NCBI GenBank assembly: GCA_016209885.1
Contig: JACQVF010000023.1
Coordinates: 1-64,000 of the forward strand
Reading direction: 5' to 3'
Length of the DNA: 64,000 bases
DNA from: Gemmatimonadota bacterium
GTDB taxonomy: Bacteria; Gemmatimonadota; Gemmatimonadetes; Longimicrobiales; Gaopeijiaceae
The notes beneath the pieces are model-generated. The model made no database searches, was not told the DNA's origin, and saw nothing but the letters and a program-made list of their open reading frames with translations. The translations under genes were made by a program, and so were the position numbers. The number at the start of each line of letters is the position of its first letter. The first letter of the stretch is position 1. Shown in pieces: positions 1 through 64,000 of the stretch.

Positions 1-98
1 TCTTCCAGCCGTCCATCTTCCAGCCGTCCATCTTCCAGCCGTCCATCTTCCAGCCGTCCATCTTCCAGCCGTCCATCTTCCAGCCGTCCATCTTCCAG
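1..98. repeat. 15-bp tandem repeat, 6.5 copies
   Basis: The unit TCTTCCAGCCGTCCA is repeated six times without a mismatch and then for eight more bases. The array is cut by the left window edge, so its true length is unknown. No protein with a recognisable domain reads through it. It is a minisatellite-like array and a likely site of copy-number variation or assembly collapse. Confidence 0.95.
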
Positions 99-840
99 AT
101 GGGCGAGATGCGTGCCACGGCGTCGCCCGCTGCGGCGGGGCGGATGCAGGGCAGGGGACGTGCGCGATGGCGCGCGCCGAGGGTGCACGCGGTGCCGAGG
201 AGTAAAAGCGTCCCCAAAGGGGCCCGGAGCGCGGGCCATTCCGGGACATCGCCCTTCAATCATTGGAGAGCGGGCGCGTCGTCCCGTCGCAGCTGACAGC
301 TCCGGTCACTGATCGTCACGAGAGCCGCACCGCGGGCGGTCCTCCGACGCCGACGGTGGCGTCCTCCGTCAGACGTGAGCCCGGGGCAGACCGCGCGGGC
401 GCGACCGCTCGACGGGTGGCTCGGCCGGCACGCATGTTGCATCTTACATTCAATGCCCGAGCAGGAGACTACTTGCTCGAGACGCGAGTGGCCCGCAGGG
501 GGCCTGCGGGTTGCTCACTCGCCGGCAGTTCGGCGCCGGCGGGCCGGTTGCGAGGTCGCTGGCCGTAGCCGTAGGGCCAAGGACCCAGGACGCCTGAGTT
601 GTGGCGACACAACAGGGGTAAGGGAACCGGATCCGGTCGCCGCACGTGGCGATGCCGAGCCGGAGAGATTCGGGTCCCGCCAGCGGCGCGAGCCCCCCGG
701 AGGAAAGACGTGCAGCCCTCCGGGGGGTTCGTGTGTCGATGATTGGACGGTCCCGGCTCGGTGCCGGCCGGCGGCGCGGCTCGCTGGGCTCGGGCATGCG
801 GCCGCGGGCGAAGCGCGAAGCTGCATGAGGATTGCAAGGC
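99..840. other. Gene-free stretch with strong stem-loops
   Basis: I find no convincing gene here. The open frames are arginine/proline-rich with no family resemblance. Two strong hairpins are visible. At 484-522, outer arms GCGAGTG/CACTCGC enclose inner arms CCCGCAGG/CCTGCGGG with a GGG loop. At 693-727, arms CCCCCCGGAGG/CCTCCGGGGGG enclose a 13-nt loop. Neither is followed by a T-tract. They could belong to a structured leader or small RNA ahead of the gene at 841, or be old terminators. I looked for cobalamin and glycine riboswitch core elements and did not find them. Confidence 0.5.
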
Positions 841-1167
841 ATGGGATCTCGACCTGGAGTGAGTGACGCCTTCCAGCTCTTCTCCCGCGAGGCGCCCGGG
901 CACGCGGAAGCGTGGATGGAGGCGGCGCGCAAGCTCGCAAGCGCGAGCGCGCTGGACCGGAAGACGGAGGAACTGGCGTATCTGGCCGTGCTGGCGGCGA
1001 TGCGGCTGCAGAGCGGCATCCCGTTTCACGTGGGGATGGCGAAGGCGGTGGGCGCCACTCGGGACGAGGTGATCAGCGCGATCCTGGTGGGCCTGCCCGC
1101 CGCAGGGAACGCGGTGGTGCAGAGTCTTCCCGGGGCGCTGGCCGCGTACGACGAGACGGAAGGGTGA
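841..1167 (+). CDS. Carboxymuconolactone decarboxylase (AhpD-like) family protein, cysteines missing
   Basis: A 108-residue all-helical protein. Its centre (EELAYLAVLAAMRLQSG followed by IPFHVGMAKAVGAT) is the CMD/AhpD family core. In catalytic AhpD members a CxxCxxxH motif sits here. The His is kept, but Leu and Gly stand at the two Cys positions, so peroxidase or disulfide chemistry is unlikely; it may bind a small ligand or act otherwise. I chose ATG 841 because GAGG at 827-830 is well spaced; an in-frame TTG at 832 would add three residues. It lies just ahead of a broken universal stress gene, in a stress-related block. Confidence 0.75.
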   Translation: MGSRPGVSDAFQLFSREAPGHAEAWMEAARKLASASALDRKTEELAYLAVLAAMRLQSGIPFHVGMAKAVGATRDEVISAILVGLPAAGNAVVQSLPGALAAYDETEG

Positions 1168-1180
1168 GCCGAAGGAGCCG

Positions 1181-1665
1181 CGTACGTATCGCCTGATTCT
1201 GGTGCCTGTGGATGGCTCGCGCTTGGCCGAGTACGCGCTGCCCGCCGCGCTGGCCATCACCCGGCACTGGATTGCGCCGTGAGCCTGGGACGGGCGGCCG
1301 ACGCCGACTACACGCTGCTCCGTGGCGTGCCGGTGCCGTACCACGTCGGGTCAGCCCACATGCCGCACTCGGTGCACGTGGACGAGGAGAAGCTCGAGAA
1401 TGCACGGCGGGAGGCGACGGCCTACCTGGAAGGGCTGGCGGAGCGGCTGCGGCGCGAAGGGTTCTCGGTCAGGACGCACATCTTCCTGGGCGCGCACCCG
1501 GCTCTGGGAATCCTCGAGTACGCGGAGAAGAACCCCACGGACATCATCGCCATGGCCACGCACGGGCGGAGTGGGGTCGCACGACTGCTCGTGGGGAGCG
1601 TGGCGGACAAGGTCGTCCGCGGCACCCACGCGCCACTTCTGCTCTACCGTCCCGAACACCACTGA
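1181..1665 (+). pseudogene. Universal stress protein (UspA family), split by frameshift and internal deletion
   Basis: Frame 2 from 1181 encodes the UspA N-terminus (YRLILVPVDGSRLAEYALP) and stops at 1280-1282. GTG 1279 then opens another frame of 128 residues that carries the UspA C-terminal half, including GRSGVARLLVGS, the nucleotide-loop region, and the final strand. About 20-30 residues of the usual domain between ALAITRH and the second half are missing. No in-frame start precedes the first part. The GTGA overlap could allow reinitiation, but the result would not be a normal Usp fold. I read this as a decayed gene; a sequencing error alone would not explain the missing residues. Confidence 0.7.
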
Positions 1666-1716
1666 GGCGCCGCACAGGCGCCTAGCGCAGAGCCGCCGGC
1701 TGCGCGAACGCGAGCG

Positions 1717-2433
1717 TTAACCTGCGCTCCCGCGCGCTGCGCCGGACGCCGTCTCGCCGCCGCCTCCGCTCAGGTACCTCAGGCACCAGTCGCGGGCGAG
1801 GCGCGCGACCTCCTCGAGGGCGCCCGGCTCCTCGAAGAGGTGCGTAGCCCGAGGCACGATCTCGAGGCGCTTCTCGCCCGGAATCCGCGCCAACGCTTGC
1901 TCATTGAGTGCAATCACCGGGACGTCCCACTCCCCGACGATGAGGAGCGTGGGCGCACGCACATGGTCCAGAGCGTCCCCCGCCAGATCCGGCCGGCCCC
2001 CTCGCGAGACCACGGCCCGTACGGCGTCCGGCCGCTGCGTCGCGGCGATGAGCGCCGCGGCCGCGCCGGTGCTCGCCCCGAAGTAGCCGATGGCCAGCCG
2101 CCGTGCCGCGGGTTGCCGCAGGACCCAGTCGGTGGCGCCCACCAGCCGGTCCGCCAGCAACGGGATATCGAAGCGGAGCGCCCGAGTCCGCACGTCGATC
2201 ACTTCCTCGTCTTCCGTGAGCAGGTCGAAGAGCAGCGTGGCCAGTCCCGCCTCCTGGAGCACGCGGGACACGAAGCGGTTCCTCGGACTGTGGCGGCTGC
2301 TCCCGCTCCCGTGGGCGAAGAGCACCAGCCCGCGCGCGCCCTCCGGAGTGACGAGGTTCCCCTCGAGGGTGACCCGGCCCGCCGTCACGGACACGGCGTG
2401 CTCTTCCGCGGAGCCGCGGCCTACCGCTGTCAT
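1717..2433 (-). CDS. Dienelactone-hydrolase-like alpha/beta hydrolase
   Basis: A cytoplasmic 238-residue alpha/beta hydrolase. The nucleophile elbow is GASTG with Ser121, the acid is probably Asp170 (GEWD) and the base His198 (RATHLF). The opening LVLFAHGSGSSRHSPRN is typical of the dienelactone-hydrolase-like proteins often fused or linked to phosphoribosyltransferases. The start ATG overlaps the stop of the upstream Lon-like gene by ATGA, so the two are translationally coupled. The substrate is unknown. It is the last gene of the DksA-type - Lon-like - hydrolase operon. Confidence 0.85.
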   Translation of the reverse strand: MTAVGRGSAEEHAVSVTAGRVTLEGNLVTPEGARGLVLFAHGSGSSRHSPRNRFVSRVLQEAGLATLLFDLLTEDEEVIDVRTRALRFDIPLLADRLVGATDWVLRQPAARRLAIGYFGASTGAAAALIAATQRPDAVRAVVSRGGRPDLAGDALDHVRAPTLLIVGEWDVPVIALNEQALARIPGEKRLEIVPRATHLFEEPGALEEVARLARDWCLRYLSGGGGETASGAARGSAG

Positions 2434-4916
2434 GACGATCCCTCCGTGCCGGGCTTCCGCAGCGTTGCGCGCTGCGCGCCGGTCGCGCCCGCCTCGCCGA
2501 GGCGCTCCCACTGCTCGGCCCACACGGAGAGCTGGTCCATGACGGCGCCGTACACGGTCCGCTCCGGGAAGCTGCCGTCCGCGCTCGGTTCACCCGCACT
2601 CAGCCCGGCGAGGATCGGCCAGCCGTCCTCGATGCGGTCGATCGCGTGGATGTGGAAGCGGTCGGCCGCCACGGCGTTCCTGACATCCTTGCAGAGAACC
2701 AGATTCTCGACGTTCGCCCGAGGGAGAACGACGCCCTGTTCGCCCGTCAGACCTACCCGCTCGCACGCCGCGAAGAACCCCTCGACCTTCTGCGTCACAC
2801 CGCCCACCGGCAGGATCACACCTTCCTGGTTCACGGCGCCCGTCACCGCCATCCCCTGCTGTAACGGTACCCCGGAAATCGCCGACAGCAACGCGTAGAG
2901 CTCGGCGGCCGAGGCGCTGTCGCCCTCCACCTCCTCGTAAAGCTGATCGAAGGAAAGGCTCGCCGAGAGGATCAGCGGCTGGCCGCGAGCAAAGCGCCGG
3001 CCCAGATACCCGGACATCACGAGGAAGCCCTTGCTGTGGATCGGGCCGCTGAGACGCGCCTCCCGCTCGATGTTGATCACGCCCAGCGTGCCGAGATAGG
3101 CGCTTGCCATCACCCGGATCGGCCGCCCGAACATGTTCTCGTTCACGGCGATGAGCCCGATCCCGTAGAGCTGGCCGGCCGCCTCGCCGCGCGGCTCGAA
3201 GCGCAGGATGCCGCGGTCGATGAGCTCGAGCAGCTCACGATGCGGACGGGTGTTGCGCCGATGGCGCGCCTCGAGCGCGCGCTCCACGTCCGCGGCGCCG
3301 ACCGTCGCGCGCTCCTCCGCCGTCGCCACGTACGCCGCCTCCCGCACGAGGTCCACGATCTCGCGGAAGCGCGTCGTGAGCCTGCGCTGATCGCCCGCCA
3401 CCCGGGAGCCCTCCTCGATGACCCTCGCCGCGGCCTCCGCCTCGAACGGGAGGAGCGACTCCCGTGCGCACTGCGCGGCGATGAACCGCGCGTAGCCCTG
3501 CTCCGCCTCCGGCGTCCGGTCCATATGGGGGGCGAAGTCCACCTTCGCCTTGAACAGCTCCGGGAACTCGGTGTCCAGCGCCTGCAGCAGGTAGTAGAGA
3601 AACGGGTCGCCGATGAGGACCACCTTGAGCGCCGCCGGGATCGGCTCCGGCTCCAGCGACTCCATGGCCAGCACCCCGAGCTCCGCGCCCGGGTCCGCGG
3701 GCCGCAGCTCGCGCGTACGAAGCGTGCGCTTCAGCGCCGGCCACGCCAGCGGCCGAGTCAGTACCTCGCCGGCGTCCAGGACCAGGTAACCGCCGTTCGC
3801 CCGGTGGACCGCGCCGGGCGCGATGCGCGTGAAGTCCGTGACCATGACGCCGAACCGCATCTGCCCCTCCATCCGCCCGAGCAGGTTCACCAGGTTCGGG
3901 TTCGACTCCTCGATCACGGGGGCGCCGGATCCCGGCGCGTGCGTGACGAGCGGATTCACCTGGTAGCGGCGCAAGAACTCCTCCTGCGTGCCGCCGAAGA
4001 TGAGCTTCGCCACATCGCCGGTGTCGTCCGACGCGCGGATGAACTCGTCCGTGTGCTCCACCGCGTCGTCGCCCAGCTCGTCCAGGTACCGCGCCACACC
4101 TTCCGACCCGGCGTATCTCTCCTTCAGCGCGGCGATCCGATGGTCCCCCACCCCACGCGCGATCTCACGGTTCAGCTCCGCGACGCGGTCCCGCGCCTCC
4201 CGCTGAAGCTCGTGGATCCTACGCTGCACCGCGAAAGCACGGCTGCGGGCGTCCCGCACGTGCCGGTCGATCTCCTCCCGGAGCTCTTCCGGGAAACGGA
4301 CGTACGTCTCACGCTCCACAGGCTCGCCGCCCCGGGCGGGCACGACCACGAGCGCGTCACCGCTCCGCACGAGGGCCGCGTACGGATCGAGCTCGAGCTC
4401 CCGCTGAAGCTGGTCCAGCGCTTTCGCCGCCACCTCTTCCCGCTCCTCCACGATCGCTGCCCGCCGCGAAGCCACGTCCTCCGCCTCCAGCGCCTGCGGG
4501 ATCGCACGCCGCAGGTCCGCGATGAGGTCCCGGACATCCCGCTGGAACGCGAGCGCCCGGCCGGACGGCAGTCTCACGGCCCGCGGCCGCCGCGCATCCC
4601 GAAAGTTGAAGACGTAGCACCAGTCCGGCGGCGTGGGCTCCGCCGCCGCTCGCGCCGTCAGCGCCTGGCGCACGAACGTCCGGCGCCCCGACCCCGGCCG
4701 GCCCAGAACGAACAGGTTGTAGCCCGCCGACGGCACGGAGACCCCGAACGCCAGGGCGTCCATGGCATCGTCCTGGCCCAGCGCCCCGTCCAGCGGCCGG
4801 ATCTCCGCCGTCGAACGGAAGCCGAGCCCCACCGGATCACAGACCCGGTGGAGCTCTTCCAACGCCAACGCATGCTCGCCACGCTCGCTCGGCCGCCGCG
4901 ATCGCTTCACGGACAC
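2430..4916 (-). CDS. Lon-related ATP-dependent serine protease (LonB/AAA_32 type)
   Basis: An 828-residue ATP-dependent protease. Residues 1-70 form the N-terminal part. GRPGSGRRT at 72-80 is a Walker A-like loop with Arg where Lys is usual. A long helical, charged region follows, then the AAA module, and the Lon protease domain fills the C-terminal third. The Ser/Lys dyad is visible: the EGDSASAAE motif holds the catalytic Ser (667 or 669) and GGVTQKVEGF holds Lys710. This architecture matches the Lon-related family (pfam AAA_32/Lon_C) rather than classical LonA; it lacks the LonA N-domain. It probably degrades damaged or regulatory proteins. It lies 15 nt after the DksA/TraR-type gene and overlaps the hydrolase gene. 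Confidence 0.92.
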   Translation of the reverse strand: MSVKRSRRPSERGEHALALEELHRVCDPVGLGFRSTAEIRPLDGALGQDDAMDALAFGVSVPSAGYNLFVLGRPGSGRRTFVRQALTARAAAEPTPPDWCYVFNFRDARRPRAVRLPSGRALAFQRDVRDLIADLRRAIPQALEAEDVASRRAAIVEEREEVAAKALDQLQRELELDPYAALVRSGDALVVVPARGGEPVERETYVRFPEELREEIDRHVRDARSRAFAVQRRIHELQREARDRVAELNREIARGVGDHRIAALKERYAGSEGVARYLDELGDDAVEHTDEFIRASDDTGDVAKLIFGGTQEEFLRRYQVNPLVTHAPGSGAPVIEESNPNLVNLLGRMEGQMRFGVMVTDFTRIAPGAVHRANGGYLVLDAGEVLTRPLAWPALKRTLRTRELRPADPGAELGVLAMESLEPEPIPAALKVVLIGDPFLYYLLQALDTEFPELFKAKVDFAPHMDRTPEAEQGYARFIAAQCARESLLPFEAEAAARVIEEGSRVAGDQRRLTTRFREIVDLVREAAYVATAEERATVGAADVERALEARHRRNTRPHRELLELIDRGILRFEPRGEAAGQLYGIGLIAVNENMFGRPIRVMASAYLGTLGVINIEREARLSGPIHSKGFLVMSGYLGRRFARGQPLILSASLSFDQLYEEVEGDSASAAELYALLSAISGVPLQQGMAVTGAVNQEGVILPVGGVTQKVEGFFAACERVGLTGEQGVVLPRANVENLVLCKDVRNAVAADRFHIHAIDRIEDGWPILAGLSAGEPSADGSFPERTVYGAVMDQLSVWAEQWERLGEAGATGAQRATLRKPGTEGSS

Positions 4917-4931
4917 CCCTCGGCCTCACCC

Positions 4932-5309
4932 TCACTCACTGGCTTCCGCCTCGCGCGCACACCGCGCGCACAGGCGCGTCCAGGGCACCAGCTCAAGACG
5001 CTCCACCTCGATGGGCTCGCCGCAGCGCTCGCACCGCCCGTAGCGCTCCGGGTCCCTGTAAAGAAGCTTGAGCGCCGCGTCGATCCGCGCCAGTCGGTCG
5101 CTCTCCCGGGTCGCCACGATGAAATCCTTCTCCTCCTCCTGGGTGTCCGACCCCTGATCCGCCAGGCTCGACGGTACCCGCGCCACTTCGCCCGACGCCT
5201 CGCGCTGCGAAATCCGCTCCTCTTCTTCCACGCCCCTCAACGAGCGGAGCGCGCGACCGCGCTCCTCCTGAAGCCGCCTCTCCAGTACCGTCCGTGCATC
5301 GCCGATCAT
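4932..5309 (-). CDS. DksA/TraR-family C4 zinc-finger protein
   Basis: A 125-residue protein with a helical, Glu/Arg-rich N-terminal region (coiled-coil like) and a C-terminal C4 zinc finger (YGRCERCGEPI ... LCARC, residues about 91-116). Family members bind the RNA polymerase secondary channel and alter initiation, often with ppGpp. Whether this one does is unknown; the tip acidic residues cannot be judged by eye. ATG 5309 is chosen because AAGGA lies about 10 nt upstream; a longer frame to 5381 has no such site. It is the first gene of the operon with the Lon-like protease. Confidence 0.85.
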   Translation of the reverse strand: MIGDARTVLERRLQEERGRALRSLRGVEEEERISQREASGEVARVPSSLADQGSDTQEEEKDFIVATRESDRLARIDAALKLLYRDPERYGRCERCGEPIEVERLELVPWTRLCARCAREAEASE

Positions 5310-5857
5310 CGCTTGTCGTCCTTCATCTCTTGAATGTTCTTTCGCCTCGCTCGACTGCCGCCCGGTCGCCCGCGGCGCCACGCGCCCTGGGCCGCGGCGC
5401 CGCGGCGAGGCGGCGCGACCCGCTCACCCTTCATGGAGACCACAACCGGGCGCCCCACTTCCGCCGCCGGATTACTGCGACCCGCACTGCTGCAACGCCC
5501 ATGCCCCGACCACCGCCCCGGGTTCTCGCCGCGGCCCTGCCGTGGCGCGCCCGCGGGATCCCGCGTCCCGCGGGCATCCCTGCCGCTCCCCGCCGCACCG
5601 GCTCCCGCGTCCTGCATCCGCCGTACCCGCACACTGCCTTGGGCCTCGATCACCAAATGCCCCAATTCGGGACATCTGAGCCTGTGACCCGCACGAGGTG
5701 CGGCGGTGTCCAGATGCTCACGGGGTCGCTGGCTGGCACGCTCTTCGCTCCGTCGGATGTGGGGTAGGGTCGAGCTGGCTCCGCAGCGCGGCGATGCGCC
5801 AGCGCGAGGGAGCAGAGAAGCCGAGGCGGCAGACGTGTTTCGGACGGTGGCAGAGGG
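5310..5857. other. Divergent intergenic region, DksA-type operon / L,D-transpeptidase
   Basis: No gene is recognisable in these 548 bases. The region must hold the promoters of the minus-strand zinc-finger/Lon operon and of the plus-strand L,D-transpeptidase. The only element I can point to is the sigma-54-like site at 5734-5749, listed separately. Confidence 0.6.
5734..5749 (+). promoter_or_regulatory. Candidate sigma-54 promoter (-24/-12)
   Basis: TGGCACGCTCTTCGCT matches the TGGCAC-N5-TTGCW consensus with one mismatch and keeps the exact GG-N10-GC spacing. It lies about 110 bp before the L,D-transpeptidase start and in its orientation. The window also encodes a sigma-54 activator (27417-28805), so such promoters are expected. 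One match by eye in a GC-rich genome can be chance. Confidence 0.35.
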
Positions 5858-7351
5858 GTGAGCTCGCGACACACAGAATCCGCGTGTCGCGGCCACGAGC
5901 GTGGCGCAAACAGGCTGTGCTGGCCAAAGGCGGCGATCTCCAGAGCCATCCGCGCCCACGGCCTCCTGGCGATGGCCCTGTTCGCAGGCTCGCCGTTCGG
6001 CGGCGGCGCGCTCCCGATACCGAACGCCGGATTCGCCGAAGCCGCGGCGGCTCAACCCGCCGCGGGGGGCTCTGCGCTCGAGCCCGCAGCCGCCCGCCCG
6101 TACGGTTCGCTCCGCGGCAGCTACCCTCGCCTGGAAGTGGCGCTGGCGCGCTACCGCGCATTCGCCGAAGCGGACGGGTGGCCCGCGCTGCGCGCCGGTC
6201 CCGCACTCCGGCGAGGCGACCGCGGCCCCCGCGTCACGGCGCTCCGTGCCCGCCTCGCCGTCACCCGCGACGTAACTCCGGGACGCGCATCCTCGCCCGA
6301 CCTCTTCGACGCCGCCCTCGATGCGGCGGTCCGTCGCTTCCAGGAGCGCCACGCGCTGGAGATGGACGGCGTGGTGGGGCCGGCGACGCGGGCCGCGCTC
6401 AACGAGCCCTTGGAGCGTCGAATCCGCCAGATCGAGCTGAACCTAGGCCGCTGGCGGCGGGTGCCGGTCACGGGTGAGGAACCCCTGGTCGTGGTGAACA
6501 TCCCCGCCTTCGAGCTGAGGGTCATGGACGGCGGGGGCGAAGTGTTGAGAATGCGGGCGGTGGTGGGGCGGCGCGATCGCCCGACGCCGGTGCTATCGGA
6601 GCGGATCCGCGCCGTCGTATTCAACCCATACTGGGAGGTGCCGCCCCATATCGCCACTGCGGATGTTCTGCCGCGCGTGCGCCGGGATCCGGGCTACCTG
6701 GTGCGCAACGGGTTCCACGTCTTCGCCGGCGGCGGCGGCGGACAGCGGGAGTTGGATCCGGCCGCCATCCCCTGGCGGTCCGTTTCTGAGAGGGACTTCC
6801 CGTATCGCTTCCGCCAGGACCCTGGTCCCACGAACCCGATGGGGCGCGTGAAGTTCTCGTTTCCGAACCGCTTCAACGTGTTTCTCCACGATACCCCGGA
6901 CCGGAAGCTGTTCGATCGGCGCCTGCGCGCCTTCAGCTCCGGGTGCGTGCGGCTGGAAGCGGCCCTGGAGCTGGCCGATCGGCTCCTTCGCGATCAGGCG
7001 GAGCTACCGCCGGACCGCCTGCTCGCGGCGCTGAGCGGCGTCCCCGAGGCGGTGGTCCCCCTGGCCGCGCCGGTGCCGATCCACCTCGTGTACCTTACCA
7101 CATGGGCGGACGAAGACGGCACCGTACGTTTTAGCCCCGACCTTTACGGGCTGGACGCGGCGATCCTCGACGGGGTCACCGCGGCGGCACCCGGCCATCC
7201 GGGGGTGGCCACGTGGCCGCCCCCGGACTCGGAACCTGTGGAGCCGGCCCGCCGGTCGGCCACGCCCGCCATGCCCGTTCCCGGGAACGCCAGGGAGACC
7301 GCTGGCTCCATCGATACCTTCGATACGTTCCCGGAAGGCCGCTGCCGTTGA
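5858..7351 (+). CDS. L,D-transpeptidase with peptidoglycan-binding domain (YcbB/LdtD-like)
   Basis: A 497-residue envelope enzyme that would form 3-3 cross-links in peptidoglycan or attach proteins to it. A hydrophobic stretch near residues 35-65 looks like an export signal. A PG-binding-1 domain (RRGDRGPRVTALRARL ... FQERHALEMDGVVGPATRAAL) spans about residues 112-188. The YkuD catalytic domain follows, with His344 (FLHDTP) and Cys363 in the SSGCVRLE motif. The order and the insertion between them resemble YcbB/LdtD. The GTG start at 5858 is uncertain; the true start may lie slightly inside. It sits alone between divergent and same-strand neighbours in the stress block. Confidence 0.88.
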   Translation: MSSRHTESACRGHERGANRLCWPKAAISRAIRAHGLLAMALFAGSPFGGGALPIPNAGFAEAAAAQPAAGGSALEPAAARPYGSLRGSYPRLEVALARYRAFAEADGWPALRAGPALRRGDRGPRVTALRARLAVTRDVTPGRASSPDLFDAALDAAVRRFQERHALEMDGVVGPATRAALNEPLERRIRQIELNLGRWRRVPVTGEEPLVVVNIPAFELRVMDGGGEVLRMRAVVGRRDRPTPVLSERIRAVVFNPYWEVPPHIATADVLPRVRRDPGYLVRNGFHVFAGGGGGQRELDPAAIPWRSVSERDFPYRFRQDPGPTNPMGRVKFSFPNRFNVFLHDTPDRKLFDRRLRAFSSGCVRLEAALELADRLLRDQAELPPDRLLAALSGVPEAVVPLAAPVPIHLVYLTTWADEDGTVRFSPDLYGLDAAILDGVTAAAPGHPGVATWPPPDSEPVEPARRSATPAMPVPGNARETAGSIDTFDTFPEGRCR

Positions 7352-7382
7352 AGCGCTCACGCGGACGGCGACAGGAGGCGCG

Positions 7383-9125
7383 ATGCCGCATCTCGAGCTC
7401 ACCGAGAACGCGCTGCGGGTGCTGCGCGCCCGCTACCTGCGGCGCGACCCGCAAGGCGAGATCATGGAGACGCCGGAGGAGCTCTTCCGCCGCGTCGCCC
7501 GCGGCGTCGCGCACGCCGAGCTCCCGCTTCACGGCCGGCGCGAGGCCGCGGAATGGGAGGAACTCTTCCTCGAGAAGCTCGTGACCCTCGAGTTCCTCCC
7601 CAACAGCCCCACCCTCATGAACGCGGGCGCGAGCCTGGGCCAGCTCAGTGGCTGCTTCGTGCTCCCGGTCCCCGACTCCATCCCGGGAATCTTCGAGAGC
7701 CTGAAGCAGATGGCCATCATCCAGCAGTCGGGCGGCGGCACCGGTTTCTCCTTCTCGCGCCTCAGGCCCCGCGGCGCGGTGGTCCGCAGCACGGGCGGAA
7801 AGAGCTCCGGGCCCGTCTCCTTCATGCGCATCTTCGACTGCGCCACCGAGCAGGTCGAGCAGGGCGGCAAGCGCCGGGGCGTGAACATGGGCGTGCTTCG
7901 CGTCGACCACCCGGACATCGAGGAGTTCATCGAGGTCAAGCGTGCGGAGGATGAGCTCCGCAACTTCAACATCTCCGTGGGCGCCACCGACGCCTTCATG
8001 CGCGCGGCGGCGAACGCCGAGCCGTACGCCCTCATCGATCCGCAGAGCGGCGGCAAGGCGGGCGAACGGAGCGCCGCCGCCATCTTCGAGAGGATCGCCG
8101 AGGCGGCCTGGCGCACGGGCGATCCCGGCCTCGTCTTCCTGGATACGGCGAACCGCGCCCACCCGCTCCCGCACCTCGGCGCGCTCGAGGCGACAAACCC
8201 CTGTGGTGAGATCCCGCTCCTCCCCTACGAATCCTGCAACCTCGGCTCCATCAACCTGGCGCGCATGCTCGATCCAGCGCCCACGCCGCAGATGAAGTGG
8301 GAGAAGCTGGGCCAGACGGTGCGCGTGGCGGTGCGCTTCCTCGACGACGTCATCGAGGTCAACCGCTATCCGCTCCGGGAGACCGAGGAGATCACGCGCC
8401 GGAACCGGAAGATCGGCCTCGGCGTCATCGGCTTCGCCGAGGCGCTTGTCCAGCTCCAGGTCGCCTACGACTCCGAATCCGCCGTCGCGTTCGCGGACGA
8501 GCTCATGGCGTTCATCGCCGCCGAAGCGCTCGAGGCCTCGCGCGAACTGGCCCGAGTGCGCGGCGTCTTCCCGCACTGGAACGGCAGCCGGCTCGAACAG
8601 CAGCGGCTCCGCGTGCGCAACGCCACGTGCACGGCCATCGCGCCCACAGGCACGATCAGCATCATCGCCGGCACGAGCGCGAGCATCGAGCCCTTCTACT
8701 CCCTGGCATACCGCCGCACGAACGTGCTCTCCGGCGAGACACTTCTCAGCGTCAACCCCCTGGTGGAGGCGTGGGCAGGGCGCTACGACGTGGATGTGCC
8801 CGCCGTGATGCGCGAGGTGCGCCGCACCGGGCGCATCGGCGACCTGGCCGGGATCCCGGAGAAGCTGCGCTTCCTCTTCCGCACCGCGCCGGAGATCCCA
8901 CCCGAGCGCCCCCTCCAGATCCAGGCGGCGTTCCAGCGGCACGCGGACAACGCGGTGTCCAAGACGATCAATCTGCCAACCCATGCGACGCCCGAGGACG
9001 TGGCGACGGCCTACCGCCGCGCGTGGGAGCTCGAACTCAAGGGAATCACGCTCTTCCGCCACGGCAGCAAACAGCAGCAGGTCCTCGAGCCGGGCGCCGG
9101 GGAGGACGGGAACGACCCGCTCTAG
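7383..9125 (+). CDS. nrdJ: Adenosylcobalamin-dependent (class II) ribonucleotide reductase
   Basis: A 580-residue class II reductase that makes deoxyribonucleotides without oxygen, using coenzyme B12 to create a thiyl radical. The visible residues are Cys91 (LSGCFVLP) and Cys285 (ESCNLGS) as the substrate-reducing pair, and Cys274 with Glu276 in NPCGE as the radical site; the 11-residue spacing of 274 and 285 is typical. AGGAGG lies just before ATG 7383. The protein ends shortly after GITLFRHGSKQQQVL, and the tail has no cysteine, although many relatives carry a C-terminal CxxC or zinc domain that re-reduces the active site. Its TAG stop shares CTAG with the convergent rtcA stop. Confidence 0.93.
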   Translation: MPHLELTENALRVLRARYLRRDPQGEIMETPEELFRRVARGVAHAELPLHGRREAAEWEELFLEKLVTLEFLPNSPTLMNAGASLGQLSGCFVLPVPDSIPGIFESLKQMAIIQQSGGGTGFSFSRLRPRGAVVRSTGGKSSGPVSFMRIFDCATEQVEQGGKRRGVNMGVLRVDHPDIEEFIEVKRAEDELRNFNISVGATDAFMRAAANAEPYALIDPQSGGKAGERSAAAIFERIAEAAWRTGDPGLVFLDTANRAHPLPHLGALEATNPCGEIPLLPYESCNLGSINLARMLDPAPTPQMKWEKLGQTVRVAVRFLDDVIEVNRYPLRETEEITRRNRKIGLGVIGFAEALVQLQVAYDSESAVAFADELMAFIAAEALEASRELARVRGVFPHWNGSRLEQQRLRVRNATCTAIAPTGTISIIAGTSASIEPFYSLAYRRTNVLSGETLLSVNPLVEAWAGRYDVDVPAVMREVRRTGRIGDLAGIPEKLRFLFRTAPEIPPERPLQIQAAFQRHADNAVSKTINLPTHATPEDVATAYRRAWELELKGITLFRHGSKQQQVLEPGAGEDGNDPL

Positions 9126-10142
9126 CCCGCGATCGATACCAGCCACGCCTTCCCTTCGATCTGTCTGATCGACATGCGGATGTCCAGGAATCGCCGCACG
9201 ACCTCTACGTTCGTGGTCGTGTGGAGGGTGGGCGCGAGGGTCCGGAAGGCGCCCCCGCCGGCAAGGGTGAGAGGCAGAAGGAGCTGGTCGGCCAGGTGTG
9301 GCCCCACCGGGATCTTCGCATCCAGGTAGGAAAGCGCGTCGCGGGCGACGCGCTCCGCCACTGTCTCAGCCCGTACGCCGCGCTGGCCGAACCCCGTGAA
9401 CACCTCGGTCACGTGCTCGCAGGCGATATCGATGAGGAGCGCGTTGCCCGGACCGGGCGAGCCACGCACCTCCTCGAGCGCGAGCGCGTCGGGATCCAGC
9501 CCGAGGATCCGGCGCACTGTGTCCAGCTCGCGCTCGCCGATGTGGCGCGGCAGCGCCGCTATGAGCGCGCGAGCGCCGATCCGGAGGATTCGCCCGCGGT
9601 CCAGAAGATCGAACGGGAGGAGCTCCTTGGCCGGTTCGATCCACGCCCGCAGCCGGCCGCCGCCTGCGGGATAGAAGCCCGGACGGTCCAGGGCGAGTCG
9701 GACCGCGGGACCCATGCGGTTCACGAGCGGCACGAACGCCCTCGCCAGGAAATCGAAGGGTGGCGCGAAGGGGTTGTGCGTCCCGCCCTCCAGAATCAGC
9801 GTGGAAGGACCCGAGGAGCGGAGGAGCGGAGGAAGCACGGTTTGCAGCACCAGAGTGACGCTCCCGGCACCGGCGGTGGAAAACTCGTACCGCCCCGGGC
9901 GCAGTGGCCCGGGCACGAAGCTGAGCTCCCGGCTACCGAGCGCGGCGCCTTCGACCTGCGCACCGCTCACCGCGGCCGCCGCCTGCACCGCCGTGAGGTG
10001 CTGGCGCCCGAGCCCCGGGTTCTTTTCGTCCCGCCCGTACGTTGATCAGCCGGAAGGGCGTTCCGGTCGCGAGCGAGAGGGAGAGCGCGGTCCGGAGGAT
10101 CTGGCCGCCACCCTCCCCGAATGAACCGTCCAACTCGAGCAT
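9122..10142 (-). pseudogene. rtcA: RNA 3'-terminal phosphate cyclase, frameshifted
   Basis: RtcA converts an RNA 3'-phosphate to a 2',3'-cyclic phosphate, in RNA repair. The start is ATG 10142 ([20 protein letters not shown]), and the first about 45 residues read correctly to RAGRKEPG. There the frame breaks at a run of four G (plus-strand CCCC 10013-10016). Removing one G restores [10 protein letters not shown] and joins the second frame, which carries the remaining 290 residues with [23 protein letters not shown] and GGGRLRAWI. All else looks intact, so this is a recent mutation, a programmed slip, or a homopolymer sequencing error. No rtcB is in the window. Confidence 0.85.
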
Positions 10143-10206
10143 GTCGCGGGAAACGATCCTTGTGCAGCCCGGTGTCCGGAGTGGGAAGTCGCTCAAGAAC
10201 CACGGC

Positions 10207-10848
10207 TTAGGTCGGACCGGGCCGGCGCAAGTCCGCCACGCCGTCCCGCACGTACGCAGCCGTGCTCCACGCCACCACGCCCGCCGCCAGCCACAACGGG
10301 GCCAGTATGGCCTTTGCTGCAAACCCACTCGTGATCCCGAGGATGAGGACGAACACGAGCGTGCTCGCCAGCTTCCCGTGCCTGCGGTGCTCGACCCGAA
10401 CGGCGCCGCGCCGGAGGCGGAGCACGAGCGCCCCGGTGGCCATGAGGAGGTCTCGCGCGACGAGGAGCACCGGCAGCCACAGCGGCACGGCGGCGAACGC
10501 AGGCCCGCGAGTGAACGCAAAGAAGAACAGGAGACTCACCTGCGTGAGCTTGTCGGCCACGGCGTCGAGGACGGCCCCCGCGCGCGATGCGAGGCCGTAG
10601 CGCCGTGCGAGGTACCCGTCCACGAGATCGGAAGCGCCGATCGCCAGGAGCAGCGCCACGGCCGCGAGCCGGAGACCAGCCTCCAGCCGGCCCGCCCGCG
10701 CCGCCGCCTGGCATGCCCCCGCAGTCAGGAGGAAAAGCGGGATCAGCCCGATGCGCAGGACCGTGATGGCGCTGGGCAGCGACATCGGGATCGGCACCCG
10801 GCCCCGCGTCTCCATCGCCGGCTTCACGAATCCCCCCACTACCCTCAA
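10207..10848 (-). CDS. pgsA: CDP-alcohol phosphatidyltransferase (PgsA-like)
   Basis: A membrane enzyme of about 200 residues that transfers a phosphatidyl group from CDP-diacylglycerol to an alcohol, probably glycerol-3-phosphate. The family motif DxxDGxxAR-x8-GxxxDxxxD is complete as [22 protein letters not shown] and following residues. Several hydrophobic segments follow. The TTG at 10848 overlaps the ackA stop (TTGA), giving 213 residues; ATG 10815 or 10785 ([11 protein letters not shown]) would fit the family N-terminus better. The exact alcohol substrate cannot be read from the motif. It is cotranscribed with ackA. Confidence 0.85.
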
Positions 10849-12089
10849 TCCCGCGCGTCGAGGCCCAGGACGAGCCGCACAGTGTCGCGGGCGATAAGAA
10901 GCTCCTCGTCCGTAGGGATCACCCAGGCGGCAAGGCGCGAGGTCGCCCGCGTGATCGGGCCCCTCTCCTCACCTACCATGGCCGCGTTCGCCTCCGGATC
11001 GAGCTCGAGTCCGAACGCACCGAGGCCTTCCAGCACCCGAGCCCGGATCTCGGGCGCGTTCTGGCCGATTCCGCCGGTGAAGACCACGGCGTCCGCACCG
11101 CCGAGCGCCGCCAGATACGCGCCGATGTACTTCCGCACCCGATAGCAGAACACGTCGATGGCCAGCCGTGCCCGACGGTCGTGGTGCTCCCGCGCCTCCG
11201 CCAGCAGCTCCCGCATATCGTGGGTGAGCCCGGAGATCCCGAGCAGCCCAGCCTGCTTGTTCAGCAATGCCTCCACATCCCTGAGCGCCATCCCCTCCTT
11301 CTCGGCAATGAACTCCAGGATCGCGGGATCCACGTCGCCCGAGCGCGTTCCCATAACCAGCCCCTCGAGCGGCGTGAACCCCATGGACGTGTCCACGGAG
11401 ACGCCGCCCGCGATGGCGCACGCGGAACACCCGTTCCCCAGGTGCAGCGTGACCAGGCGCACCTGCTCCCGCGGCGCCCCCGTGAGCCGCCGATACCGCC
11501 ACGCCACGTAGCGGTGCGATGTCCCGTGGAACCCGTAGCGCCGGATCCCGTAGCGCCGGTACAGTGAGTACGGAATCGCGTACAGATACGCACGCTCCGG
11601 CAGCGTCTGGTGAAACGCCGTATCGAAGGCCGCGACCTGCGGAACCGCCGGCCCCAGGGCCTGGCCTGCCGCCTGGATGCCACGGAGGTTGTAGGGGTTG
11701 TGGAGCGGCGCCAGCTTGATGAGGTTCTCGATGCGGCGCAGCACATCCTCGTCGATCCGCACCGAGTGACGGAACTCCTCGCCGCCGTGCACCACCCGGT
11801 GGCCCACGGCGTCGATCTCGCCCACGCTCCCGATGTCCACGCCCGAGTCCGGCGCCGCGATCCAGCGAAGCAGCCACTCTACGGCCGCGCGCACGTCCCG
11901 GATGGACGCCGTCTCCAGCCGCGGCTCGTGCCCCCCCGCCGCCAGCTCCAGCACCGCCTCACCGCCGATATGCTCCACGCTGCCCCGGGCAAGCCGCTCG
12001 TCGCGATCCTCTGCCATGCGCTCGGCGTCCGTGCGCACGAGCTCGAACTTCAGCGTGGATGAACCGACGTTCAGCACCAGCACGTTCAT
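10845..12089 (-). CDS. ackA: Acetate kinase
   Basis: A 414-residue cytoplasmic kinase that interconverts acetate + ATP and acetyl phosphate. The family landmarks are all present: [15 protein letters not shown] at the N-terminus, [43 protein letters not shown] and GDVDPAI. ATG 12089 is chosen because homology begins exactly there, with GGGGGA upstream; the frame stays open further upstream without homology. No pta is adjacent, so its partner is elsewhere or is replaced. Acetate kinase next to class II ribonucleotide reductase and Usp/CBS genes fits fermentative or low-oxygen energy metabolism. Confidence 0.96.
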
Positions 12090-12438
12090 CGCCACCGTCC
12101 CCCGCTTCGGCCCTCCCCCACTCCGCGGCGGAACCATCGCAGCGCGGGCACCGGACCACCGCCCCGCCGCCCGCCCAGCGCTCGCGGCCGTGATTCGCGG
12201 CAACTGAAAGCATTCGCGAACCGCCGGCAAGGGACCGGCGGCCAGATGCGCGCCGGGCGCGGTGGAGCGATACTTGCAGGAAAGCCTGTGGCCACGCCTG
12301 AAGCGATGCGCGGCGCCGGGATCGAAGCCATTGAGGTCGTCGCTTCCCGACTCTCGCGGGACCAACCCCGGGCGGCTCACCCGGCGCGTGCCGCAGGCGG
12401 ACGCCGCAACCAAGTCCCTGCGCAGGAGCGTTCGAGCC
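12090..12438. other. Divergent promoter region ackA / PLP enzyme
   Basis: These 349 bases separate two divergent genes and should hold both promoters. I see no further gene, no long inverted repeat and no recognisable riboswitch (in particular no SAM riboswitch core) ahead of the sulfur amino-acid enzyme. Confidence 0.5.
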
Positions 12439-13707
12439 ATGATGGAAGGAAAGCCGCGGCTGAACGGCCACGACCTCCGGCCGGAAAGCGTCATGATGAG
12501 CTGGGGCTACCACCCCGAGTGGTCGGAAGGCGCCCTCAAGTGCCCGATCTTTCAGACCTCCACCTTCGTGTTCCGCACCGCGGAGGAAGGCAAGGCCTTC
12601 TTCGAGCTGGCCTATGGCCTCCGGGAGCCGGCGCCCGCCGAGAACCGCGGGCTCATCTACAGCCGGCTGAACAACCCGGACCTCGAGATCCTCGAGGACC
12701 GGCTCACCCTCTGGGACTCCGCACAGGCGTGCGCCGTCTTCGAAAGCGGGATGGCCGCCATCGCCACCACGCTGCTGACCTTCCTCCGTCCGGGCGATGC
12801 CATCGTGCACAGCGAGCCCGTCTATGGCGGCACTGAGTACCTGCTCCACCACGTGCTCACCGGCTTCGGCATCACCCCCAACGCCTTTCCCGCGGGTGCC
12901 GGCCCCGAAGCACTGGAGCGCGTCGTGACGGCAGCGAAGGAGAAGGGGCGTCTCGCCCTGATCTATGTGGAGACACCCGCCAACCCCACGAACGTCATCG
13001 TGGACATCACCCACTGCGCCGAGGTGGCCCGGCGGGAGAGTACGGACCGCAAGATCCTCGTGGCCGTCGACAACACCTTCCTCGGGCCGCTGTGGCAGCA
13101 CCCCCTCACCCACGGCGCAGACCTCGTCCTCTACTCGCTCACGAAGTACGTCGGCGGGCACAGCGACGTCATCGCCGGCGCCTGCCTGGGCTCGAGGGAA
13201 CTCCTCAGCGAGGTGCGCGCGCTGCGCACCTTCCTGGGTACGATGGCGGGCCCGTGGACCGGCTGGCTACTCCTCCGCAGCCTCGAGACGCTGAAGCTGC
13301 GGATGACCTGCGAGATGAAGAACGCGCGCTACCTCGCCGACTTCCTGGCGGATCACCCGCGGGTCAATCGCGTCTACTACCTCGGGCATCTCGACGAGGA
13401 CGATCCCCAGCACGAGATCTATCGGCGCCAGTGCCACGCCCCCGGCGCCATGATCTCCTTCGACATCCACGGCGGCGAGGCGGAGGCATTCCGGTTCCTC
13501 AACGCACTCAAGCTCATCAAGCTGGCTGTAAGCCTCGGCGGCACCGAGTCGCTGGCCGAGCACCCGGCCACCATGACCCACTCGGACATCCCGCCCCAGG
13601 ACCAGTCGCGCATGGGCATTACGCCCGCCATGATCCGGCTCTCCGTCGGCGTCGAGCATCCGTCCGACCTCATCGCCGATCTCGAGCAGGCGCTGGAAGC
13701 GGCCTGA
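12439..13707 (+). CDS. Cystathionine gamma-synthase-family PLP enzyme
   Basis: A 422-residue fold-type I PLP enzyme of the Cys/Met metabolism family (cystathionine gamma-synthase, methionine gamma-lyase and relatives). Lys236 in [12 protein letters not shown] is the PLP-binding lysine. [27 protein letters not shown] and the C-terminal [17 protein letters not shown] with [12 protein letters not shown] are family hallmarks. The start is ATG 12439, with AGGAG at 12423-12427. Which of the family reactions it performs cannot be fixed by eye. It is divergent from ackA. Confidence 0.92.
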
Positions 13708-13828
13708 GCCCGGCGCCGGCATGCCCACAGCCGAGAAGGAGTGATCCCTGAATCGAGTCCTCGAGCAAGAGATTGCCAGCTTCAGGGAGGAGTCCCTCGT
13801 TGCATCGTCTGGCCAGCCTCGGTTGGCC

Positions 13829-13914
13829 TAGTACCTGGTGGTGGAAGCCCGCGTTAGCACCGAGAGCGCCGAAGCGCCGCTCGAATGCACGCGGAGTTCC
13901 ACCACCAGGTACTA
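13829..13914. repeat. Perfect 18-bp inverted repeat with 50-bp spacer
   Basis: TAGTACCTGGTGGTGGAA at 13829-13846 is repeated as its exact reverse complement at 13897-13914. The right arm contains the stop codon of the minus-strand membrane protein gene (13912). A smaller hairpin GGCCA/TGGCC precedes it at 13811-13828. There is no T-tract. It could act as a bidirectional terminator between convergent genes, or it could be the ends of a very small mobile element. Confidence 0.8.
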
Positions 13915-14457
13915 ACGCCGCCCTCCTGCGCCCCCCCGCGGATGCGGCGCTGCTGCCTCCGCCTCGGGATCGCCGTGCTCGCGCAACTCACGCCACAGGC
14001 GCGGGTGCGCATGCCGGAGGTAGGCTCCCATGGCGAGGGCGGCGAGGGCGTTCGCACCTGCGACGGACCACCAGAACGACGACTCCGCCAGCGGCGCGGC
14101 GAAGACCAGGACCGCCGCGACGCTGTAGATGAAGCCTGCGATGAAGAGGAAGAACACCGGGTACCAGAACCTCGGATAGCGCTCGGCCTCGAAGAGCAGC
14201 CACGCTGCCACGAATCCGAGGGCAAGAAAGACGAAGAGGTGGATCCCGTTGTAGGCGATCACCGCGGGGGGGGTCACAGCGACCGGCGTGGCTTCCGGCC
14301 CTCCCTGCACCAGCTTCGCGCCGAGGAGCGCGGCCGTATAGAACACGGAGCGCCCCGCCAACACGTTCCACACCGCGTAGAAGAGCGCGACCACTACATA
14401 GCCGATGAACCCGGTGATCAGCCCTTCAAGCAGAACCCGTGCGCGCTCGGCCTTCAT
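13912..14457 (-). CDS. Four-helix integral membrane protein, function unknown
   Basis: A 181-residue protein with about four transmembrane segments: LLEGLITGFIGYVVVALFYA, IAYNGIHLFVFLALGFVAAW, WYPVFFLFIAGFIYSVAAVL and WWSVAGANALAALAMGAYL. A loop of about 35 residues lies between the first two, and an Ala/Pro/Arg-rich tail is probably cytoplasmic. ATG 14457 has a strong GGAGGG upstream. I do not recognise a named family. It lies downstream of the HPF-Usp-CBS genes in the same orientation, with a 160-bp gap, and may belong with them. Confidence 0.75.
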   Translation of the reverse strand: MKAERARVLLEGLITGFIGYVVVALFYAVWNVLAGRSVFYTAALLGAKLVQGGPEATPVAVTPPAVIAYNGIHLFVFLALGFVAAWLLFEAERYPRFWYPVFFLFIAGFIYSVAAVLVFAAPLAESSFWWSVAGANALAALAMGAYLRHAHPRLWRELREHGDPEAEAAAPHPRGGAGGRR

Positions 14458-14620
14458 GGAACCCTCCTTCCACCTCGGTTTCCACCTTGGTTTCCTCGCT
14501 CTGCGCGCAAGAAACATGCCCCGCAAGCGCGTCAGCGAGCGCTCCTACGAGGCACGTGCTCCGTTCGCGGACGGTTCGCCGCCAACCCTCGGCCGTGAGG
14601 AGGTCAGTGCACCAGCGGGC

Positions 14621-15214
14621 TCAGCGCCTCGTGCGCATCGCGCGACGGCGCCTGGACACGGGCGCAGACCCATGCGCGTCCGTGCCGCCGGCTGTCGTGT
14701 CCTCCGAGTCCGCCTCCGCGACGGCGCGCAGCACGTCCATCGCGGTCACGATGCCGCGGAGCCTGCCGCGCTCCAGCACCAGGGCGCGGTGGATCCCGGC
14801 GCGAACGAGGAAGCGGGCGGTCTCGGCGATCATCGCGTCCGGCCGCACGGCGAACCGGGCGGGCGTCATGATGTCACGCACGGTGTGCCCCGCGAACACG
14901 GACGCCCAGCGCCGCTCCAGCACGCGGAAGTATCCCTTTGCCGCGATTTCCGGCGCCACGAAGTAGTCGGGACGCTCCTCGTGCGCTGGTCCGGGCGGCG
15001 TGCCCGGTCCTCCTGCGACGAGCCGCACGATGTCGGTCGCCGAGACCACGCCGGTCACCGCGCCGCCGTCATCGATCACCGGCGCGCCTCCGATCCCTTC
15101 GCGCTCCAGCAGCCGCGCCCGCTCGCGGATGCTCGCGCTGTCGCGCACGGTGACGACATGGCGCTGCATGATGTCCCGTACGCACAGGGCCCATAGCGCT
15201 TCCCTCTTACCCAT
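14621..15214 (-). CDS. Two-CBS-domain protein
   Basis: A 197-residue soluble protein made of a CBS pair. CBS 1 runs from VRDIMQRHVVTVRDSASI to GVVSATDIVRLV (about 12-67) and CBS 2 from VRDIMTPARFAVRPDAMI to GIVTAMDVLRAV (about 112-166). CBS pairs bind adenine nucleotides and usually sense energy charge. A basic tail follows. The start codon lies 3 nt after the stop of the tandem Usp gene, and the AGGAGG ribosome site is inside the Usp end, so it is part of that operon. Confidence 0.9.
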   Translation of the reverse strand: MGKREALWALCVRDIMQRHVVTVRDSASIRERARLLEREGIGGAPVIDDGGAVTGVVSATDIVRLVAGGPGTPPGPAHEERPDYFVAPEIAAKGYFRVLERRWASVFAGHTVRDIMTPARFAVRPDAMIAETARFLVRAGIHRALVLERGRLRGIVTAMDVLRAVAEADSEDTTAGGTDAHGSAPVSRRRRAMRTRR

Positions 15215-15217
15215 GCG

Positions 15218-16117
15218 TTACCTCCTCCGAATCACCAGGACGGAGCACGGTGCCGAGCGCGCCACCTGCAGGGCCACACTGCCCAGGTGCAGCTCGGCTA
15301 GGCGCCGGACGCCGCGGGAGCCCAGCACGATCAGGTCCGCCTGTGCCTCGAGCGCGGCCTCGAGGATGGCCGCAGTGGGCTCCCCTTCGAGGGCCCGCAT
15401 CTGCGTGCGCATCCGCCGCGCTTCCACGAGCTGCGCGGCCTCTTGCAGCCGCTGGCGCGCGGCCCGTTCCGCCCGCGCTCGGAGTCGCTGTCGCGCTCCG
15501 GGCGAGAGCGGCTGGCGGAGCCCCGTGTCCGGCAGGGTGAACGCCGTGACCAGGTGCACCTCCAGGTGCGGGATCCGCACGAGCGCCAGGAAGCGGCGGA
15601 TCGCCGTCAGGCTGTGGGGCTCACCGTCGGTGGGGATCAGCACCTGAAACGGGGCGAGCTCCGACGGTACGCGTCGCCCGCGATGCTTCGCCTCGCGCTC
15701 ACGCACCATGAGCACGGCCGTGGGCGCGTGCTCGAGGGTAGCGAGGGCCACGCTGCCCACGTCAAAGAAGGGTGCATCACTGCGGCCCCGGGCCCCCACG
15801 ACCACGAGGTCGTGCTCGCCGTCCTCAGCCACCTCGCTGATCACTTGGGCCGGCACGCCGATCCGCCTCCGCTCCGTCACTTTGAAGCCGTGGCTGCGCA
15901 GGGGCCTGGCCGTATCGTCGAGCCACAGCTTGGCCGCAGCCCGCCACTGACGGCCCACGTCGGGCGCCTTCCCGAAGTCGCGGTGCAAGCTCCGCCGCAC
16001 CCGCGGCGTCACGGCCACCAGGTCCACCTTCACGCCGCCGTCCGGGCACCAGCTCGCCAGGAATCGGGCTGCGGCGAGGGCGTAACGCGAACCGTCCGTA
16101 CCGAACAGGATGTTCAT
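15218..16117 (-). CDS. Tandem universal stress protein (two UspA domains)
   Basis: A 299-residue protein with two UspA domains. Domain 1 (1-about 148) begins MNILFGTDGSRYALAAARFL and ends VALATLEHAPTAVLMVRE, with the nucleotide-loop region at GARGRSDAPFFDVGS. Domain 2 (about 158-299) begins FQVLIPTDGEPHSLTAI and ends with GSRGVRRLAELHLGSVALQVARS and SVLVIRRR, a G-2X-G-9X-G(S/T)-type ATP loop in modified form. Its ATG overlaps the HPF-like gene stop (ATGA). Such proteins commonly accompany CBS and HPF genes in low-oxygen or energy-stress regulons. Confidence 0.92.
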   Translation of the reverse strand: MNILFGTDGSRYALAAARFLASWCPDGGVKVDLVAVTPRVRRSLHRDFGKAPDVGRQWRAAAKLWLDDTARPLRSHGFKVTERRRIGVPAQVISEVAEDGEHDLVVVGARGRSDAPFFDVGSVALATLEHAPTAVLMVREREAKHRGRRVPSELAPFQVLIPTDGEPHSLTAIRRFLALVRIPHLEVHLVTAFTLPDTGLRQPLSPGARQRLRARAERAARQRLQEAAQLVEARRMRTQMRALEGEPTAAILEAALEAQADLIVLGSRGVRRLAELHLGSVALQVARSAPCSVLVIRRR

Positions 16118-16737
16118 CCTTCGCCAACCTCCTCGAGCGTCCCCGGCTCGACGGACTCCGCGATGGATTCGGAGGGCCGGAGCCGCCGGTGCCCATGGAC
16201 CAGGGGCACGACGGTGCTCGCCTGCGGCCCGTTCTCACCGAGCTCCTCCGCGAACCTCACCGGGGCGCCGACCTCCAGCCGATCGAAGCCGCCGTCCAGA
16301 ACGCTGTGCCGGTGGAAGTAAATCTCGCGGCCCTCCGAGGCCTCGATGAAGCCGTGGTCCGGGAACAGACTGGACACCCGTCCCGATGGCGCCGCCTCGT
16401 GGACCTTCACCTCGGCACGCTGGCGGCGGCATACCTCCACCAGCTTGCGCCGCGCCGTGTCGAACGCCTCGCCGATCGCCTGCACGAGCTCTTCGTGCGA
16501 CCGGTGCTCCGGTGGGTTCCGCTTCACTACCAGCTCGCCCCCCGCGACCGTGAGGTCGATGCGCAAACGATAAAGGTTCCCCGTACGGCGCCGCGCATTG
16601 GGAAGCTCCACCATCACGCGGCACGTCATGATGTGATCGCAGACTTTCTCCAGCCTCTCGATTCCCTTCAGGATCCTCCTCTCGGTCGCGTCGGTCGGTT
16701 CTAGGTTGCGGTAGGAGATCTCCGGGGGGATTTGCAT
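16114..16737 (-). CDS. HPF/RaiA-like ribosome-associated protein fused to a cold-shock domain
   Basis: A 207-residue fusion. Residues 1-about 118 resemble the HPF/RaiA (S30AE) ribosome hibernation fold, with the pattern of basic residues in the second half (KLVEVCRRQRAEVK). Residues about 122-185 are a cold-shock domain with SSLFPDHGFIEASEGREIYFHRHSV, the KGFGFI/VFFH-type RNP motifs in diverged form. It would bind ribosomes and RNA, perhaps silencing ribosomes in starvation. AAGGAAGGG lies before ATG 16737. It heads the operon with the tandem Usp and CBS proteins, which supports a dormancy role. Confidence 0.85.
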   Translation of the reverse strand: MQIPPEISYRNLEPTDATERRILKGIERLEKVCDHIMTCRVMVELPNARRRTGNLYRLRIDLTVAGGELVVKRNPPEHRSHEELVQAIGEAFDTARRKLVEVCRRQRAEVKVHEAAPSGRVSSLFPDHGFIEASEGREIYFHRHSVLDGGFDRLEVGAPVRFAEELGENGPQASTVVPLVHGHRRLRPSESIAESVEPGTLEEVGEG

Positions 16738-17396
16738 AGGCCCTTCCTTTTCGAGTGCATGCGAAGCAAGGCCCGCGAGGGCCCCGCCGTCCACGCATCG
16801 GCCTGCCGCGCAGCCTGCGCGTGGTCCAGACCGACCTGCCCTCCCATACCTTGTCCTGCAACGGCCATACCCGCGTGGGTGGACGCTCCGCACGCCATCT
16901 GACCGCCGCGCGCGACCACGACTTCCGCTGCCCAGGAGCCGCGGGCGGGTCTCCGAGCGCTCCAACCGGCCGTCGCTGGGCGCTCGCCCCGTTCCTTCAC
17001 CGGAGCGGACCCGGTCATTCCTGAGAGCCGCTCCGCCCCCACGCGGGTCATCTTGTCCCCTTCGGCCCCTGCCGCGCGACGACAGGATGCGGCCCGCAGC
17101 CTCCCGGCGGCGCGCATGTCTCCCCGCCTCGAGGACTCGGGACTTCCCCGCCCAAGTGGTGCGGAACTCTCCCGACAGAGCCGGCACGAGCGGGCGCTTA
17201 TCTTGCACAGGGCTAACAGCAGGGGGGACGCCCTGAGGCACGGTGTGGTCGGAGCGGGTGAGGCGGGGCCGCCGCAACGCCACTCCTGGTCCTGCTCCGC
17301 GCCGGGAGCCCCGCGGGTCGTTGAAGAACTACAGTGGGTCGCGGCGGCGTGGGGGCAGCGCTGTAGCTCCTCGGCAACCTGCTCGAGCGAGACCGC
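16738..17396. other. Divergent region HPF operon / P-type ATPase remnant
   Basis: No gene is recognisable across these 659 bases. Promoters for the minus-strand HPF-Usp-CBS operon and perhaps the plus-strand ATPase remnant must lie here. A TTATCTTGCACAGGGCTAACA-like, locally AT-richer segment near 17198-17219 is the most promoter-like part. The dispersed motif GGTCGTTGAAGAACTAC is at 17316-17332. Confidence 0.45.
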
Positions 17397-18554
17397 GTGA
17401 AGATCCAACAGCTCACGGCCGACGAGGCGCTCCGCAGCCTGCAGAGCGAAAGCCTGGGACTGTCCCGCGAGGAGGCGGCTCGCGGGCTCGTGGAGTTCGG
17501 CCCCAACCGCGTGGAGAGAATCGCGGGCGAGCCTCTGCTGCTCCGGTTGCTCCGGGAGTTCACCCATTTCTTCGCGTTGATCCTCTGGATCGCCGCCGCC
17601 CTCGCGTTCATTGCCGAGCTGAATGATCCGGGGAAGGGGATGGCCACACTGGGCGCGGCGGTCGTCGCGGTGATCGCCGTGAACGCGCTCTTTTCGTTCT
17701 GGCAGGAGTACCGCGCCGAGAAGGCGTTCGCCGCGCTCCAGGAGCTCCTGCCTCACGAGGTTCAGGTCCTGCGCGACGGCGCGGTCGCGAAGACCGCCAC
17801 CACCGCGCTCGTGCCCGGAGATGTGATCCTCCTCGAGGAGGGCGATGACGTGCCCGCCGACTGCCGCCTCGTCGAGGCGTTCGGCGTGCGCGTGAACAAC
17901 GCCATGGTGCCGGCGCTCGGGCTCGGCGCGGAGCCGCCCGCCGCCGACGTCATGCGCCGACGGCCGCGCTCGGCTCGCGACCGGCTCGTGACCGGCGCCC
18001 TGGTGGCCCGCGCCTACCTGTTCCTGGGGATCCTGGAGGCCGTGGCCGCCATGGCCGCGTTCTTCTTCGTGCTGCGGGGCGGCGGCTGGACGTACGGGCA
18101 GGTGCTGGGGCCCAACCAGGTCCTCTACCTGCAGGCCACCACAGCGTGCTTGAGCGCCATCATCGTGATGCAGGTAGTCAACGTGTACGAGTGCCGGAGC
18201 GAGCGCCGCTCCGCGTTCTCGTCCGGCATCCTCGGCAACCGCCTCATCGTCGCGGGCGTGATGGTCGAGGCGTTCCTCCTGCTCCTCATCGTCTACACGC
18301 CGTGGGGGAACCGTGTCTTCGGGACGGCGCCGATCCCTGCGTCGGTCTGGGGGTTCATCGTCCCGTTCGCCCTGGCCATGCTCGCCCTGGAGGAGCTTCG
18401 CAAGACGCTCAACCGGCGGAGCGCCCCGGAGCATCCGCGCCCCACTCGGTTTGCTGGACCACAGGAAGCTGGAGCGCCCGCTCACGCTCCAGGTCCAGCG
18501 TTCCCACGTGAAGCGAGAGGGGCGACTGGACCCACTTGTAGATCGAGCCGGTGA
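17397..18554 (+). pseudogene. Cation-transporting P-type ATPase with catalytic core deleted
   Basis: The N-terminus is a normal P-type (P2-like) ATPase: cation ATPase N-domain (LTADEALRSLQSESLGLSREEA), two helices, and the actuator start up to VPGDVILLEEGDDVPADCRLVEAFGVRVNNA. At about 17895-17905 the sequence jumps directly to MVPALGLGAEPPAADVMRR, which belongs near the C-terminus, followed by the last membrane helices ending EELRKTLNRR. The TGE loop, the DKTGT phosphorylation site, the nucleotide domain and the GDGxND hinge are all gone, so it cannot pump. The deletion keeps the frame. The last about 50 residues read antisense into nadE and are not native. Normal family length is about 850-900. 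Confidence 0.85.
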
Positions 18555-20352
18555 ACATCCGAGCGAAGCGCAGCGCGTCGGCGCGCAGCCGCTCCGCGTC
18601 CACGTCCGCGAACAGGCTGGGGAGCGCCGCCGCCACCTCCTCCGGCGCCAGCTTCTCGCCCGCATAGAGGTAGAGGCACGCGTCCAGGATCGCGAACGGC
18701 ATGAGCTCGTGTTCCGCGGTCTGATCCGCGGCGAGCTCCGGGCTCGCTTCCGTGGTCAGGGCGAGGCGGATCCCCTCGAACCGGAAGCGCTCGGCCAGGC
18801 GCTCCAGCAACGCGACCACCACCGTCTTCGGAACGTTCGCGATGGGGGAGAAGCCGCCTTCCAGGTCGCCCCCGATGGTCGTGTAGCCGACGGCCTTCTC
18901 GCTCATGTCGCTGGTCTGGAGGAAGAGCGCCCGGGCGCTGTTCGACCAGTTCCACATGCGAGTGCCGCGGACGCGCGCCTGGATGTTCTGACGCGTGATC
19001 TCCGTGGGCTGCCCACCCTCGAGCATGGCGCGCGTCGCGTCCAGCTCGCGGTCGAGCGCCTCGTCGATGGAGACCTCCACGAGGGGAACGTCGAGCTCGC
19101 GACAGATCACGCGGGCCGCCTCGCGGGTCGTCTCACGCGAGTAGCGCGACGGCATGTAGAACGCCCGCAGCTCCGGAATCCGGGCGCGCCCGCCGCGCGC
19201 GCCGCGCCCACCGCCGCCGCCGGCCCGCGCGTGGGCGCGCTCCCGGGCGCACCACGCCACCAGGAGGGCGAGCAGCGAATCCCGGCCGCCCGATACCGCG
19301 ACGCCGATCTCCTCGAAGCCGCCCTTGCGGCAGTAGTCCTCCACGCCCAGGGCCAGCGCCTCGAACAGCTCGTCCAGGAGCTCGTCCCGCGGCGACAAGA
19401 CGGACGGCTCCGCGGAGGGGAGAAAGAAGCTGCGGCTCGGCGGCGCCGGGTACGTCAGCCCCGCGCGGTCGGCGGTCGCCGCCCCTGCCGCCACGACCGG
19501 CACGGGCGCCTGTGTTCGGCGGTAGAGCTCCCAGTCCGACCGCCAGGTGCTGTTCTCCCTTCGCAGCCGCGTGGTGCGGTCCAGGTCCACCACGCACGTC
19601 CAGCATCCCTCCTCGAAGCGCGGCGCCTCGAGCATCGGCCGCCCGTTCTGGAACACGTAGCCGCCCCCGTCGAACACGAGCCCGTCCTGCCCGCCGACCC
19701 GGTTCACGTAGACGACCGTCGCCTGGTTATCCGAGGATCGCGTGGCCAGCATCTCCCTCCGCGTCCCGGCGACGCCGACCCGGTACGGCGAGGCGGAGAG
19801 GTTGACGACGATCTCCGCGCCCGAGAAGCAGCGCCGCCGCATGGGGCCGTCCGGGGTCCAGATGTCCTCGCAGACCTCCGGCGCGATCATCCCGAAATCG
19901 AAGGCGAAGATCAGATCACCGAGCGGCACGCCGTCCGCATCCAGGGCCAGGTCCGGGGCGCCCCGCGAGAGCGTTCGAGCTTCGTAGAAGACGTTGTACG
20001 TGGGAAGCTTCTCCTTCGGCACGAAGCCCAGGATCCTTCCGGCGTGCACGACGGCCGCCACGTTGAACAGGTTGCCGTCCACGCCGACCACGAGTCCGAG
20101 CACGAAGACCGTGGGAAGCGCCGCCGTCGCCTGTGCGACCCGGTCGAGCGCCTCCCGCTGCGCCGCGACGAACGCGCGCCACTGGACCAGATCCTCGGGC
20201 GGATAACCGCCCAGCACCTCCTCGGGAAAGCACCCGAGGGTCACCTCCTGGCGTGCCATGGCCCGAGCCGTCTCGATTAACCCTTCGGTGTTCGAGTGCA
20301 CGGCCCCCACTGTCGCGTCGACACAGCCCAGCGCGATCTTGATGAGCCTCAT
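18409..20352 (-). CDS. nadE: Glutamine-dependent NAD+ synthetase
   Basis: A 647-residue two-domain enzyme that amidates nicotinic acid adenine dinucleotide, the last step of NAD synthesis. The N-terminal nitrilase-type glutaminase has Glu44 (CFPEEVLGGYPPEDL), Lys in FVPKEKLPTYNVFYE and Cys in APEVCEDIW. The C-terminal synthetase has the P-loop AVSGGRDSLLALL. ATG 20352 has AAGGGGGTGG upstream; the frame is open further but without homology. Its 3' end overlaps the convergent ATPase remnant by about 146 bp. Confidence 0.95.
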   Translation of the reverse strand: MRLIKIALGCVDATVGAVHSNTEGLIETARAMARQEVTLGCFPEEVLGGYPPEDLVQWRAFVAAQREALDRVAQATAALPTVFVLGLVVGVDGNLFNVAAVVHAGRILGFVPKEKLPTYNVFYEARTLSRGAPDLALDADGVPLGDLIFAFDFGMIAPEVCEDIWTPDGPMRRRCFSGAEIVVNLSASPYRVGVAGTRREMLATRSSDNQATVVYVNRVGGQDGLVFDGGGYVFQNGRPMLEAPRFEEGCWTCVVDLDRTTRLRRENSTWRSDWELYRRTQAPVPVVAAGAATADRAGLTYPAPPSRSFFLPSAEPSVLSPRDELLDELFEALALGVEDYCRKGGFEEIGVAVSGGRDSLLALLVAWCARERAHARAGGGGGRGARGGRARIPELRAFYMPSRYSRETTREAARVICRELDVPLVEVSIDEALDRELDATRAMLEGGQPTEITRQNIQARVRGTRMWNWSNSARALFLQTSDMSEKAVGYTTIGGDLEGGFSPIANVPKTVVVALLERLAERFRFEGIRLALTTEASPELAADQTAEHELMPFAILDACLYLYAGEKLAPEEVAAALPSLFADVDAERLRADALRFARMFTGSIYKWVQSPLSLHVGTLDLERERALQLPVVQQTEWGADAPGRSAG

Positions 20353-20574
20353 GCCACCCCCTTGCCGCGCCTGGCGCCCCTCGCCGGACGGCTCGGCGGC
20401 GTCGGCCTGCAGTTGTTCAGGGTTCGCTCGCCCGGGGCGCCGGCCCCGGGCCGCACCAAGGATCGTTGTTTCTCGCGCGCCCTGCCAGAGCGCAGAATGC
20501 GGGTTTTCGCCGCGTGGCCCGCGCCGTATTATTGGCGCCCCGGCCCAGCCCGCAACCTCGACCCCTCGGATCCC

Positions 20575-21009
20575 ATGGCACGCACCTTCGTGAGCCGGTT
20601 CCGCGCCCGCAGCTACGAGCTGGACGCGCTCGGCCACCTGAACCACGCCGTCTTCCTGAATTACTTCGAGCACGCGCGGTTCGACGCACTGGAGAAAGCT
20701 GGGCTCCCACCTTCGGAGTTCGGCCGCGACGGCTGGGTCGTCTACGTCGTTCGCGTGGAGATGGAGTACCGGCGCGAGGTGCGGCTCGGCGAGAAGCTGG
20801 AAGTGCGAACTGAGGTCGAAGAGATCCGCAACGCCAGCATGACGATCCGGCAGCAGGCGTTCACGGAGGGCGGGCCCGACGCGCCCGCGGTCGAGGCGCG
20901 CGTGGTCGCCGTGTGGATCGGGCGCGACGGCAGGCCCGCAAGGATCCCGGATCACGTCCGTGGCGGGCTGGGGTTCGAGCCGCGTCCCCGCCCTGGCGCC
21001 GGCGCTTGA
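20575..21009 (+). CDS. Acyl-CoA thioesterase, hot-dog fold (4HBT)
   Basis: A 144-residue hot-dog-fold thioesterase of the YbgC/FadM/4HBT group. Asp17 and His21 in ELDALGHLNHAVFLNYFEHAR are the catalytic-region signature. RVEMEYRREVRLGEKLEVRTEVEEI is the usual central strand-helix part. ATG 20575 begins the homology; there is no clear Shine-Dalgarno, and TATTAT at 20527-20532 could be the -10 of a promoter giving a short leader. It would hydrolyse a cytoplasmic acyl-CoA, chain length unknown. Confidence 0.85.
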   Translation: MARTFVSRFRARSYELDALGHLNHAVFLNYFEHARFDALEKAGLPPSEFGRDGWVVYVVRVEMEYRREVRLGEKLEVRTEVEEIRNASMTIRQQAFTEGGPDAPAVEARVVAVWIGRDGRPARIPDHVRGGLGFEPRPRPGAGA

Positions 21010-21106
21010 CGCCGCACCCGTGAGTTCCGAAGATCCGTCTACATCCGGTTCCTGGTAATCGCACCGCGAGCCCGGTTCCGCGGAGAGGGAGACCGAGGAG
21101 ACCGAA

Positions 21107-22507
21107 ATGAGGGGCCGATCCGTGCCGTTGCCCGCCGCCGCCCGGGCCGCGCTCTTTCGAGCGCTCCGAAGCGTGCTGCAGACTGGTCACCTGCGCGGCG
21201 CAGCGCTGCCCGCCACCGCCCTCTTCCTTGCCCTCCGCCTGGCGACCGGTAGCGAGCCGGGCGCACTGCATGGCCGCGGCGCTCAGGCGCCGGGCCGTCC
21301 CCCGTGCGACGCCGACAACGGCGGGATCACCCTGCCGGAAGGCTTCTGCGCCCTGGCCGTGGCCGACGGCCTCGGCCCCGTGCGCCACCTGGTCGTCGCC
21401 CCGAACGGCGATATCTACGCGGCCGTGCGCGACCGCCGGGGCGGCGCCGAGCAGGGGCACGCGTTGGCGCTGCGGGACACGACCGGGGACGGGAAGGCGG
21501 ACGTCATCGCCCGCTTCGCGCCCCACGGCGGCACCGGCATCGCGCTCCAGGGCCGCCATCTCTACTTCGCGCCGGACGACGCCGTGCTCCGCTTCACCCT
21601 GGAGCCCGGCCAACTCGTACCACCCGGCGCGCCGGACACCATCGTGAAAGGGCTCCCCGCCACACGGAGCCACACGGCCAAGACTCTGGCGCTCGACGAG
21701 GCCGGCGGCCTCTACGTGAACATCGGCTCGCCATCGAACTCGTGTCAGGTCCGGGACCGGGTGGCGGGAGCTCCGGGGGAGGACCCGTGCCCCGCGCTCG
21801 AGACGCGCGCCGGGGTCTGGAGGTTCGACGCGAACCGCATGCATCAGACTCAGGCAGACGGCGTCCGGTTCGCCACGGGGCTCCGCAACACCGTCGCGCT
21901 GGCCATGAACACGCAGGACCGGAAGCTCTACGGTGCGGTCCACGGGCGCGACCAGCTCCACCAGAACTGGGGTCAGTACTTCGATGCCGACGACGGCGCG
22001 GAGAAGCCGGCGGAAGAGTTCGTGCTCATGGAGCAGGGCGACGACTTCGGCTGGCCGTACTGCTACTACGATCCCGAGCTCGCGAAGAAGCTGCTCGCCC
22101 CAGAGTATGGCGGCGATGGCAAGAAGGTGGAGCGCTGCAGCGGGAAGAAGGCGCCGCTCATCGCCTTCCCGGGCCACTGGGGGCCCAATGCGCTGCTCTT
22201 CTACACGGGGGCGCAGTTCCCCGAGCGCTATCGAGGCGGCGGGTTCATCGCATTCCACGGCTCGTGGAACCGGGCGCCGTTCCCGCAGGGTGGCTACAAG
22301 GTCGTGTTCGTGCCGTTCGCCGGCGGCCGCGCCGCCGGCGGCTGGGAAGTCTTCGCCGATGGATTCACCGGCCAGAAAGAGCTCATCAACCCGTCGGACG
22401 CCAGGCATCGGCCCACGGGGTTGGCCCAGGGACCCGACGGCTCCCTCTACATCACCGATGACCAGCGCGGCCGCATCTGGCGGGTGATTCACCGGGGCGG
22501 CCGCTAG
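21107..22507 (+). CDS. Exported PQQ-type sugar dehydrogenase (sorbosone dehydrogenase-like)
   Basis: A 466-residue exported beta-propeller. An N-terminal hydrophobic stretch (ALPATALFLALRLATGS, about residues 34-50) looks like the export signal. The mature part (LPEGFCALAVADGLGPVRHLVVAPNGDIYAA ... FATGLRNTVALAMN ... GPDGSLYITDDQRGRIWRV) is typical of glucose/sorbosone dehydrogenases, which oxidise sugars with PQQ in the periplasm. Six cysteines in the mature part may form disulfides. GAGGAG lies before ATG 21107. The cofactor is inferred from the family; no PQQ biosynthesis genes are in the window. Confidence 0.88.
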   Translation: MRGRSVPLPAAARAALFRALRSVLQTGHLRGAALPATALFLALRLATGSEPGALHGRGAQAPGRPPCDADNGGITLPEGFCALAVADGLGPVRHLVVAPNGDIYAAVRDRRGGAEQGHALALRDTTGDGKADVIARFAPHGGTGIALQGRHLYFAPDDAVLRFTLEPGQLVPPGAPDTIVKGLPATRSHTAKTLALDEAGGLYVNIGSPSNSCQVRDRVAGAPGEDPCPALETRAGVWRFDANRMHQTQADGVRFATGLRNTVALAMNTQDRKLYGAVHGRDQLHQNWGQYFDADDGAEKPAEEFVLMEQGDDFGWPYCYYDPELAKKLLAPEYGGDGKKVERCSGKKAPLIAFPGHWGPNALLFYTGAQFPERYRGGGFIAFHGSWNRAPFPQGGYKVVFVPFAGGRAAGGWEVFADGFTGQKELINPSDARHRPTGLAQGPDGSLYITDDQRGRIWRVIHRGGR

Positions 22508-22583
22508 GAGGCGGTACCCCGTCCCGCCGGCGCCACTGGGCACAGCGGCGCACGGCCCGCGGTCGCGCGGAGTCGCGGCGCGA

Positions 22584-24443
22584 ATGCTGCTCCACCGAGA
22601 GTTCGAGTACCGCTGGCACTGGCGTCTCCCGGCGCCCCCGGAGGCGGTCTGGCCCCTCGTCTCCGACACGAACCGCTTCAACCGGGATACTGGCCTCCCC
22701 TCCGTCCACGATGCGGGCGATAGGGCGTCGACGCTCGCGAACCGGCGCCAGCGCCTGCGGCTCATCCGCTTCGGCATCCCACTCGAGTGGGAGGAGCAGC
22801 CGTTCGAGTGGGTACGTCCTCACCGCTTCAGCGTCCTGCGGCGTTACGCCCGCGGCCCCGTGGCGCAGATGCGCGTGGAAGCGCAGCTCGAGCCGACGGA
22901 CGGCAATGCCACCCGCCTCACCTACCGTGTCTCCGCGCGGCCCCGCACGCTCCTGGGGCTCCTCGCGATCCCGGTCCAGGTGGGGTTCCTGAGCGCCCGC
23001 AGCTTCGACCGCGTGTTACGACGCTACGGCGAGATCGCGGCCGCACGCGCGGCGCCTGCGGCAGTCGCGCACGACCGCGCGGGCCGCGCCGACCTCGCGA
23101 CCACGCCCCGGGCCCTGCCCCGCGGGGCGCTGGACCGCATCGAAGGAGGCCGCCGCCGCCTGAGCGCGGAAGCGGCTGATGCCGCCCTCGTCGACTGCCT
23201 CACCGAGACCGTCCTACGAGCCGATGACCTCGCGGTGGCGCGCATGCGGCCGTACGCGTTCGCCCACCATTGGGGCGCGCCCCGCCGCCAGACGCTCGAG
23301 CTCTTCCTGCGCGCAACCCGAGCGGGGCTGCTCGATCTCCAGTGGGAACTCCTTTGCCCCTTGTGCCGCGGCGCGAAGAGCTCCGCTGCCACGCTTGGGG
23401 CCCTGGAAACGAAAGTACACTGCGAGAGCTGCAACATCGACCTGACCGCCAACTTCGACCGCGCCGTCGAACTCACGTTTCGGCCGAACCCGGCGATCCG
23501 CACCGTCGAGGTCGGGGACTTCTGCATCGGCGGCCCGCAGGTCACGCCTCACGTCGTCGTCCAGCAGCTCCTGGCGCCCGGTGAGCGCCGCACCGTGCGA
23601 CCGGCCCTGGAGCAGGGCCGTCATCGCCTCCGCACCCTGGAGCTGCCGGGCGCCCGCGCCCTCCGCGTCGCCGCCGACGGTGCCCCCGAGATCACGTTCC
23701 GCGCAGAGCCCGCCGGGTGGCCCGCTGACGAGTTCGTCATCGCCGCGGACCCCCTCCTCCATCTGGAGAACTCGACGCCCCGGGAACAGCTGCTCATCCT
23801 CGAGCGCACCGCCTGGAGCGACGACGCCGCCACCGCGGCGGAGGTCATGGCGCTCCAGTGCTTCCGCGACCTGTTCTCCAGCGAGCTCCTGCGCGCAGGC
23901 GAGTCCATCGCCGTGGGCAGCCTCGCCCTCCTCTTCACGGACCTCCGGGAATCCACGCGACTCTACCGCGAGATCGGGGATGCGCCCGCCTTCGGCCGCG
24001 TCATGGACCACTTCCAGGTGCTTCGCGCCGCCATCACCGAGGAGGACGGCGCCATCGTGAAGACGATCGGCGACGCGGTCATGGCCGCGTTCCGCCAGCC
24101 GGTGAGCGCCCTGCGCGCCATAGTGAAGGCGCAGCGGGCCCTCGCGGCACCGCCCCGCGGCGAGCGGCCCCTCTTCCTCAAGGCGGGGATCCACTACGGC
24201 CCCTGCATCGCCGTGAACCTGAACGAGCACCTCGACTACTTCGGCTCCGCTGTGAACCTGGCGGCGCGCCTCGAAACCCTCTCCTCGGGCGAAGACATCG
24301 TCCTCTCCAGCGAGGCTCGCCACGACTCCGAAGTCTCCGGATTCCTCGCGGCCGGCGGCCTCCACGCGCAGCCCGAGCCTGCGCGGCTCAAGGGCTTCGA
24401 GGCCGAGATCCAGGTGTGGCGCATCGCACCGGCCGCCCGCTGA
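22584..24443 (+). CDS. SRPBCC - zinc-ribbon - class III nucleotide cyclase protein
   Basis: A 619-residue soluble protein. Residues 1-about 160 form an SRPBCC-like lipid/small-molecule pocket (FEYRWHWRLPAPPEAVWPLVSDTNRFNRDTG). A middle region of DUF5939 type carries CPLC...CESC at about 257-285, a zinc-ribbon-like motif. The C-terminal third is an adenylate/guanylate cyclase domain: the metal Asp in LLFTDLRESTRLY, the second Asp in IVKTIGDAVMAAF, and YFGSAVNLAARLE. No transmembrane helices are seen, so it probably makes cAMP or cGMP in response to a soluble or membrane-lipid ligand. The phosphopantetheinyl transferase gene starts 2 nt downstream. Confidence 0.85.
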   Translation: MLLHREFEYRWHWRLPAPPEAVWPLVSDTNRFNRDTGLPSVHDAGDRASTLANRRQRLRLIRFGIPLEWEEQPFEWVRPHRFSVLRRYARGPVAQMRVEAQLEPTDGNATRLTYRVSARPRTLLGLLAIPVQVGFLSARSFDRVLRRYGEIAAARAAPAAVAHDRAGRADLATTPRALPRGALDRIEGGRRRLSAEAADAALVDCLTETVLRADDLAVARMRPYAFAHHWGAPRRQTLELFLRATRAGLLDLQWELLCPLCRGAKSSAATLGALETKVHCESCNIDLTANFDRAVELTFRPNPAIRTVEVGDFCIGGPQVTPHVVVQQLLAPGERRTVRPALEQGRHRLRTLELPGARALRVAADGAPEITFRAEPAGWPADEFVIAADPLLHLENSTPREQLLILERTAWSDDAATAAEVMALQCFRDLFSSELLRAGESIAVGSLALLFTDLRESTRLYREIGDAPAFGRVMDHFQVLRAAITEEDGAIVKTIGDAVMAAFRQPVSALRAIVKAQRALAAPPRGERPLFLKAGIHYGPCIAVNLNEHLDYFGSAVNLAARLETLSSGEDIVLSSEARHDSEVSGFLAAGGLHAQPEPARLKGFEAEIQVWRIAPAAR

Positions 24444-24445
24444 CC

Positions 24446-25210
24446 GTGCCCGTCCACGTCGGTAACGACATCGTGGATCTCGACCACCCCCGCTGCCGTA
24501 ACGCGGCGCGCGAGGAGCGATTCCTCGACCGCGTCCTCGGCATGGCGGAGCGCGACGCGGTGCGCGCGAGCCCCGACCCGCACCGCGCCCTCTGGCTCCA
24601 CTGGGCCGCCAAGGAGGCCGCGTTCAAGGTCGCCTGGAAGGTCTGGGGCGAACGCCCGATGTTCGCGCACGCCCGTTTCGCGGTGAGCGGCGCACCGCGG
24701 CTCCCCGCTTGCCCTCCCGAGTGCGACTGCCGGCAGGAATCGAGCCTGGAAGTCACGTACGCCGGGACCACGCTGCCCGTCCGAGCCACCGTCACCCACA
24801 CCTACGTCCACACCATCGCAGCCGCATCCCGCGGCCCCGGACTCCGGATCGCCGACCTCCCGATCATCCTCGGCGTCAACGCTGTATCACCCGCCGAGCG
24901 CGACGTCTGGCGCCTCCCCCAGACCCTCGCCCGCCATTTCACGGACGCCGAGCTCGCCGCGATCCGCCACCCCGAAGCCGCCATCGCCCGCGTGCGGGCA
25001 CGCGAGGCCATCGCCGCTTACCTCGGCATCGCCGCCGACCGCATTCGCATCGTGCGCGACACGCGCGGAGGAACCCTGGCACCCCCCACCGTGCAGGTGG
25101 ACGACCGCCCCGCACCCGTCGACTTGAGCCTCTCCCATCACGGCCGCTTCGTCGCCTGGGCGTTCCACGCCGCCGGCGGGTCCCCGCAGAACTCACCCGC
25201 AGGTCGCTGA
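24446..25210 (+). CDS. 4'-phosphopantetheinyl transferase superfamily protein
   Basis: A 254-residue enzyme that would transfer phosphopantetheine from CoA to a carrier protein. VGNDIVDLDHP at the N-terminus (metal Asp) and LWLHWAAKEAAFKVAWK are the AcpS/Sfp family motifs. A second, more diverged half ends with VDLSLSHHGRFVAWAF, giving an Sfp-like pseudo-dimer length. The start is GTG 24446, 2 nt after the cyclase stop, so translation is coupled. The carrier protein target is unknown; no PKS/NRPS is nearby. Confidence 0.82.
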   Translation: MPVHVGNDIVDLDHPRCRNAAREERFLDRVLGMAERDAVRASPDPHRALWLHWAAKEAAFKVAWKVWGERPMFAHARFAVSGAPRLPACPPECDCRQESSLEVTYAGTTLPVRATVTHTYVHTIAAASRGPGLRIADLPIILGVNAVSPAERDVWRLPQTLARHFTDAELAAIRHPEAAIARVRAREAIAAYLGIAADRIRIVRDTRGGTLAPPTVQVDDRPAPVDLSLSHHGRFVAWAFHAAGGSPQNSPAGR

Positions 25211-25321
25211 AGAACTACCTACGGCAACGCATCAGGGTGCTCCATCTCCGTCCAGGGCATCTCGCACCCCACGCGTCACTCCCTTCGAGTGTGTAGCGGG
25301 ACTTCCGACGGGGACAGCAGG

Positions 25322-26455
25322 CTAGCGGCGGCCGGGGCGGTAGTGAAGGAAGAACGTGGCGCCGTAGCGCTGGAAGTAGGCGTTGCCGATTTCCGTCTCC
25401 GCCCGCGTCCAGCCGACTCGCAGCGCCCCGTCGAGCGCCGGGGTGAGCGGATGCGACAGGGACACGAACGCCACCGATGCGTTGTCCGCCTCCTCCCCCG
25501 GCACCAGCCGCGCAAAGGGGCTCCGGTGGAGGTAGCTCTTCCCGGTGAGCATGGCGAAGAACTGGAGGTTGAACTCCGCAGGAAGCGGGGCCTGGAGCAG
25601 CGCCGTCGCGCTCAAGGCGTTGTACTCCGGCCGCCTGGAGTTGGAGCGGTTCAGCGTCCCTTCCACGCCGAGGCGCGCAAAGAGGACTCTGTCCACGGTC
25701 AGACGCGCACCGACCCGCACCGCGTCGTCGCCCCGGAACGGATCCCGCGGGTCGAAGCTCCGCTGCTCCGGGTAGCGCACGGAGGAGTACCCCGCGTGGA
25801 AGCGGATCGAGTACTCCTCGCCGCCCCACTCCGCTCCAGCCTCCGCGGCCAACAGGCGGCGGTCCAGCAGGTCAAGGTGCGGCGCCACCTGCGGCGGCGT
25901 GTAGTTCACCGTCTCGCCGGACAGCTCGGCATCGAAACGCACGCCGTTCAGCGGCAGGAGCTCGAGACGCGCCGTCCCTCGCACGCTCCCGTACCCCGGC
26001 TCGATGAAGAGCGGCATTGGCGGGCGATCGTCGACCCGCCGGCCCTTGAGCCGCGCAACAGCGTCCAGGGTCCCGAGGCCGCCGAGCTGCCGACGGTAGC
26101 GCACGTCCATGCTCCCCACCAGCTCGCGGGGCGAATAGTCCCGGACCTCGAAGCCCTGGGCGGCGAACTGGCGGAGCCCGGCGTCCATGGCCATGGTGAG
26201 CCCGGCCCGGCTCGTGGAGTGCAGCACGAGCGTGCCGCTCCCGCTGAACTGGCCGACCGCAGCACCGGCCCGGTCCGTGCTATCCACGATGGGGACGGTG
26301 AGCGCCGGCAGCCGGCCCTGATAGCTCTCCACCGACAGGCCGCCCGTGAGCACGAAGTCCCGGAGCGCCACCTGCCCGTGCGCCGGCGACGCACCCACGC
26401 ACAACGCGAGGGTGCAAACCAGCAGTCCCGCGAGGGATCGTATCGCCCGGTTCAT
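25322..26455 (-). CDS. Exported beta-barrel-like outer membrane protein
   Basis: A 377-residue protein with a clear signal peptide (AGLLVCTLALCVGASPAHGQ, cut about residue 28). The rest alternates polar and hydrophobic residues in about 14-16 strands and ends with the outer-membrane signature aromatic strand YGATFFLHYRPGRR. No family is recognised. It is the last gene of the kinase/sigma-54-regulator operon, and its ATG overlaps the stop of the coiled-coil gene (ATGA). It may be the outer-membrane part of whatever the two-component system serves. Confidence 0.7.
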   Translation of the reverse strand: MNRAIRSLAGLLVCTLALCVGASPAHGQVALRDFVLTGGLSVESYQGRLPALTVPIVDSTDRAGAAVGQFSGSGTLVLHSTSRAGLTMAMDAGLRQFAAQGFEVRDYSPRELVGSMDVRYRRQLGGLGTLDAVARLKGRRVDDRPPMPLFIEPGYGSVRGTARLELLPLNGVRFDAELSGETVNYTPPQVAPHLDLLDRRLLAAEAGAEWGGEEYSIRFHAGYSSVRYPEQRSFDPRDPFRGDDAVRVGARLTVDRVLFARLGVEGTLNRSNSRRPEYNALSATALLQAPLPAEFNLQFFAMLTGKSYLHRSPFARLVPGEEADNASVAFVSLSHPLTPALDGALRVGWTRAETEIGNAYFQRYGATFFLHYRPGRR

Positions 26456-27420
26456 TCGCCCCTCAGCCCCGCTGCCCGCCGCCGGAAGATCTCCGCCTTC
26501 ACGCGCACACCCTCCCGGTACTGCTCCACGCGGCCCCGCAGCGTGCGCAGCTGCTCGATCCGCTCTCCCAGACTGAGCTCGGACCGGGCCGCCGTGCTAT
26601 CGGCTTGAGCGCCGCCCTCTGAGCGCGCCGCCGCTTCGCGATCCCGCTCCCCCGCGTCGCGACCCGCCCGCCCGATGGGCACCGCGCCTTCGTCGAAGCG
26701 ATCGATGCTGCTCATGAAGTTGCGCAGCGCGCGCTCGCGCTGCTGCCGCTTCTCCAACTCCCCGATCTCGCGGTCGACGGCTGCGATCGCCGAGTCGGCC
26801 TGCGCGGCCCGCCGCAACAGCAGCTCCGCTTTCGCCCGCAGCTCGGCCGGGCCGTCCCGAGGATCGAACGTGATCTCCGGCACCGCCGCGAACCGCGCCG
26901 CATCACCCTGCGACTGCGAGAGCTCGGCCTCGATCTCGCGCAGCCGGTTGCTGCGGTCGCGGATCAGCGCCAGCAACGCGCCGCGCTCCTCCGCATCGGG
27001 CGCGGCACGGACCTGGCCCGCCAGCCGGTCGAGCGACTGCTCCAGCGCGTCCTTCAGCCCCCTACGCGCGCGCCGCAGCTGCTCCCCGGTATCCGCCACC
27101 CGCCGATCCAGCGTCGACACCTCGGTCCAGCGCTGCTGGGCCACCGCGTACGCCCGCTGCAGCCGCCCATCATCGCCGGACGCCCGCGCCTCGTCGATCT
27201 CGACCGTGGCCCGCTCCGCCCGCGCCTGCGCCGCCTCGCCGGCCGCCATCGCCGCCTCGTATGCCGTCCTCGCGGCCCGGTACTCGAGCTCACGCTGCGC
27301 GACCAGCGCCTCCACCTGCGCGCCGGCGCTCCCCGGCATCGCCACCGCTGCGAGCAACGCCACGGCGGCTACAGCGCGGCTCACGCGGACCGCGCCCGCC
27401 CCACGCGCACGATCTCTCAC
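26452..27420 (-). CDS. Exported coiled-coil protein
   Basis: A 322-residue protein. A signal peptide (AVAAVALLAAVAMPGSAGAQ) is followed by almost continuous alpha-helix rich in Ala, Arg, Glu and Gln from about residue 36 to 225, and a second helix near the end (GERIEQLRTLRGRVEQYREG). It resembles periplasmic coiled-coil spacers in general, not a named family. The GTG start at 27420 overlaps the response-regulator stop (GTGA), and its own stop overlaps the barrel gene. Tight coupling suggests the regulator, coiled coil and barrel are made together. Confidence 0.75.
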   Translation of the reverse strand: MRDRARGAGAVRVSRAVAAVALLAAVAMPGSAGAQVEALVAQRELEYRAARTAYEAAMAAGEAAQARAERATVEIDEARASGDDGRLQRAYAVAQQRWTEVSTLDRRVADTGEQLRRARRGLKDALEQSLDRLAGQVRAAPDAEERGALLALIRDRSNRLREIEAELSQSQGDAARFAAVPEITFDPRDGPAELRAKAELLLRRAAQADSAIAAVDREIGELEKRQQRERALRNFMSSIDRFDEGAVPIGRAGRDAGERDREAAARSEGGAQADSTAARSELSLGERIEQLRTLRGRVEQYREGVRVKAEIFRRRAAGLRGE

Positions 27421-28805
27421 GCCTCGATCCCGTACTTCTCCAGCTTGTAGTACAGAGCGCTCGGCTTGATTCCCAGCAGCCGCGCCGCCTCCGCCTTCAC
27501 ACCCTTCGCCAGCGCCAGCGCTTGGCGGAGCAGCCGTTCCTCCAGGCCCTCGACCGCCGCATTCAGGTCCAGCCCGCCCACCGGCACCGAAGCGGCCGCC
27601 GCCGCACCTTCCGTGTGCGGCAGGAACGGGAGGTCGTGCTCCTCGATGAGCCCTCCGTCCGCGAGCACGAGCGCCCGCTCGATCACGTTCTCCAGCTCGC
27701 GCACGTTCCCCGGCCAGTCGTACACCGTGAGGCGCTCCAGCGCCTCATCGCTGATCCCCGTGACCCGGGAACCCGTACGGTCCCGTAACTTCGCAACGAA
27801 ATGGCGGACCAGAAGCGAAATGTCCTCCTTGCGCTCGCGCAGCGCCGGAAGCGTGATCGGCACCACGTGAAGGCGATAGAACAGATCGTCACGGAAGTTC
27901 TCGTTGCCGAGAAGCTGCTGCGCCGACGTGTTGGTCGCGGTGATGATCCGCACGTCCACCGGGATCGTCTCCTCGCCGCCTACCCTTTCGATCTCCCTCT
28001 CCTGGAGCACGCGAAGTAGGCGCACCTGCGTGGTCTGCGAGATCGTGGAGACCTCATCCAGGAAGAGCGTGCCGCCGTGCGCCAGCTCGAACCGGCCGCG
28101 CCGACGACGCTCCGCCCCCGTGAACGCTCCCTTCTCGTGCCCGAACAGCTCGGAGTCCAGCAGGCTCTCCGAAAGCGCGCCGCAGTTCACGCGAATGAAC
28201 GGACCCGCCCCCCGGGCCGAACGCGCGTGGATCGCACGGGCCACCAGCTCCTTCCCCGTGCCCGACTCCCCGTAGATCATCACCGTGGAATCACTGCGCG
28301 CTACGCGGTCGATCCAGCGGAACACCTTCTCCATGGCCGGCGAGCCGCCGACGATCTCGCCGTACCGGGCCTCCACCTCCTCCCGCAGGTACGTGTTCTC
28401 CACCCGGAGCGCCACGTTCTCGCTCCGCAGCCGCTCGCGCTCGGTACGGTCCGCCAGCAGGCGGTCCACCTTGACCGCGAACTCCTCGGACGAGAACGGC
28501 TTCGTGATGAAGTCGGCAGCACCCAGCTTCATCGCCTCGACCGCCCGCTCGATGGAGCCGTACGCGGTGATCACGAGGACGTCCGTCTCCGGCGCCATCT
28601 GGCGGACCTGGCGCAGCACCTCGATGCCGTCCATGGGCGCCATCTTGAGATCCGTAATCACCAGGTCCGCGGCTCGCTCCCGCAAGAGTTCCAGCCCGCG
28701 CTTGCCGCCGTCCGCCGACGACGTCCGGTGACCGCGCCGGCGGAGCAAGAGCTCCAGGCCTTCCCGCATGGAATCGTGATCGTCGATAATTAGGATCTCG
28801 GCCAT
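27417..28805 (-). CDS. Sigma-54-dependent response regulator (NtrC family)
   Basis: A 462-residue transcription activator. The receiver domain (1-about 120) has Asp52 in LVITDLKMAP as the phosphoacceptor. The AAA+ domain has Walker A GESGTGKE, the sigma-54 contact loop GAFTGA and LFLDEVSTIS. A Fis-type helix-turn-helix closes the protein (AEAARLLGIKPSALYYKLEKYGIEA). It would open sigma-54 promoters when phosphorylated by the kinase encoded just upstream (126-nt gap). Coupling to two structural envelope genes suggests its targets include envelope functions. Confidence 0.95.
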   Translation of the reverse strand: MAEILIIDDHDSMREGLELLLRRRGHRTSSADGGKRGLELLRERAADLVITDLKMAPMDGIEVLRQVRQMAPETDVLVITAYGSIERAVEAMKLGAADFITKPFSSEEFAVKVDRLLADRTERERLRSENVALRVENTYLREEVEARYGEIVGGSPAMEKVFRWIDRVARSDSTVMIYGESGTGKELVARAIHARSARGAGPFIRVNCGALSESLLDSELFGHEKGAFTGAERRRRGRFELAHGGTLFLDEVSTISQTTQVRLLRVLQEREIERVGGEETIPVDVRIITATNTSAQQLLGNENFRDDLFYRLHVVPITLPALRERKEDISLLVRHFVAKLRDRTGSRVTGISDEALERLTVYDWPGNVRELENVIERALVLADGGLIEEHDLPFLPHTEGAAAAASVPVGGLDLNAAVEGLEERLLRQALALAKGVKAEAARLLGIKPSALYYKLEKYGIEA

Positions 28806-28931
28806 ACGACGGACGTAGAGAATCCAGGAATCTGTATGTGGTGAGCGTGCGGTGCACCCGGGCTCAACCCGCCGCATCCCGCCTCGAGCCTATCGTCACG
28901 ACGTCCTGCGCGCGCAGCCCGAAGCACGCAT

Positions 28932-30356
28932 CTACGTGGTCGCATCGGCCGGAATGCTCGCAGCAGCAAAATATACCCTGAACTCGGCGCCGGTCCCAGC
29001 GCCCTCCGCCTCCACCGGCTCCACCAGCTCCACCAGCTCCACGCGTCCGCCGTTCGCCTCCGCGAGCCGTCGCACGATGGCGAGCCCGAGGCCCGCACCC
29101 TGCTCCTTGTCGCTCACGAACGGCTCGAAGATCCGCTCCCGCAGGTCCGACGGCACACCCGGCCCGTCATCCCGCACCGAGATCAGGACCTCGCTGTCCC
29201 GGCGCTCCGCCCGCAGGCGCACGCGCATCCCCGCCTGCCCGGCGTTCCGCAGCAGGTTGAGTGTGAGGCGCTTCACGTGGTCCGGGTCCGCCCGCGCGCC
29301 CAGAGGCTCACCCGGGAGCTCCACATCGAGGCGACCGTCCCGCACCTCGATCTCCCTCCGCGCCAGCTCGGCCGCCTCCTCGAGCGGCCCGCGCACGTCG
29401 TGCACCACCGGCTCCGGCTCCATCGGGCGCGCGAAGGAAAGGAAATCATCGACGATCCGGTTGAGCCCGCCGATCTCCGCGCGCACCCGGTCCAGCAGTC
29501 GGCGCCGCTCCTCCGGGTCCTCTGCTTCCGCCGCCGCGGTGGCGAACAGCTCGACGCCCCCGAGCGGGTTGCGGATCTCGTGGGCGACCTGCGCCAGCAT
29601 GAGGCGGAGCTGGTCGTCGCGCGCCACGATTCCCTGGCGCATGCGCTCCATGGCTCGCGCCAGCCGCCCGATCTCGTCGCCCCGCTCCGTCTCCACCGCC
29701 TCGTCGAGCCGCCCGCGCTGGATGCGCAGCGCCACCACGCTCAGGCTCTCCAGCGGCTCCACAATCGTGGTGGCAAGCCCCGCGGCGATCAGCGCGGCCA
29801 ACAGCCCAGCCGCCATCGTGCCCACGAGGATCGTACGGCGGAAGCTGGCCAGCGGCTCCAGGAACTCCGCCCGCATGACCACCGCGAGCATGGCGTCGCT
29901 CTGCTGCAGGCGGATGAACCCGTACTTGTAGTAGCGTCCGTCGAGCCCGCGGAAGAGCGGCGTCGTCGCGTCGCCCGTCGTCCACGCCCGCTCGAGCTCC
30001 TCCGGGTACGGCTCGATGGCCCGCAGCTTGGCCCCCGTCGCCATGACCTTCGGGTCCTCGGTGGAGACCAGGAGCGTGCCGTCGCGCCGGAAGATGTAGG
30101 CGTCCGCCACGTAGCGCCGGAGTTCCCAGAGGCGCTGGCTGTACGCGTTCAACCACGGGTCGCCGGGCTCCAGGTTCAGCACGAAGCTGCCGTCCAGGCC
30201 CACGGCGGCCGCCGCGCCACCCGCGAGCCGCAGCTTCTCGTCCAGCTCGTGCTCCAGCGCGCCGCTGGTCAGCCGCCAGGTAACCCAACCGCCGACCCCC
30301 GTCAGCGTCACGGCGAAGATCGCGAGGACAAGGACGAACTGCCGGCGAATCGACAC
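28932..30356 (-). CDS. Membrane sensor histidine kinase (HAMP-HisKA-HATPase)
   Basis: A 474-residue kinase. TM1 is about residues 6-28 and TM2 about 175-198, framing a periplasmic sensor region of about 145 residues with a Cache-like look (RRYVADAYIFRRDGTLLVSTED). A HAMP linker follows (VEPLESLSVVALRIQRGRLDEAV), then the H-box QVAHEIRNPLGG and the N, G1 and G2 boxes (NLLRNAGQAG, DDGPGVP, GAGLGLAIVRR). A short direct repeat near the C-terminus reads VELVELVEPVE. It pairs with the NtrC-type regulator downstream. Confidence 0.95.
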   Translation of the reverse strand: MSIRRQFVLVLAIFAVTLTGVGGWVTWRLTSGALEHELDEKLRLAGGAAAAVGLDGSFVLNLEPGDPWLNAYSQRLWELRRYVADAYIFRRDGTLLVSTEDPKVMATGAKLRAIEPYPEELERAWTTGDATTPLFRGLDGRYYKYGFIRLQQSDAMLAVVMRAEFLEPLASFRRTILVGTMAAGLLAALIAAGLATTIVEPLESLSVVALRIQRGRLDEAVETERGDEIGRLARAMERMRQGIVARDDQLRLMLAQVAHEIRNPLGGVELFATAAAEAEDPEERRRLLDRVRAEIGGLNRIVDDFLSFARPMEPEPVVHDVRGPLEEAAELARREIEVRDGRLDVELPGEPLGARADPDHVKRLTLNLLRNAGQAGMRVRLRAERRDSEVLISVRDDGPGVPSDLRERIFEPFVSDKEQGAGLGLAIVRRLAEANGGRVELVELVEPVEAEGAGTGAEFRVYFAAASIPADATT

Positions 30357-30384
30357 GGGTGAAGTCCAGCTCCCCGGCGACCCG

Positions 30385-31398
30385 CTAGGCGCCGCAGCGG
30401 ATCCGCTCGATCCGCAGGTCGCTGAACCGGAGCGGCATGCGCGCCAGCGGGGCGACCACGATGTGGAAGGGCACGTGCGTGCGCGCGGCGGGCGCGCAGA
30501 AGTCGCCGGGCACCGTCTCGAATACCTCGATGAGCGTGCCGTCTACGACCGGGAGCACCCGCCGCACCTCGAGGCTGTCACCCGCCTCGTGACGCTCGCC
30601 GTACGAGACATACAGCACCATCTCTCGGGCCCAGTCCACGCGCGGCGGGGGATCCGTCTTCCCCGTGTGCGCGCGCCAGAATTCGCTCCACCGCGCCGGC
30701 TCGTGGCTCGCCGGGCCCGCACCCTCCTCCGCAACGAAGACCGTCGAGCTCCGGAGGCCGGAGCGGGAATCGCTCCCCCGATCAAGCGTGCCGAACGGGA
30801 AGCTCCCGTGATAGCCCGAGAGAAAAGGAGCGCTCACCCCTATCGTCCGGTCCCGCACGAGCTGCACCGCGTTGAGAACCCGGCTCGCCGCCGGGTCCGG
30901 CCCCGCGCCCTCCGGCGTCAGTACGGTCAGGGGGCCCCGCCCGCAGCGATGCCACTCGCGCGTCTCGTCCCGAGGCTCATCGTAGATGCGCAGGATGACC
31001 GTGGACGTCACCGAGTCGCAGGGCGGAACCAGAGAGGCATCGAGTTCGTCGATGAACAGCTTGAGCCCTGGCGTCTCGTTCACGAGCGCGATGAGCTCGG
31101 CGTACAGCGCTGCGTCGCCAGGGCTCGTGCGCCGCGTCTCGTCGCCCGTCAGCCCCCGGTACGAGAGCGACTCGAAGAGCTGCCACCCGCCTGACGAGCG
31201 CCAGAGGATGAGCTGGCGGAGCTGGCCCGTGCCCAGCAGCAGCGGCGTGATGACCTGCACCTGAACCTCGCCCGACTGCCCGAACCGCAACGCCTCCGGC
31301 GAGATCCCCTCGTCGCCACACCCCGCGAAGAACAAGCCGAGTGACACGCCTCCCGACACGAAAGCGCGCCGAGCCCGCTGCAACCTCGTCTTCACCAT
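30385..31398 (-). CDS. Lipoprotein with PrcB-like C-terminal domain
   Basis: A 337-residue predicted lipoprotein: signal VSGGVSLGLFFAGC with the lipid-bearing Cys27. The C-terminal about 100 residues (WSEFWRAHTGKTDPPPRVDWAREMVLYVSYGERHEAGDS ... VPGDFCAPAARTHVPFHIVVAPL) resemble the PrcB C-terminal domain, first known from a protease complex subunit. The middle has no recognised family. ATG 31398 opens the signal peptide. It is 28 nt before the histidine kinase and likely in the same operon, divergent from pyrE by 76 bp. Confidence 0.7.
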   Translation of the reverse strand: MVKTRLQRARRAFVSGGVSLGLFFAGCGDEGISPEALRFGQSGEVQVQVITPLLLGTGQLRQLILWRSSGGWQLFESLSYRGLTGDETRRTSPGDAALYAELIALVNETPGLKLFIDELDASLVPPCDSVTSTVILRIYDEPRDETREWHRCGRGPLTVLTPEGAGPDPAASRVLNAVQLVRDRTIGVSAPFLSGYHGSFPFGTLDRGSDSRSGLRSSTVFVAEEGAGPASHEPARWSEFWRAHTGKTDPPPRVDWAREMVLYVSYGERHEAGDSLEVRRVLPVVDGTLIEVFETVPGDFCAPAARTHVPFHIVVAPLARMPLRFSDLRIERIRCGA

Positions 31399-31474
31399 GG
31401 AGTCAGGATGGCCCAAAGCGTCCCCTGCGCAGCCCGGCCTTGACGCTGCGTTCCGAGGTCGGACATCGTTACCC

Positions 31475-32083
31475 ATGCACGACCGCGACCGCCTCCGGGC
31501 ACTGCTCGTCGAGCGCTCGCTCCAGTTCGGCGATTTTACCCTCGCCAGCGGCGAACGTTCGTCCTACTACATCGACGCCCGCCGCACCACCATGTCCGCG
31601 GAGGGACAGCACTGCGTCGGGCGGATCGGCTTCGAGCTCATCCGCGAGCACGGGCTGAACGCCACTGTCGTGGGTGGCCTGACGATGGGAGCGGACCCCA
31701 TCGCCTACGCCATCGCGCACGCGAGCTGGATCGCCGGCCAGCCCGTGGACGCCTTCTCCGTGAGAAAAGCCGGCAAGGAGCATGGCATGGGCCGCCTCAT
31801 CGAGGGCACGGTTACACCCGGCGCCCGCGCCGTCATCGTGGAGGATGTGATCACGACGGGCGAAAGCGCACTTCAGGCGATACGCGCCGTGGAGGACGCC
31901 GGCGGAACCGTGGCAGGTGTGTTCGCGCTCGTCGACCGACAGTCGGGAGGACGCGCCCGTCTCGAGGATGCCGGCTACCCCGTGGTCGCCGTGTTCACGG
32001 CATCCGAACTGCTCGAGAGCGCCCGGTCGCGCGGGTCGGCCGACGCCCAGAACGACGCCCCCGCCAGCGGAACTCAGGCCTGA
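31475..32083 (+). CDS. pyrE: Orotate phosphoribosyltransferase
   Basis: A 202-residue pyrimidine-synthesis enzyme joining orotate to PRPP. FGDFTLASGERSSYYIDARRTT and GGLTMGADPIAYA are PyrE motifs; VIVEDVITTGESALQA is the PRPP loop; and KAGKEHGMGRLIEG is the flexible catalytic loop. ATG 31475 begins the homology; a longer frame from 31397 has none. It is convergent with dnaN, with only 12 bp between stops. Confidence 0.95.
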   Translation: MHDRDRLRALLVERSLQFGDFTLASGERSSYYIDARRTTMSAEGQHCVGRIGFELIREHGLNATVVGGLTMGADPIAYAIAHASWIAGQPVDAFSVRKAGKEHGMGRLIEGTVTPGARAVIVEDVITTGESALQAIRAVEDAGGTVAGVFALVDRQSGGRARLEDAGYPVVAVFTASELLESARSRGSADAQNDAPASGTQA

Positions 32084-32095
32084 GCCTCTCCCCGA

Positions 32096-33211
32096 TCAGT
32101 CCAGGAGGCGCAGCGGCATGACGAGATAGAGGTACTCGCGCCCGTCCGCCTCGTCCAACCCTACGGGCTCCATCGTCGCCGCCCGCTCGGCGCCCTTGAA
32201 CCCGACGCGTAACTCGTCCGTGGGCATGTACCGCAGCATCTCCAGCAAGTAGCTCGCGTTGAAGCCGATCTCCAGCGGCTCGCCTTCGTAGTGCAGCTCC
32301 AGCTCGTCGTGCCCTTCCCCCAGATCCGGCGTGAGCACGTTCAGGTGCACCCGATTCTCGCGGAACCCGAGGCGCACCCGGTGCGTCTGATCGCTCGCGA
32401 CCACCGCCATGCGCCGCAGCGCGGACTCAAACGCCGCCCGCTCCACGATCGCCGCCTTGTCGTTATCCTGGGGTATCACCTGCTCGTAGTTTGGATAGGT
32501 CCCCTCGATGAGTCGCGTGTACACCTCCGTGCCGGCGCCCCGGAACCCTAGATAGTTGCCGCTTAACGCCACCTCGATCTCCTCCGCGGAACCCAAAAGC
32601 CGCTGCACGTGGTGAAGCGCGGTCGGCGGAACAACGAGCTGCGTGCTCGGCGCGCCCGACGGCGCCACCTTCACCGTCATTTTCGCCAGCCGATGGCCGT
32701 TCGTCGCCACCATGCGCATGTCGCCGTCCCGCAGCTCCCACAGTACCCCGTTCAGGATGGGCCGGCTCTCCTCGGTGGAGACGGCGAATGACGTGTGGTG
32801 GATCAGCGCCTGGAGGTCCCTCCCTCCAACCCTCCATCCGCTTTCGAAGGAGACCTGCGGCAGCGTCGGAAACTCGTCCACCGGAAGGCCGTTCAGCCGG
32901 AACTGGCTGCGTCCGCACTTGAGCTCGATCTGGTCACCCCGCGAACTGACGTGCACCGGCTCGTCCGGGAGCTCGCGCGCGATCTCCTGCAGCTTCTTCC
33001 CGGGCGCCGTGAGCGCCCCCGCTTCCTCCACTTCCGCCGCCGCCTGCACCCGCACGGCCACATCCAGATCCGTGCCACTCATCCGCACGCCGTCCGGCGT
33101 GGCATCGAATAAAATATTGGACAGCACCGGGAGCGTCGTCTTCGTGGGGATGCTCGCCGAAACCGCGGCGAGACCGTTATGCAGGTTTTGACGTGTGATC
33201 GTGAATCTCAT
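32096..33211 (-). CDS. dnaN: DNA polymerase III sliding clamp, beta subunit
   Basis: A 371-residue clamp subunit that encircles DNA and tethers the replicase. The three repeated clamp domains are visible, starting MRFTITRQNLHNGLAAV, with LPVLSNILFDAT, the central FAVSTEESRPILNGVLWEL and the C-terminal YLYLVMPLRLLD, where partner proteins bind. ATG 33211 has GGAGG upstream. It follows dnaA in the classical order. Confidence 0.98.
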   Translation of the reverse strand: MRFTITRQNLHNGLAAVSASIPTKTTLPVLSNILFDATPDGVRMSGTDLDVAVRVQAAAEVEEAGALTAPGKKLQEIARELPDEPVHVSSRGDQIELKCGRSQFRLNGLPVDEFPTLPQVSFESGWRVGGRDLQALIHHTSFAVSTEESRPILNGVLWELRDGDMRMVATNGHRLAKMTVKVAPSGAPSTQLVVPPTALHHVQRLLGSAEEIEVALSGNYLGFRGAGTEVYTRLIEGTYPNYEQVIPQDNDKAAIVERAAFESALRRMAVVASDQTHRVRLGFRENRVHLNVLTPDLGEGHDELELHYEGEPLEIGFNASYLLEMLRYMPTDELRVGFKGAERAATMEPVGLDEADGREYLYLVMPLRLLD

Positions 33212-33520
33212 CGAGCCTCCCGTCCCACGGGGCGCTGCGCGTCCCGCTCCACAGACGTTCAACAGAACTGCTGTTAAAATATATCTATGCCACAGTAGTA
33301 GTAGAGCGTGTGGAATTGTGGGCACGGCCTGGCAAGCAGCCCGTCCGTGCTGCGCTGCGCGCGCCAGATCGCGCGCCCTCGCTCACCTCAAGGCCTGGTC
33401 CGCCGCCTGGGCGCCGTGTGGAAACGCCGTGGAAAACGCCTGCGTTGCTCCACGGTGTCCACAAAAGCTTGAGAGCGTGTGGAGAGCCGGGCCCGGCTTT
33501 CCCGTTGTGCACACTTCTGT
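33212..33520. other. oriC: Putative chromosomal origin of replication (oriC)
   Basis: The spacer between dnaA and dnaN holds an AT-rich tract (about 33257-33290), the triplets TAGTAGTAG at 33296-33304, a GC spacer AGCG, and then DnaA-box-like TGTGGAATT at 33309-33317. This is the known order of the bacterial unwinding element: DnaA-trio, GC cluster, box. More boxes follow with 7-8 of 9 matches to TTATNCACA: 33417-33425, 33428-33436, 33455-33463, 33478-33486, 33505-33513 (TTGTGCACA, the best) and 33517-33525. Unwinding would proceed towards dnaN. Confidence 0.7.
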
Positions 33521-34903
33521 TCACAATAAGCGCCGCAGCTCCTCACGCAGCTCGTCCACCTTGGTCCGGTACTCGAGGTCCGTTTTCGTAAGCTCCTCCA
33601 CCTTGCGGATGGAGTGGATCACCGTGGAGTGGTCGCGGCCGCCGAACTGGTGGCCGATGTCGGTGAGCGGCAGGTTCAGGAGCTGTTTGATCAGGTACAT
33701 GGCGATCTGCCGGGGCACCGTCAAGTCCTTCGTCCGCCGCTGCGAGATGAGCGCCGCGGAAGTCACGTTCCAGCGCCGCGCCACCGCCTCGCGGATGCGA
33801 TCCGCGGTGAGGGCTTCCTCCGCGTAGCCTGCGCCGGGGATCATTCCGCGCAGCGCGGTGCGCGCGAGCGCCAGCGTGATCTCCTGGTTCGTGAGCGACG
33901 AGTAGGCCAGCAGCTTGATCACTGCACCTTCGAGTTCGCGCACGCTGGAGGTGCAGGAGCGAGCGATGTAGTCGATGACCTCGTCGTCCAGAACGAGGCC
34001 GTCGTCCTCCGCCTTCTTTCGCAGAATGGCGATTCTCGTCTCGAAGTCCGGCGGCTTGATGTCCGTGACCAGTCCCCATTCGAAGCGCGAGACGAGGCGG
34101 TCCTCAAGCTCCGCGATCTCCTTGGGCGGACGATCACTGGTCAGCACGATCTGCTTGTGCGCGTCGTAGAGCGCGTTGAAGGTGTGGAAGAACTCCTCCT
34201 GCGTCCGCTCCTTCCCCTCCAGGAAGTGCACGTCGTCGACCAGCAGCAGGTCCATCTGCCGGTAGCGGCGCCGGAAGTCGGGCGTCGTGCCCTCCTGGAT
34301 CGCCGTGACCAGCTCGTTCGTGAACTGCTCGGTCGACACGTACATGACGCGCTTGCTCGGGTCCAAGTGGAGGATGACGTTGCCGATGGCGTGCATGAGG
34401 TGCGTCTTGCCGAGCCCCACGCCGCCGTAGACGAATAGAGGGTTATAGATGCGCGCCGGCTGCTCGGCAACCGCGTGGCAGGCCGCCGCCGCAAGTTGGT
34501 TGCTCGTACCCACCACGAAACGCTCGAAGCTGTAACGCTCGTTGAGCCCTGGGGACCGGGAGTAGGACGACGATCGCTCGGAGGCCACCGGCCTCCGGCT
34601 GGCCGGTGCCGTGACCATGAGGGGCGGGGGAGAACCAGCGGAGGCCTGAGGCTCGCTGCGGGCCTGGAACGCCATCGTGAGGCGCCGGCCGAAGAGGCGC
34701 TCCGAAAGCTCGCCCAGCAGAACCGCGTACTTGTCCTCGATCCACTCGACGTGGAACTGGCTCGGCGCCTCCACGAGCAACGTATCGCTCGTGATCGCCA
34801 CCGCGCTGGTGCCGGCGAGCCACGTCTGAAAACTTTGTTCCGGCAGGTTCGCTCTCGCCGACTCGAGCACGCGGGACCAGACCTCAGCGACCGTCAGCTC
34901 CAT
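33521..34903 (-). CDS. dnaA: Chromosomal replication initiator DnaA
   Basis: A 460-residue initiator. Domain I is MELTVAEVWSRVLESARANL ... FQTWLAG; a Ser/Pro-rich linker follows. The AAA+ domain III has Walker A GGVGLGKTHLMHAIGN and LLVDDVHFLEGK. Domain IV ends with the box-recognition helix DHSTVIHSIRKVE. ATG 34903 starts the homology. There is no Shine-Dalgarno; instead the leader carries a weak DnaA-box-like TGTGGGGAA (plus strand), which could serve autoregulation. Confidence 0.98.
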   Translation of the reverse strand: MELTVAEVWSRVLESARANLPEQSFQTWLAGTSAVAITSDTLLVEAPSQFHVEWIEDKYAVLLGELSERLFGRRLTMAFQARSEPQASAGSPPPLMVTAPASRRPVASERSSSYSRSPGLNERYSFERFVVGTSNQLAAAACHAVAEQPARIYNPLFVYGGVGLGKTHLMHAIGNVILHLDPSKRVMYVSTEQFTNELVTAIQEGTTPDFRRRYRQMDLLLVDDVHFLEGKERTQEEFFHTFNALYDAHKQIVLTSDRPPKEIAELEDRLVSRFEWGLVTDIKPPDFETRIAILRKKAEDDGLVLDDEVIDYIARSCTSSVRELEGAVIKLLAYSSLTNQEITLALARTALRGMIPGAGYAEEALTADRIREAVARRWNVTSAALISQRRTKDLTVPRQIAMYLIKQLLNLPLTDIGHQFGGRDHSTVIHSIRKVEELTKTDLEYRTKVDELREELRRLL

Positions 34904-35261
34904 GAATTGTGGGGAAACTCGATGAGTTGCGGCACGGTCCGCACCGGGGTGGCGGAAGGGTGCCAAGGTAGAGCGGCGGCGCGGGAAAGTCAAAGGGCGA
35001 AGAGAAGCCGGAGAGACGGAGACGCCGAAACAAGGCCGCCCCGTCGAGCCTGGATGTGCATGGGCGTGGCCGGGGCAGTCGGGACGGCCGGCGTGGCTGC
35101 GGATCGCTGCGGTTGCGCCCGGTCGCGTGCGCGGTTTCCGGGGTTGACGATGCTCGCGGCGGTGGGATAGCTTAATAAGCTTGGCCCCGGCAGGTGGTTC
35201 CGCTTGTCATCGCGGTTCCTGCGCGGCCGCAATGTCGCAGACACGAGCCTCTGATTGAGCC
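34904..35261. other. Divergent region dnaA / rpmH
   Basis: No gene is seen. It must carry the dnaA promoter (minus) and the rpmH promoter (plus, 35144-35173). Only one weak DnaA-box-like site (near 34908-34916) is visible, so I place the origin on the other side of dnaA. An AGCTTA-A-TAAGCT palindrome lies at 35169-35181, overlapping the rpmH -10 region. Confidence 0.6.
35144..35173 (+). promoter_or_regulatory. rpmH promoter
   Basis: TTGACG at 35144-35149 and TAGCTT at 35168-35173 are spaced by 18 bp, in a locally AT-rich pocket about 90 bp before rpmH. This fits a housekeeping sigma-70-type promoter for the rpmH-rnpA-yidD-yidC operon. Confidence 0.55.
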
Positions 35262-35411
35262 ATGAAGCCAACGTATCGCCCGCGCAACCGCAAACGGCTG
35301 AACAAGCACGGGTTCCGTGCCCGCATGGAGACGAAGGGCGGGCGCAAGGTTCTGGCGCGGCGGCGCCGCAAGGGCCGCCACCGTCTCTCGGTACGGATCG
35401 GCTCGAAGTAG
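35262..35411 (+). CDS. rpmH: Ribosomal protein bL34
   Basis: A 49-residue, very basic protein: [17 protein letters not shown], then [18 protein letters not shown] and a C-terminal RKGRH. This is the near-universal bL34 pattern, with a slightly longer C-terminus than most (44-46 residues). It is a large-subunit component and the first gene of the operon with rnpA, as in most bacteria. Confidence 0.97.
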
Positions 35412-35416
35412 CGGCC

Positions 35417-35821
35417 GTGGACACGGCGCGCCCGCACGCCGGGGCGCCGGGCCGGCATCGTCTGCCCCGGTCGGCTCGGATGCGGCGGGCGAAGGAGATT
35501 CGCGAGCTGCTCAGGCGGGGGAAGCGGAGGGAGACGCCGCACCTGGACGTCTTCCTTCGAGCTTCCCCTGCCGCGCATCCCAGGGTCGGGCTGGTGGTGC
35601 CCCGGTACGGGCGCAGGGTGGTGGAGCGGAACCGCCTGCGGCGGAGGCTACGGGAGGCCGCACGTCTGGAGCTACTGCCGCGGCTCCGCGCGGCGGGGGG
35701 CTCCACGGACGTGTTGCTGAGGGCCAGGCGCGCAGCGTACGGCGCGGAGTTTCGGGAGCTGCGCGCCGAGATCGCCGATCTGGCGGGAGAGCTATGCTCC
35801 GAGGGCTCGTCAGCGGATTGA
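35417..35821 (+). CDS. rnpA: Ribonuclease P protein component
   Basis: A 134-residue basic protein that assists the RNase P RNA in tRNA 5' maturation. The RNR motif is present as [30 protein letters not shown] and [10 protein letters not shown] also fit the family. GTG 35417 lies 5 nt after the rpmH stop and gives an N-terminal extension of about 20 residues; a later start is possible. It overlaps yidD by 28 nt. No rnpB gene is visible in the window. Confidence 0.93.
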
Positions 35822-36006
35822 TCCGCTTCTACCAGCTCGCCATCTCGCCCTGGACGCCTCCGGCGTGCCGGTACGCGCCCTCGTGCTCGGCGTACGCGCT
35901 GGAGGCGGTGCGGCGCCATGGCGCGGCGCGAGGCCTCTGGCTGGGCCTCCGCCGGTTGCTCCGCTGCCATCCCTTCGGCGGCAGTGGCTACGACCCCGTG
36001 CCCTAA
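35794..36006 (+). CDS. yidD: Membrane protein insertion efficiency factor YidD
   Basis: A 70-residue protein of the YidD family ([35 protein letters not shown] ... [14 protein letters not shown] is read in pieces over its length). The three conserved Cys and the [12 protein letters not shown] end are intact. It is an amphipathic inner-membrane-associated protein that helps YidC insertion. ATG 35794 has GGGAG upstream; it overlaps rnpA and precedes yidC. Confidence 0.95.
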
Positions 36007-36053
36007 GCGACCTGCTGAGCCCGGCGTTCGGCCAGACCCCTCGAAGCGTGCCG

Positions 36054-37799
36054 ATGGAACTGCGATTCCTGCTGGCGATCGTCCTCATGGTCGCCGTCAT
36101 CGTAATCACGAATATCGTGTTCCCGCCTGAGCCGCCCCGGCCTGCGGGCGTGGTGAGCGATACCGCGAGGGCGGCGCCCAAGGATACAGCGGCGGCCGCG
36201 CGGGCCGACACCCTGGGTCGCACCCCCACCCAGCCAGCGGCGGGCGGTGTCCCTGCGCCGGCCCCGCCTGCGCCGGAGGTATCGGGCCCCGTCCGCACCG
36301 GAGATACGGCCGCGCCGGAAGCGCCGCAGGCGCCGGGAGCGCGGAGCGCGCGGGTCGAGGTCGAGGGCCCTCTGTACCGCTTCGTGTTCGACACCCGGGG
36401 CGTCGCCCTGGTCTCGGGCGAGCTCCTGGGGTTCAGGTCGTTCCAGCGGCCGGGCGCCGTGCAGCTCGTGCCCGAGGGAGCCCGCGATGTCCTCGCCCAG
36501 CGCATCCTGGTGGGCTCCGATACGATCGACCTGAGGGGCGTCCTCTACGAGCCACGGCAGCCCGGCGGTCTGGTCCTCGAGAAGGGAGGGCCTGCGACCT
36601 TGCGCTTCACGTACCGGCACCCGGAGGCACCTTTCGGCGTCGAGCTCGACTACACCTTCCACCCGGACTCCTACGTCGTCGCCGTGAGCGGCCGGGTGCA
36701 GGGGCTCGAGCCCGGTGTGCTGCTGACTGAGCTCGGTCCCGGGGTCGAGTACAACGAGGCGAACCGCCAGGACGATGTCCGCGCCCTCGCCTACGTCGTG
36801 AACCACCAGCAGCGTGGGATACGATCCGAGCCCATGGGGCAGGTGACGGGCACCACCATCGAGGAAGGACCTTTCTCCTGGATCGCGGTCAAGTCCAAGT
36901 ACTTCGTCATGGGGATGCTCGCTGGAGCTTCCCCTCAGCATGGCGCCCACTTGGCCGGGCTCATCGCGCGCGAGCGGGCCGACGAGGGCCGCGCCGAGAT
37001 CACCGTCACGCAGCCGCTGCGCGCCGATGGAACCTTCGCGTACCGCCTCTTCCTCGGGCCGCAGGACTACGGGCGCATGGCCGCCCTCGGCCAGGACTTC
37101 GAGGAGGTCAACCCCTACGGCTGGCGGGTGTTCCGGCCCATCATCCGCCCGTTCGTGGCTATCATCACCACGGTGCTCATCTACATGCACCGGACGCTGC
37201 ACCTCTCCTACGGCTGGGTGCTTATCCTCTTCGGGCTCCTCATGCGTATCGTCCTCTGGCCGCTCAATCAGAAGGCGATGCGGGCCCAGCTCAAGAACAT
37301 GGCGGTGCAGCCGCTCCTCAAGGAGATCCAGGACAAGTACAAGAACAACCCGGAAAAGCTGCAGCAGGAGATGCTCAAGCTGTACCGCGAGCACGGGTTC
37401 AACCCGATGGCCGGATGCCTGCCCATGCTGCTCCCGTGGCCCATCCTCATCGCGCTCTTCTTCGTGTTCCAGAACACGATCGAGTTCCGGGGCGTGGGCT
37501 TCCTCTGGCTGCCCGACCTCTCGCGGCCCGACCCGATCTACCTCCTGCCCATCATCCTGGGCATCTCGATGTTCGCTCTCCAGTGGGTGAGCATGCGCAC
37601 CATGCCGCAGGCGAATCCGCAAATGAAGATGATGATGTGGCTCATGCCCGGCTTCATGGTCATCATCTTCCTGAACCTGGCGTCCGGACTGAACCTCTAC
37701 TACGCCATCTCCAACGTGGCGAGCCTGCCCCAACAGTACTGGATCGCCAAGGAGCGGGCGAAGATCCAACCGCTCAGGCCCGTGACCGCCGGACGCTGA
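36054..37799 (+). CDS. yidC: Membrane protein insertase YidC
   Basis: A 581-residue inner-membrane insertase. TM1 is residues about 4-22 (FLLAIVLMVAVIVITNIVF). A Pro/Ala-rich stretch follows, then the large periplasmic beta-domain (YRFVFDTRGVALVSGELLGFR to about 340), and the conserved five-helix-type core starts at FRPIIRPFVAIITTVLIYMH, with LMRIVLWPLNQKAMRAQLKNMAVQPLLKEIQDKYKNNPEKL in pieces, the GCLPMLLPWPILIALFFV segment and the last helices. The long periplasmic domain is of the Gram-negative type. ATG 36054 is chosen; GTG 36048 is 2 codons upstream. Confidence 0.97.
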   Translation: MELRFLLAIVLMVAVIVITNIVFPPEPPRPAGVVSDTARAAPKDTAAAARADTLGRTPTQPAAGGVPAPAPPAPEVSGPVRTGDTAAPEAPQAPGARSARVEVEGPLYRFVFDTRGVALVSGELLGFRSFQRPGAVQLVPEGARDVLAQRILVGSDTIDLRGVLYEPRQPGGLVLEKGGPATLRFTYRHPEAPFGVELDYTFHPDSYVVAVSGRVQGLEPGVLLTELGPGVEYNEANRQDDVRALAYVVNHQQRGIRSEPMGQVTGTTIEEGPFSWIAVKSKYFVMGMLAGASPQHGAHLAGLIARERADEGRAEITVTQPLRADGTFAYRLFLGPQDYGRMAALGQDFEEVNPYGWRVFRPIIRPFVAIITTVLIYMHRTLHLSYGWVLILFGLLMRIVLWPLNQKAMRAQLKNMAVQPLLKEIQDKYKNNPEKLQQEMLKLYREHGFNPMAGCLPMLLPWPILIALFFVFQNTIEFRGVGFLWLPDLSRPDPIYLLPIILGISMFALQWVSMRTMPQANPQMKMMMWLMPGFMVIIFLNLASGLNLYYAISNVASLPQQYWIAKERAKIQPLRPVTAGR

Positions 37800-38021
37800 G
37801 TCCGCCGGCCGTAAGCGGAACCGGAAGCGCGGCGCCTTGCGGGCGCCCGCTCGGCTGCGTCATCGTTCGGCCCACGATTCGGCTGGCAACGTTATGGCTA
37901 GGGCGGGCATGCCACCCGACCTCTGCCTTCCGCGCAGTTCTTGCTCGCCTGGCGCGTGCAGTCGGCGTCTCCGGGAAGGCGTGCAAGCCGGTGGCGGTGG
38001 CCCTGTGGCAAGGGCTTCTAT

Positions 38022-38054
38022 GTCATAAGTGATTTATTCGCAACATCTTATGAC
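38022..38054. promoter_or_regulatory. Inverted repeat at the acylphosphatase start
   Basis: GTCATAAG at 38022-38029 and CTTATGAC at 38047-38054 are perfect 8-bp arms around 17 AT-rich bases. The right arm covers ATG 38050 and the left arm the alternative GTG 38029. It could be an operator or an mRNA hairpin hiding the start. Confidence 0.4.
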
Positions 38055-38391
38055 GCTTGCCGTTCTCACGGCAGACCGACCTGCTAGACAATGGACGGGA
38101 GCGGCGCAAGGAGCTGGCACCGTACAGTACGGCTATCGGGTCACGGGTGAGGTCCAGGGCGTCGGGTTCCGGTGGTGGACGTGCCGGCTGGCCCGCGCCC
38201 TGGGGATCCGGGGCGCGGTGCGGAACCGCATCGATGGCTCGGTGGAAATCCATGCCGCCGGGGCCCCCGAGGCCATGAGCGACTTCGAGGCGCACCTCCG
38301 CCAGGGCCCTCCCGGGGCCGTGGTCGGCACCGTAGAGCGCTTCGACTCCACCCTGCCGCTGCCGGAGAACGACTTCGTGATCGTGCGCTGA
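38050..38391 (+). CDS. acyP: Acylphosphatase
   Basis: A 113-residue protein whose last about 92 residues are an acylphosphatase. The catalytic Arg is in GEVQGVGFRWWT and the catalytic Asn in GAVRNRIDGSVEIHA. The enzyme hydrolyses acyl phosphates such as acetyl phosphate, which may connect it with acetate kinase in this genome. The N-terminal about 25 residues are unusual for the family; ATG 38050 or GTG 38029 are the only starts in frame, and both lie in an inverted repeat without a clear ribosome site. Confidence 0.88.
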   Translation: MTLAVLTADRPARQWTGAAQGAGTVQYGYRVTGEVQGVGFRWWTCRLARALGIRGAVRNRIDGSVEIHAAGAPEAMSDFEAHLRQGPPGAVVGTVERFDSTLPLPENDFVIVR

Positions 38392-38475
38392 GCCCGCGTG
38401 CGCTGAGCTGCGGGTGGTGAGGGCGCCGCGCCCCGGGCGCTCCGCGAACGCCGTGCGCGCCGCGGGCGTTCCGGG

Positions 38476-38491
38476 TGTTTCACGTGAAACA
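38476..38491. promoter_or_regulatory. parS: parS centromere site
   Basis: TGTTTCACGTGAAACA is an exact match to the canonical 16-bp bacterial parS palindrome bound by ParB. It lies in the gap between the acylphosphatase and lipoprotein genes, 940 bp from parA and about 5 kb from the putative oriC. I saw no second perfect copy in the window. Confidence 0.97.
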
Positions 38492-38561
38492 CCTCCGGGA
38501 GCTGCTGCGGAGCTGTTGCGGAGCGGCTGCGATAGGGAACGCGGATTCCGGGGCCGGAGGC

Positions 38562-39026
38562 TCACGAGCGCACCATCACCAGGTGCAGCGACGCGGGCTC
38601 TGCGCTACCGTCCTGGTTGAAGTCCCACAGGCTCTCGCCGTCGAGAGTCATGGTGTTCGCCTGGAGCTGGAGGCTCCAGCGCTCGTCGGGTCGGGAAGGG
38701 TCGTCGGCCCGCAGCACGAGCTGGCCGGCCTCGATGCGCACCTGTCCGGTCTGGGTGGTGGCCTGCCCGAAGGCCACGAGGGTCAGGGTGGCGCGGGCGT
38801 CAGCGCGGATGTCCATGGTGAGGGTGGCCCGGAGCTCGCGGACGATGTCGATGCTCTGCTGCGGGTTCTGCCGGTTGGTGAACACGGCGGACCTGGCGTT
38901 CCATGTGCCCACCAGGGGCGCGAGCTCGGGGGCCACACCGTGGTCCCCGGCGCACGCGGCGGCGAGGAGTGCGGAGACGAGCAGGATTGCGAGGGCGGAC
39001 CGCCCGGTCGCGACTCGAAGTCCCAT
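38562..39026 (-). CDS. Small predicted lipoprotein, function unknown
   Basis: A 154-residue protein with a signal sequence (SALAILLVSALLAAAC) and Cys25 as the probable lipid site; Ala at the -3 position is a little unusual for a lipobox. The rest (LVGTWNARSAVFTNR ... ATLTMDIRADARATLTLVAFG ... MTLDGESLWDFNQDG) looks like a small lipocalin-type beta-barrel. ATG 39026 has AGAGGAA upstream. No named family is recognised. Confidence 0.7.
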   Translation of the reverse strand: MGLRVATGRSALAILLVSALLAAACAGDHGVAPELAPLVGTWNARSAVFTNRQNPQQSIDIVRELRATLTMDIRADARATLTLVAFGQATTQTGQVRIEAGQLVLRADDPSRPDERWSLQLQANTMTLDGESLWDFNQDGSAEPASLHLVMVRS

Positions 39027-39248
39027 CGGTTCCTCTTCCCTGTTACGTGTCTGAGCCGGCGGCGGCCCGGCGCGCGGCACGCCGAATCTTCCCGCTGCGG
39101 CTGGCGCGCGTCAAGCGAGGCGCGGCCCTCGGGGCTGCGCGGCCCTGGCGATCTGCTTCACTTTTCATATCTTTGCGCGGTGCCGGGGTCTATGTCGGAC
39201 CTCCTCGTGTGAGAGCGTAATCTGGTTTTCGGTTTGCCAAGGAGACCC

Positions 39249-39443
39249 ATGCACCACGCCGTGCACCACGCCGTGCACCACGCCGTGCACCACGCCGTGC
39301 ACCACGCCGTGCGTTCCGCACGGGCCGGTCGCTCCCGTTCCCGCGGTGCGTCGGCGGTCTCTGCGCTCTGCCGGCGGCCTGTGCCCGTCCGGCTGCCGGC
39401 GCCCCGTCGAGGCCCCGGCGGAGGCCGGCCGTGTCGTGCGTGA
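39249..39443 (+). CDS. Small His-rich repeat ORF overlapping parA
   Basis: A possible 64-residue protein: Met, five exact HHAV repeats, then an Arg/Pro-rich tail. AAGGAG at 39239-39244 is well placed before ATG 39249, better than any site before parA. Its stop overlaps the parA GTG start by 13 nt in another frame, so its translation would affect parA. It may be a leader peptide or a small metal-binding protein. No homologue is recognised, and the frame might be an accident of the 12-bp tandem repeat. Confidence 0.35.
   Translation: MHHAVHHAVHHAVHHAVHHAVRSARAGRSRSRGASAVSALCRRPVPVRLPAPRRGPGGGRPCRA
39252..39311. repeat. 12-bp tandem repeat, five copies
   Basis: CACCACGCCGTG is repeated five times with no mismatch, immediately ahead of parA and inside the small ORF at 39249. 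Each unit is four codons, so copy-number change would keep that frame. Confidence 0.95.
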
Positions 39444-40258
39444 TCGCCATCGCGAACCAGAAGGGCGGCGTCGGCAAGACGACGACCGCGATCAATCTGG
39501 GCGCGTCGCTGGCGGTAGCGGAGCGCAAGACGCTCATCATCGACATCGATCCTCAGGCAAACGCCACCAGCGGGCTGGGCGTGGACCCCCGGGAGGCGCG
39601 GCCGACCATCTACGATGTGCTGGTCGGCGAGTGCGGTATGGAGGCGACGATCCTGCGGGGCGTCCACTTCCCCTGTCTCGATCTGGTCCCGTCCACCCGC
39701 GACCTTGTGGGCGCCGAGATCGAGCTCGTGGACGTTCCAGAGCGCGAGCGGGTGCTGCGGCGGACGCTGGAGGAGGTGCGCGAAGGCTACGAGTTTGTGC
39801 TGGTGGACTGCCCGCCCTCGCTCGGGCTCCTCACGCTCAATACGCTGACGGCTGCCGATTCGGTCATGATCCCGATCCAGTGCGAGTTCTTCGCCCTGGA
39901 GGGGCTGAGCCAGCTCCTCAACACGGTGCGCCTGGTCCAGCGGGGGCTTAACCCGAACCTGCAGATCGAGGGAGTCCTGCTCACCATGCACGATCGCAGG
40001 CTGAACCTGTCCAGGCAGGTGGCGGACGAGGCTCGGGAGTACTTCGGCGAGAAGGTTTACCGGACGGTGATCCCCCGGAACGTGCGCCTTGCGGAGGCTC
40101 CGAGCTTCGGGCAGCCCATCGGGAGCTACGACGTGCTCTCCGTGGGCGCTCAGAGCTACCTGGCGCTCGCCCGGGAGGTCATCGCCCGCAACGGGGGCGA
40201 CCCCCCTAAACCCCGTAGCGCGCATTCGGGCGGCTCGGCTCGTGGGGGCCGCGCTTGA
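39431..40258 (+). CDS. parA: Chromosome partitioning ATPase ParA (Soj)
   Basis: A 275-residue deviant-Walker ATPase that positions origins with ParB. NQKGGVGKTTTAINLGA is the deviant Walker A, LIIDIDPQANATSGLG is A', and FVLVDCPPSLGLLTLNTL is Walker B. The start is GTG 39431 (SCVIAIANQKGG). It overlaps parB by TTGA at its end and is overlapped at its start by the His-rich small ORF. Confidence 0.97.
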   Translation: MSCVIAIANQKGGVGKTTTAINLGASLAVAERKTLIIDIDPQANATSGLGVDPREARPTIYDVLVGECGMEATILRGVHFPCLDLVPSTRDLVGAEIELVDVPERERVLRRTLEEVREGYEFVLVDCPPSLGLLTLNTLTAADSVMIPIQCEFFALEGLSQLLNTVRLVQRGLNPNLQIEGVLLTMHDRRLNLSRQVADEAREYFGEKVYRTVIPRNVRLAEAPSFGQPIGSYDVLSVGAQSYLALAREVIARNGGDPPKPRSAHSGGSARGGRA

Positions 40259-41151
40259 CCCGGGGCCGCCGCGACCGGCTGGGACGGGGGTTGGGGGCGC
40301 TCCTCGGCGACCTCGCGGCGGCCCGGTCACCGGAGGGGGGCGAGGTCCGCCATGTCCCCGTGGGCGGCATCGCCCCGAGCCCCTACCAGCCCCGCAGAGA
40401 GATGTCGGAGACGGAGCTCGAGGCCCTCGCCCAATCCATCCGGGAGAACGGGCTCCTCCAGCCCGTCGTCGTTCGCCCGGTGGGCGAAGCGGGCTCCGGG
40501 ATGTGGCAGCTCGTCGCCGGCGAGCGCCGGTGGCGGGCGGTGCGACGGCTGGGATGGCAGGAGATCCCAGCCGTGGTCCGGGAAGTGGACGACCGCACCA
40601 TGCTGGTGCTCGCCCTCGTGGAGAACCTGCAGCGCGAGGCGCTTTCGCCCCTCGAGGAGGCGGACGGCTATCGCGCCCTTGCCGATGACTTCGGGCTCAA
40701 CCAGTCCGCCATCGCCCAACTCGTGGGCCGGGACCGTTCCACCGTCGCGAACACTCTCCGCCTTCTCAAGCTTCCGCCTTCCGTCCGGCGGCTCCTGGCC
40801 GAGGGCCGGCTCACACCCGGCCATGCGCGGGCGCTCCTTGCCGTGGATGATCCGCGTCGTGCCGGCGAGCTCGCTCGCGCCGCCGTCCGCGGCGACTGGT
40901 CAGTTCGTGAGATGGAGGCCAGGGTCCGTAGGCTGGGAGCGAAGCCGAAGAAAAACCGTAACTCCTCGGCCCCGAACCCCGTGCTGAGAGCGCTCGAGGA
41001 GGAGCTGCGTGAGGCTCTCGGGACCCGGGTGAGCATTGCGCGCGATGCGGCGGGGCGCGGCCGCATTGAGATTCCGTTCTACGGGGACGCGGATCTGGAG
41101 CGCCTCTTCGCGCTCCTCACCGGGACGGAGGCGTCCCAGGTCCTGGGGTGA
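40255..41151 (+). CDS. parB: Chromosome partitioning protein ParB (Spo0J/Noc type)
   Basis: A 298-residue CTP-dependent DNA clamp that loads at parS. The N-terminus RGRRDRLGRGLGALLGD contains the ParA-stimulating basic patch. VPVGGIAPSPYQPRREM and LVAGERRWRAVRRLGW form the CTP-binding domain (GERRWRA box). A helix-turn-helix follows (NQSAIAQLVGRDRSTVANTLRLLKL in pieces), and the C-terminal dimerisation region ends the protein. The TTG start overlaps the parA stop. Its site is the parS at 38476-38491. Confidence 0.97.
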   Translation: MTRGRRDRLGRGLGALLGDLAAARSPEGGEVRHVPVGGIAPSPYQPRREMSETELEALAQSIRENGLLQPVVVRPVGEAGSGMWQLVAGERRWRAVRRLGWQEIPAVVREVDDRTMLVLALVENLQREALSPLEEADGYRALADDFGLNQSAIAQLVGRDRSTVANTLRLLKLPPSVRRLLAEGRLTPGHARALLAVDDPRRAGELARAAVRGDWSVREMEARVRRLGAKPKKNRNSSAPNPVLRALEEELREALGTRVSIARDAAGRGRIEIPFYGDADLERLFALLTGTEASQVLG

Positions 41152-41247
41152 TCGGGCGCAAGCGCCGGGTGCCGTGCGATCCTTCGGCAACGGGGGCTCA
41201 GGGGGGGTGCGGGTTTCGCGGGTCGGCATCGTGGGGAGGCGATAGTC

Positions 41248-42018
41248 GTGGCGCACAAACGGATTATCACCGTCATGCTTGTGCCGGACGGGGAGGTGGG
41301 GACCCACTCCTTCCGCGTCTCGTACCGCTGGCTCAAGGTGGGCGGCACCGCGCTCGCCGTGCTGGTGGTGTTCCTGGCGATCGTCGCCGCGACCTGGTGG
41401 TACCTGGCGGCGCAGGCCGCGCGGGTTCCGGGACTGAAGCGTCAGGTGGCGCAGTTGGAGTCCGAGCGCGGCCAGGTGGTGGAGTTGGCGCGCCGCCTGG
41501 AGGAGCTGGAGAGCGGCTACGAACTCGTGCGCGGGATGCTGGCGGGCGACACGACCGCGCGGAGTAGTTTCCTGTGGCTGCCTCCATCCGGGCGTCCGGG
41601 TGACGGGGCGGTGCAGTGGCCGGAGTCCGGCTCCGCGGGACTGCCCACGAGTTGGCCGCTGACGGTTCGGGGGTACGTGACGCGGTCGCTCCTGGATGGT
41701 GCGAGCGGGGCACACCCGGGGGTGGATATCGCGGTGCCGGCGGACTCATATGTGCGTGCGGCCGGCGCCGGCACGGTGATCGACGTCGCCAGCGACGCGA
41801 TCTACGGGAAGTACGTGCTGCTGGAGCATGCCGCCGGCTATCGCACCCTCTATGGCCACGCGTCCCACACGTTCGTTAGGCGGGGCGCACACGTGGAGCA
41901 GAGCGAGGTGATCGCGCTCACGGGCTCGACCGGCCGTTCGACGGCGCCTCACCTCCACTTCGAGACGCTCAAGGACGGCGAGCCCGTGGACCCGTTCACG
42001 ATCGTGCGTCAGCCCTAG
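41248..42018 (+). CDS. M23-family (LytM) peptidoglycan endopeptidase, membrane-anchored
   Basis: A 256-residue protein: a short cytoplasmic N-terminus, one TM helix (about 31-55, GTALAVLVVFLAIVAATWWYL), a coiled-coil stretch (LKRQVAQLESERGQVVELARRLEEL in pieces), and a C-terminal LytM domain with HPGVD, GKYVLLEHAAGYRTLYGHAS and HLHFE supplying the zinc ligands and catalytic His. It would cleave or regulate cleavage of peptidoglycan cross-bridges. The start is GTG 41248. An M23 protein directly before a bactofilin is a known arrangement linked with cell-shape control. Confidence 0.92.
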   Translation: MAHKRIITVMLVPDGEVGTHSFRVSYRWLKVGGTALAVLVVFLAIVAATWWYLAAQAARVPGLKRQVAQLESERGQVVELARRLEELESGYELVRGMLAGDTTARSSFLWLPPSGRPGDGAVQWPESGSAGLPTSWPLTVRGYVTRSLLDGASGAHPGVDIAVPADSYVRAAGAGTVIDVASDAIYGKYVLLEHAAGYRTLYGHASHTFVRRGAHVEQSEVIALTGSTGRSTAPHLHFETLKDGEPVDPFTIVRQP

Positions 42019-42055
42019 CGGCCCTGGCAGCGAAGATAAGGGGCAGGATTCGAGC

Positions 42056-42502
42056 ATGGCGAAGGAACCGAGGGAACCGGCGGTGCAGCGCAACGCGAAC
42101 GAGGGGGTCATCTCCATCATCGGACCGGGCATGCGCATCGTGGGCGAGTGCGAGACGGCGGGCACCGTGCGCATCGAGGGGTGCGTGGAGGGGACCATCC
42201 GTGCGAAGAAAGCGGTCGTCGTGGGCAGGGAAGGGACCGTGATCGGGGAGATCTACACCCAGGATGCGGTCATCGGCGGAACCGTGACCGGGACGCTCGT
42301 AGCCGAGTCTCGCCTCGAGCTCCAGGAGAGCTCGCGGCTCGAAGGCGAGATTCGCGCGCGCCGCATGCGTCTGGACGAGGGCGCCATCGTCAACGCCCAG
42401 GTTCATATGGGCGACGATGCGGCGCTCGTGACCACCACGGAGGCCCTGGCCGCAGATCCACCGGCCGGCGGTGAGCCACCAGGGCCGCCGCTACACCAGT
42501 GA
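42056..42502 (+). CDS. Bactofilin (polymer-forming cytoskeletal protein)
   Basis: A 148-residue bactofilin. The right-handed beta-helix core (ISIIGPGMRIVGECETAGTVRIEGCVEGTI ... GTVIGEIYTQDAVIGGTVTGTLVAESRLELQESSRLEGEIRA, in pieces) has the short G-x-I-x-G strand repeats; Pro-rich tails flank it. These proteins polymerise without nucleotide and scaffold wall enzymes or ParAB-parS. It is 37 nt after the M23 gene, so both probably act together. Confidence 0.95.
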   Translation: MAKEPREPAVQRNANEGVISIIGPGMRIVGECETAGTVRIEGCVEGTIRAKKAVVVGREGTVIGEIYTQDAVIGGTVTGTLVAESRLELQESSRLEGEIRARRMRLDEGAIVNAQVHMGDDAALVTTTEALAADPPAGGEPPGPPLHQ

Positions 42503-42802
42503 CGATAACGCGTCATGCGCTCGGACGGCTCGCCAGGCCCTCGTCCGTGGCTCGACCGGGTCCGGCTTTGTCCACATTTGTTTACGAATCGTCCAAATGG
42601 CAGTCGGACTTGCAGATAACATAGATTGCGACCGTTTTTAACATCGCCGGAGGGGGTTTTCCACAACACTTTTCCACGCACGCGCGGGGGTCGCAGGAAG
42701 GGATGCGCGGCGTTGCGCCCCGAGGTCATGGGGCAGTCACCGTGGGACGTCGGGCCCGATCGCTCTGAGACGGGGCCCGCCGCAGCGAGGGAGGGGCTCG
42801 GG
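42503..42802. other. AT-richer region with a second DnaA-box-like cluster
   Basis: Three sites in one orientation are visible: TTGTCCACA 42568-42576 (8/9 to TTATCCACA), TTTTCCACA 42657-42665 (full match to TTWTNCACA) and TTTTCCACG 42670-42678. Between them is a stretch unusually AT-rich for this genome (about 42577-42645, containing TTGTTTACG and GTTTTTAACA). It may be a regulatory DnaA-binding region, or a secondary or titration site. Any longer reading of the Nif3 gene would start inside it. Confidence 0.5.
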
Positions 42803-43555
42803 GTGGAGCTACGGGAGCTGGTCGCCTATCTGGACTCATACCTGGCGGTCGGGGAAGTGCCGGACTACCCGGAGGCGCTGAACGGGCTTCAGGTGGAGGG
42901 GTGCCCGGAGGTGCGGCGGGTCTGTGCGGCGGTGGACGCGAGCGAGGCGGCGATTCGCGAGGCGGTGGCCCGGGGGTGCGATCTCCTTCTGGTTCATCAT
43001 GGGTTGTTCTGGGGCGGGGTCCGTCCGCTCACAGGGCGGCACTACCGCAAGGTTGCTCCGCTCATTAAGGCGGATGTCAGCCTGTACAGCGTCCACCTGG
43101 CTCTGGACGCCCACTCCGAGGTAGGCAACTGCGCGGTGCTCGGCCGGTCGCTGGACATCGCCCTGGAGGGCCGGTTCGGCGAGTATCGTGGTTATCCCGT
43201 AGGCTGGTGGGGCCGTACGCGGGGCACGCGGGACGAGCTGCGGCATCGGATCACGGCGTTGCTCGGGCAGGCGGTGCGGCTGATCGCCGGGGGTCCCGAG
43301 GCGGTGGACCGGGTAGGAGTATTAACCGGCGGCGGGAGCGGGTACATCGAGGCCGCCGCACGGGTGGGACTGGACACGCTCATCACGGGCGAGGGCTCGC
43401 ATCAAACGTACTTCGACGCCATGGAATCGGGCGTGAACGTGTTCTACGCGGGTCACTACGCCACGGAGACGTGGGGGGTGCGTGCGCTCGCGCGGCACCT
43501 CGAGGAGCGGTTCGCGATTCCCTGGGAGTTCATCGACCAGCCGACGGGGTTCTGA
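42803..43555 (+). CDS. Nif3-like dinuclear metal centre protein
   Basis: A 250-residue protein of the Nif3/DUF34 (GTP cyclohydrolase I type 2-like) family. The metal ligands are visible in LLLVHHGLFWGG, HLALDAHSEVGN, ITGEGSHQTYFDA and GHYATE. The family forms hexameric toroids with two metals; its cellular role is debated, with nucleotide-linked hydrolase activity in some members. GTG 42803 is chosen because GAGGGAGGGG precedes it and the family starts there; ATG 42728 would add 25 residues. Confidence 0.9.
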   Translation: MELRELVAYLDSYLAVGEVPDYPEALNGLQVEGCPEVRRVCAAVDASEAAIREAVARGCDLLLVHHGLFWGGVRPLTGRHYRKVAPLIKADVSLYSVHLALDAHSEVGNCAVLGRSLDIALEGRFGEYRGYPVGWWGRTRGTRDELRHRITALLGQAVRLIAGGPEAVDRVGVLTGGGSGYIEAAARVGLDTLITGEGSHQTYFDAMESGVNVFYAGHYATETWGVRALARHLEERFAIPWEFIDQPTGF

Positions 43556-43602
43556 TCCGCGGGGCCATCGAGTGGCGCGGCCCCTATGCTCTGGAGACGG
43601 TC

Positions 43603-43998
43603 ATGCCGTGCATGCGACGGTTCCCTGCCATGGTTTTCGTTGCTGTCTGCTTCCCGTTGAGCGGCTGCTACAGCGCCCAGGAGGAAGCTCTGGATCGGGG
43701 CGTTGCCTATGCGAAGAACGCCCTCGAGCGGGTCGGGAGCGACCCACTCGCCGCCGCATCGCTCGAAAGCACGCTGGAGATGGGTGGCGGCATCATGTCA
43801 TACCTCTACGCCGGGATGCCGGATGATCCCTCCTTCCCGCGGTTCACGACGGGCCGTCCGAGCCAGCCGTGGACGGTGGTCGTGCGCGAGGGCGAGGGGG
43901 AGCGGGAGTTCGTGATCGAAGGCTACGGCGAGGATCTCGACTCGCCGCGGAAAGTCGAGAGGGTCACGCTCCCGGAGAATCTGCCGGTGCCGCGTTAG
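43603..43998 (+). CDS. Small predicted lipoprotein
   Basis: A 131-residue protein with signal AMVFVAVCFPLSGC and Cys22 in a good lipobox. The mature part is helical at first (EEALDRGVAYAKNALERVG) and then beta-rich and acidic (WTVVVREGEGEREFVIEGYGEDL). No family is recognised. ATG 43603 has GGAG nearby; ATG 43612 is an alternative. It is the last intact gene before the decayed accessory region. Confidence 0.65.
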   Translation: MPCMRRFPAMVFVAVCFPLSGCYSAQEEALDRGVAYAKNALERVGSDPLAAASLESTLEMGGGIMSYLYAGMPDDPSFPRFTTGRPSQPWTVVVREGEGEREFVIEGYGEDLDSPRKVERVTLPENLPVPR

Positions 43999-44279
43999 GT
44001 GGGGCGCGCTCGAGCGCGGGCTTCGACCAGCCGATCGGCAGCTGGAGGCCCAGCACGGCCCTCAACCGGGGAACCGAGTGATCGATAGCGCCTACTGGCT
44101 GCTCAAGGTCAACGGGGAATACCTGCTGTCGCGCCTGTGACGGGCGGGATTCTCGACCGGCTTCTCAGCCATGGTCTCCGTTCTGGTTGGGAGGAAACGC
44201 GGGCAGTCTCCCGAGCTCCTGGAGACCCGATTCCGTTCGGCAGACGAGGCGCAAGCATGCATGCGGGCCGCCCATGCCG

Positions 44280-44403
44280 CCCCGCCCCCGCGCTCTCCGC
44301 CCTTCCCGTCTCACCCCAAACCCTTCGCCTCGTCTTCCCTGTTCGCCCGGACCCCACGCCCTACCGTCCTGATCGGGCCCAAGGGCCTTTGGATTCCTTT
44401 CTA
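44280..44403. repeat. Diverged repeat, copy 1
   Basis: This stretch resembles 47345-47476: both run CCGCCCCCG..., CGCCTCGTCTTCC, TTCGCC(G)GGACCCC, and end GATCGGG(C/T)CCAAGGGCCTTTGGATT. The end is a near-palindrome around AAGGGCCTT. Each copy lies beside IS110 remnants, so it may be the flank or end of the same lost element. Confidence 0.6.
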
Positions 44404-44414
44404 TGGGGCAGGTT

Positions 44415-44476
44415 GTCAAGACACACCCCACCGTGCAGCTTGACCCGTGCGCGTCCAGTCCGATATACCCGTCCAT
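44415..44476 (-). mobile_element. IS110-family transposase, N-terminal remnant
   Basis: The minus strand reads MDGYIGLDAHGSSCTVGCV, the N-terminus of an IS110-type DEDD transposase, with the first catalytic Asp in GLDAH. Homology then ends abruptly against the repeat copy. Only about 20 codons remain, so the element is dead. Confidence 0.6.
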
Positions 44477-44897
44477 GGGCGTTCTCCACACTGACTGAGG
44501 GGACTTGCTCGTGGGCCCTCTCGAGCATGTCCCCGTCGTGCGGAGAACGCCACCCTGTTTCGGGGCTCAGCCGTCGCATCGCCATACCGCCGGTCGCGGA
44601 CGCCATGCCCCTATGATGCCTATCCCTCCACTTGCCGAGGGCCCGCTTCAGGCTCCCACCGGGCAGTTCTGCCTCCGCCACGACCAGGTCCGCCGGCTTC
44701 CGCGCGAGCAGTCGGCTCATGGCGTCTCCGAGCTGGGGGTCATAACGGCCCCAAGGCTAAGGCGCTCGCCTGAAAGCACCAGAGGCGGGGACGGTTTGGG
44801 TCACCTGCCCCTTCGGGAACCGGGATGCTCCGGAGGGGATTCCCACGAGGAAGGGTTGATCGTCCAGGAATTGAAGATCAGGTAATGTTGTAAGGGG

Positions 44898-45299
44898 ATG
44901 CACCGCCGCTTCCGGTTCGTTGCCGGCCTCGCGACGCTTGTCGCCATGACCCTCTCAGTGGCCGAGGGGGTGTGGGCTTCCGTTTGTCTGCCGGGCACGC
45001 TCGAGGTCGCGAACCTCGCAGCGGCCGAGGATGGCCGTGGTCCCCACGAGGATTGCATGAGCGCCGGTGGCCAGGAGCAGTCATCGGATTCCGAGAAAGG
45101 GAACCCGTCCCCAGTCCCCAACTGTCCCTTGAGTCCCCTGGGGATCACGGGATCCTGCGCTGCCGCCGCATCGCTTCCGACCGGCGTCCCCTGGCCGTCG
45201 ATCTCGCCTGCGCCGGAGCATCCGTTCACTTGCTCGTCCCCGGAGGCGTTTCGCCCCCGGGTCTCCGCCACGGACCTGTTCCATCCCCCCAGAGCCTGA
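44898..45299 (+). CDS. Exported Cys-containing protein upstream of tolC remnant
   Basis: A 133-residue protein with a signal peptide (FVAGLATLVAMTLSVAEGVWAS). The mature part has spaced cysteines (VCLPG, EDCMSAG, PNCPLSPLG, GSCAAA, FTCSS) and many Pro/Ser. Small proteins of this style often precede heavy-metal efflux genes, which fits the CusA remnant downstream, but I cannot name a family. ATG 44898 is preceded by AAGGGG almost without a spacer, so translation may be weak. Confidence 0.5.
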   Translation: MHRRFRFVAGLATLVAMTLSVAEGVWASVCLPGTLEVANLAAAEDGRGPHEDCMSAGGQEQSSDSEKGNPSPVPNCPLSPLGITGSCAAAASLPTGVPWPSISPAPEHPFTCSSPEAFRPRVSATDLFHPPRA

Positions 45300-45305
45300 C
45301 CAGGT

Positions 45306-45350
45306 AGCGATTAGCGATCACGCTTCACGAACCGCGAATCGCTAATCGCT
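45306..45350. promoter_or_regulatory. Perfect 13-bp inverted repeat before tolC remnant
   Basis: AGCGATTAGCGAT at 45306-45318 and ATCGCTAATCGCT at 45338-45350 are exact arms around 19 bases. Each arm is itself a direct repeat of GCGAT. There is no T-tract. It may be an operator of a metal-responsive repressor for the efflux genes, or a terminator of the small exported-protein gene. Confidence 0.5.
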
Positions 45351-45490
45351 GAAGTCCCGGCGTCGCACGCCCCGTGCCCGCCCACGCCCATGGAGTCGGG
45401 GCGTGCAGCGGCGCATACGGGCACGTATCCGCCGGCGCGATTCACGCTGCAAGGCAGACCGACGCAGAGGCTGTCAGACGAGGTTCGACG

Positions 45491-47195
45491 ATGATGAACA
45501 TCCTGCAGATCACGCTGAAGATCAGGGCAATTCCCGGTCCGGCTGCCCGGGTCCTGGCGGTGCCGCTCGCACTTCTCAGCGCCACGGCACCCGTCCTCGC
45601 CCAGCAGCCATCGGCGGCGGGGACAGCGGACGCCGAGCTGGCCGCGCTACTGGCCGAGGCCGAGACGAACAACCCGGAGCTGTTCGCGGCGAAGAAGGCG
45701 CTGGAGGCCGCGCGCGCACGGGTGCCGCAGGCCGGCGCGCTCCCCGACCCGACGGTCGGCGTCGGGCTGATGTATCTCCCCGTGTCGACCCTGAGCTACG
45801 GCACCGAGGGCATGACCATGACGAGCGTGGGAGTCTCGGGGATGCTCCCGTTCCCCGGGAAGCTGGCCCTCCGCGAGGAGACCGCCAGGCTCCTGGCCGA
45901 CGCCGCGCAGTGGGAAGTCGAGCGGGTAAGGCAGAGGGTGGTGAGCGAGGTCAAGTCCGCCTACTACGAGCTGTACCTGGTCGATCGTGCCCTCGAGATC
46001 ACGCGCCAGAACGAGCTCCTGCTCGCCGACTTCGCCCGCCTCAGCTCGGCGAAGTACGGCGTGGGCGGGGGCGCGCAGGCGGACGTGCTCAAGGCGCAGG
46101 TCGAGCGGACGCGGCTCGAAGAGGAGCTCGTATCGTTGCGCCAGCGGTGGGAGGCGGTGGCGGCGCGCCTGAACGCACTGCTGGGAAGGCCCACGGGCGC
46201 GCCGCTGCCCGCGCCCGCGATCCCGGAACGGCTGCTCGAGGTGGCCACGGCCCCCGCGCCTCCTGGCCAGGTGACCTTCGCGTCCGCCTCGGCGCTCGTG
46301 GGCGGCGGCCGCGCCGGCGAGGGGGCGTGGCAGATCCCGGCGGTCGAGGCGCTCCAGCGTCGTGCCCTCGAGCACAACCCCATGATCCGGCGCCACGTAC
46401 AGCGCATCGCGGCGCAGCGCACGCAGATCGAGCTGGCCGGGAAGGCCACGCTCCCGGACTTCCACATCTCGCTCGGATACGGGCAGCGGTCCGGGGGCTT
46501 CGGCGACCTGGTGAGCGCCGTGGTCTCGGTGCCGGTCCCCGTCTTCGCCGGCCGCAAGCAGCAGCAGGCCGTGGTGGAGGAGGAGGCGACCCTGGCGGAC
46601 CTGGAGGCGCAGTATGCCGCCATGGTCACTCTCGCGATCATCTTCCTGCTCCTCTACTTCAACTTTGGCAGCGTGTCGGAGAGCGTGCTCGTGATGGCGT
46701 CCCTGCCCTTCGCGCTGGTCGGGAGCGTCTGGCTCCTCTGGGCCCTGGGCTACAACCTCTCGGTGGCCGTCTGGGTCGGGATCATCGCCCTGGCGGGCGT
46801 GGCGGCGGAGACCGGCGTGGTCATGCTCGTCTACCTGGATCATGCGTGGGAGGCCCGGCGCGCGCAGGGGAAGCTGAGCGCGCGTGACCTCTACGAGGCC
46901 ATCCTGGAGGGCGCGGTCCTCCGGGTGCGGCCAAAGCTCATGACTTGTGAGCGCCATCATCGCCGGCCTCCTGCCGATCCTCCTGGGCGGCGGCACCGGC
47001 GCCACAGTCATGAAGCGGATCGCCGCGCCGATGGTGGGCGGCATGGTCTCATCCGCGATCCTCACCCTGGTCGTGATCCCGGCCGTCTACTCCCTGTGGC
47101 GCGGCTGGGAGCTGAGGCTGGAGCTCGCGCGCCGGCGGGAGACGGTGCCTGAGCGCGACGAGGCAGGCTTCGTGCCCGCCCGGGTTGGGGATTGA
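45491..47195 (+). pseudogene. TolC-CusA hybrid left by a large deletion, plus frameshift
   Basis: From ATG 45491 (GAGG upstream) the product is a TolC-family outer-membrane efflux protein: signal, [31 protein letters not shown] (in pieces), [20 protein letters not shown] and further to DLEAQYAAM. At about 46623 it passes in frame into the last part of a heavy-metal RND pump (CusA type): [46 protein letters not shown]. The end of TolC, any CusB and about 80% of CusA are gone. One extra base near 46942 then shifts the frame; [21 protein letters not shown] continues in the frame ending at 47195. It cannot form a working pump. Confidence 0.85.
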
Positions 47196-47528
47196 GCGGA
47201 GGCCGTGCCCGCCTGGCCGGGAGATCAGGCAGCGACTCAGCGACTCACCGGCTCACTCGCTCACTCGCTCAGCGCTTCGCTGCCGGCCCCGACGCGGCGC
47301 GTGAATCCCTCCCGGAGCCAGGCCGGCCGCGCGTGCCGCCCCCGCCCTCGCCGCCTTCTCTGCGTTTCCGCCCTCACCCCCCAACCCCTCGCCTCGTCTT
47401 CCTTCTTCGCCGGGACCCCGGCCTTACCCGCGCCGTAGCTTGCTGATCGGGTCCCAAGGGCCTTTGGATTTCCTATCCTATCCCCGCACCTACGAGGAGA
47501 CACGGCGAGCTGGCGGGCGCGCTGGCGG
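47196..47528. other. Gene-free stretch with repeat copy 2
   Basis: No gene is seen. Short CTCACTCG/GACTCA repeats occur at 47230-47275, and the second copy of the diverged repeat occupies 47345-47476, with the end GATCGGGTCCCAAGGGCCTTTGG matching copy 1 in pieces. Confidence 0.55.
47345..47476. repeat. Diverged repeat, copy 2
   Basis: This is the partner of 44280-44403, about 3 kb apart and in the same orientation. The two copies flank the TolC-CusA remnant, so recombination between such repeats could have caused deletions here. Confidence 0.6.
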
Positions 47529-47775
47529 GGAGCCTCGAGGTGGCTCCCACCGCTGGGCGCCTTCGACACGGCCGCGGAAACGAGGACGTCCGTCATACCG
47601 CTGGCGCTCCGGGGCACGCGGCGCGTGCTGCGCGACGGAATGTGGCTGCCGCGGCCGGCCCCGATCCACGTGTGGGTCGGCCCGGCCATCGCGCCGGAGA
47701 GCCAGGCGTGGAAAGCCGTGATCGAGCTGCGCGACCGTACCGCCGAGGCCATCGCGGCGCACTGCGGCTTTTCGG
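47529..47775 (+). pseudogene. PlsC-type acyltransferase, C-terminal fragment
   Basis: The plus strand reads PLGAFDTAAETRTSVIPLALRGTR and then LRDGMWLPRPAPIHVWVGPAI and ELRDRTAEAIAAHCG, the C-terminal end of 1-acyl-glycerol-3-phosphate acyltransferases. The HX4D catalytic motif and all of the N-terminal half are absent. It is joined without a gap to IS110 sequence on the other strand. Confidence 0.65.
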
Positions 47776-47790
47776 GCCTCGGCTCTCGCT

Positions 47791-48000
47791 CACGCCCGCG
47801 AGCTCCTCGACGTGTGGCGCGAGTATCTCGTAGAGCCATTCCGACAGCGTCCCCTCCTCCACGCACCGATGCCGGTCCTTCGGAACCGCGCGGATCACCT
47901 CCACCAGCGCCCGAGCGTTCGTCTCCACCACCTGCGTGCTGAGACGCTTCCCGCTGGGTGTGATCACCGCCAACGTGCAGCTTGACACATGCGCTATCGT
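47791..48000 (-). mobile_element. IS110-family transposase, N-terminal fragment
   Basis: The minus strand reads AHVSSCTLAVITPSGKRL, VVETNARALVEVIRAVP and CVEEGTLSEWLYEILAPHVEE, a well-preserved N-terminal third of an IS110 DEDD transposase (the second acidic residue lies in EEGT). The extreme N-terminus is damaged (PTIAHV where YIGLDAHV is expected), and after HVEEL it runs into the plsC fragment. The Tnp_2 catalytic Ser domain is absent. Confidence 0.75.
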
Positions 48001-48335
48001 GGGGCTGCATCGAGATCGAGGGCGGACAAGCGTCCTTCAAGGACGCGAAGCTTTATCCGGGCGGCGGACGGGAGTGGGACTGGAGAGAGCCGGAAACCGA
48101 GCACGTTCCGGGGATCCAGCCGGCCGATGTCGAGGAGCTGATCGAACGGGGGGTGACCGTGGTCGTTCTCTCGAAGGGGATGCTCGAGCGGCTGCACGTG
48201 TGCGCCGAGACCCTGGCGATGCTCCGGGAGCGAGGAATCGCGGCTCACGTGCTCCAGACCGAGAAGGCTGTGCGGCTCTACAACGACCTCTGCGGGCGGG
48301 AGGCGGTGGCAGGGTTGTTCCACTCCACGTGCTGA
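47982..48335 (+). CDS. Mth938/NDUFAF3-family protein
   Basis: A protein of up to 117 residues from the Mth938-like domain family (SWGCIEIEGGQASFKDAKLYPGG, TEHVPGIQPADVEELIERGV, HVLQTEKAVRLYNDLCG, GLFHSTC at the end). Bacterial members are of unknown function; the mitochondrial relative helps complex I assembly. The domain is complete, but its natural start appears lost: the IS110 fragment abuts residue 6 or so, and only TTG 47982 is available, with no ribosome site. Expression is doubtful. Confidence 0.75.
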   Translation: MTHALSWGCIEIEGGQASFKDAKLYPGGGREWDWREPETEHVPGIQPADVEELIERGVTVVVLSKGMLERLHVCAETLAMLRERGIAAHVLQTEKAVRLYNDLCGREAVAGLFHSTC

Positions 48336-48357
48336 GCCCGGGAGGTATCTTCAAGAG

Positions 48358-50595
48358 GTGTGGAAACAGGTGGAAGGCTCTAGCACCGCGCAGCGCTGGT
48401 CCACGCGGGCGCCGTGGGTCTGCGGGTTGACCGTCGTCCTGGCGACGGTCGGTGTGCGGCCGGTCTCTGCGGCCCAGGAGAGCCGGGGGCTCTACCAGAT
48501 CAGGGCGGTGCGGGTGGATGAGGGCCCGGTGCTCGACGGCGTGCTGGACGAGGCCGTCTGGCAAACGGCCGCCGTGATCGACGAGTTCATCCAGCAGGAG
48601 CCCGCGGAAGGAGCGCCTGCGACCGAACGCACCGAGGTGTGGGTGCTCCACGACGAACGCAACCTGTACGTGGCGATGCGCGCGTTCGACTCGCTGCCGG
48701 ATGGGGTCATCGCCACCGAAATGCGGCGTGACTCGGACCGGCTCCTGGAGGAGGACAACTTCCAGATCATCCTCGATACCTTCAATGACTCGCGCTCGGC
48801 GTACATGTTCGTCACAAGCCCCCTCGGCGCGAAGCTCGATCAACAAGTGTTCGAGGAGGGCGAAGGTGGGCGCCGGGGGATTTCATCCAACATCAACCGG
48901 GACTGGGACGGTGTCTGGCACGTGTCGGCGCGTCGGACGCCGAACGGCTGGACGGCGGAGATCGCGATCCCGATGGTCACGCTCCGCTTTCCGGACGCGG
49001 AGACTCAGGACTGGGGCATCAACTTCATGCGGAACATCCGGCGCAAGAACGAGCAGGTGTTCTGGGCGCCGATTCCGAAGGCATACAGCCTGACGCGCGT
49101 CAGCCTGGCCGGCAGCTTGATCGGCCTGCGGTCGCTCTCCCGGGGACGCGATCTACGCATCAAGCCGTTTCTCGTTGGCGGCGGCCGCCGTGTGCTCTCC
49201 AGCGGCGACGCGGACAACTCGGTGCAGCGGGACATGGGGCTGGATGTGAAGTACGGTGTGAGCGCGGGACTCAATCTCGACGTGACCGTCAACACCGATT
49301 TCGCGCAGGCCGAAGTGGACGACGAGCGGGCCAAGCTGACCCGGTTTGCGTTGTTCTTCCCGGAAAAGCGCGAGTTCTTCCTCGAGAACGCCGTGCAGTT
49401 CAATGTCGGCACGACGGCCTCGTTCGACCGCCTGGCTGACCTATTCTTCAGCCGGCGGATCGGGTTGTCGGAGACGGGCGCGCACGTTCCGATCCTCGGC
49501 GGGGCGCGGCTGTCGGGGAAGGTGGGCCGACACAACCTCGCCGTGATGGACATCCAGACCGATGAGGCGTTCGGTCGACCCGGCGAGAACTTCCTCGTGG
49601 CGCGGTACAGCCGTGACGTCTTTGCGCGGTCGAAGGTCGGCGGGATCTTCATCAACAAGGAGGCGACGGGCGGCGGCCATTTCAATCGGACGTCTGCCGC
49701 CGACATGACGCTGGCCCTCCACCCGAGCCTGACGGTCAACGGCTTCGTCGCCAAGACGTCGACACCGGGTGTCTCGGACGGGCAGTTCGGCGGCCACCTG
49801 AGGGCCGGCTGGCTGAACCGCGCCTGGAACATCTACGGGGAGTACACGGACCTCCAGGACAACTTCAACGCGGAAGTAGGTTTCGTGCCGCGACGCGGGA
49901 TTCGCACGAGCAAGTTCCACATCGAACGCAACCCGCGACCGGGGCGATTCGGCATCCGGGTGCTCGAGCCGATGGTCAACATCACCTACACGACCGACCA
50001 GGACAATCGGCTGTTGACGCGGCGGATTCACCAGATGCTCGGCACCCGGTTGGAGAACGGCGCCTACATCAACATCTGGTACAACGACTACTTCGAGCAG
50101 CTCGACGAGCCGTTTGCGGTGCAGGGCGACGTGGTGATTGCCCCCGGCGCCTATCGGTTCGGCGAATGGCGGTTCTCGTTTAGCAGTGACCCGTCGCGCC
50201 GGCTCTATCACAGCGTGTCGTATTCGCCGCAGACGTTCTTCGACGGCACGCGCACGGACATCGACCTGCGGCTGGGCGTTCGCGCGACCAGCCAACTGGC
50301 GACGGAAGTGGGGTATTCGCGGAACGCCGTCGACCTGCCTGCCGGCGCGTTCACCGTGGACATTGGGTCAATACGGCTCGATTACGCGGTGTCTCCCAAC
50401 ATGACGCTGCGCGCCCTCACCCAGTACAACTCGTCGAGCCACCAGTGGAGCACGAGCGCGCGGTTCAACTTCATCTATCGCCCCGGAAGCGATCTCTACA
50501 TCGTCTATGACGAGGTGCGTCGGGATGTGCCCGGTCTGGCCGGGTTTCGGGATCGCCAGCTCATTCTGAAATTCACCTATCTGCTCTCTCGGTAG
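48358..50595 (+). CDS. DUF5916 outer-membrane protein with CBM9-like domain
   Basis: A 745-residue exported protein. The signal spans about residues 20-39 (VCGLTVVLATVGVRPVSAAQ). A CBM9-like carbohydrate-binding domain (RVDEGPVLDGVLDEAVWQTA to about 220) leads into a DUF5916 barrel: ALFFPEKREFFLENAVQF, LFFSRRIGL and the terminal strands ending QLILKFTYLLSR. These proteins are abundant in Bacteroidota and Gemmatimonadota and are thought to sit in the outer membrane, handling carbohydrates or peptides; the role is not proven. The start is GTG 48358 with GGAGG 12 nt upstream. Confidence 0.88.
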   Translation: MWKQVEGSSTAQRWSTRAPWVCGLTVVLATVGVRPVSAAQESRGLYQIRAVRVDEGPVLDGVLDEAVWQTAAVIDEFIQQEPAEGAPATERTEVWVLHDERNLYVAMRAFDSLPDGVIATEMRRDSDRLLEEDNFQIILDTFNDSRSAYMFVTSPLGAKLDQQVFEEGEGGRRGISSNINRDWDGVWHVSARRTPNGWTAEIAIPMVTLRFPDAETQDWGINFMRNIRRKNEQVFWAPIPKAYSLTRVSLAGSLIGLRSLSRGRDLRIKPFLVGGGRRVLSSGDADNSVQRDMGLDVKYGVSAGLNLDVTVNTDFAQAEVDDERAKLTRFALFFPEKREFFLENAVQFNVGTTASFDRLADLFFSRRIGLSETGAHVPILGGARLSGKVGRHNLAVMDIQTDEAFGRPGENFLVARYSRDVFARSKVGGIFINKEATGGGHFNRTSAADMTLALHPSLTVNGFVAKTSTPGVSDGQFGGHLRAGWLNRAWNIYGEYTDLQDNFNAEVGFVPRRGIRTSKFHIERNPRPGRFGIRVLEPMVNITYTTDQDNRLLTRRIHQMLGTRLENGAYINIWYNDYFEQLDEPFAVQGDVVIAPGAYRFGEWRFSFSSDPSRRLYHSVSYSPQTFFDGTRTDIDLRLGVRATSQLATEVGYSRNAVDLPAGAFTVDIGSIRLDYAVSPNMTLRALTQYNSSSHQWSTSARFNFIYRPGSDLYIVYDEVRRDVPGLAGFRDRQLILKFTYLLSR

Positions 50596-50599
50596 ACCG

Positions 50600-50738
50600 A
50601 GCAGCGGACGAGCCGCTCGATCTTGGCCAGCAGTACGAGGTGCGAGCGCTCGTCTCGCGCCAGCACAAGAAACAGGATATCCGTCTTCCGTCCGTGGAGC
50701 GGGCCGAACGCCACGGGCTCGGCGGTGCGGGTCAGCGC
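50600..50738 (-). pseudogene. PTS EIIA (PtsN-like), C-terminal fragment
   Basis: The minus strand reads ALTRTAEPVAFGPLHGRKTDI followed by LFLVLARDERSHLVLLAKIERL, the end of PtsN-type EIIA domains. The part upstream with the phosphorylated His does not read through in one frame; only scraps such as GEGGDAL follow. It is convergent with the DUF5916 gene. The family is clear, the gene broken. Confidence 0.5.
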
Positions 50739-50894
50739 GACTATGTGGGCGGCATCGCTTGCTGCGGGGGGAGGGAACGACCCTTACACAGAGCATCGCC
50801 ACCTTCTCCGGGCCGCGCATCCGCGTGGTCCGGTGCTGACGTCCGCCAGGTGCACCCCGGCTTCGTCATGTGGGGGAGCAGGCTCGGAGCTGTC
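50739..50894. other. Short stretch with nothing clear
   Basis: Together with the PtsN-like fragment this makes about 300 bases without an intact gene between the DUF5916 and protease genes. The N-terminal part of the lost PtsN-like gene may lie here in scrambled form. I see nothing else. Confidence 0.4.
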
Positions 50895-51911
50895 CTACAA
50901 GTTCGGGCAGCGTGATCGAAGCAATTCGGTATCGGCGGGCTGGATGCGGGGTACTACACCGGATGAGCGCGCGTGACGGAACTCCTCGCTCATCACGGTG
51001 CCCGGCACCGCAGTATGGCCCAGGCCCAGCGCATGGCCCAATTCGTGGGCGAGGATGCGTAGCAGCTCGTTCGGACCGTCGAACCGATAGATCCGGATTT
51101 CGCGGCTGACCGAAACGATGCGTCCGTTCTGCGTGCGGACCGCTTCGCGGTAGCCGCCCGACTCCACGCGGGTGGTTGGGAACGCCTCCTCCGCCGCGTC
51201 GCGCTGCCGCTGGTGCTCTTCCATTTTCCGGCCGAAGCGCTCCCGTTCGTCCAGGAACTCTCGCTGCAAGGCTTCGAGCTCCCGCTGCTGCTCGGTCAAT
51301 TCCAGGCGCTCCGCTTCGAGCGCTCGTTCGGCCGCATGGAGCTCCGCACGCGCCTCGGCAGGAGCGCCTCCCCCCTCGTTCCAGCCACGTACGATCGCGT
51401 TATGGCTGGTGACCCGCTGCTGGAGGTCGCGCACCCGATGAGCGTAGTCGGTTTGCACTCGCGAAAGGCGTTCGCTCAGCGCGTCCAGCTCCGCCCGCCA
51501 CGCCTCCAGCCTTTCGCTGACCTTGTCGGACTCTTCCTCGACACGCCGCCGCTCCCTTGTCCGCGCCTGGCGTTCGTCATATACGAAGCGGATGGGAGAA
51601 CCCGCAATGGAGTCGTGGGCAAAGAGAGGGCGGCCCACGGCCTCCTCCCAGAGGGCGGCCGCTTGCTGCAGCGCGTGTGTGGCCTGGGCGGTGCTCAGGC
51701 CGAACTCCTCGTCGACCCGTGCGATCCGCCAGGTGAGCGGGACCGCGCAGGCAACCGTAGAACCATCCGGTCGCTCCTGGAGACCGCGAACATGGCCAGA
51801 ACCGGCAAGCGGGTCCTCGGGGAGAGAGCGGCCGGGCTGCCCCACCAGCAGCCAGGCCAGAAAGCCGATGACCGAAAGAATCGCCGCGAAACCCGCGAAT
51901 CGGATTCTCAT
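50895..51911 (-). CDS. Matrixin-like zinc metalloprotease with long internal coiled coil
   Basis: A 338-residue exported or anchored protein. The N-terminal hydrophobic segment (FAGFAAILSVIGFLAWLLVG) is a signal or anchor. A matrixin-like start follows (VPLTWRIARVDEEFGLSTAQATHALQQAAALWEEAVG in pieces). A coiled coil of about 130 residues (about 115-245, rich in E, R, Q) is inserted before the active site. The zinc motif HELGHALGLGH is at 289-299 with the Met-turn GTVM (Met307). ATG 51911 is preferred; another ATG lies four codons upstream. The coiled coil inside the catalytic domain is unusual. Substrate unknown. Confidence 0.78.
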   Translation of the reverse strand: MRIRFAGFAAILSVIGFLAWLLVGQPGRSLPEDPLAGSGHVRGLQERPDGSTVACAVPLTWRIARVDEEFGLSTAQATHALQQAAALWEEAVGRPLFAHDSIAGSPIRFVYDERQARTRERRRVEEESDKVSERLEAWRAELDALSERLSRVQTDYAHRVRDLQQRVTSHNAIVRGWNEGGGAPAEARAELHAAERALEAERLELTEQQRELEALQREFLDERERFGRKMEEHQRQRDAAEEAFPTTRVESGGYREAVRTQNGRIVSVSREIRIYRFDGPNELLRILAHELGHALGLGHTAVPGTVMSEEFRHARSSGVVPRIQPADTELLRSRCPNL

Positions 51912-52200
51912 GACGCGGTACCATGCTACAAGCGAGGAGAGCTGCGGGCGTCCCAAGTCTATCCCGTCGGTCTCAACGTCCACAAGCCTGGGTGCGCGTG
52001 AGCCTGCAGGACAACCATAGCGGCAAGAGTTGGGGGCCATCGCTCCTTCCACTCCCGGAGGAACGAAAAGAGCGTTGTGCGTTTCGGTGCTGCTGAGTAT
52101 TGTTTCGGCATTCTCGCAGAACGGGGAGCTGGCCGGCCCCGCGGGGGTGTTCGACGGCCGGACGGCCGCATGAAGCCTTAGACCCGTGGCCAAGGAATTG

Positions 52201-53040
52201 ATGACGCCACCGATGCGAGAGGGAGTTCCGGGGGAACGCCGGGTCCACAGCGCCAACGATGAGTTCAAGGCGCGGTGGGAGGAGTGTCTGGCTTGGTCGA
52301 CGCTGGTTGCCGTGGCCGCGCATGCCGCGGTTTTCGCGTTGTCGCCGAGCTGGCACACATGGCGCGTGCTGACCGAGCCGCCGCTGGAGCTTCTGCAACT
52401 AGGGCGGACCTCCGGGCTCGAAGCCGGCTCGAGTCGCGGAGACCCGCCGTCCGCGGCGGTGCCGGCGGCCGAAAACTCCGCTCTCGAGGACCGCCTCGAA
52501 GGCGTGGAGGTCGAGATTGCTACGCAGTCGGGGCTCCTGCGTCGCCGCCTTCTCGGCGAGGGCGCTCCCGTGCCCATGATCACGGAGCCCGAGCCCGTGA
52601 GCGCGAACGATCCTTCCCCTGCGACGGACGAAGATCCTGCCGCTTTGGGCGGTGCCGCCTCGACCACGGACCACCCGAACTCGCTGGGATCAGGTGAGCT
52701 GGACCGGGAACGCCTGTCGTCCGTTCGCCCCGAACTTGCGTTTATCCCGCCTTCCGTCTGGGTGGTGCTCCGAAACTCACCCCAGGTCGTGAGCTTCATG
52801 AGGAGCGTCTATTCGCGGGGCCTCGACCCCGAGGCGAGCGGAACAGTCATCGTGGCGCTTTGGGTCGATGAGAAGGGCTCCGTCGAGTGGGCCGAGGTTG
52901 CCGAGTCGAGTGGACGGGCGGACCTGGACGAGATCGTCCTGGCGCTGTTCAACGAGGTCGTGGACTTCAGGCCCGCCCGCGATCAGGGCGTTCCTGTGCC
53001 GACCACCGCGTTGTTCTCGATCACGTTCCCCTGGTTCTAG
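52201..53040 (+). CDS. TonB-like protein with C-terminal TonB domain
   Basis: A 279-residue protein: a cytoplasmic N-terminus, one TM helix (CLAWSTLVAVAAHAAVFALS, about 29-48), an acidic/Pro/Ser linker, and a C-terminal TonB-type domain (GTVIVALWVDEKGSVEWAEVAESSG ... DFRPARDQGVPVPTTALFSI, in pieces). TonB couples inner-membrane energy to outer-membrane receptors; here no ExbB/ExbD is adjacent. ATG 52201 is chosen because AAGGAA sits 5 nt upstream; GTG 52186 is the alternative. It precedes the TPR lipoprotein by 81 bp. Confidence 0.75.
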   Translation: MTPPMREGVPGERRVHSANDEFKARWEECLAWSTLVAVAAHAAVFALSPSWHTWRVLTEPPLELLQLGRTSGLEAGSSRGDPPSAAVPAAENSALEDRLEGVEVEIATQSGLLRRRLLGEGAPVPMITEPEPVSANDPSPATDEDPAALGGAASTTDHPNSLGSGELDRERLSSVRPELAFIPPSVWVVLRNSPQVVSFMRSVYSRGLDPEASGTVIVALWVDEKGSVEWAEVAESSGRADLDEIVLALFNEVVDFRPARDQGVPVPTTALFSITFPWF

Positions 53041-53121
53041 GAGTCTGGTCCAGCGATCCTCTCGCCTCTCGTCGCACCCGCGGGCGGCCTGGTCCATCCG
53101 CCCATCGCGCGAGGGAATAGT

Positions 53122-54498
53122 ATGAGGCGCGCGGGCAGAACGGTCCTTGCGCTCGCGGCGGGCCTGGTATTGGGCGGTTGCGCCGCGGGGGGCGCGGGTA
53201 CGCGCGCACCCGTCGTCTCGCCGACCGGGATCGTCTACCCGCCCGGTACGCCGCCCGTCCAGACCCGGTTTTCGCAGACCGCGGTGCTCTACCTCCGCCA
53301 GGGACAGGTCGACCGAGCACTTGCGCAGGCGCTGGAGGGCATCGAATCCGACCCAGAGAATCCCGTCCACTCCTTTCTCGCGGGTTCGGCGCACGCCCGA
53401 CTCAAGCAGTACGCGGAGGCAGACTCGATGTTTTCCCAGGCACAGGGGCTCTACCCTGCCTACGAGCTGGACATCGAGCCGCAGCGCGAGGCCGCATGGG
53501 CCGAGGCGTTCAACGCGGGCCTGGAAGCGTACGCGGCGGGCGACGTGCAGGGGACGATCCGCGCCTGGCAGCAAGCAACGCTCATCTACGATCTGCGGCC
53601 CGAGGCCCACCGAAATCTCGCGACCCTGCTTTCCCAAGAGGGGAGGTACGCGGAAGCCATAGACGTCTACCAGCGGGGCCTGGTGGGACTGGAGAAACGG
53701 CCCGCGACTCGAGTGCTTCTGGAGCGGGATCTGGAGGAGCGTAATCAGGCGGGGGCCAGCATGGAGGAGAATCTGGTTCAGCTCCTCCTCTTCACGAACC
53801 GGTTCGCCGAGGCTGAGCCCTTACTGAGGCGCCAACTTGAGCGCGATCCCGCGAACGTCCAGGTGCAGAGCGACCTGGCCTCAGCTCTATCCGGTCAGGG
53901 GCGGCCCGAGGAAGCGAGGAAGATCTATGCAGCCCTGCTCTCCGAGGCGAGCCTGCAGGCCACCGAGCTCTTCAAGATCGGCATCTCGCTGTTTCGTTCG
54001 TCCGACTTCATGGAGGCGAGCGAGGCGTTCCGGCGGCTGACCGACCTCCAGCCGAACTCCCGCGACGCGTGGTTCAACTATGCGAATTCGCTCTTCGCCG
54101 CCGAGGCGTGGAAGTCGCTCGCAACAGTTGGCGATCGGCTGGTCGAACTGGATCCTCTCAACGAGAAGGCCGCGCTGATTGTGGCGCGTGCATATCTGGA
54201 AATCGGCGACGAAGAAGCTGCCGTCCGTGGTGTGAAGCGAATGGAAGCCGCTCCCGTACACCTCGCGGAGTTGCAGATGCGACCTTCCGAAGCGCGAACG
54301 AGCGTACAGGGGCGTGTGATCGGCAACAAGGCAGAGCCCGGAGCCCCGGTGCGTCTCCGCTTCACGTTCTACGGTGACGCCGAAGCGCTCGGCACTGAGA
54401 CGCTCACGGTACCGGCTCCACCCTCGGGCGAGAGTGCGATGTTCGTGGTTTCGTTCGGGATGCGAGCCACCGCGTACCGGTACGAGCTGGTCACCTGA
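53122..54498 (+). CDS. TPR-repeat lipoprotein
   Basis: A 458-residue predicted lipoprotein (signal VLALAAGLVLGGC, Cys20). Six or more tetratricopeptide-type helical repeats fill about residues 50-380 (for example QGQVDRALAQALEGIESDPENP, EGRYAEAIDVYQRGL, QGRPEEARKIYAALL). A C-terminal beta domain follows (GAPVRLRFTFYGDAEALGTETLTVPAP in pieces). It is probably a periplasmic scaffold anchored to the outer membrane, paired with the TonB-like protein upstream. Confidence 0.85.
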   Translation: MRRAGRTVLALAAGLVLGGCAAGGAGTRAPVVSPTGIVYPPGTPPVQTRFSQTAVLYLRQGQVDRALAQALEGIESDPENPVHSFLAGSAHARLKQYAEADSMFSQAQGLYPAYELDIEPQREAAWAEAFNAGLEAYAAGDVQGTIRAWQQATLIYDLRPEAHRNLATLLSQEGRYAEAIDVYQRGLVGLEKRPATRVLLERDLEERNQAGASMEENLVQLLLFTNRFAEAEPLLRRQLERDPANVQVQSDLASALSGQGRPEEARKIYAALLSEASLQATELFKIGISLFRSSDFMEASEAFRRLTDLQPNSRDAWFNYANSLFAAEAWKSLATVGDRLVELDPLNEKAALIVARAYLEIGDEEAAVRGVKRMEAAPVHLAELQMRPSEARTSVQGRVIGNKAEPGAPVRLRFTFYGDAEALGTETLTVPAPPSGESAMFVVSFGMRATAYRYELVT

Positions 54499-54576
54499 CG
54501 GATTCGCGCCGGGGAACGACCGGGAGGTGACCGGTGAAGAAGGCGTAATCGGCCCTCCGGCCGGCAACGTGTCCCG

Positions 54577-55316
54577 CTATCGGGCCATCATCCGGTCACG
54601 GGCGGCGCGAAACTCCGACCCCTCGAGCCAGTTGGGCCAGGTGGCGTCCTGAGCGATGTCGTAGACGGTGAGGAGGAGGAGCTTAGCCTGCTGGATCGCG
54701 CCGTCGTAGACGAACTGCTCGGAGAACTCGTCGTCGGGGGCGTGGTAGCGGTTGGCGGTGTAGTCGTCCATCATCCGGCGTCCCCAACCCGCGGGCTTAC
54801 CGCGGAACGTGAGGCCGTGCTCGATGTAGAGGGCAGGCACGCCCGCGCGTGCGAACGGGAAGTGATCGCTGCGGAAGAAGTAGCCCTTCTCGGGCGAGGC
54901 GTCGGGGGCGAGGGTTAGCCCGAGCTCTGCGGCCCTGCGGCGGGCATACTGGCCCAGCTCGTTGCGCTCCGCGCCCATGCTCCCCGCGAGAACGCGAGCG
55001 TCACGGACGCGGAGTCCGCCGTGATGCCCACGATGGGCATGGGCTGATAGTAGCTGCCGTCCACCGGTTCGAGGCCCATCTCCTGGAACCGCGCCGCGAT
55101 GTATTCGGCGGCCAGCTCGCCGCCCGGGCTCGCGGGCTCGCGCCCGGCCAGCGAATCGGACGATAGATAGCGGAGCTGCTCGCGGATCTCGTCCGCGGTG
55201 ATGGTTGCCAGGGCAGCTTCCGCGCTGGGGCCGCCGTCGCGCTCACCGCGGGCACACCCGCCAAGCAGCAGCACCGGCGGGACCGAAAGGGCAAGGATGG
55301 TTTGCGCTCTTCTCAT
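54577..55316 (-). pseudogene. M28-family peptidase lipoprotein with internal deletion and frameshift
   Basis: The first frame (55316 down to about 54985) begins with signal VPPVLLLGGC (Cys21) and the typical M28 N-terminal region ITADEIREQLRYLSSDSLAGREPASPGG ... FQEMGLEPV. After VTLAFSRG it breaks. A second frame (54978-54577) has the C-terminal end: GAERNELGQYA, GYFFRSDHFPFARAGVPALYI, YHAPDDE. About 250 residues between, holding most zinc ligands (HxD, the DD pair and E), are gone and the frame has shifted. A full family member has about 550 residues. Confidence 0.82.
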
Positions 55317-55483
55317 AGCCTTTTCTCCATCCGCTCCGACCCTGGTCGATCGGGCTTCCGATGCCTCCTCTCGCCTAACGGAGAAAGAGAAGCGACCACA
55401 ACAGCAGCCACTGCATTCTAAGGTGAGGCGGTGACGTGATTGTGGTGTCGCCGGTTAGTAGTCCTACGGCGGCGCGGGAGCAG

Positions 55484-57697
55484 CTAGAATAGCCCGTCCA
55501 CGTAGAGGTGCACGCGCCACCCCGCTCCACCCTTGAGCGCGCGTGCCACGTCGAGCCGCATGATCCCATCGAGGAGCGAGAGCCCGGCTCCGGCGCCCGC
55601 GGCGTAACCGCGCACGGCGAACTCTTCCCGCGGCCCCGCCCATCCGGCGTCATAGAAGACGGCCAGTCGCGCGCCCGGGAAGCCGTTCGCGAGCTCGGCG
55701 CGCGCGATCCAGAAGGCCGGTCCGCGGAGCGCGAGGCTCGAGAACCCGCGGAGCGTGCGGGGGCCGCCGAGGGCGTAGTCGCGCTGCACCGGGAGGTGCC
55801 CCCAGCTCGTTCCGGCACCCGCCTCGAGGGCGGCGGCCAGCTTCCGGAACAGCGGCCGCGCGACGGCGACGGTGCCGGCGAGGCGCCGGTAGTCGAAATC
55901 ACCCGCGGCGGCTTCGCCCCAGATGCGGGCGCTGCCCAGGAGCCGGGACGGGTCCACGCCGGACTGGATGCGGACGCCGGCGGACACGCCGGCGCTGCGC
56001 CCGGGCTCGATGGGCGGGTTGGCGGCGAAAGCGCTGTCCGAACCCACGAGCTTCGCCAGCGAGAAGTCCGTGTGCTTTGCCGCACTGTTGTGCCGCTCCG
56101 CGAAGATGCGCCACTCGCTGCGCAGGAAGCCGCCGGTCTCACGCCCCTCGATGCGCACGCCGGCGGCGCGGTAGTAGTGGTTGTCGTCGCTCCCCAGGAC
56201 GAGGGCCGAGAGCGAGCTCGCGAGGCTGAGCGGGCGGTCCCAATCGCCGACCCACGCGAGGTCGCGATAGGCGACCAGGGACAGGGTCCGATCGCCATCG
56301 GTGCGGGCGATGCGCAACTCGCCGCTCGGCTCCGCGTCCGCGGTGCCGACGATCCCGGTGAGCGAGGCCTCCGCGCGCGAAGTGATCGGCACGGCGAGCT
56401 TTGCCCCGACGGCCAGCCCTTCGACGCGGTTATAGCGGGCGAGTCCGGCGCCGGGGGCCCAGCCCCAGGTGAGGCGCGCCGGGCTGCGGAAACCGGGCAT
56501 GGCCATCTCGCCCAGGCGTTCCCTCAGCTCCGCGATCTCCTGGGGGTCGAAGCCCAGGGGCTCGCGCTCGAACGGGGCGTCCGGGAGCTCCGGCGCGACG
56601 GCCAGCGACTCGGCGGGCGGGACGAGGACCGTGAACCGCCGCTCCGGCGCATGCTGGCGGCGCCGCCGGGATGCGGTGGTCCGGCTCCAGCCGGACGGCA
56701 GCGTGGCACCGGGGTCCGGGTTCGTGGCCGCCTCGTTGACCGCGTACTCGCTGATCACCCACTCGAACGTGACCGGGACCGACAGCAGCCGGCCGACGCG
56801 GACCTCGCCGCGCAGCGCCATGCGACGAGGCAGCCACCAGCGCATCTGCTGCAGGCTGTAGTCCATGGTGATGTAGTCGATACCCACCTGGACCGGCTTG
56901 ATGAATCGCGGCACGTCCCTCGCGTCATCGGGCTCGTCCACGTCCAGGTCGAAGGCGCGGGCGGGACGCAGCGTGGCGCGGACGATCCGGCCGCTTTCCG
57001 CATCGAACCAGAGGGAGCCGGCCACTCGGTCGAAGCGAGCCTGCCGGGGCTCGACGATCGCCTCGACCAGCGTGATGGGCTCCTCCCGCGTCGGTAGGCG
57101 GATGCGGAGGGTGTCGCCCGAGCGGAAACGGTAGTGGTAGTGCGCGGTGTCGGAGAGGGGGTGGAGCGCCCAGGTGCGGCCGGAGCCCAGGAAGAAGAGC
57201 TGATCACCGCCCGGGTCGAGCGGCACGGGCGGCACCTCCCGCTCGAGCTCGCGGCGCAAATGCTGAAGCGCCGAGTCCTCCGTCTCCTTTCCGCCGATGC
57301 GCACCTCTCCGCGTACGCGCTCCCCCTGCTCGTCCTGGGTCCGCTCCCGTTCGATGGCCATGTTGCCGTGGGGTCCCAGGATGGGAAGCCTGCGGCGGGC
57401 GCCGAGCCATTTCACCACGGGAATCGTGTCGGCGCCCCACCAGATGCGCGCGGCGCGCTCCTGCTGGAGGAGGGCACGCTCGCGGCGGAAGCGGAAGGCG
57501 GAGAGCCCGACATAAAGGCGCTCGCGCAGCGTGGCGGCGTAGCTCTCGATCCCGGCCGCCTCGCGCCCGCGCATGGCGCGCGCCCGCTCGACGAGCCCGC
57601 GCACGCCGGGATCGCGGTACGCGTCGTCCGGCGCAGTGTCGCGGGCCGCGGCGGCCTGAGCGGCGAGCACGACAGCGAGGATAGCGGCGGGAAGCAT
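55484..57697 (-). CDS. Large outer-membrane protein with D15/BamA-like C-terminal barrel
   Basis: A 737-residue exported protein. The signal is MLPAAILAVVLAAQAAAA. Residues about 30-330 form a periplasmic region, with GIESYAATLRERLYVGLSAFRFRRERALLQQ (in pieces) and the FDRVAGSLWFDAESGRIVRATL segment seen in DUF5686-like proteins. The C-terminal about 350 residues are a barrel of the bacterial surface antigen (D15) type: ALGGPRTLRGF matches the VRGF/Y lid motif, and the last strand ends WRVHLYVDGLF with terminal Phe. ATG 57697 has GGGAGG upstream. It probably works in outer-membrane transport or secretion and is divergent from the M14 gene. Confidence 0.82.
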   Translation of the reverse strand: MLPAAILAVVLAAQAAAARDTAPDDAYRDPGVRGLVERARAMRGREAAGIESYAATLRERLYVGLSAFRFRRERALLQQERAARIWWGADTIPVVKWLGARRRLPILGPHGNMAIERERTQDEQGERVRGEVRIGGKETEDSALQHLRRELEREVPPVPLDPGGDQLFFLGSGRTWALHPLSDTAHYHYRFRSGDTLRIRLPTREEPITLVEAIVEPRQARFDRVAGSLWFDAESGRIVRATLRPARAFDLDVDEPDDARDVPRFIKPVQVGIDYITMDYSLQQMRWWLPRRMALRGEVRVGRLLSVPVTFEWVISEYAVNEAATNPDPGATLPSGWSRTTASRRRRQHAPERRFTVLVPPAESLAVAPELPDAPFEREPLGFDPQEIAELRERLGEMAMPGFRSPARLTWGWAPGAGLARYNRVEGLAVGAKLAVPITSRAEASLTGIVGTADAEPSGELRIARTDGDRTLSLVAYRDLAWVGDWDRPLSLASSLSALVLGSDDNHYYRAAGVRIEGRETGGFLRSEWRIFAERHNSAAKHTDFSLAKLVGSDSAFAANPPIEPGRSAGVSAGVRIQSGVDPSRLLGSARIWGEAAAGDFDYRRLAGTVAVARPLFRKLAAALEAGAGTSWGHLPVQRDYALGGPRTLRGFSSLALRGPAFWIARAELANGFPGARLAVFYDAGWAGPREEFAVRGYAAGAGAGLSLLDGIMRLDVARALKGGAGWRVHLYVDGLF

Positions 57698-57963
57698 CAA
57701 CGGGTACCTCCCTCTCGCGGGACGAGCGTGACCGGCAAGCACCTACTACGACGGTGGGGCAGCCGGGGTTTCGTCCGTCGGCAGGTCGCGCACCCGACGC
57801 ACCCGGGCCCGGGGTGCCCGCGCCCGCCGCCTTGCCTGTGCCGCCCGTGCAAGCATAGCATGTGTGCCATACACCTGCAGCCGTAGCGGAGCTGGGGGGG
57901 CACCCACTGGGTCCCGTGGCCGCCGGAGCGCTCCGCATCAACCGCATCCATGAGGGGGGTCCG

Positions 57964-60279
57964 ATGTCCCGTCGCATCGTCGTGCCGTTGGTCGCCCTCG
58001 CCGTCGCGGCGCGGGTCGCGCTGGCGCAGGTGCCGACGCCGGCTTCGCATTTCGGCTTCGAGGTCGGCGCCGACCGCAAGCTCGCGGACTGGCAGCAGCT
58101 CACGTCGTACTACGAGGGTGTGGCCAAGGCGAGCGCGCGCGTCAAGGTAGACACCCTGGGGAGGACAACCCTCGGCGCGCCCTTCATCATGCTGACCATC
58201 ACGAGTCCGGAGAACCACGCGCGCCTGGGCGAGCTGCGGGAGATCCAGCTCAAGCTGGCGGACCCGCGGAAGGTCTCGGGCGCCGCCGAGCTGGAGCGTC
58301 TCCTGGACCAGGGGCGGACGGTGGTCCTGATCACCCACTCGATCCACGCCACGGAGGTCGGCGGCGCGCAGATGGCCGCGCGCCTGGTCCATCGCCTGGC
58401 GTCGTCGGACGACGTGAAGGTCCGAGAGATTCTGGACAATGTGATCCTGCTGGACATTCCATCCCTGAATCCGGACGGGCTGCAGATGGTGGCGGAGTGG
58501 TACCGCAAGTGGGTCGGGACACCCCACGAGGCGGCGCCGCTCCCGAAGCTCTACCACTTTTACACGGGCCACGACAACAACCGGGACTGGTACTCCTTCG
58601 CGCAGGCCGAGACCCAGCTCACGGTGACGAAGGCGCACAACGCCTGGCATCCGCAGATCGTGCACGACATCCACCAGATGGGCGGGACGGGCGCCCGCAT
58701 CTACGCGCCGCCGTACATCGATCCCGTCGAGCCGAATGTGGACCCGGCGCTCATCTCGGCGCTGAACCAGCTCGGCGCTTACATGGCGGCTGAGCTCACG
58801 TCGCAGGGGAAGAAGGGCGTCGTGATCAACGCGATGTACGACGCGTGGACACCGGCGCGCGCGTACCAGCACTACCACGGCGGTGTGCGCATCCTGACGG
58901 AGACGGCGTCGGCGCGGATGGCCACGCCGGTGGTCGTGAGGAAGGATCAGCTCCGTGGCGGGCTGGAGTACGAGCCGACGCGGTCGTGGAAGTATCCAGC
59001 GCCGTGGGAGGGCGGCGAGTGGCACCTCGCGGACATCGTGGAATACCAGTTCTCCGGCGCGATGGCGCTCCTCACGAACGCGGCGAAGAACCGGCGCTTC
59101 TGGCTCACGAACTTCTACGACATCAACAAGCGGGCGAGCGACCGCTGGCCGTCCTGGCCGCACGCCTGGGTGCTGCCGGCGAACCAGCCGAACCCGAAGG
59201 GTCTGAATGCGGTGCTCCGCATCCTGCGGGTGGGCGATGTCGAGGTGTATCAAGCGCGGCAGGGGTTCGGGGCGGCGGGCCGCGATTTCCCTGCGGGCAG
59301 CTACGTGATCCCCATGAACCAGCCGTACGCGTCGTTCGCGCAGACGCTCCTGGAGCTGCAGAAGTACCCGGACCTGCGCGAGTATCCGGGCGGCCCGCCG
59401 AAGCGGCCGTACGACGTGACGGCGCACACGCTGCCGCTGCTCATGAACATGGAGGCGGTGCCGGTGACCGAGTCGCTGAGCGTGCCGCTCTCGGAGGTCA
59501 TTCCCGTGCCGCCGCTCGAGTATGCCGCGCCGCCGGCGCTCACGGGGCGCCGGGCCCCGCGCATCGCTCTCTACAAGTCGTGGGACGAGCCGATGCCGGA
59601 GGGCTGGACGCGCTGGGTGCTCGACCGGCACGGGATCCAGTATGACACGTTGCACGACGCGGACGTTCGGGCCGGCAACCTGGACCGCCGTTTCGACGTG
59701 CTCGTCTTCGAGAACCAGTCGGCGCAGGAGATCGTGTCCGGCTTCTCGCCCCAAGCGATGCCAGAACCCTACGCGGGCGGCCTGGGCGAGGCGGGCGTGG
59801 CGGCGGTGCGGGAGTTCGTGGAGGGCGGTGGCCGCCTGATTGCCGTGGAGGAGGCCACGGATTTCGCCATCGAGACGTTTAAGCTGCCGGTGACGAATGC
59901 CGTGGCGAACCTGCCGCCCCGGGACTTCTATATCCCGGGCTCGATCCTGCGGGTCGAGCTCGATCCCGCGCACCCGCTCGCGTCCGGCATGCCGGCGCAG
60001 ACGATCGGCTGGTTCTGGGGGTCGAGCCGCGCGTTCGCTCTGAGCGGCGGGAGCGACTCGCAGATCCGTGTGGTTGGGCGCTACGGGTCCGGGAACCCGC
60101 TGCTTTCCGGCTGGGTGCTCGGCCCCGAACGCGTGGCCGGTAAGCCCGCGATCCTGGAGGCAACGGTGGGCAAGGGCTCGGCGGTGCTCTTCGGTTTCAC
60201 TCCCAACTACCGGGGCCAGACGATCGCCACATGGCCGCTCTTCCTCAACGCCATGACCGTGCCACGGCGGGGCCGCTGA
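57964..60279 (+). CDS. Exported M14-family zinc carboxypeptidase
   Basis: A 771-residue exported peptidase. The signal is IVVPLVALAVAARVALA. The M14 catalytic domain follows: HATE with His128 and Glu131 as zinc ligands, IPSLNPDGLQM, NNRDWYSF with the substrate Arg region, VHDIHQMG for the third ligand, and the catalytic Glu probably further on (ILTETAS). The C-terminal half (about 500-771) carries a GATase-like alpha/beta fold (APRIALYKSWDEPMPEGWTRWVLD, YVREFVEGGGRLIAVEE-like) as in other long M14 members. GAGGGGGG precedes ATG 57964. It degrades peptides outside the inner membrane. Confidence 0.9.
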   Translation: MSRRIVVPLVALAVAARVALAQVPTPASHFGFEVGADRKLADWQQLTSYYEGVAKASARVKVDTLGRTTLGAPFIMLTITSPENHARLGELREIQLKLADPRKVSGAAELERLLDQGRTVVLITHSIHATEVGGAQMAARLVHRLASSDDVKVREILDNVILLDIPSLNPDGLQMVAEWYRKWVGTPHEAAPLPKLYHFYTGHDNNRDWYSFAQAETQLTVTKAHNAWHPQIVHDIHQMGGTGARIYAPPYIDPVEPNVDPALISALNQLGAYMAAELTSQGKKGVVINAMYDAWTPARAYQHYHGGVRILTETASARMATPVVVRKDQLRGGLEYEPTRSWKYPAPWEGGEWHLADIVEYQFSGAMALLTNAAKNRRFWLTNFYDINKRASDRWPSWPHAWVLPANQPNPKGLNAVLRILRVGDVEVYQARQGFGAAGRDFPAGSYVIPMNQPYASFAQTLLELQKYPDLREYPGGPPKRPYDVTAHTLPLLMNMEAVPVTESLSVPLSEVIPVPPLEYAAPPALTGRRAPRIALYKSWDEPMPEGWTRWVLDRHGIQYDTLHDADVRAGNLDRRFDVLVFENQSAQEIVSGFSPQAMPEPYAGGLGEAGVAAVREFVEGGGRLIAVEEATDFAIETFKLPVTNAVANLPPRDFYIPGSILRVELDPAHPLASGMPAQTIGWFWGSSRAFALSGGSDSQIRVVGRYGSGNPLLSGWVLGPERVAGKPAILEATVGKGSAVLFGFTPNYRGQTIATWPLFLNAMTVPRRGR

Positions 60280-60286
60280 CGGAGCC

Positions 60287-61081
60287 ATGAACTGCCCGGC
60301 CTGCGGCACCGCGGCGGCAGGGAATTTCTGCGCGAAGTGCGGCGCGTCGCTGAAGGAGGCGACGTGTGCGGCCTGCGGCGCGCACCTGAGCGCCGGCGCG
60401 CGCTTTTGCAGCCGTTGCGGGATCGCGGTGCAGGGTGAGCATTCCGAGGCGCGGGTGGCCCGCGGACGCGGCGTTCAGCCGGGGCCCGGAATGCTGGGCT
60501 GGTGGTTGGCGGGCGTCGCCATGGTGGTGCTCATCGTGGTGATCGCGTGGCCGATTGTGCGGCCCGGGCGCGAGACCGGCGGCGCAGGCGGCGGCGACGT
60601 AGCGCCCACCGGCGGGCCTGCGACCGGCGGGGGCGGCGTGGACCTATCCTCGATGACGCCCCGGGAGGCGGCGGACCGGCTGTTCAACCGGGTCATGACC
60701 GCGGTCTCGGCGGGCGACACGTCTCAGGTTCGCTTCTTCGTGGACATGGCGATCCAGGCGTACCACCAGGCGCAGCCGCTGGACGCGGACGGCTACTACC
60801 ACCTTTCCGTGCTCGAGCGCACGGCAGGCCGGGCGGACAGCGCGCTGGCGACGGCACGCAAGGCGCTGGAGTCCGCTCCCGACCACCTCCTGGCCCTGGC
60901 CGCCGCCGCGCAGGCGGCCCGGGACCTGGGAACCGACCCGCAGGTGCGGGATTACTACACCCGGTTCCTTGCGGCCTACGAGGCCGAGCGCGCCCGGAAG
61001 CTGCCCGAGTACGAAGCGCATGCCCGCCAGCTCCCGGAGCTCCTCGAGGAGGCCCGCGGGTTCGTGCGCCCGGCCCGCTAG
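60287..61081 (+). CDS. Double zinc-ribbon membrane protein with TPR-like domain
   Basis: A 264-residue protein. Two zinc ribbons open it: CPACG...CAKCG (about 3-19) and CAACG...CSRCG (about 27-45). One TM helix (about 70-92, WWLAGVAMVVLIVVIAWPIV) follows, then a Gly/Pro linker and a helical TPR-like domain (MTPREAADRLFNRVMTAVSAGD ... DADGYYHLSVLERTAGRADSALA in pieces). The topology puts zinc ribbons in the cytoplasm and the TPR domain outside. It starts 7 nt after the M14 gene, likely cotranscribed. Function unknown. Confidence 0.82.
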   Translation: MNCPACGTAAAGNFCAKCGASLKEATCAACGAHLSAGARFCSRCGIAVQGEHSEARVARGRGVQPGPGMLGWWLAGVAMVVLIVVIAWPIVRPGRETGGAGGGDVAPTGGPATGGGGVDLSSMTPREAADRLFNRVMTAVSAGDTSQVRFFVDMAIQAYHQAQPLDADGYYHLSVLERTAGRADSALATARKALESAPDHLLALAAAAQAARDLGTDPQVRDYYTRFLAAYEAERARKLPEYEAHARQLPELLEEARGFVRPAR

Positions 61082-61101
61082 GCCTTCGGGAGAGCCTGAG
61101 G

Positions 61102-62130
61102 GTGCGCGTCTTCCTGACGGGCGGTACCGGCCTCATCGGTTCCCACGTCGCGGCGCTTCTCCGGAGCCGTGGAGACGAGGTGGTGGCTCTCCAGCGCGAG
61201 AGCGCAGAGACGGCGTTCCTGGAATCGCTGGGCTGCGAAGTTCGGCCGGGCAACGTGCGGGACCGGCCGGGCACGATCGCCGAAGCGGCCGCCGGATGCC
61301 AGGCCGCCGTCCACGCGGCGGCGCTCGTCTACGCGCACGATCCCTGGCCGCGCCTCCGAGCGGTGAATGTGGAGGGAACGGAGAACGTGCTGCGCGGCGC
61401 GGCCGAAGCCGGGATTCGTCACGCGGTGTATATCTCGTCCGTCGCGGTATACGGCCCGCTGAGTGGGCCGGTGGACGAGGACGCGCCGCTCGATTCGCCA
61501 CTTCGGCCCAAGCAGCTGTATGCCCGCTCGAAGCGGGAGGCCGAGGCGGTCGCCCGCGAGCTCGACAAGACGGGTGTGATCGGCGTGACCATCCTCCGGC
61601 CGGCCGCCGTCTACGGCGAGCGTGACCGCCTGTTTGCGCCCATGCTCGAGCGCGTCCTGCGCTTCCCTGTCGTGCCGCTCTTGGGCAACGGCCGCAACAC
61701 GCTGCCGGTCGTGTACGCCGGGAACGTGGCTGCGGGCGTGCTGGCCGCCCTGTCAGGTCGGGGGATGGGGCGCGCGTTCAACCTTGCGTTCGACTACCCG
61801 CTGAGCCAGCGCGAGCTGCTGGAAGGACTGGCGCGCGCCCTCGGGCGCCAGCCACGCTTCATCACTGTACCCGCCTGGCTTGTGGGCGCCATCGCGCGGG
61901 CGGGCGATGCTCTGGGCGCCGCGGTCCCCGGTGCCGCCGAGCTCCCGCTCCGGCGCATTGCGCGGCTCGGACTGGGTGAGAACCCGTATCGCTCGGAGCG
62001 TGCGCGCCTGGAGCTTGGATGGCACCCGCCATGCACGCACGATGATGCGCTGGTCCGCACGGCCGCGTGGCTGCGGGAGTGGATCACGGCGGGCCGCGGG
62101 AACTCGGGGAGCCCCGAGCCGGAAGGGTAG
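61102..62130 (+). CDS. NAD(P)-dependent epimerase/dehydratase (extended SDR)
   Basis: A 342-residue extended SDR. TGGTGLIGSHVA is the dinucleotide loop; the active site is SSVAVYG with YARSKREAE (Tyr-x3-Lys). LGNGRNTLPVVYAGNVAAG and LGRQPRFITVPAWL resemble the hopanoid-associated and 3-beta-hydroxysteroid dehydrogenase-like subgroup. The substrate (sugar nucleotide, sterol-like or other) is not settled. GTG 61102 begins the homology, 20 nt after the zinc-ribbon gene. Confidence 0.88.
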   Translation: MRVFLTGGTGLIGSHVAALLRSRGDEVVALQRESAETAFLESLGCEVRPGNVRDRPGTIAEAAAGCQAAVHAAALVYAHDPWPRLRAVNVEGTENVLRGAAEAGIRHAVYISSVAVYGPLSGPVDEDAPLDSPLRPKQLYARSKREAEAVARELDKTGVIGVTILRPAAVYGERDRLFAPMLERVLRFPVVPLLGNGRNTLPVVYAGNVAAGVLAALSGRGMGRAFNLAFDYPLSQRELLEGLARALGRQPRFITVPAWLVGAIARAGDALGAAVPGAAELPLRRIARLGLGENPYRSERARLELGWHPPCTHDDALVRTAAWLREWITAGRGNSGSPEPEG

Positions 62131-62157
62131 AGGGGTCAGACGAAGGAGTTTCGTCCA

Positions 62158-63024
62158 ATGGCAGACGTCAAGCAGCGGGGGAGAGTGAGCGCGGTCGGCC
62201 GGATCACCGAAGACGAACGCTTCCTCCGCCGCGTCGAGGAGGTTCGGCCCGAGGCCGGAGCCGCCGCGTTCGTGCATACCGATCCCTGGCGCGTATTCCG
62301 CATCACGGGCGAGTTCGTAGAAGGTTTCGACGCCCTGGCAGGTCTAGGGCCCGCCGTCACGATCTTCGGCTCCGCCCGAATCCAGCCCGATGACCCCATG
62401 TACCGGGCATGCGAGCAGACCGCCCGCCTGCTGGGGAAGGCGGGGTACGCGGTGATCACGGGCGGCGGCCCCGGGATCATGGAAGCGGCGAACAAAGGCG
62501 CGAGTGCCGCCGGCGTGCCCTCGGTGGGTTGCAACATCGAGCTGCCTTACGAGCAGTCCATGAACCCGTACGTGGAACTGGCGATCTACTTCCGCTACTT
62601 CTTCGTGCGCAAGACGATGTTCGTGAAGTACGCGGAGGGGTTCGTCATCTTCCCGGGCGGTTACGGCACGATGGACGAGCTGTTCGAATCGCTCACGCTC
62701 ATCCAGACCGGGAAAGTCAGCAACTTCCCCGTCGTCCTGTTCGGTAGCGATTACTGGGGCGGGCTCATCCGGTGGCTCCATGACCCTGTCTTGACCCAGG
62801 GGAAAATCGCGCCTCAGGACCTGGAGCTTTTCTTCGTCACCGATTCGCCCGAGGAGGCGGCTCTGCACATCACGCGAGGGCACGAGGTGCCGGAGCAGTC
62901 CGCGCGCGCTGCGGCGAGCCGTACTCCCGGGCGGCCGGTGGCGGCGGGGCACGGGTCTACGCGGTCGCGTCCCACGGCGCGGGCCGCGAGCTCGGGCGTG
63001 GGCGGGAAGAAGAGGAGAAGGTGA
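62158..63024 (+). CDS. LOG-family protein (TIGR00730-type Rossmann fold)
   Basis: A 288-residue protein of the LOG/TIGR00730 family, which hydrolyses nucleoside 5'-monophosphates such as AMP to base and ribose phosphate; some make cytokinins. GGGPGIMEAANKGA and the catalytic PGGYGTMDELFE motif are intact. A disordered Ala/Ser/Arg/Lys tail of about 40 residues follows. AAGGAG lies before ATG 62158, 27 nt after the epimerase stop. Confidence 0.9.
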   Translation: MADVKQRGRVSAVGRITEDERFLRRVEEVRPEAGAAAFVHTDPWRVFRITGEFVEGFDALAGLGPAVTIFGSARIQPDDPMYRACEQTARLLGKAGYAVITGGGPGIMEAANKGASAAGVPSVGCNIELPYEQSMNPYVELAIYFRYFFVRKTMFVKYAEGFVIFPGGYGTMDELFESLTLIQTGKVSNFPVVLFGSDYWGGLIRWLHDPVLTQGKIAPQDLELFFVTDSPEEAALHITRGHEVPEQSARAAASRTPGRPVAAGHGSTRSRPTARAASSGVGGKKRRR

Positions 63025-63191
63025 GCGTGGTTGCCACGCCGCCGGCCACGATGCTATGATCGGATAACCTTCGATCCGGCCGGTGGATGTGGGGGTGCGG
63101 CGGCAGCTGGTGCATTCCGGCGCCGCCGTTCGCGCGAAGGGTGGGCGTCCTTCCGGGCGGCCCGGCCGGCGGCGGCGAGGAAAGGAGCGCC

Positions 63192-64000
63192 ATGGCGTCT
63201 GTGCTGAGGAGCGCGCCGGGCGGCTACGCACCGGCGCAGAAAGACACGGGGATCGTGAAGCCGAAGGGCTCCGCCCGCATCGCGGTGCACGAGGGGCTCG
63301 CGCTCGTCCCGCTGGAGGCCCGGAAACCCCCCTGGCTCAAGGTCCGCTCGCCCGGCGGCGTCAACTACCTGCGGCTCAGACGGCTGATGCGGAGCGGCGC
63401 GCTCCACACGGTCTGCGAGGAAGCAGGCTGCCCGAACATCGGCGAGTGCTGGGAGGCGGGGACCGCCACGTTCATGATCCTGGGCGACGTGTGCACCCGG
63501 GCGTGCAAATACTGCGCGGTCGCCCACGGCCTGCCCACGGAATACGACCGCGACGAGCCGCGGCGCGTGGCCGAGGCGGTGGCGGAGCTCGGGCTCGAGC
63601 ACGTGGTCATCACGAGTGTCAATCGGGATGATCTCCCGGACGGCGGCGCCGAGATCTTCGCCGGCACGATCCTCGAGATCCGGGCGCGCCTCCCCACCTG
63701 CTCGGTCGAGGTGCTGATCCCGGACTTCAAAGGGGACGAGGACGCGCTGGCCACCGTGGTCGCGGCGAAGCCCGCCATCCTCGGTCACAACCTGGAGACG
63801 GTGGAGCGGCTGCACCCGTACGTGCGGCCGGGCGGCCGCTACTGGCGCTCGATCTCGTTCCTGGGCGTGGCGAAGCGGCTCGATCCTCGCGCGCTCACCA
63901 AGACGGGAATGATCCTGGGGATGGGAGAGGAGGCGCCGGAGATCCGGCGCGCGATGGCGGACGTGCGGGAGGCGGGCGTAGATATCCTCACGCTCGGCCA
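63192..64000 (+). CDS. lipA: Lipoyl synthase (5' part, cut by window edge)
   Basis: The first 269 codons of a radical-SAM enzyme that inserts two sulfurs into octanoyl groups to make lipoate. CEEAGCPNIGEC binds the auxiliary [4Fe-4S] cluster and CTRACKYCAV the radical-SAM cluster. Later landmarks are VVITSVNRDDLPDGGA, HNLETVERLHPYVRP and GMILGMGEEAPEI. AAGGAG precedes ATG 63192. The N-terminal about 45 residues are longer than in E. coli. The gene continues beyond 64000. Confidence 0.96.
   Translation, partial: MASVLRSAPGGYAPAQKDTGIVKPKGSARIAVHEGLALVPLEARKPPWLKVRSPGGVNYLRLRRLMRSGALHTVCEEAGCPNIGECWEAGTATFMILGDVCTRACKYCAVAHGLPTEYDRDEPRRVAEAVAELGLEHVVITSVNRDDLPDGGAEIFAGTILEIRARLPTCSVEVLIPDFKGDEDALATVVAAKPAILGHNLETVERLHPYVRPGGRYWRSISFLGVAKRLDPRALTKTGMILGMGEEAPEIRRAMADVREAGVDILTLG

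What the first reader, a model, noticed from the sequence alone, without database searches (positions are those of the whole stretch)
50895..51911. Matrixin-type protease with a 130-residue coiled coil before HExxH
The zinc motif and Met-turn are at the C-terminus, and a long coiled coil separates them from the matrixin-like start. I do not know this architecture; it may place the active site at a distance from the membrane or oligomerise it.
Basis: partly seen in the sequence, partly recalled or inferred. Interest (0 to 1): 0.55.

Follow-up and report, generated by a model that had tools for sequence, protein, structure and literature searches.

The report
Matrixin protease with coiled-coil hairpin arm
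This bacterial zinc protease has the predicted fold of human matrix metalloproteinases, but a long two-helix arm takes the place of one of its loops; relatives keep, shorten, lengthen or lack that arm, so its job could be tested directly.

Summary
In detail: a 338-residue protein (50895..51911, minus) carries HELGHALGLGH (289-299), the Met-turn Met307 and about 131 helical residues (113-243) between the start of a matrixin domain and the zinc site. It is not a linear spacer. AlphaFold predicts one matrixin domain (best solved match MMP-11, Z 14.2) with an antiparallel helical hairpin inserted between strands 3 and 4, where MMPs carry the S-loop. Sequence evidence agrees: heptad cores mirror about the tip and most length changes affect both arms. 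Two relatives in one genus lack the hairpin; the one tested matches Pfam Peptidase_M10 nearly end to end. The family is widespread (Gemmatimonadota, Patescibacteria, Moraxellaceae, Thioalkalivibrio and others); I found no paper on it in the library searched. Two terminal cysteines occur together or not at all, suggesting a disulfide. In 24 distinct Gemmatimonadota loci the gene lies head to head with a TonB gene (23 followed by a TPR gene), whatever the hairpin length. Most likely an inner-membrane-anchored, periplasm-facing protease whose hairpin is a docking arm. Anatomy is well supported by prediction and alignment; activity, docking role and substrate are inferred.

The parts
50895..51911 (-). 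Gene of the matrixin with hairpin, 338 aa, stop included
51843..51896 (-). N-terminal hydrophobic helix, residues 6-23, probably an uncleaved membrane anchor (no A-x-A-like site seen by eye)
   Evidence: helix; 19-residue hydropathy up to 2.4; topology inferred
51747..51749 (-). Cys55, probable disulfide partner of Cys335
   Evidence: both present in 103 of 122, both absent in 17, one alone only in 2 rows cut at contig ends
51576..51746 (-). First half of the matrixin domain, residues 56-112 (strands 1-3 and helix A)
51183..51575 (-). Antiparallel coiled-coil hairpin, residues 113-243, inserted between strands 3 and 4
51360..51404 (-). Hairpin tip, residues 170-184, HNxxVxxWNxxGGAP-like
51090..51158 (-). 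Strands after the hairpin, residues 252-274
51015..51047 (-). Zinc motif HELGHALGLGH, residues 289-299
50991..50993 (-). Met-turn methionine, Met307
   Evidence: Met in 114 of 115 rows, the other a gap in a truncated row
50907..50939 (-). C-terminal helix and Cys335, residues 325-335
52186..53040 (+). Divergent neighbour, TonB C-terminal domain protein
   Evidence: PF03544, 39 bits; divergent in 24 distinct loci
53122..54498 (+). TPR protein following TonB
   Evidence: follows TonB in 23 of 24 distinct loci

Best explanation
The gene encodes a matrixin (MMP-type zinc metalloprotease), probably anchored in the inner membrane by its N-terminal helix and facing the periplasm. The catalytic domain is complete. 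Between strands 3 and 4, the position of the MMP S-loop, the chain runs out as one helix, turns at a conserved tip and returns as a second helix, so the hairpin projects from the domain and does not displace the active site; at 1.5 A per residue it would be roughly 90-100 A long. A likely disulfide (Cys55-Cys335) ties the segment before strand 1 to the last helix. Most likely working: the arm is a docking or substrate-selecting element, and the protease processes a protein of the envelope machinery represented by the neighbouring TonB/TPR genes. Supported here by prediction or alignment: domain, hairpin, insertion site, length series, spread, TonB/TPR synteny. Inferred: topology, disulfide, activity, docking role, substrate. 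Anatomy about 0.9, docking role about 0.4.
For: Hairpin and complete domain in AlphaFold (pLDDT 88.7, hairpin blocks mostly 92-99); MMP-11 Z 14.2 over 137 residues. Arm 1 exactly 65 residues in 96 of 122; most other lengths change in both arms. Mirrored heptads. The arm-less relative L038 matches PF00413 positions 9-155 of 159 and MMP-11 at E 7.5e-7. Conserved columns at base (Arg114, Gln115) and tip (Trp177, Asn178). Head-to-head with TonB in 24 distinct loci; TonB in 12 of 16 genomes with the matrixin and 1 of 43 without.
Against: No activity or interaction was measured. Hairpin-less and short-hairpin members keep the TonB linkage, so the arm is not needed for that linkage. Members of other Gemmatimonadota branches and the other phyla have no such TonB neighbour, and the TonB-TPR pair also occurs without the matrixin beside it. 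The hairpin is less conserved (1.47 bits per column) than the core (2.2), and the tip only slightly above the hairpin mean (1.78); the tip motif may be only a turn. The angle of hairpin to domain was not measured.
Confidence: 0.55

Rival explanations
1. The hairpin is an oligomerisation device: hairpins of two or more protomers pack into a bundle and the protease works as a dimer or higher oligomer.
For: Long heptad-patterned helices with conserved hydrophobic core columns; conserved Asn-rich heptad columns 213, 220, 227, 234 in arm 2.
Against: The mirrored cores are satisfied within one chain. No multimer was modelled.
Confidence: 0.2
2. The hairpin is a gate or latch: it leans over the cleft and keeps the enzyme, which has no recognisable prodomain, inactive until a partner moves it.
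For: It leaves the domain at the S-loop position, which leads into the substrate-binding edge strand in MMPs (S-loop between s3 and s4, and the bulge-edge strand, passages of PMC1885970); only about 31 residues separate the anchor helix from Cys55.
Against: Members without the hairpin keep the full zinc site and would be ungated. Orientation not measured.
Confidence: 0.12
3. The hairpin is a tolerated insertion without a role of its own.
For: Less conserved than the core; shortened or absent in several Gemmatimonadota lineages.
Against: Arm 1 has one length in 96 of 122 members from several phyla, with conserved columns at base and tip; a neutral insertion should drift.
Confidence: 0.13

Closest known systems
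Matrixins / MMP catalytic domains (Pfam PF00413; MMP-11, MMP-1, MMP-13)
   Same: Zinc motif, Met-turn, strand and helix order; Z 14.2 to MMP-11 over 137 residues; Pfam match over cut-off
   Different: About 131-residue hairpin at the S-loop position; no invariant His between strand 3 and the zinc motif, so the MMP structural-zinc ligands (His, Asp, His, His) are not conserved; no recognisable prodomain; probable Cys55-Cys335 disulfide; N-terminal membrane helix. MMP-2 and MMP-9 also carry an insertion, but at another place (recalled).
Karilysin (bacterial MMP-like protease of Tannerella forsythia)
   Same: Bacterial MMP-like catalytic domain; Z 13.6 for 4r3v
   Different: The aligned karilysin chains are 166-179 residues long, with no room for such an arm
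'Matrixin family metalloprotease' of Acinetobacter (so named in CP040042.1)
   Same: Same family by profile and hairpin at the same place
   Different: No Cys55/Cys335 pair in the 17 Moraxellaceae rows; one to three tandem copies in a locus with dnaK, not TonB

Membership tests
Matrixin (MMP-type, Pfam PF00413) | Match over the Pfam curated cut-off | tested here: met
   35.6 bits against 24
Matrixin (MMP-type, Pfam PF00413) | HExxHxxGxxH zinc motif | tested here: met
   HELGHALGLGH at 289; the four residues intact in 113 of 122 rows
Matrixin (MMP-type, Pfam PF00413) | Met-turn methionine | tested here: met
   Met307; 114 of 115 rows
Matrixin (MMP-type, Pfam PF00413) | MMP catalytic fold | tested here: met
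   Predicted model only: Z 14.2 to MMP-11; arm-less relative E 7.5e-7. Foldseek on the full model had no match at E <= 0.001
Matrixin (MMP-type, Pfam PF00413) | Structural zinc site of animal MMPs in and around the S-loop (not required of all matrixins, recalled) | tested here: not met
   No invariant or nearly invariant His between residues 112 and 289; MMP-1 ligands His149, Asp151, His164, His177
Matrixin (MMP-type, Pfam PF00413) | Cysteine-switch prodomain of animal MMPs (recalled) | tested here: not met
   About 31 residues between the anchor helix and Cys55, low confidence and largely without helix
Matrixin (MMP-type, Pfam PF00413) | Zinc-dependent proteolysis | not testable with these tools
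   No assay
Archaemetzincin (M54) | HExxHxxGxxHCx4CxMx17CxxC with four cysteines | tested here: not met
   Thr follows the third His and Cys335 is the only cysteine after the motif; PF07998 12.6 bits under 24.4; motif from the abstract of PMC3427221
Peptidase M66 (PF10462) | Match over the Pfam curated cut-off | tested here: not met
   17.4 bits under 20.6

The most novel reading that the evidence does not exclude
The hairpin is a length-tuned reach arm in the cell envelope: an inner-membrane matrixin uses a roughly 100 A coiled-coil arm to find a partner or substrate of the TonB/TPR machinery across the periplasm, and lineages have re-tuned or dropped the arm in matched steps in both helices. 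That would be a spatially addressed MMP-type protease in bacteria.
Probability: 0.15. Interest if true: 0.7.

Novelty: new variant of a known kind. Interest (0 to 1): 0.42.

Why it matters
It is a widespread and, as far as my searches show, uncharacterised branch of the matrixins with an arm that none of the MMP or karilysin structures listed shows. Two features make its function testable: nature supplies full, shortened, extended and arm-less versions, some within one genus, and a conserved divergent TonB-TPR locus suggests where to look for the substrate.

Tried and rejected
Linear spacer: rejected, because both ends of the coil join neighbouring strands of one domain and arm-less relatives exist. 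Chance motif or false ORF: rejected, given 54% identity over full length in another genus and 122 distinct family sequences. Phage origin: no match in the phage collection; in viral contigs 3 loci whose matches cover only residues 252/253-307; no viral structure match at E <= 0.001. Conserved ABC-transporter neighbour: the 18-locus cluster lay at scattered distances and orientations, so I dropped it as a common gene. That clustering also gave some antisense ORFs the matrixin label; the recount replaces it. The first genome-contig scan, with the single protein, confirmed no relative; the scan with the alignment did. One partial row, L087, was dropped before the counts on 122. The tree has 148 core columns for 122 rows, 54 of 119 inner branches are open, and its root says nothing about gain or loss.

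Literature: search listings seen; passages read from PMC1885970. None of the listed titles concerns this family, but the library holds only open-licence papers, so absence from print is not shown.

Full report
Observation. The minus-strand gene 51911-50895 encodes 338 residues. Pfam assigns Peptidase_M10 to residues 280-319 (35.6 bits, cut-off 24). HELGHALGLGH stands at 289-299 and Met307 follows. In front lie about 131 residues of charged helix (113-243), and before them residues 56-112, which resemble the first half of an MMP domain.

What the coil is. AlphaFold with a 20-row family alignment predicts strands 59-66, 97-99 and 105-109, then helix 113-179, a short turn, helix 185-243, then strands 252-261 and 264-274 and the zinc-motif helix 280-294 (mean pLDDT 88.7, pTM 0.74). 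The coil is thus an antiparallel hairpin inserted in one domain. VIA-align places the domain with MMP-11 (Z 14.2, 2.7 A, 137 residues), other MMPs and karilysin. Foldseek on the same model gave no match at E <= 0.001. In MMP-1 the S-loop lies between strands s3 and s4 and packs against metal sites (passages of PMC1885970); by strand order the hairpin occupies that position. The angle between hairpin and domain was not measured.

Support that does not rest on the model. I collected 122 distinct family sequences, one partial row dropped. In the 99 members with an insert of 140-165 residues, hydrophobic columns recur every seven residues in both arms; the 3.5-residue period was reached by none of 10,000 shuffles for either arm. 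Mirroring the arms gives correlations of 0.77-0.81 at position sums 354, 361 and 368, and lower, mostly negative values (at most 0.36) at the sums between. For example 142, 149, 156, 163 and 170 mirror 219, 212, 205, 198 and 191. Arm 1 (residue 112 to 178) is exactly 65 residues in 96 of 122. Among the 26 others, about 22-23 change both arms in the same direction; two (51/71 and 54/71) shorten only arm 1 and one (68/73) lengthens only arm 1. Arm lengths depend on where the alignment puts the tip, which is unsure in a few short members.

A natural deletion series. L016/L038 (genome G003) and L155 (G385), both of genus code g4, have no hairpin. On a tree of core columns they group with the full-hairpin L046 and with L146 (SH-aLRT 99). 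As most of the family carries the hairpin this looks like a recent loss, though the unrooted tree cannot prove direction. L038 matches PF00413 from profile position 9 to 155 of 159 in one stretch (46.4 bits), while the window protein matches only 105-144. The L038 model (pLDDT 78.1, pTM 0.68) has the same strand order and finds MMP-11 at E 7.5e-7, with 128 PDB matches at E <= 0.001. Seven sequences have a stub (25/23), two 30/34, four 51/57, one is longer (79/86) and one much longer (107/119).

Other features. Cys55 and Cys335 are both present in 103 of 122 rows and both absent in 17, all of them Moraxellaceae; two rows have only Cys55, and both are cut at contig ends. This suggests a disulfide. 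In active MMP-1 the N-terminus is held to Asp232 by a salt bridge; a Cys55-Cys335 bond might do a similar job, but that is my inference. The H, E, H, H set is intact in 113 of 122. Nine rows are damaged, two of them copies of one protein, so pseudo-enzymes exist.

Spread. In 59 genomes drawn from the window's relatives, 18 have a match at E <= 0.001; by my reading of that table 16 of these are clear (E <= 1e-20), all in the window's own family. In 395 genomes of the phylum, 199 match at E <= 0.001, but most of these cover only the zinc motif; by hand count 37 reach E < 1e-20, 36 of them in the same family. The genome-contig scan confirmed 98 loci, of which 80 were kept: Gemmatimonadota, many Patescibacteria, Acinetobacter and Moraxella, Thioalkalivibrio, Balneolota and relatives, Elusimicrobiota and deltaproteobacterial (Myxococcota-labelled) bins.

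Neighbours. The gene lies head to head with a TonB_C protein (52186-53040), which is followed by a TPR protein. Of 119 loci examined, all with a matrixin, 30 hold a TonB homologue. The TPR gene follows in 23; in L047 the contig ends first. Arm-less and short-arm members are among them. In the 59 genomes, strong TonB homologues occur in 12 of 16 with the matrixin and 1 of 43 without; the TPR protein in 13 of 16 and 2 of 43. Relatedness inflates this contrast. The pair also exists without the matrixin beside it, and Gemmatimonadota members of other branches have no TonB nearby. Moraxellaceae members sit in one to three tandem copies in a locus that also holds dnaK and purine genes.

Mechanism. 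I favour a membrane-anchored, periplasm-facing matrixin with a docking arm, acting on a protein of the TonB/TPR system. I put the anatomy at about 0.9 and the docking role at about 0.4. Oligomerisation, gating and a neutral insertion are the rivals.

Novelty. Annotation exists: one A. baumannii record names the protein 'matrixin family metalloprotease'. I found no paper on the family in the searches. I rate it a new variant of a known kind.

Noticed in passing
window 50577-50780, minus strand: A 67-residue stretch resembles the middle-to-late part of a PTS EIIA (PtsN-like) domain, 18.7 bits and below the Pfam cut-off of 27; perhaps a gene remnant beside the 3' end of the matrixin.
   Followed up: partly
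L035/L013, L036/L014, L027/L019, L051, L052, L076, L144, L161: Family members with damaged zinc motifs (RQYT, HVHH, HEHY, HERH, HEHE, REHD in place of H, E, H, H), most with the hairpin kept: natural pseudo-enzymes.
   Followed up: no
L064, L075, L084, L107, L116: Acinetobacter loci with two or three tandem paralogues of the family in a locus that also holds dnaK, grpE, purK and purE.
   Followed up: no
L162 (genome G235): A member from another family of the class with a much longer hairpin, arms of about 107 and 119 residues; long branch, place in the tree unsure.
   Followed up: no
L061 / L160: A contig labelled Gammaproteobacteria whose matrixin nests among Gemmatimonadota short-arm members with the same TonB-TPR neighbours; probably a mislabelled bin.
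   Followed up: no
window 48358-50595, plus strand: Convergent neighbour with DUF5916 and a CBM9-like domain.
   Followed up: no
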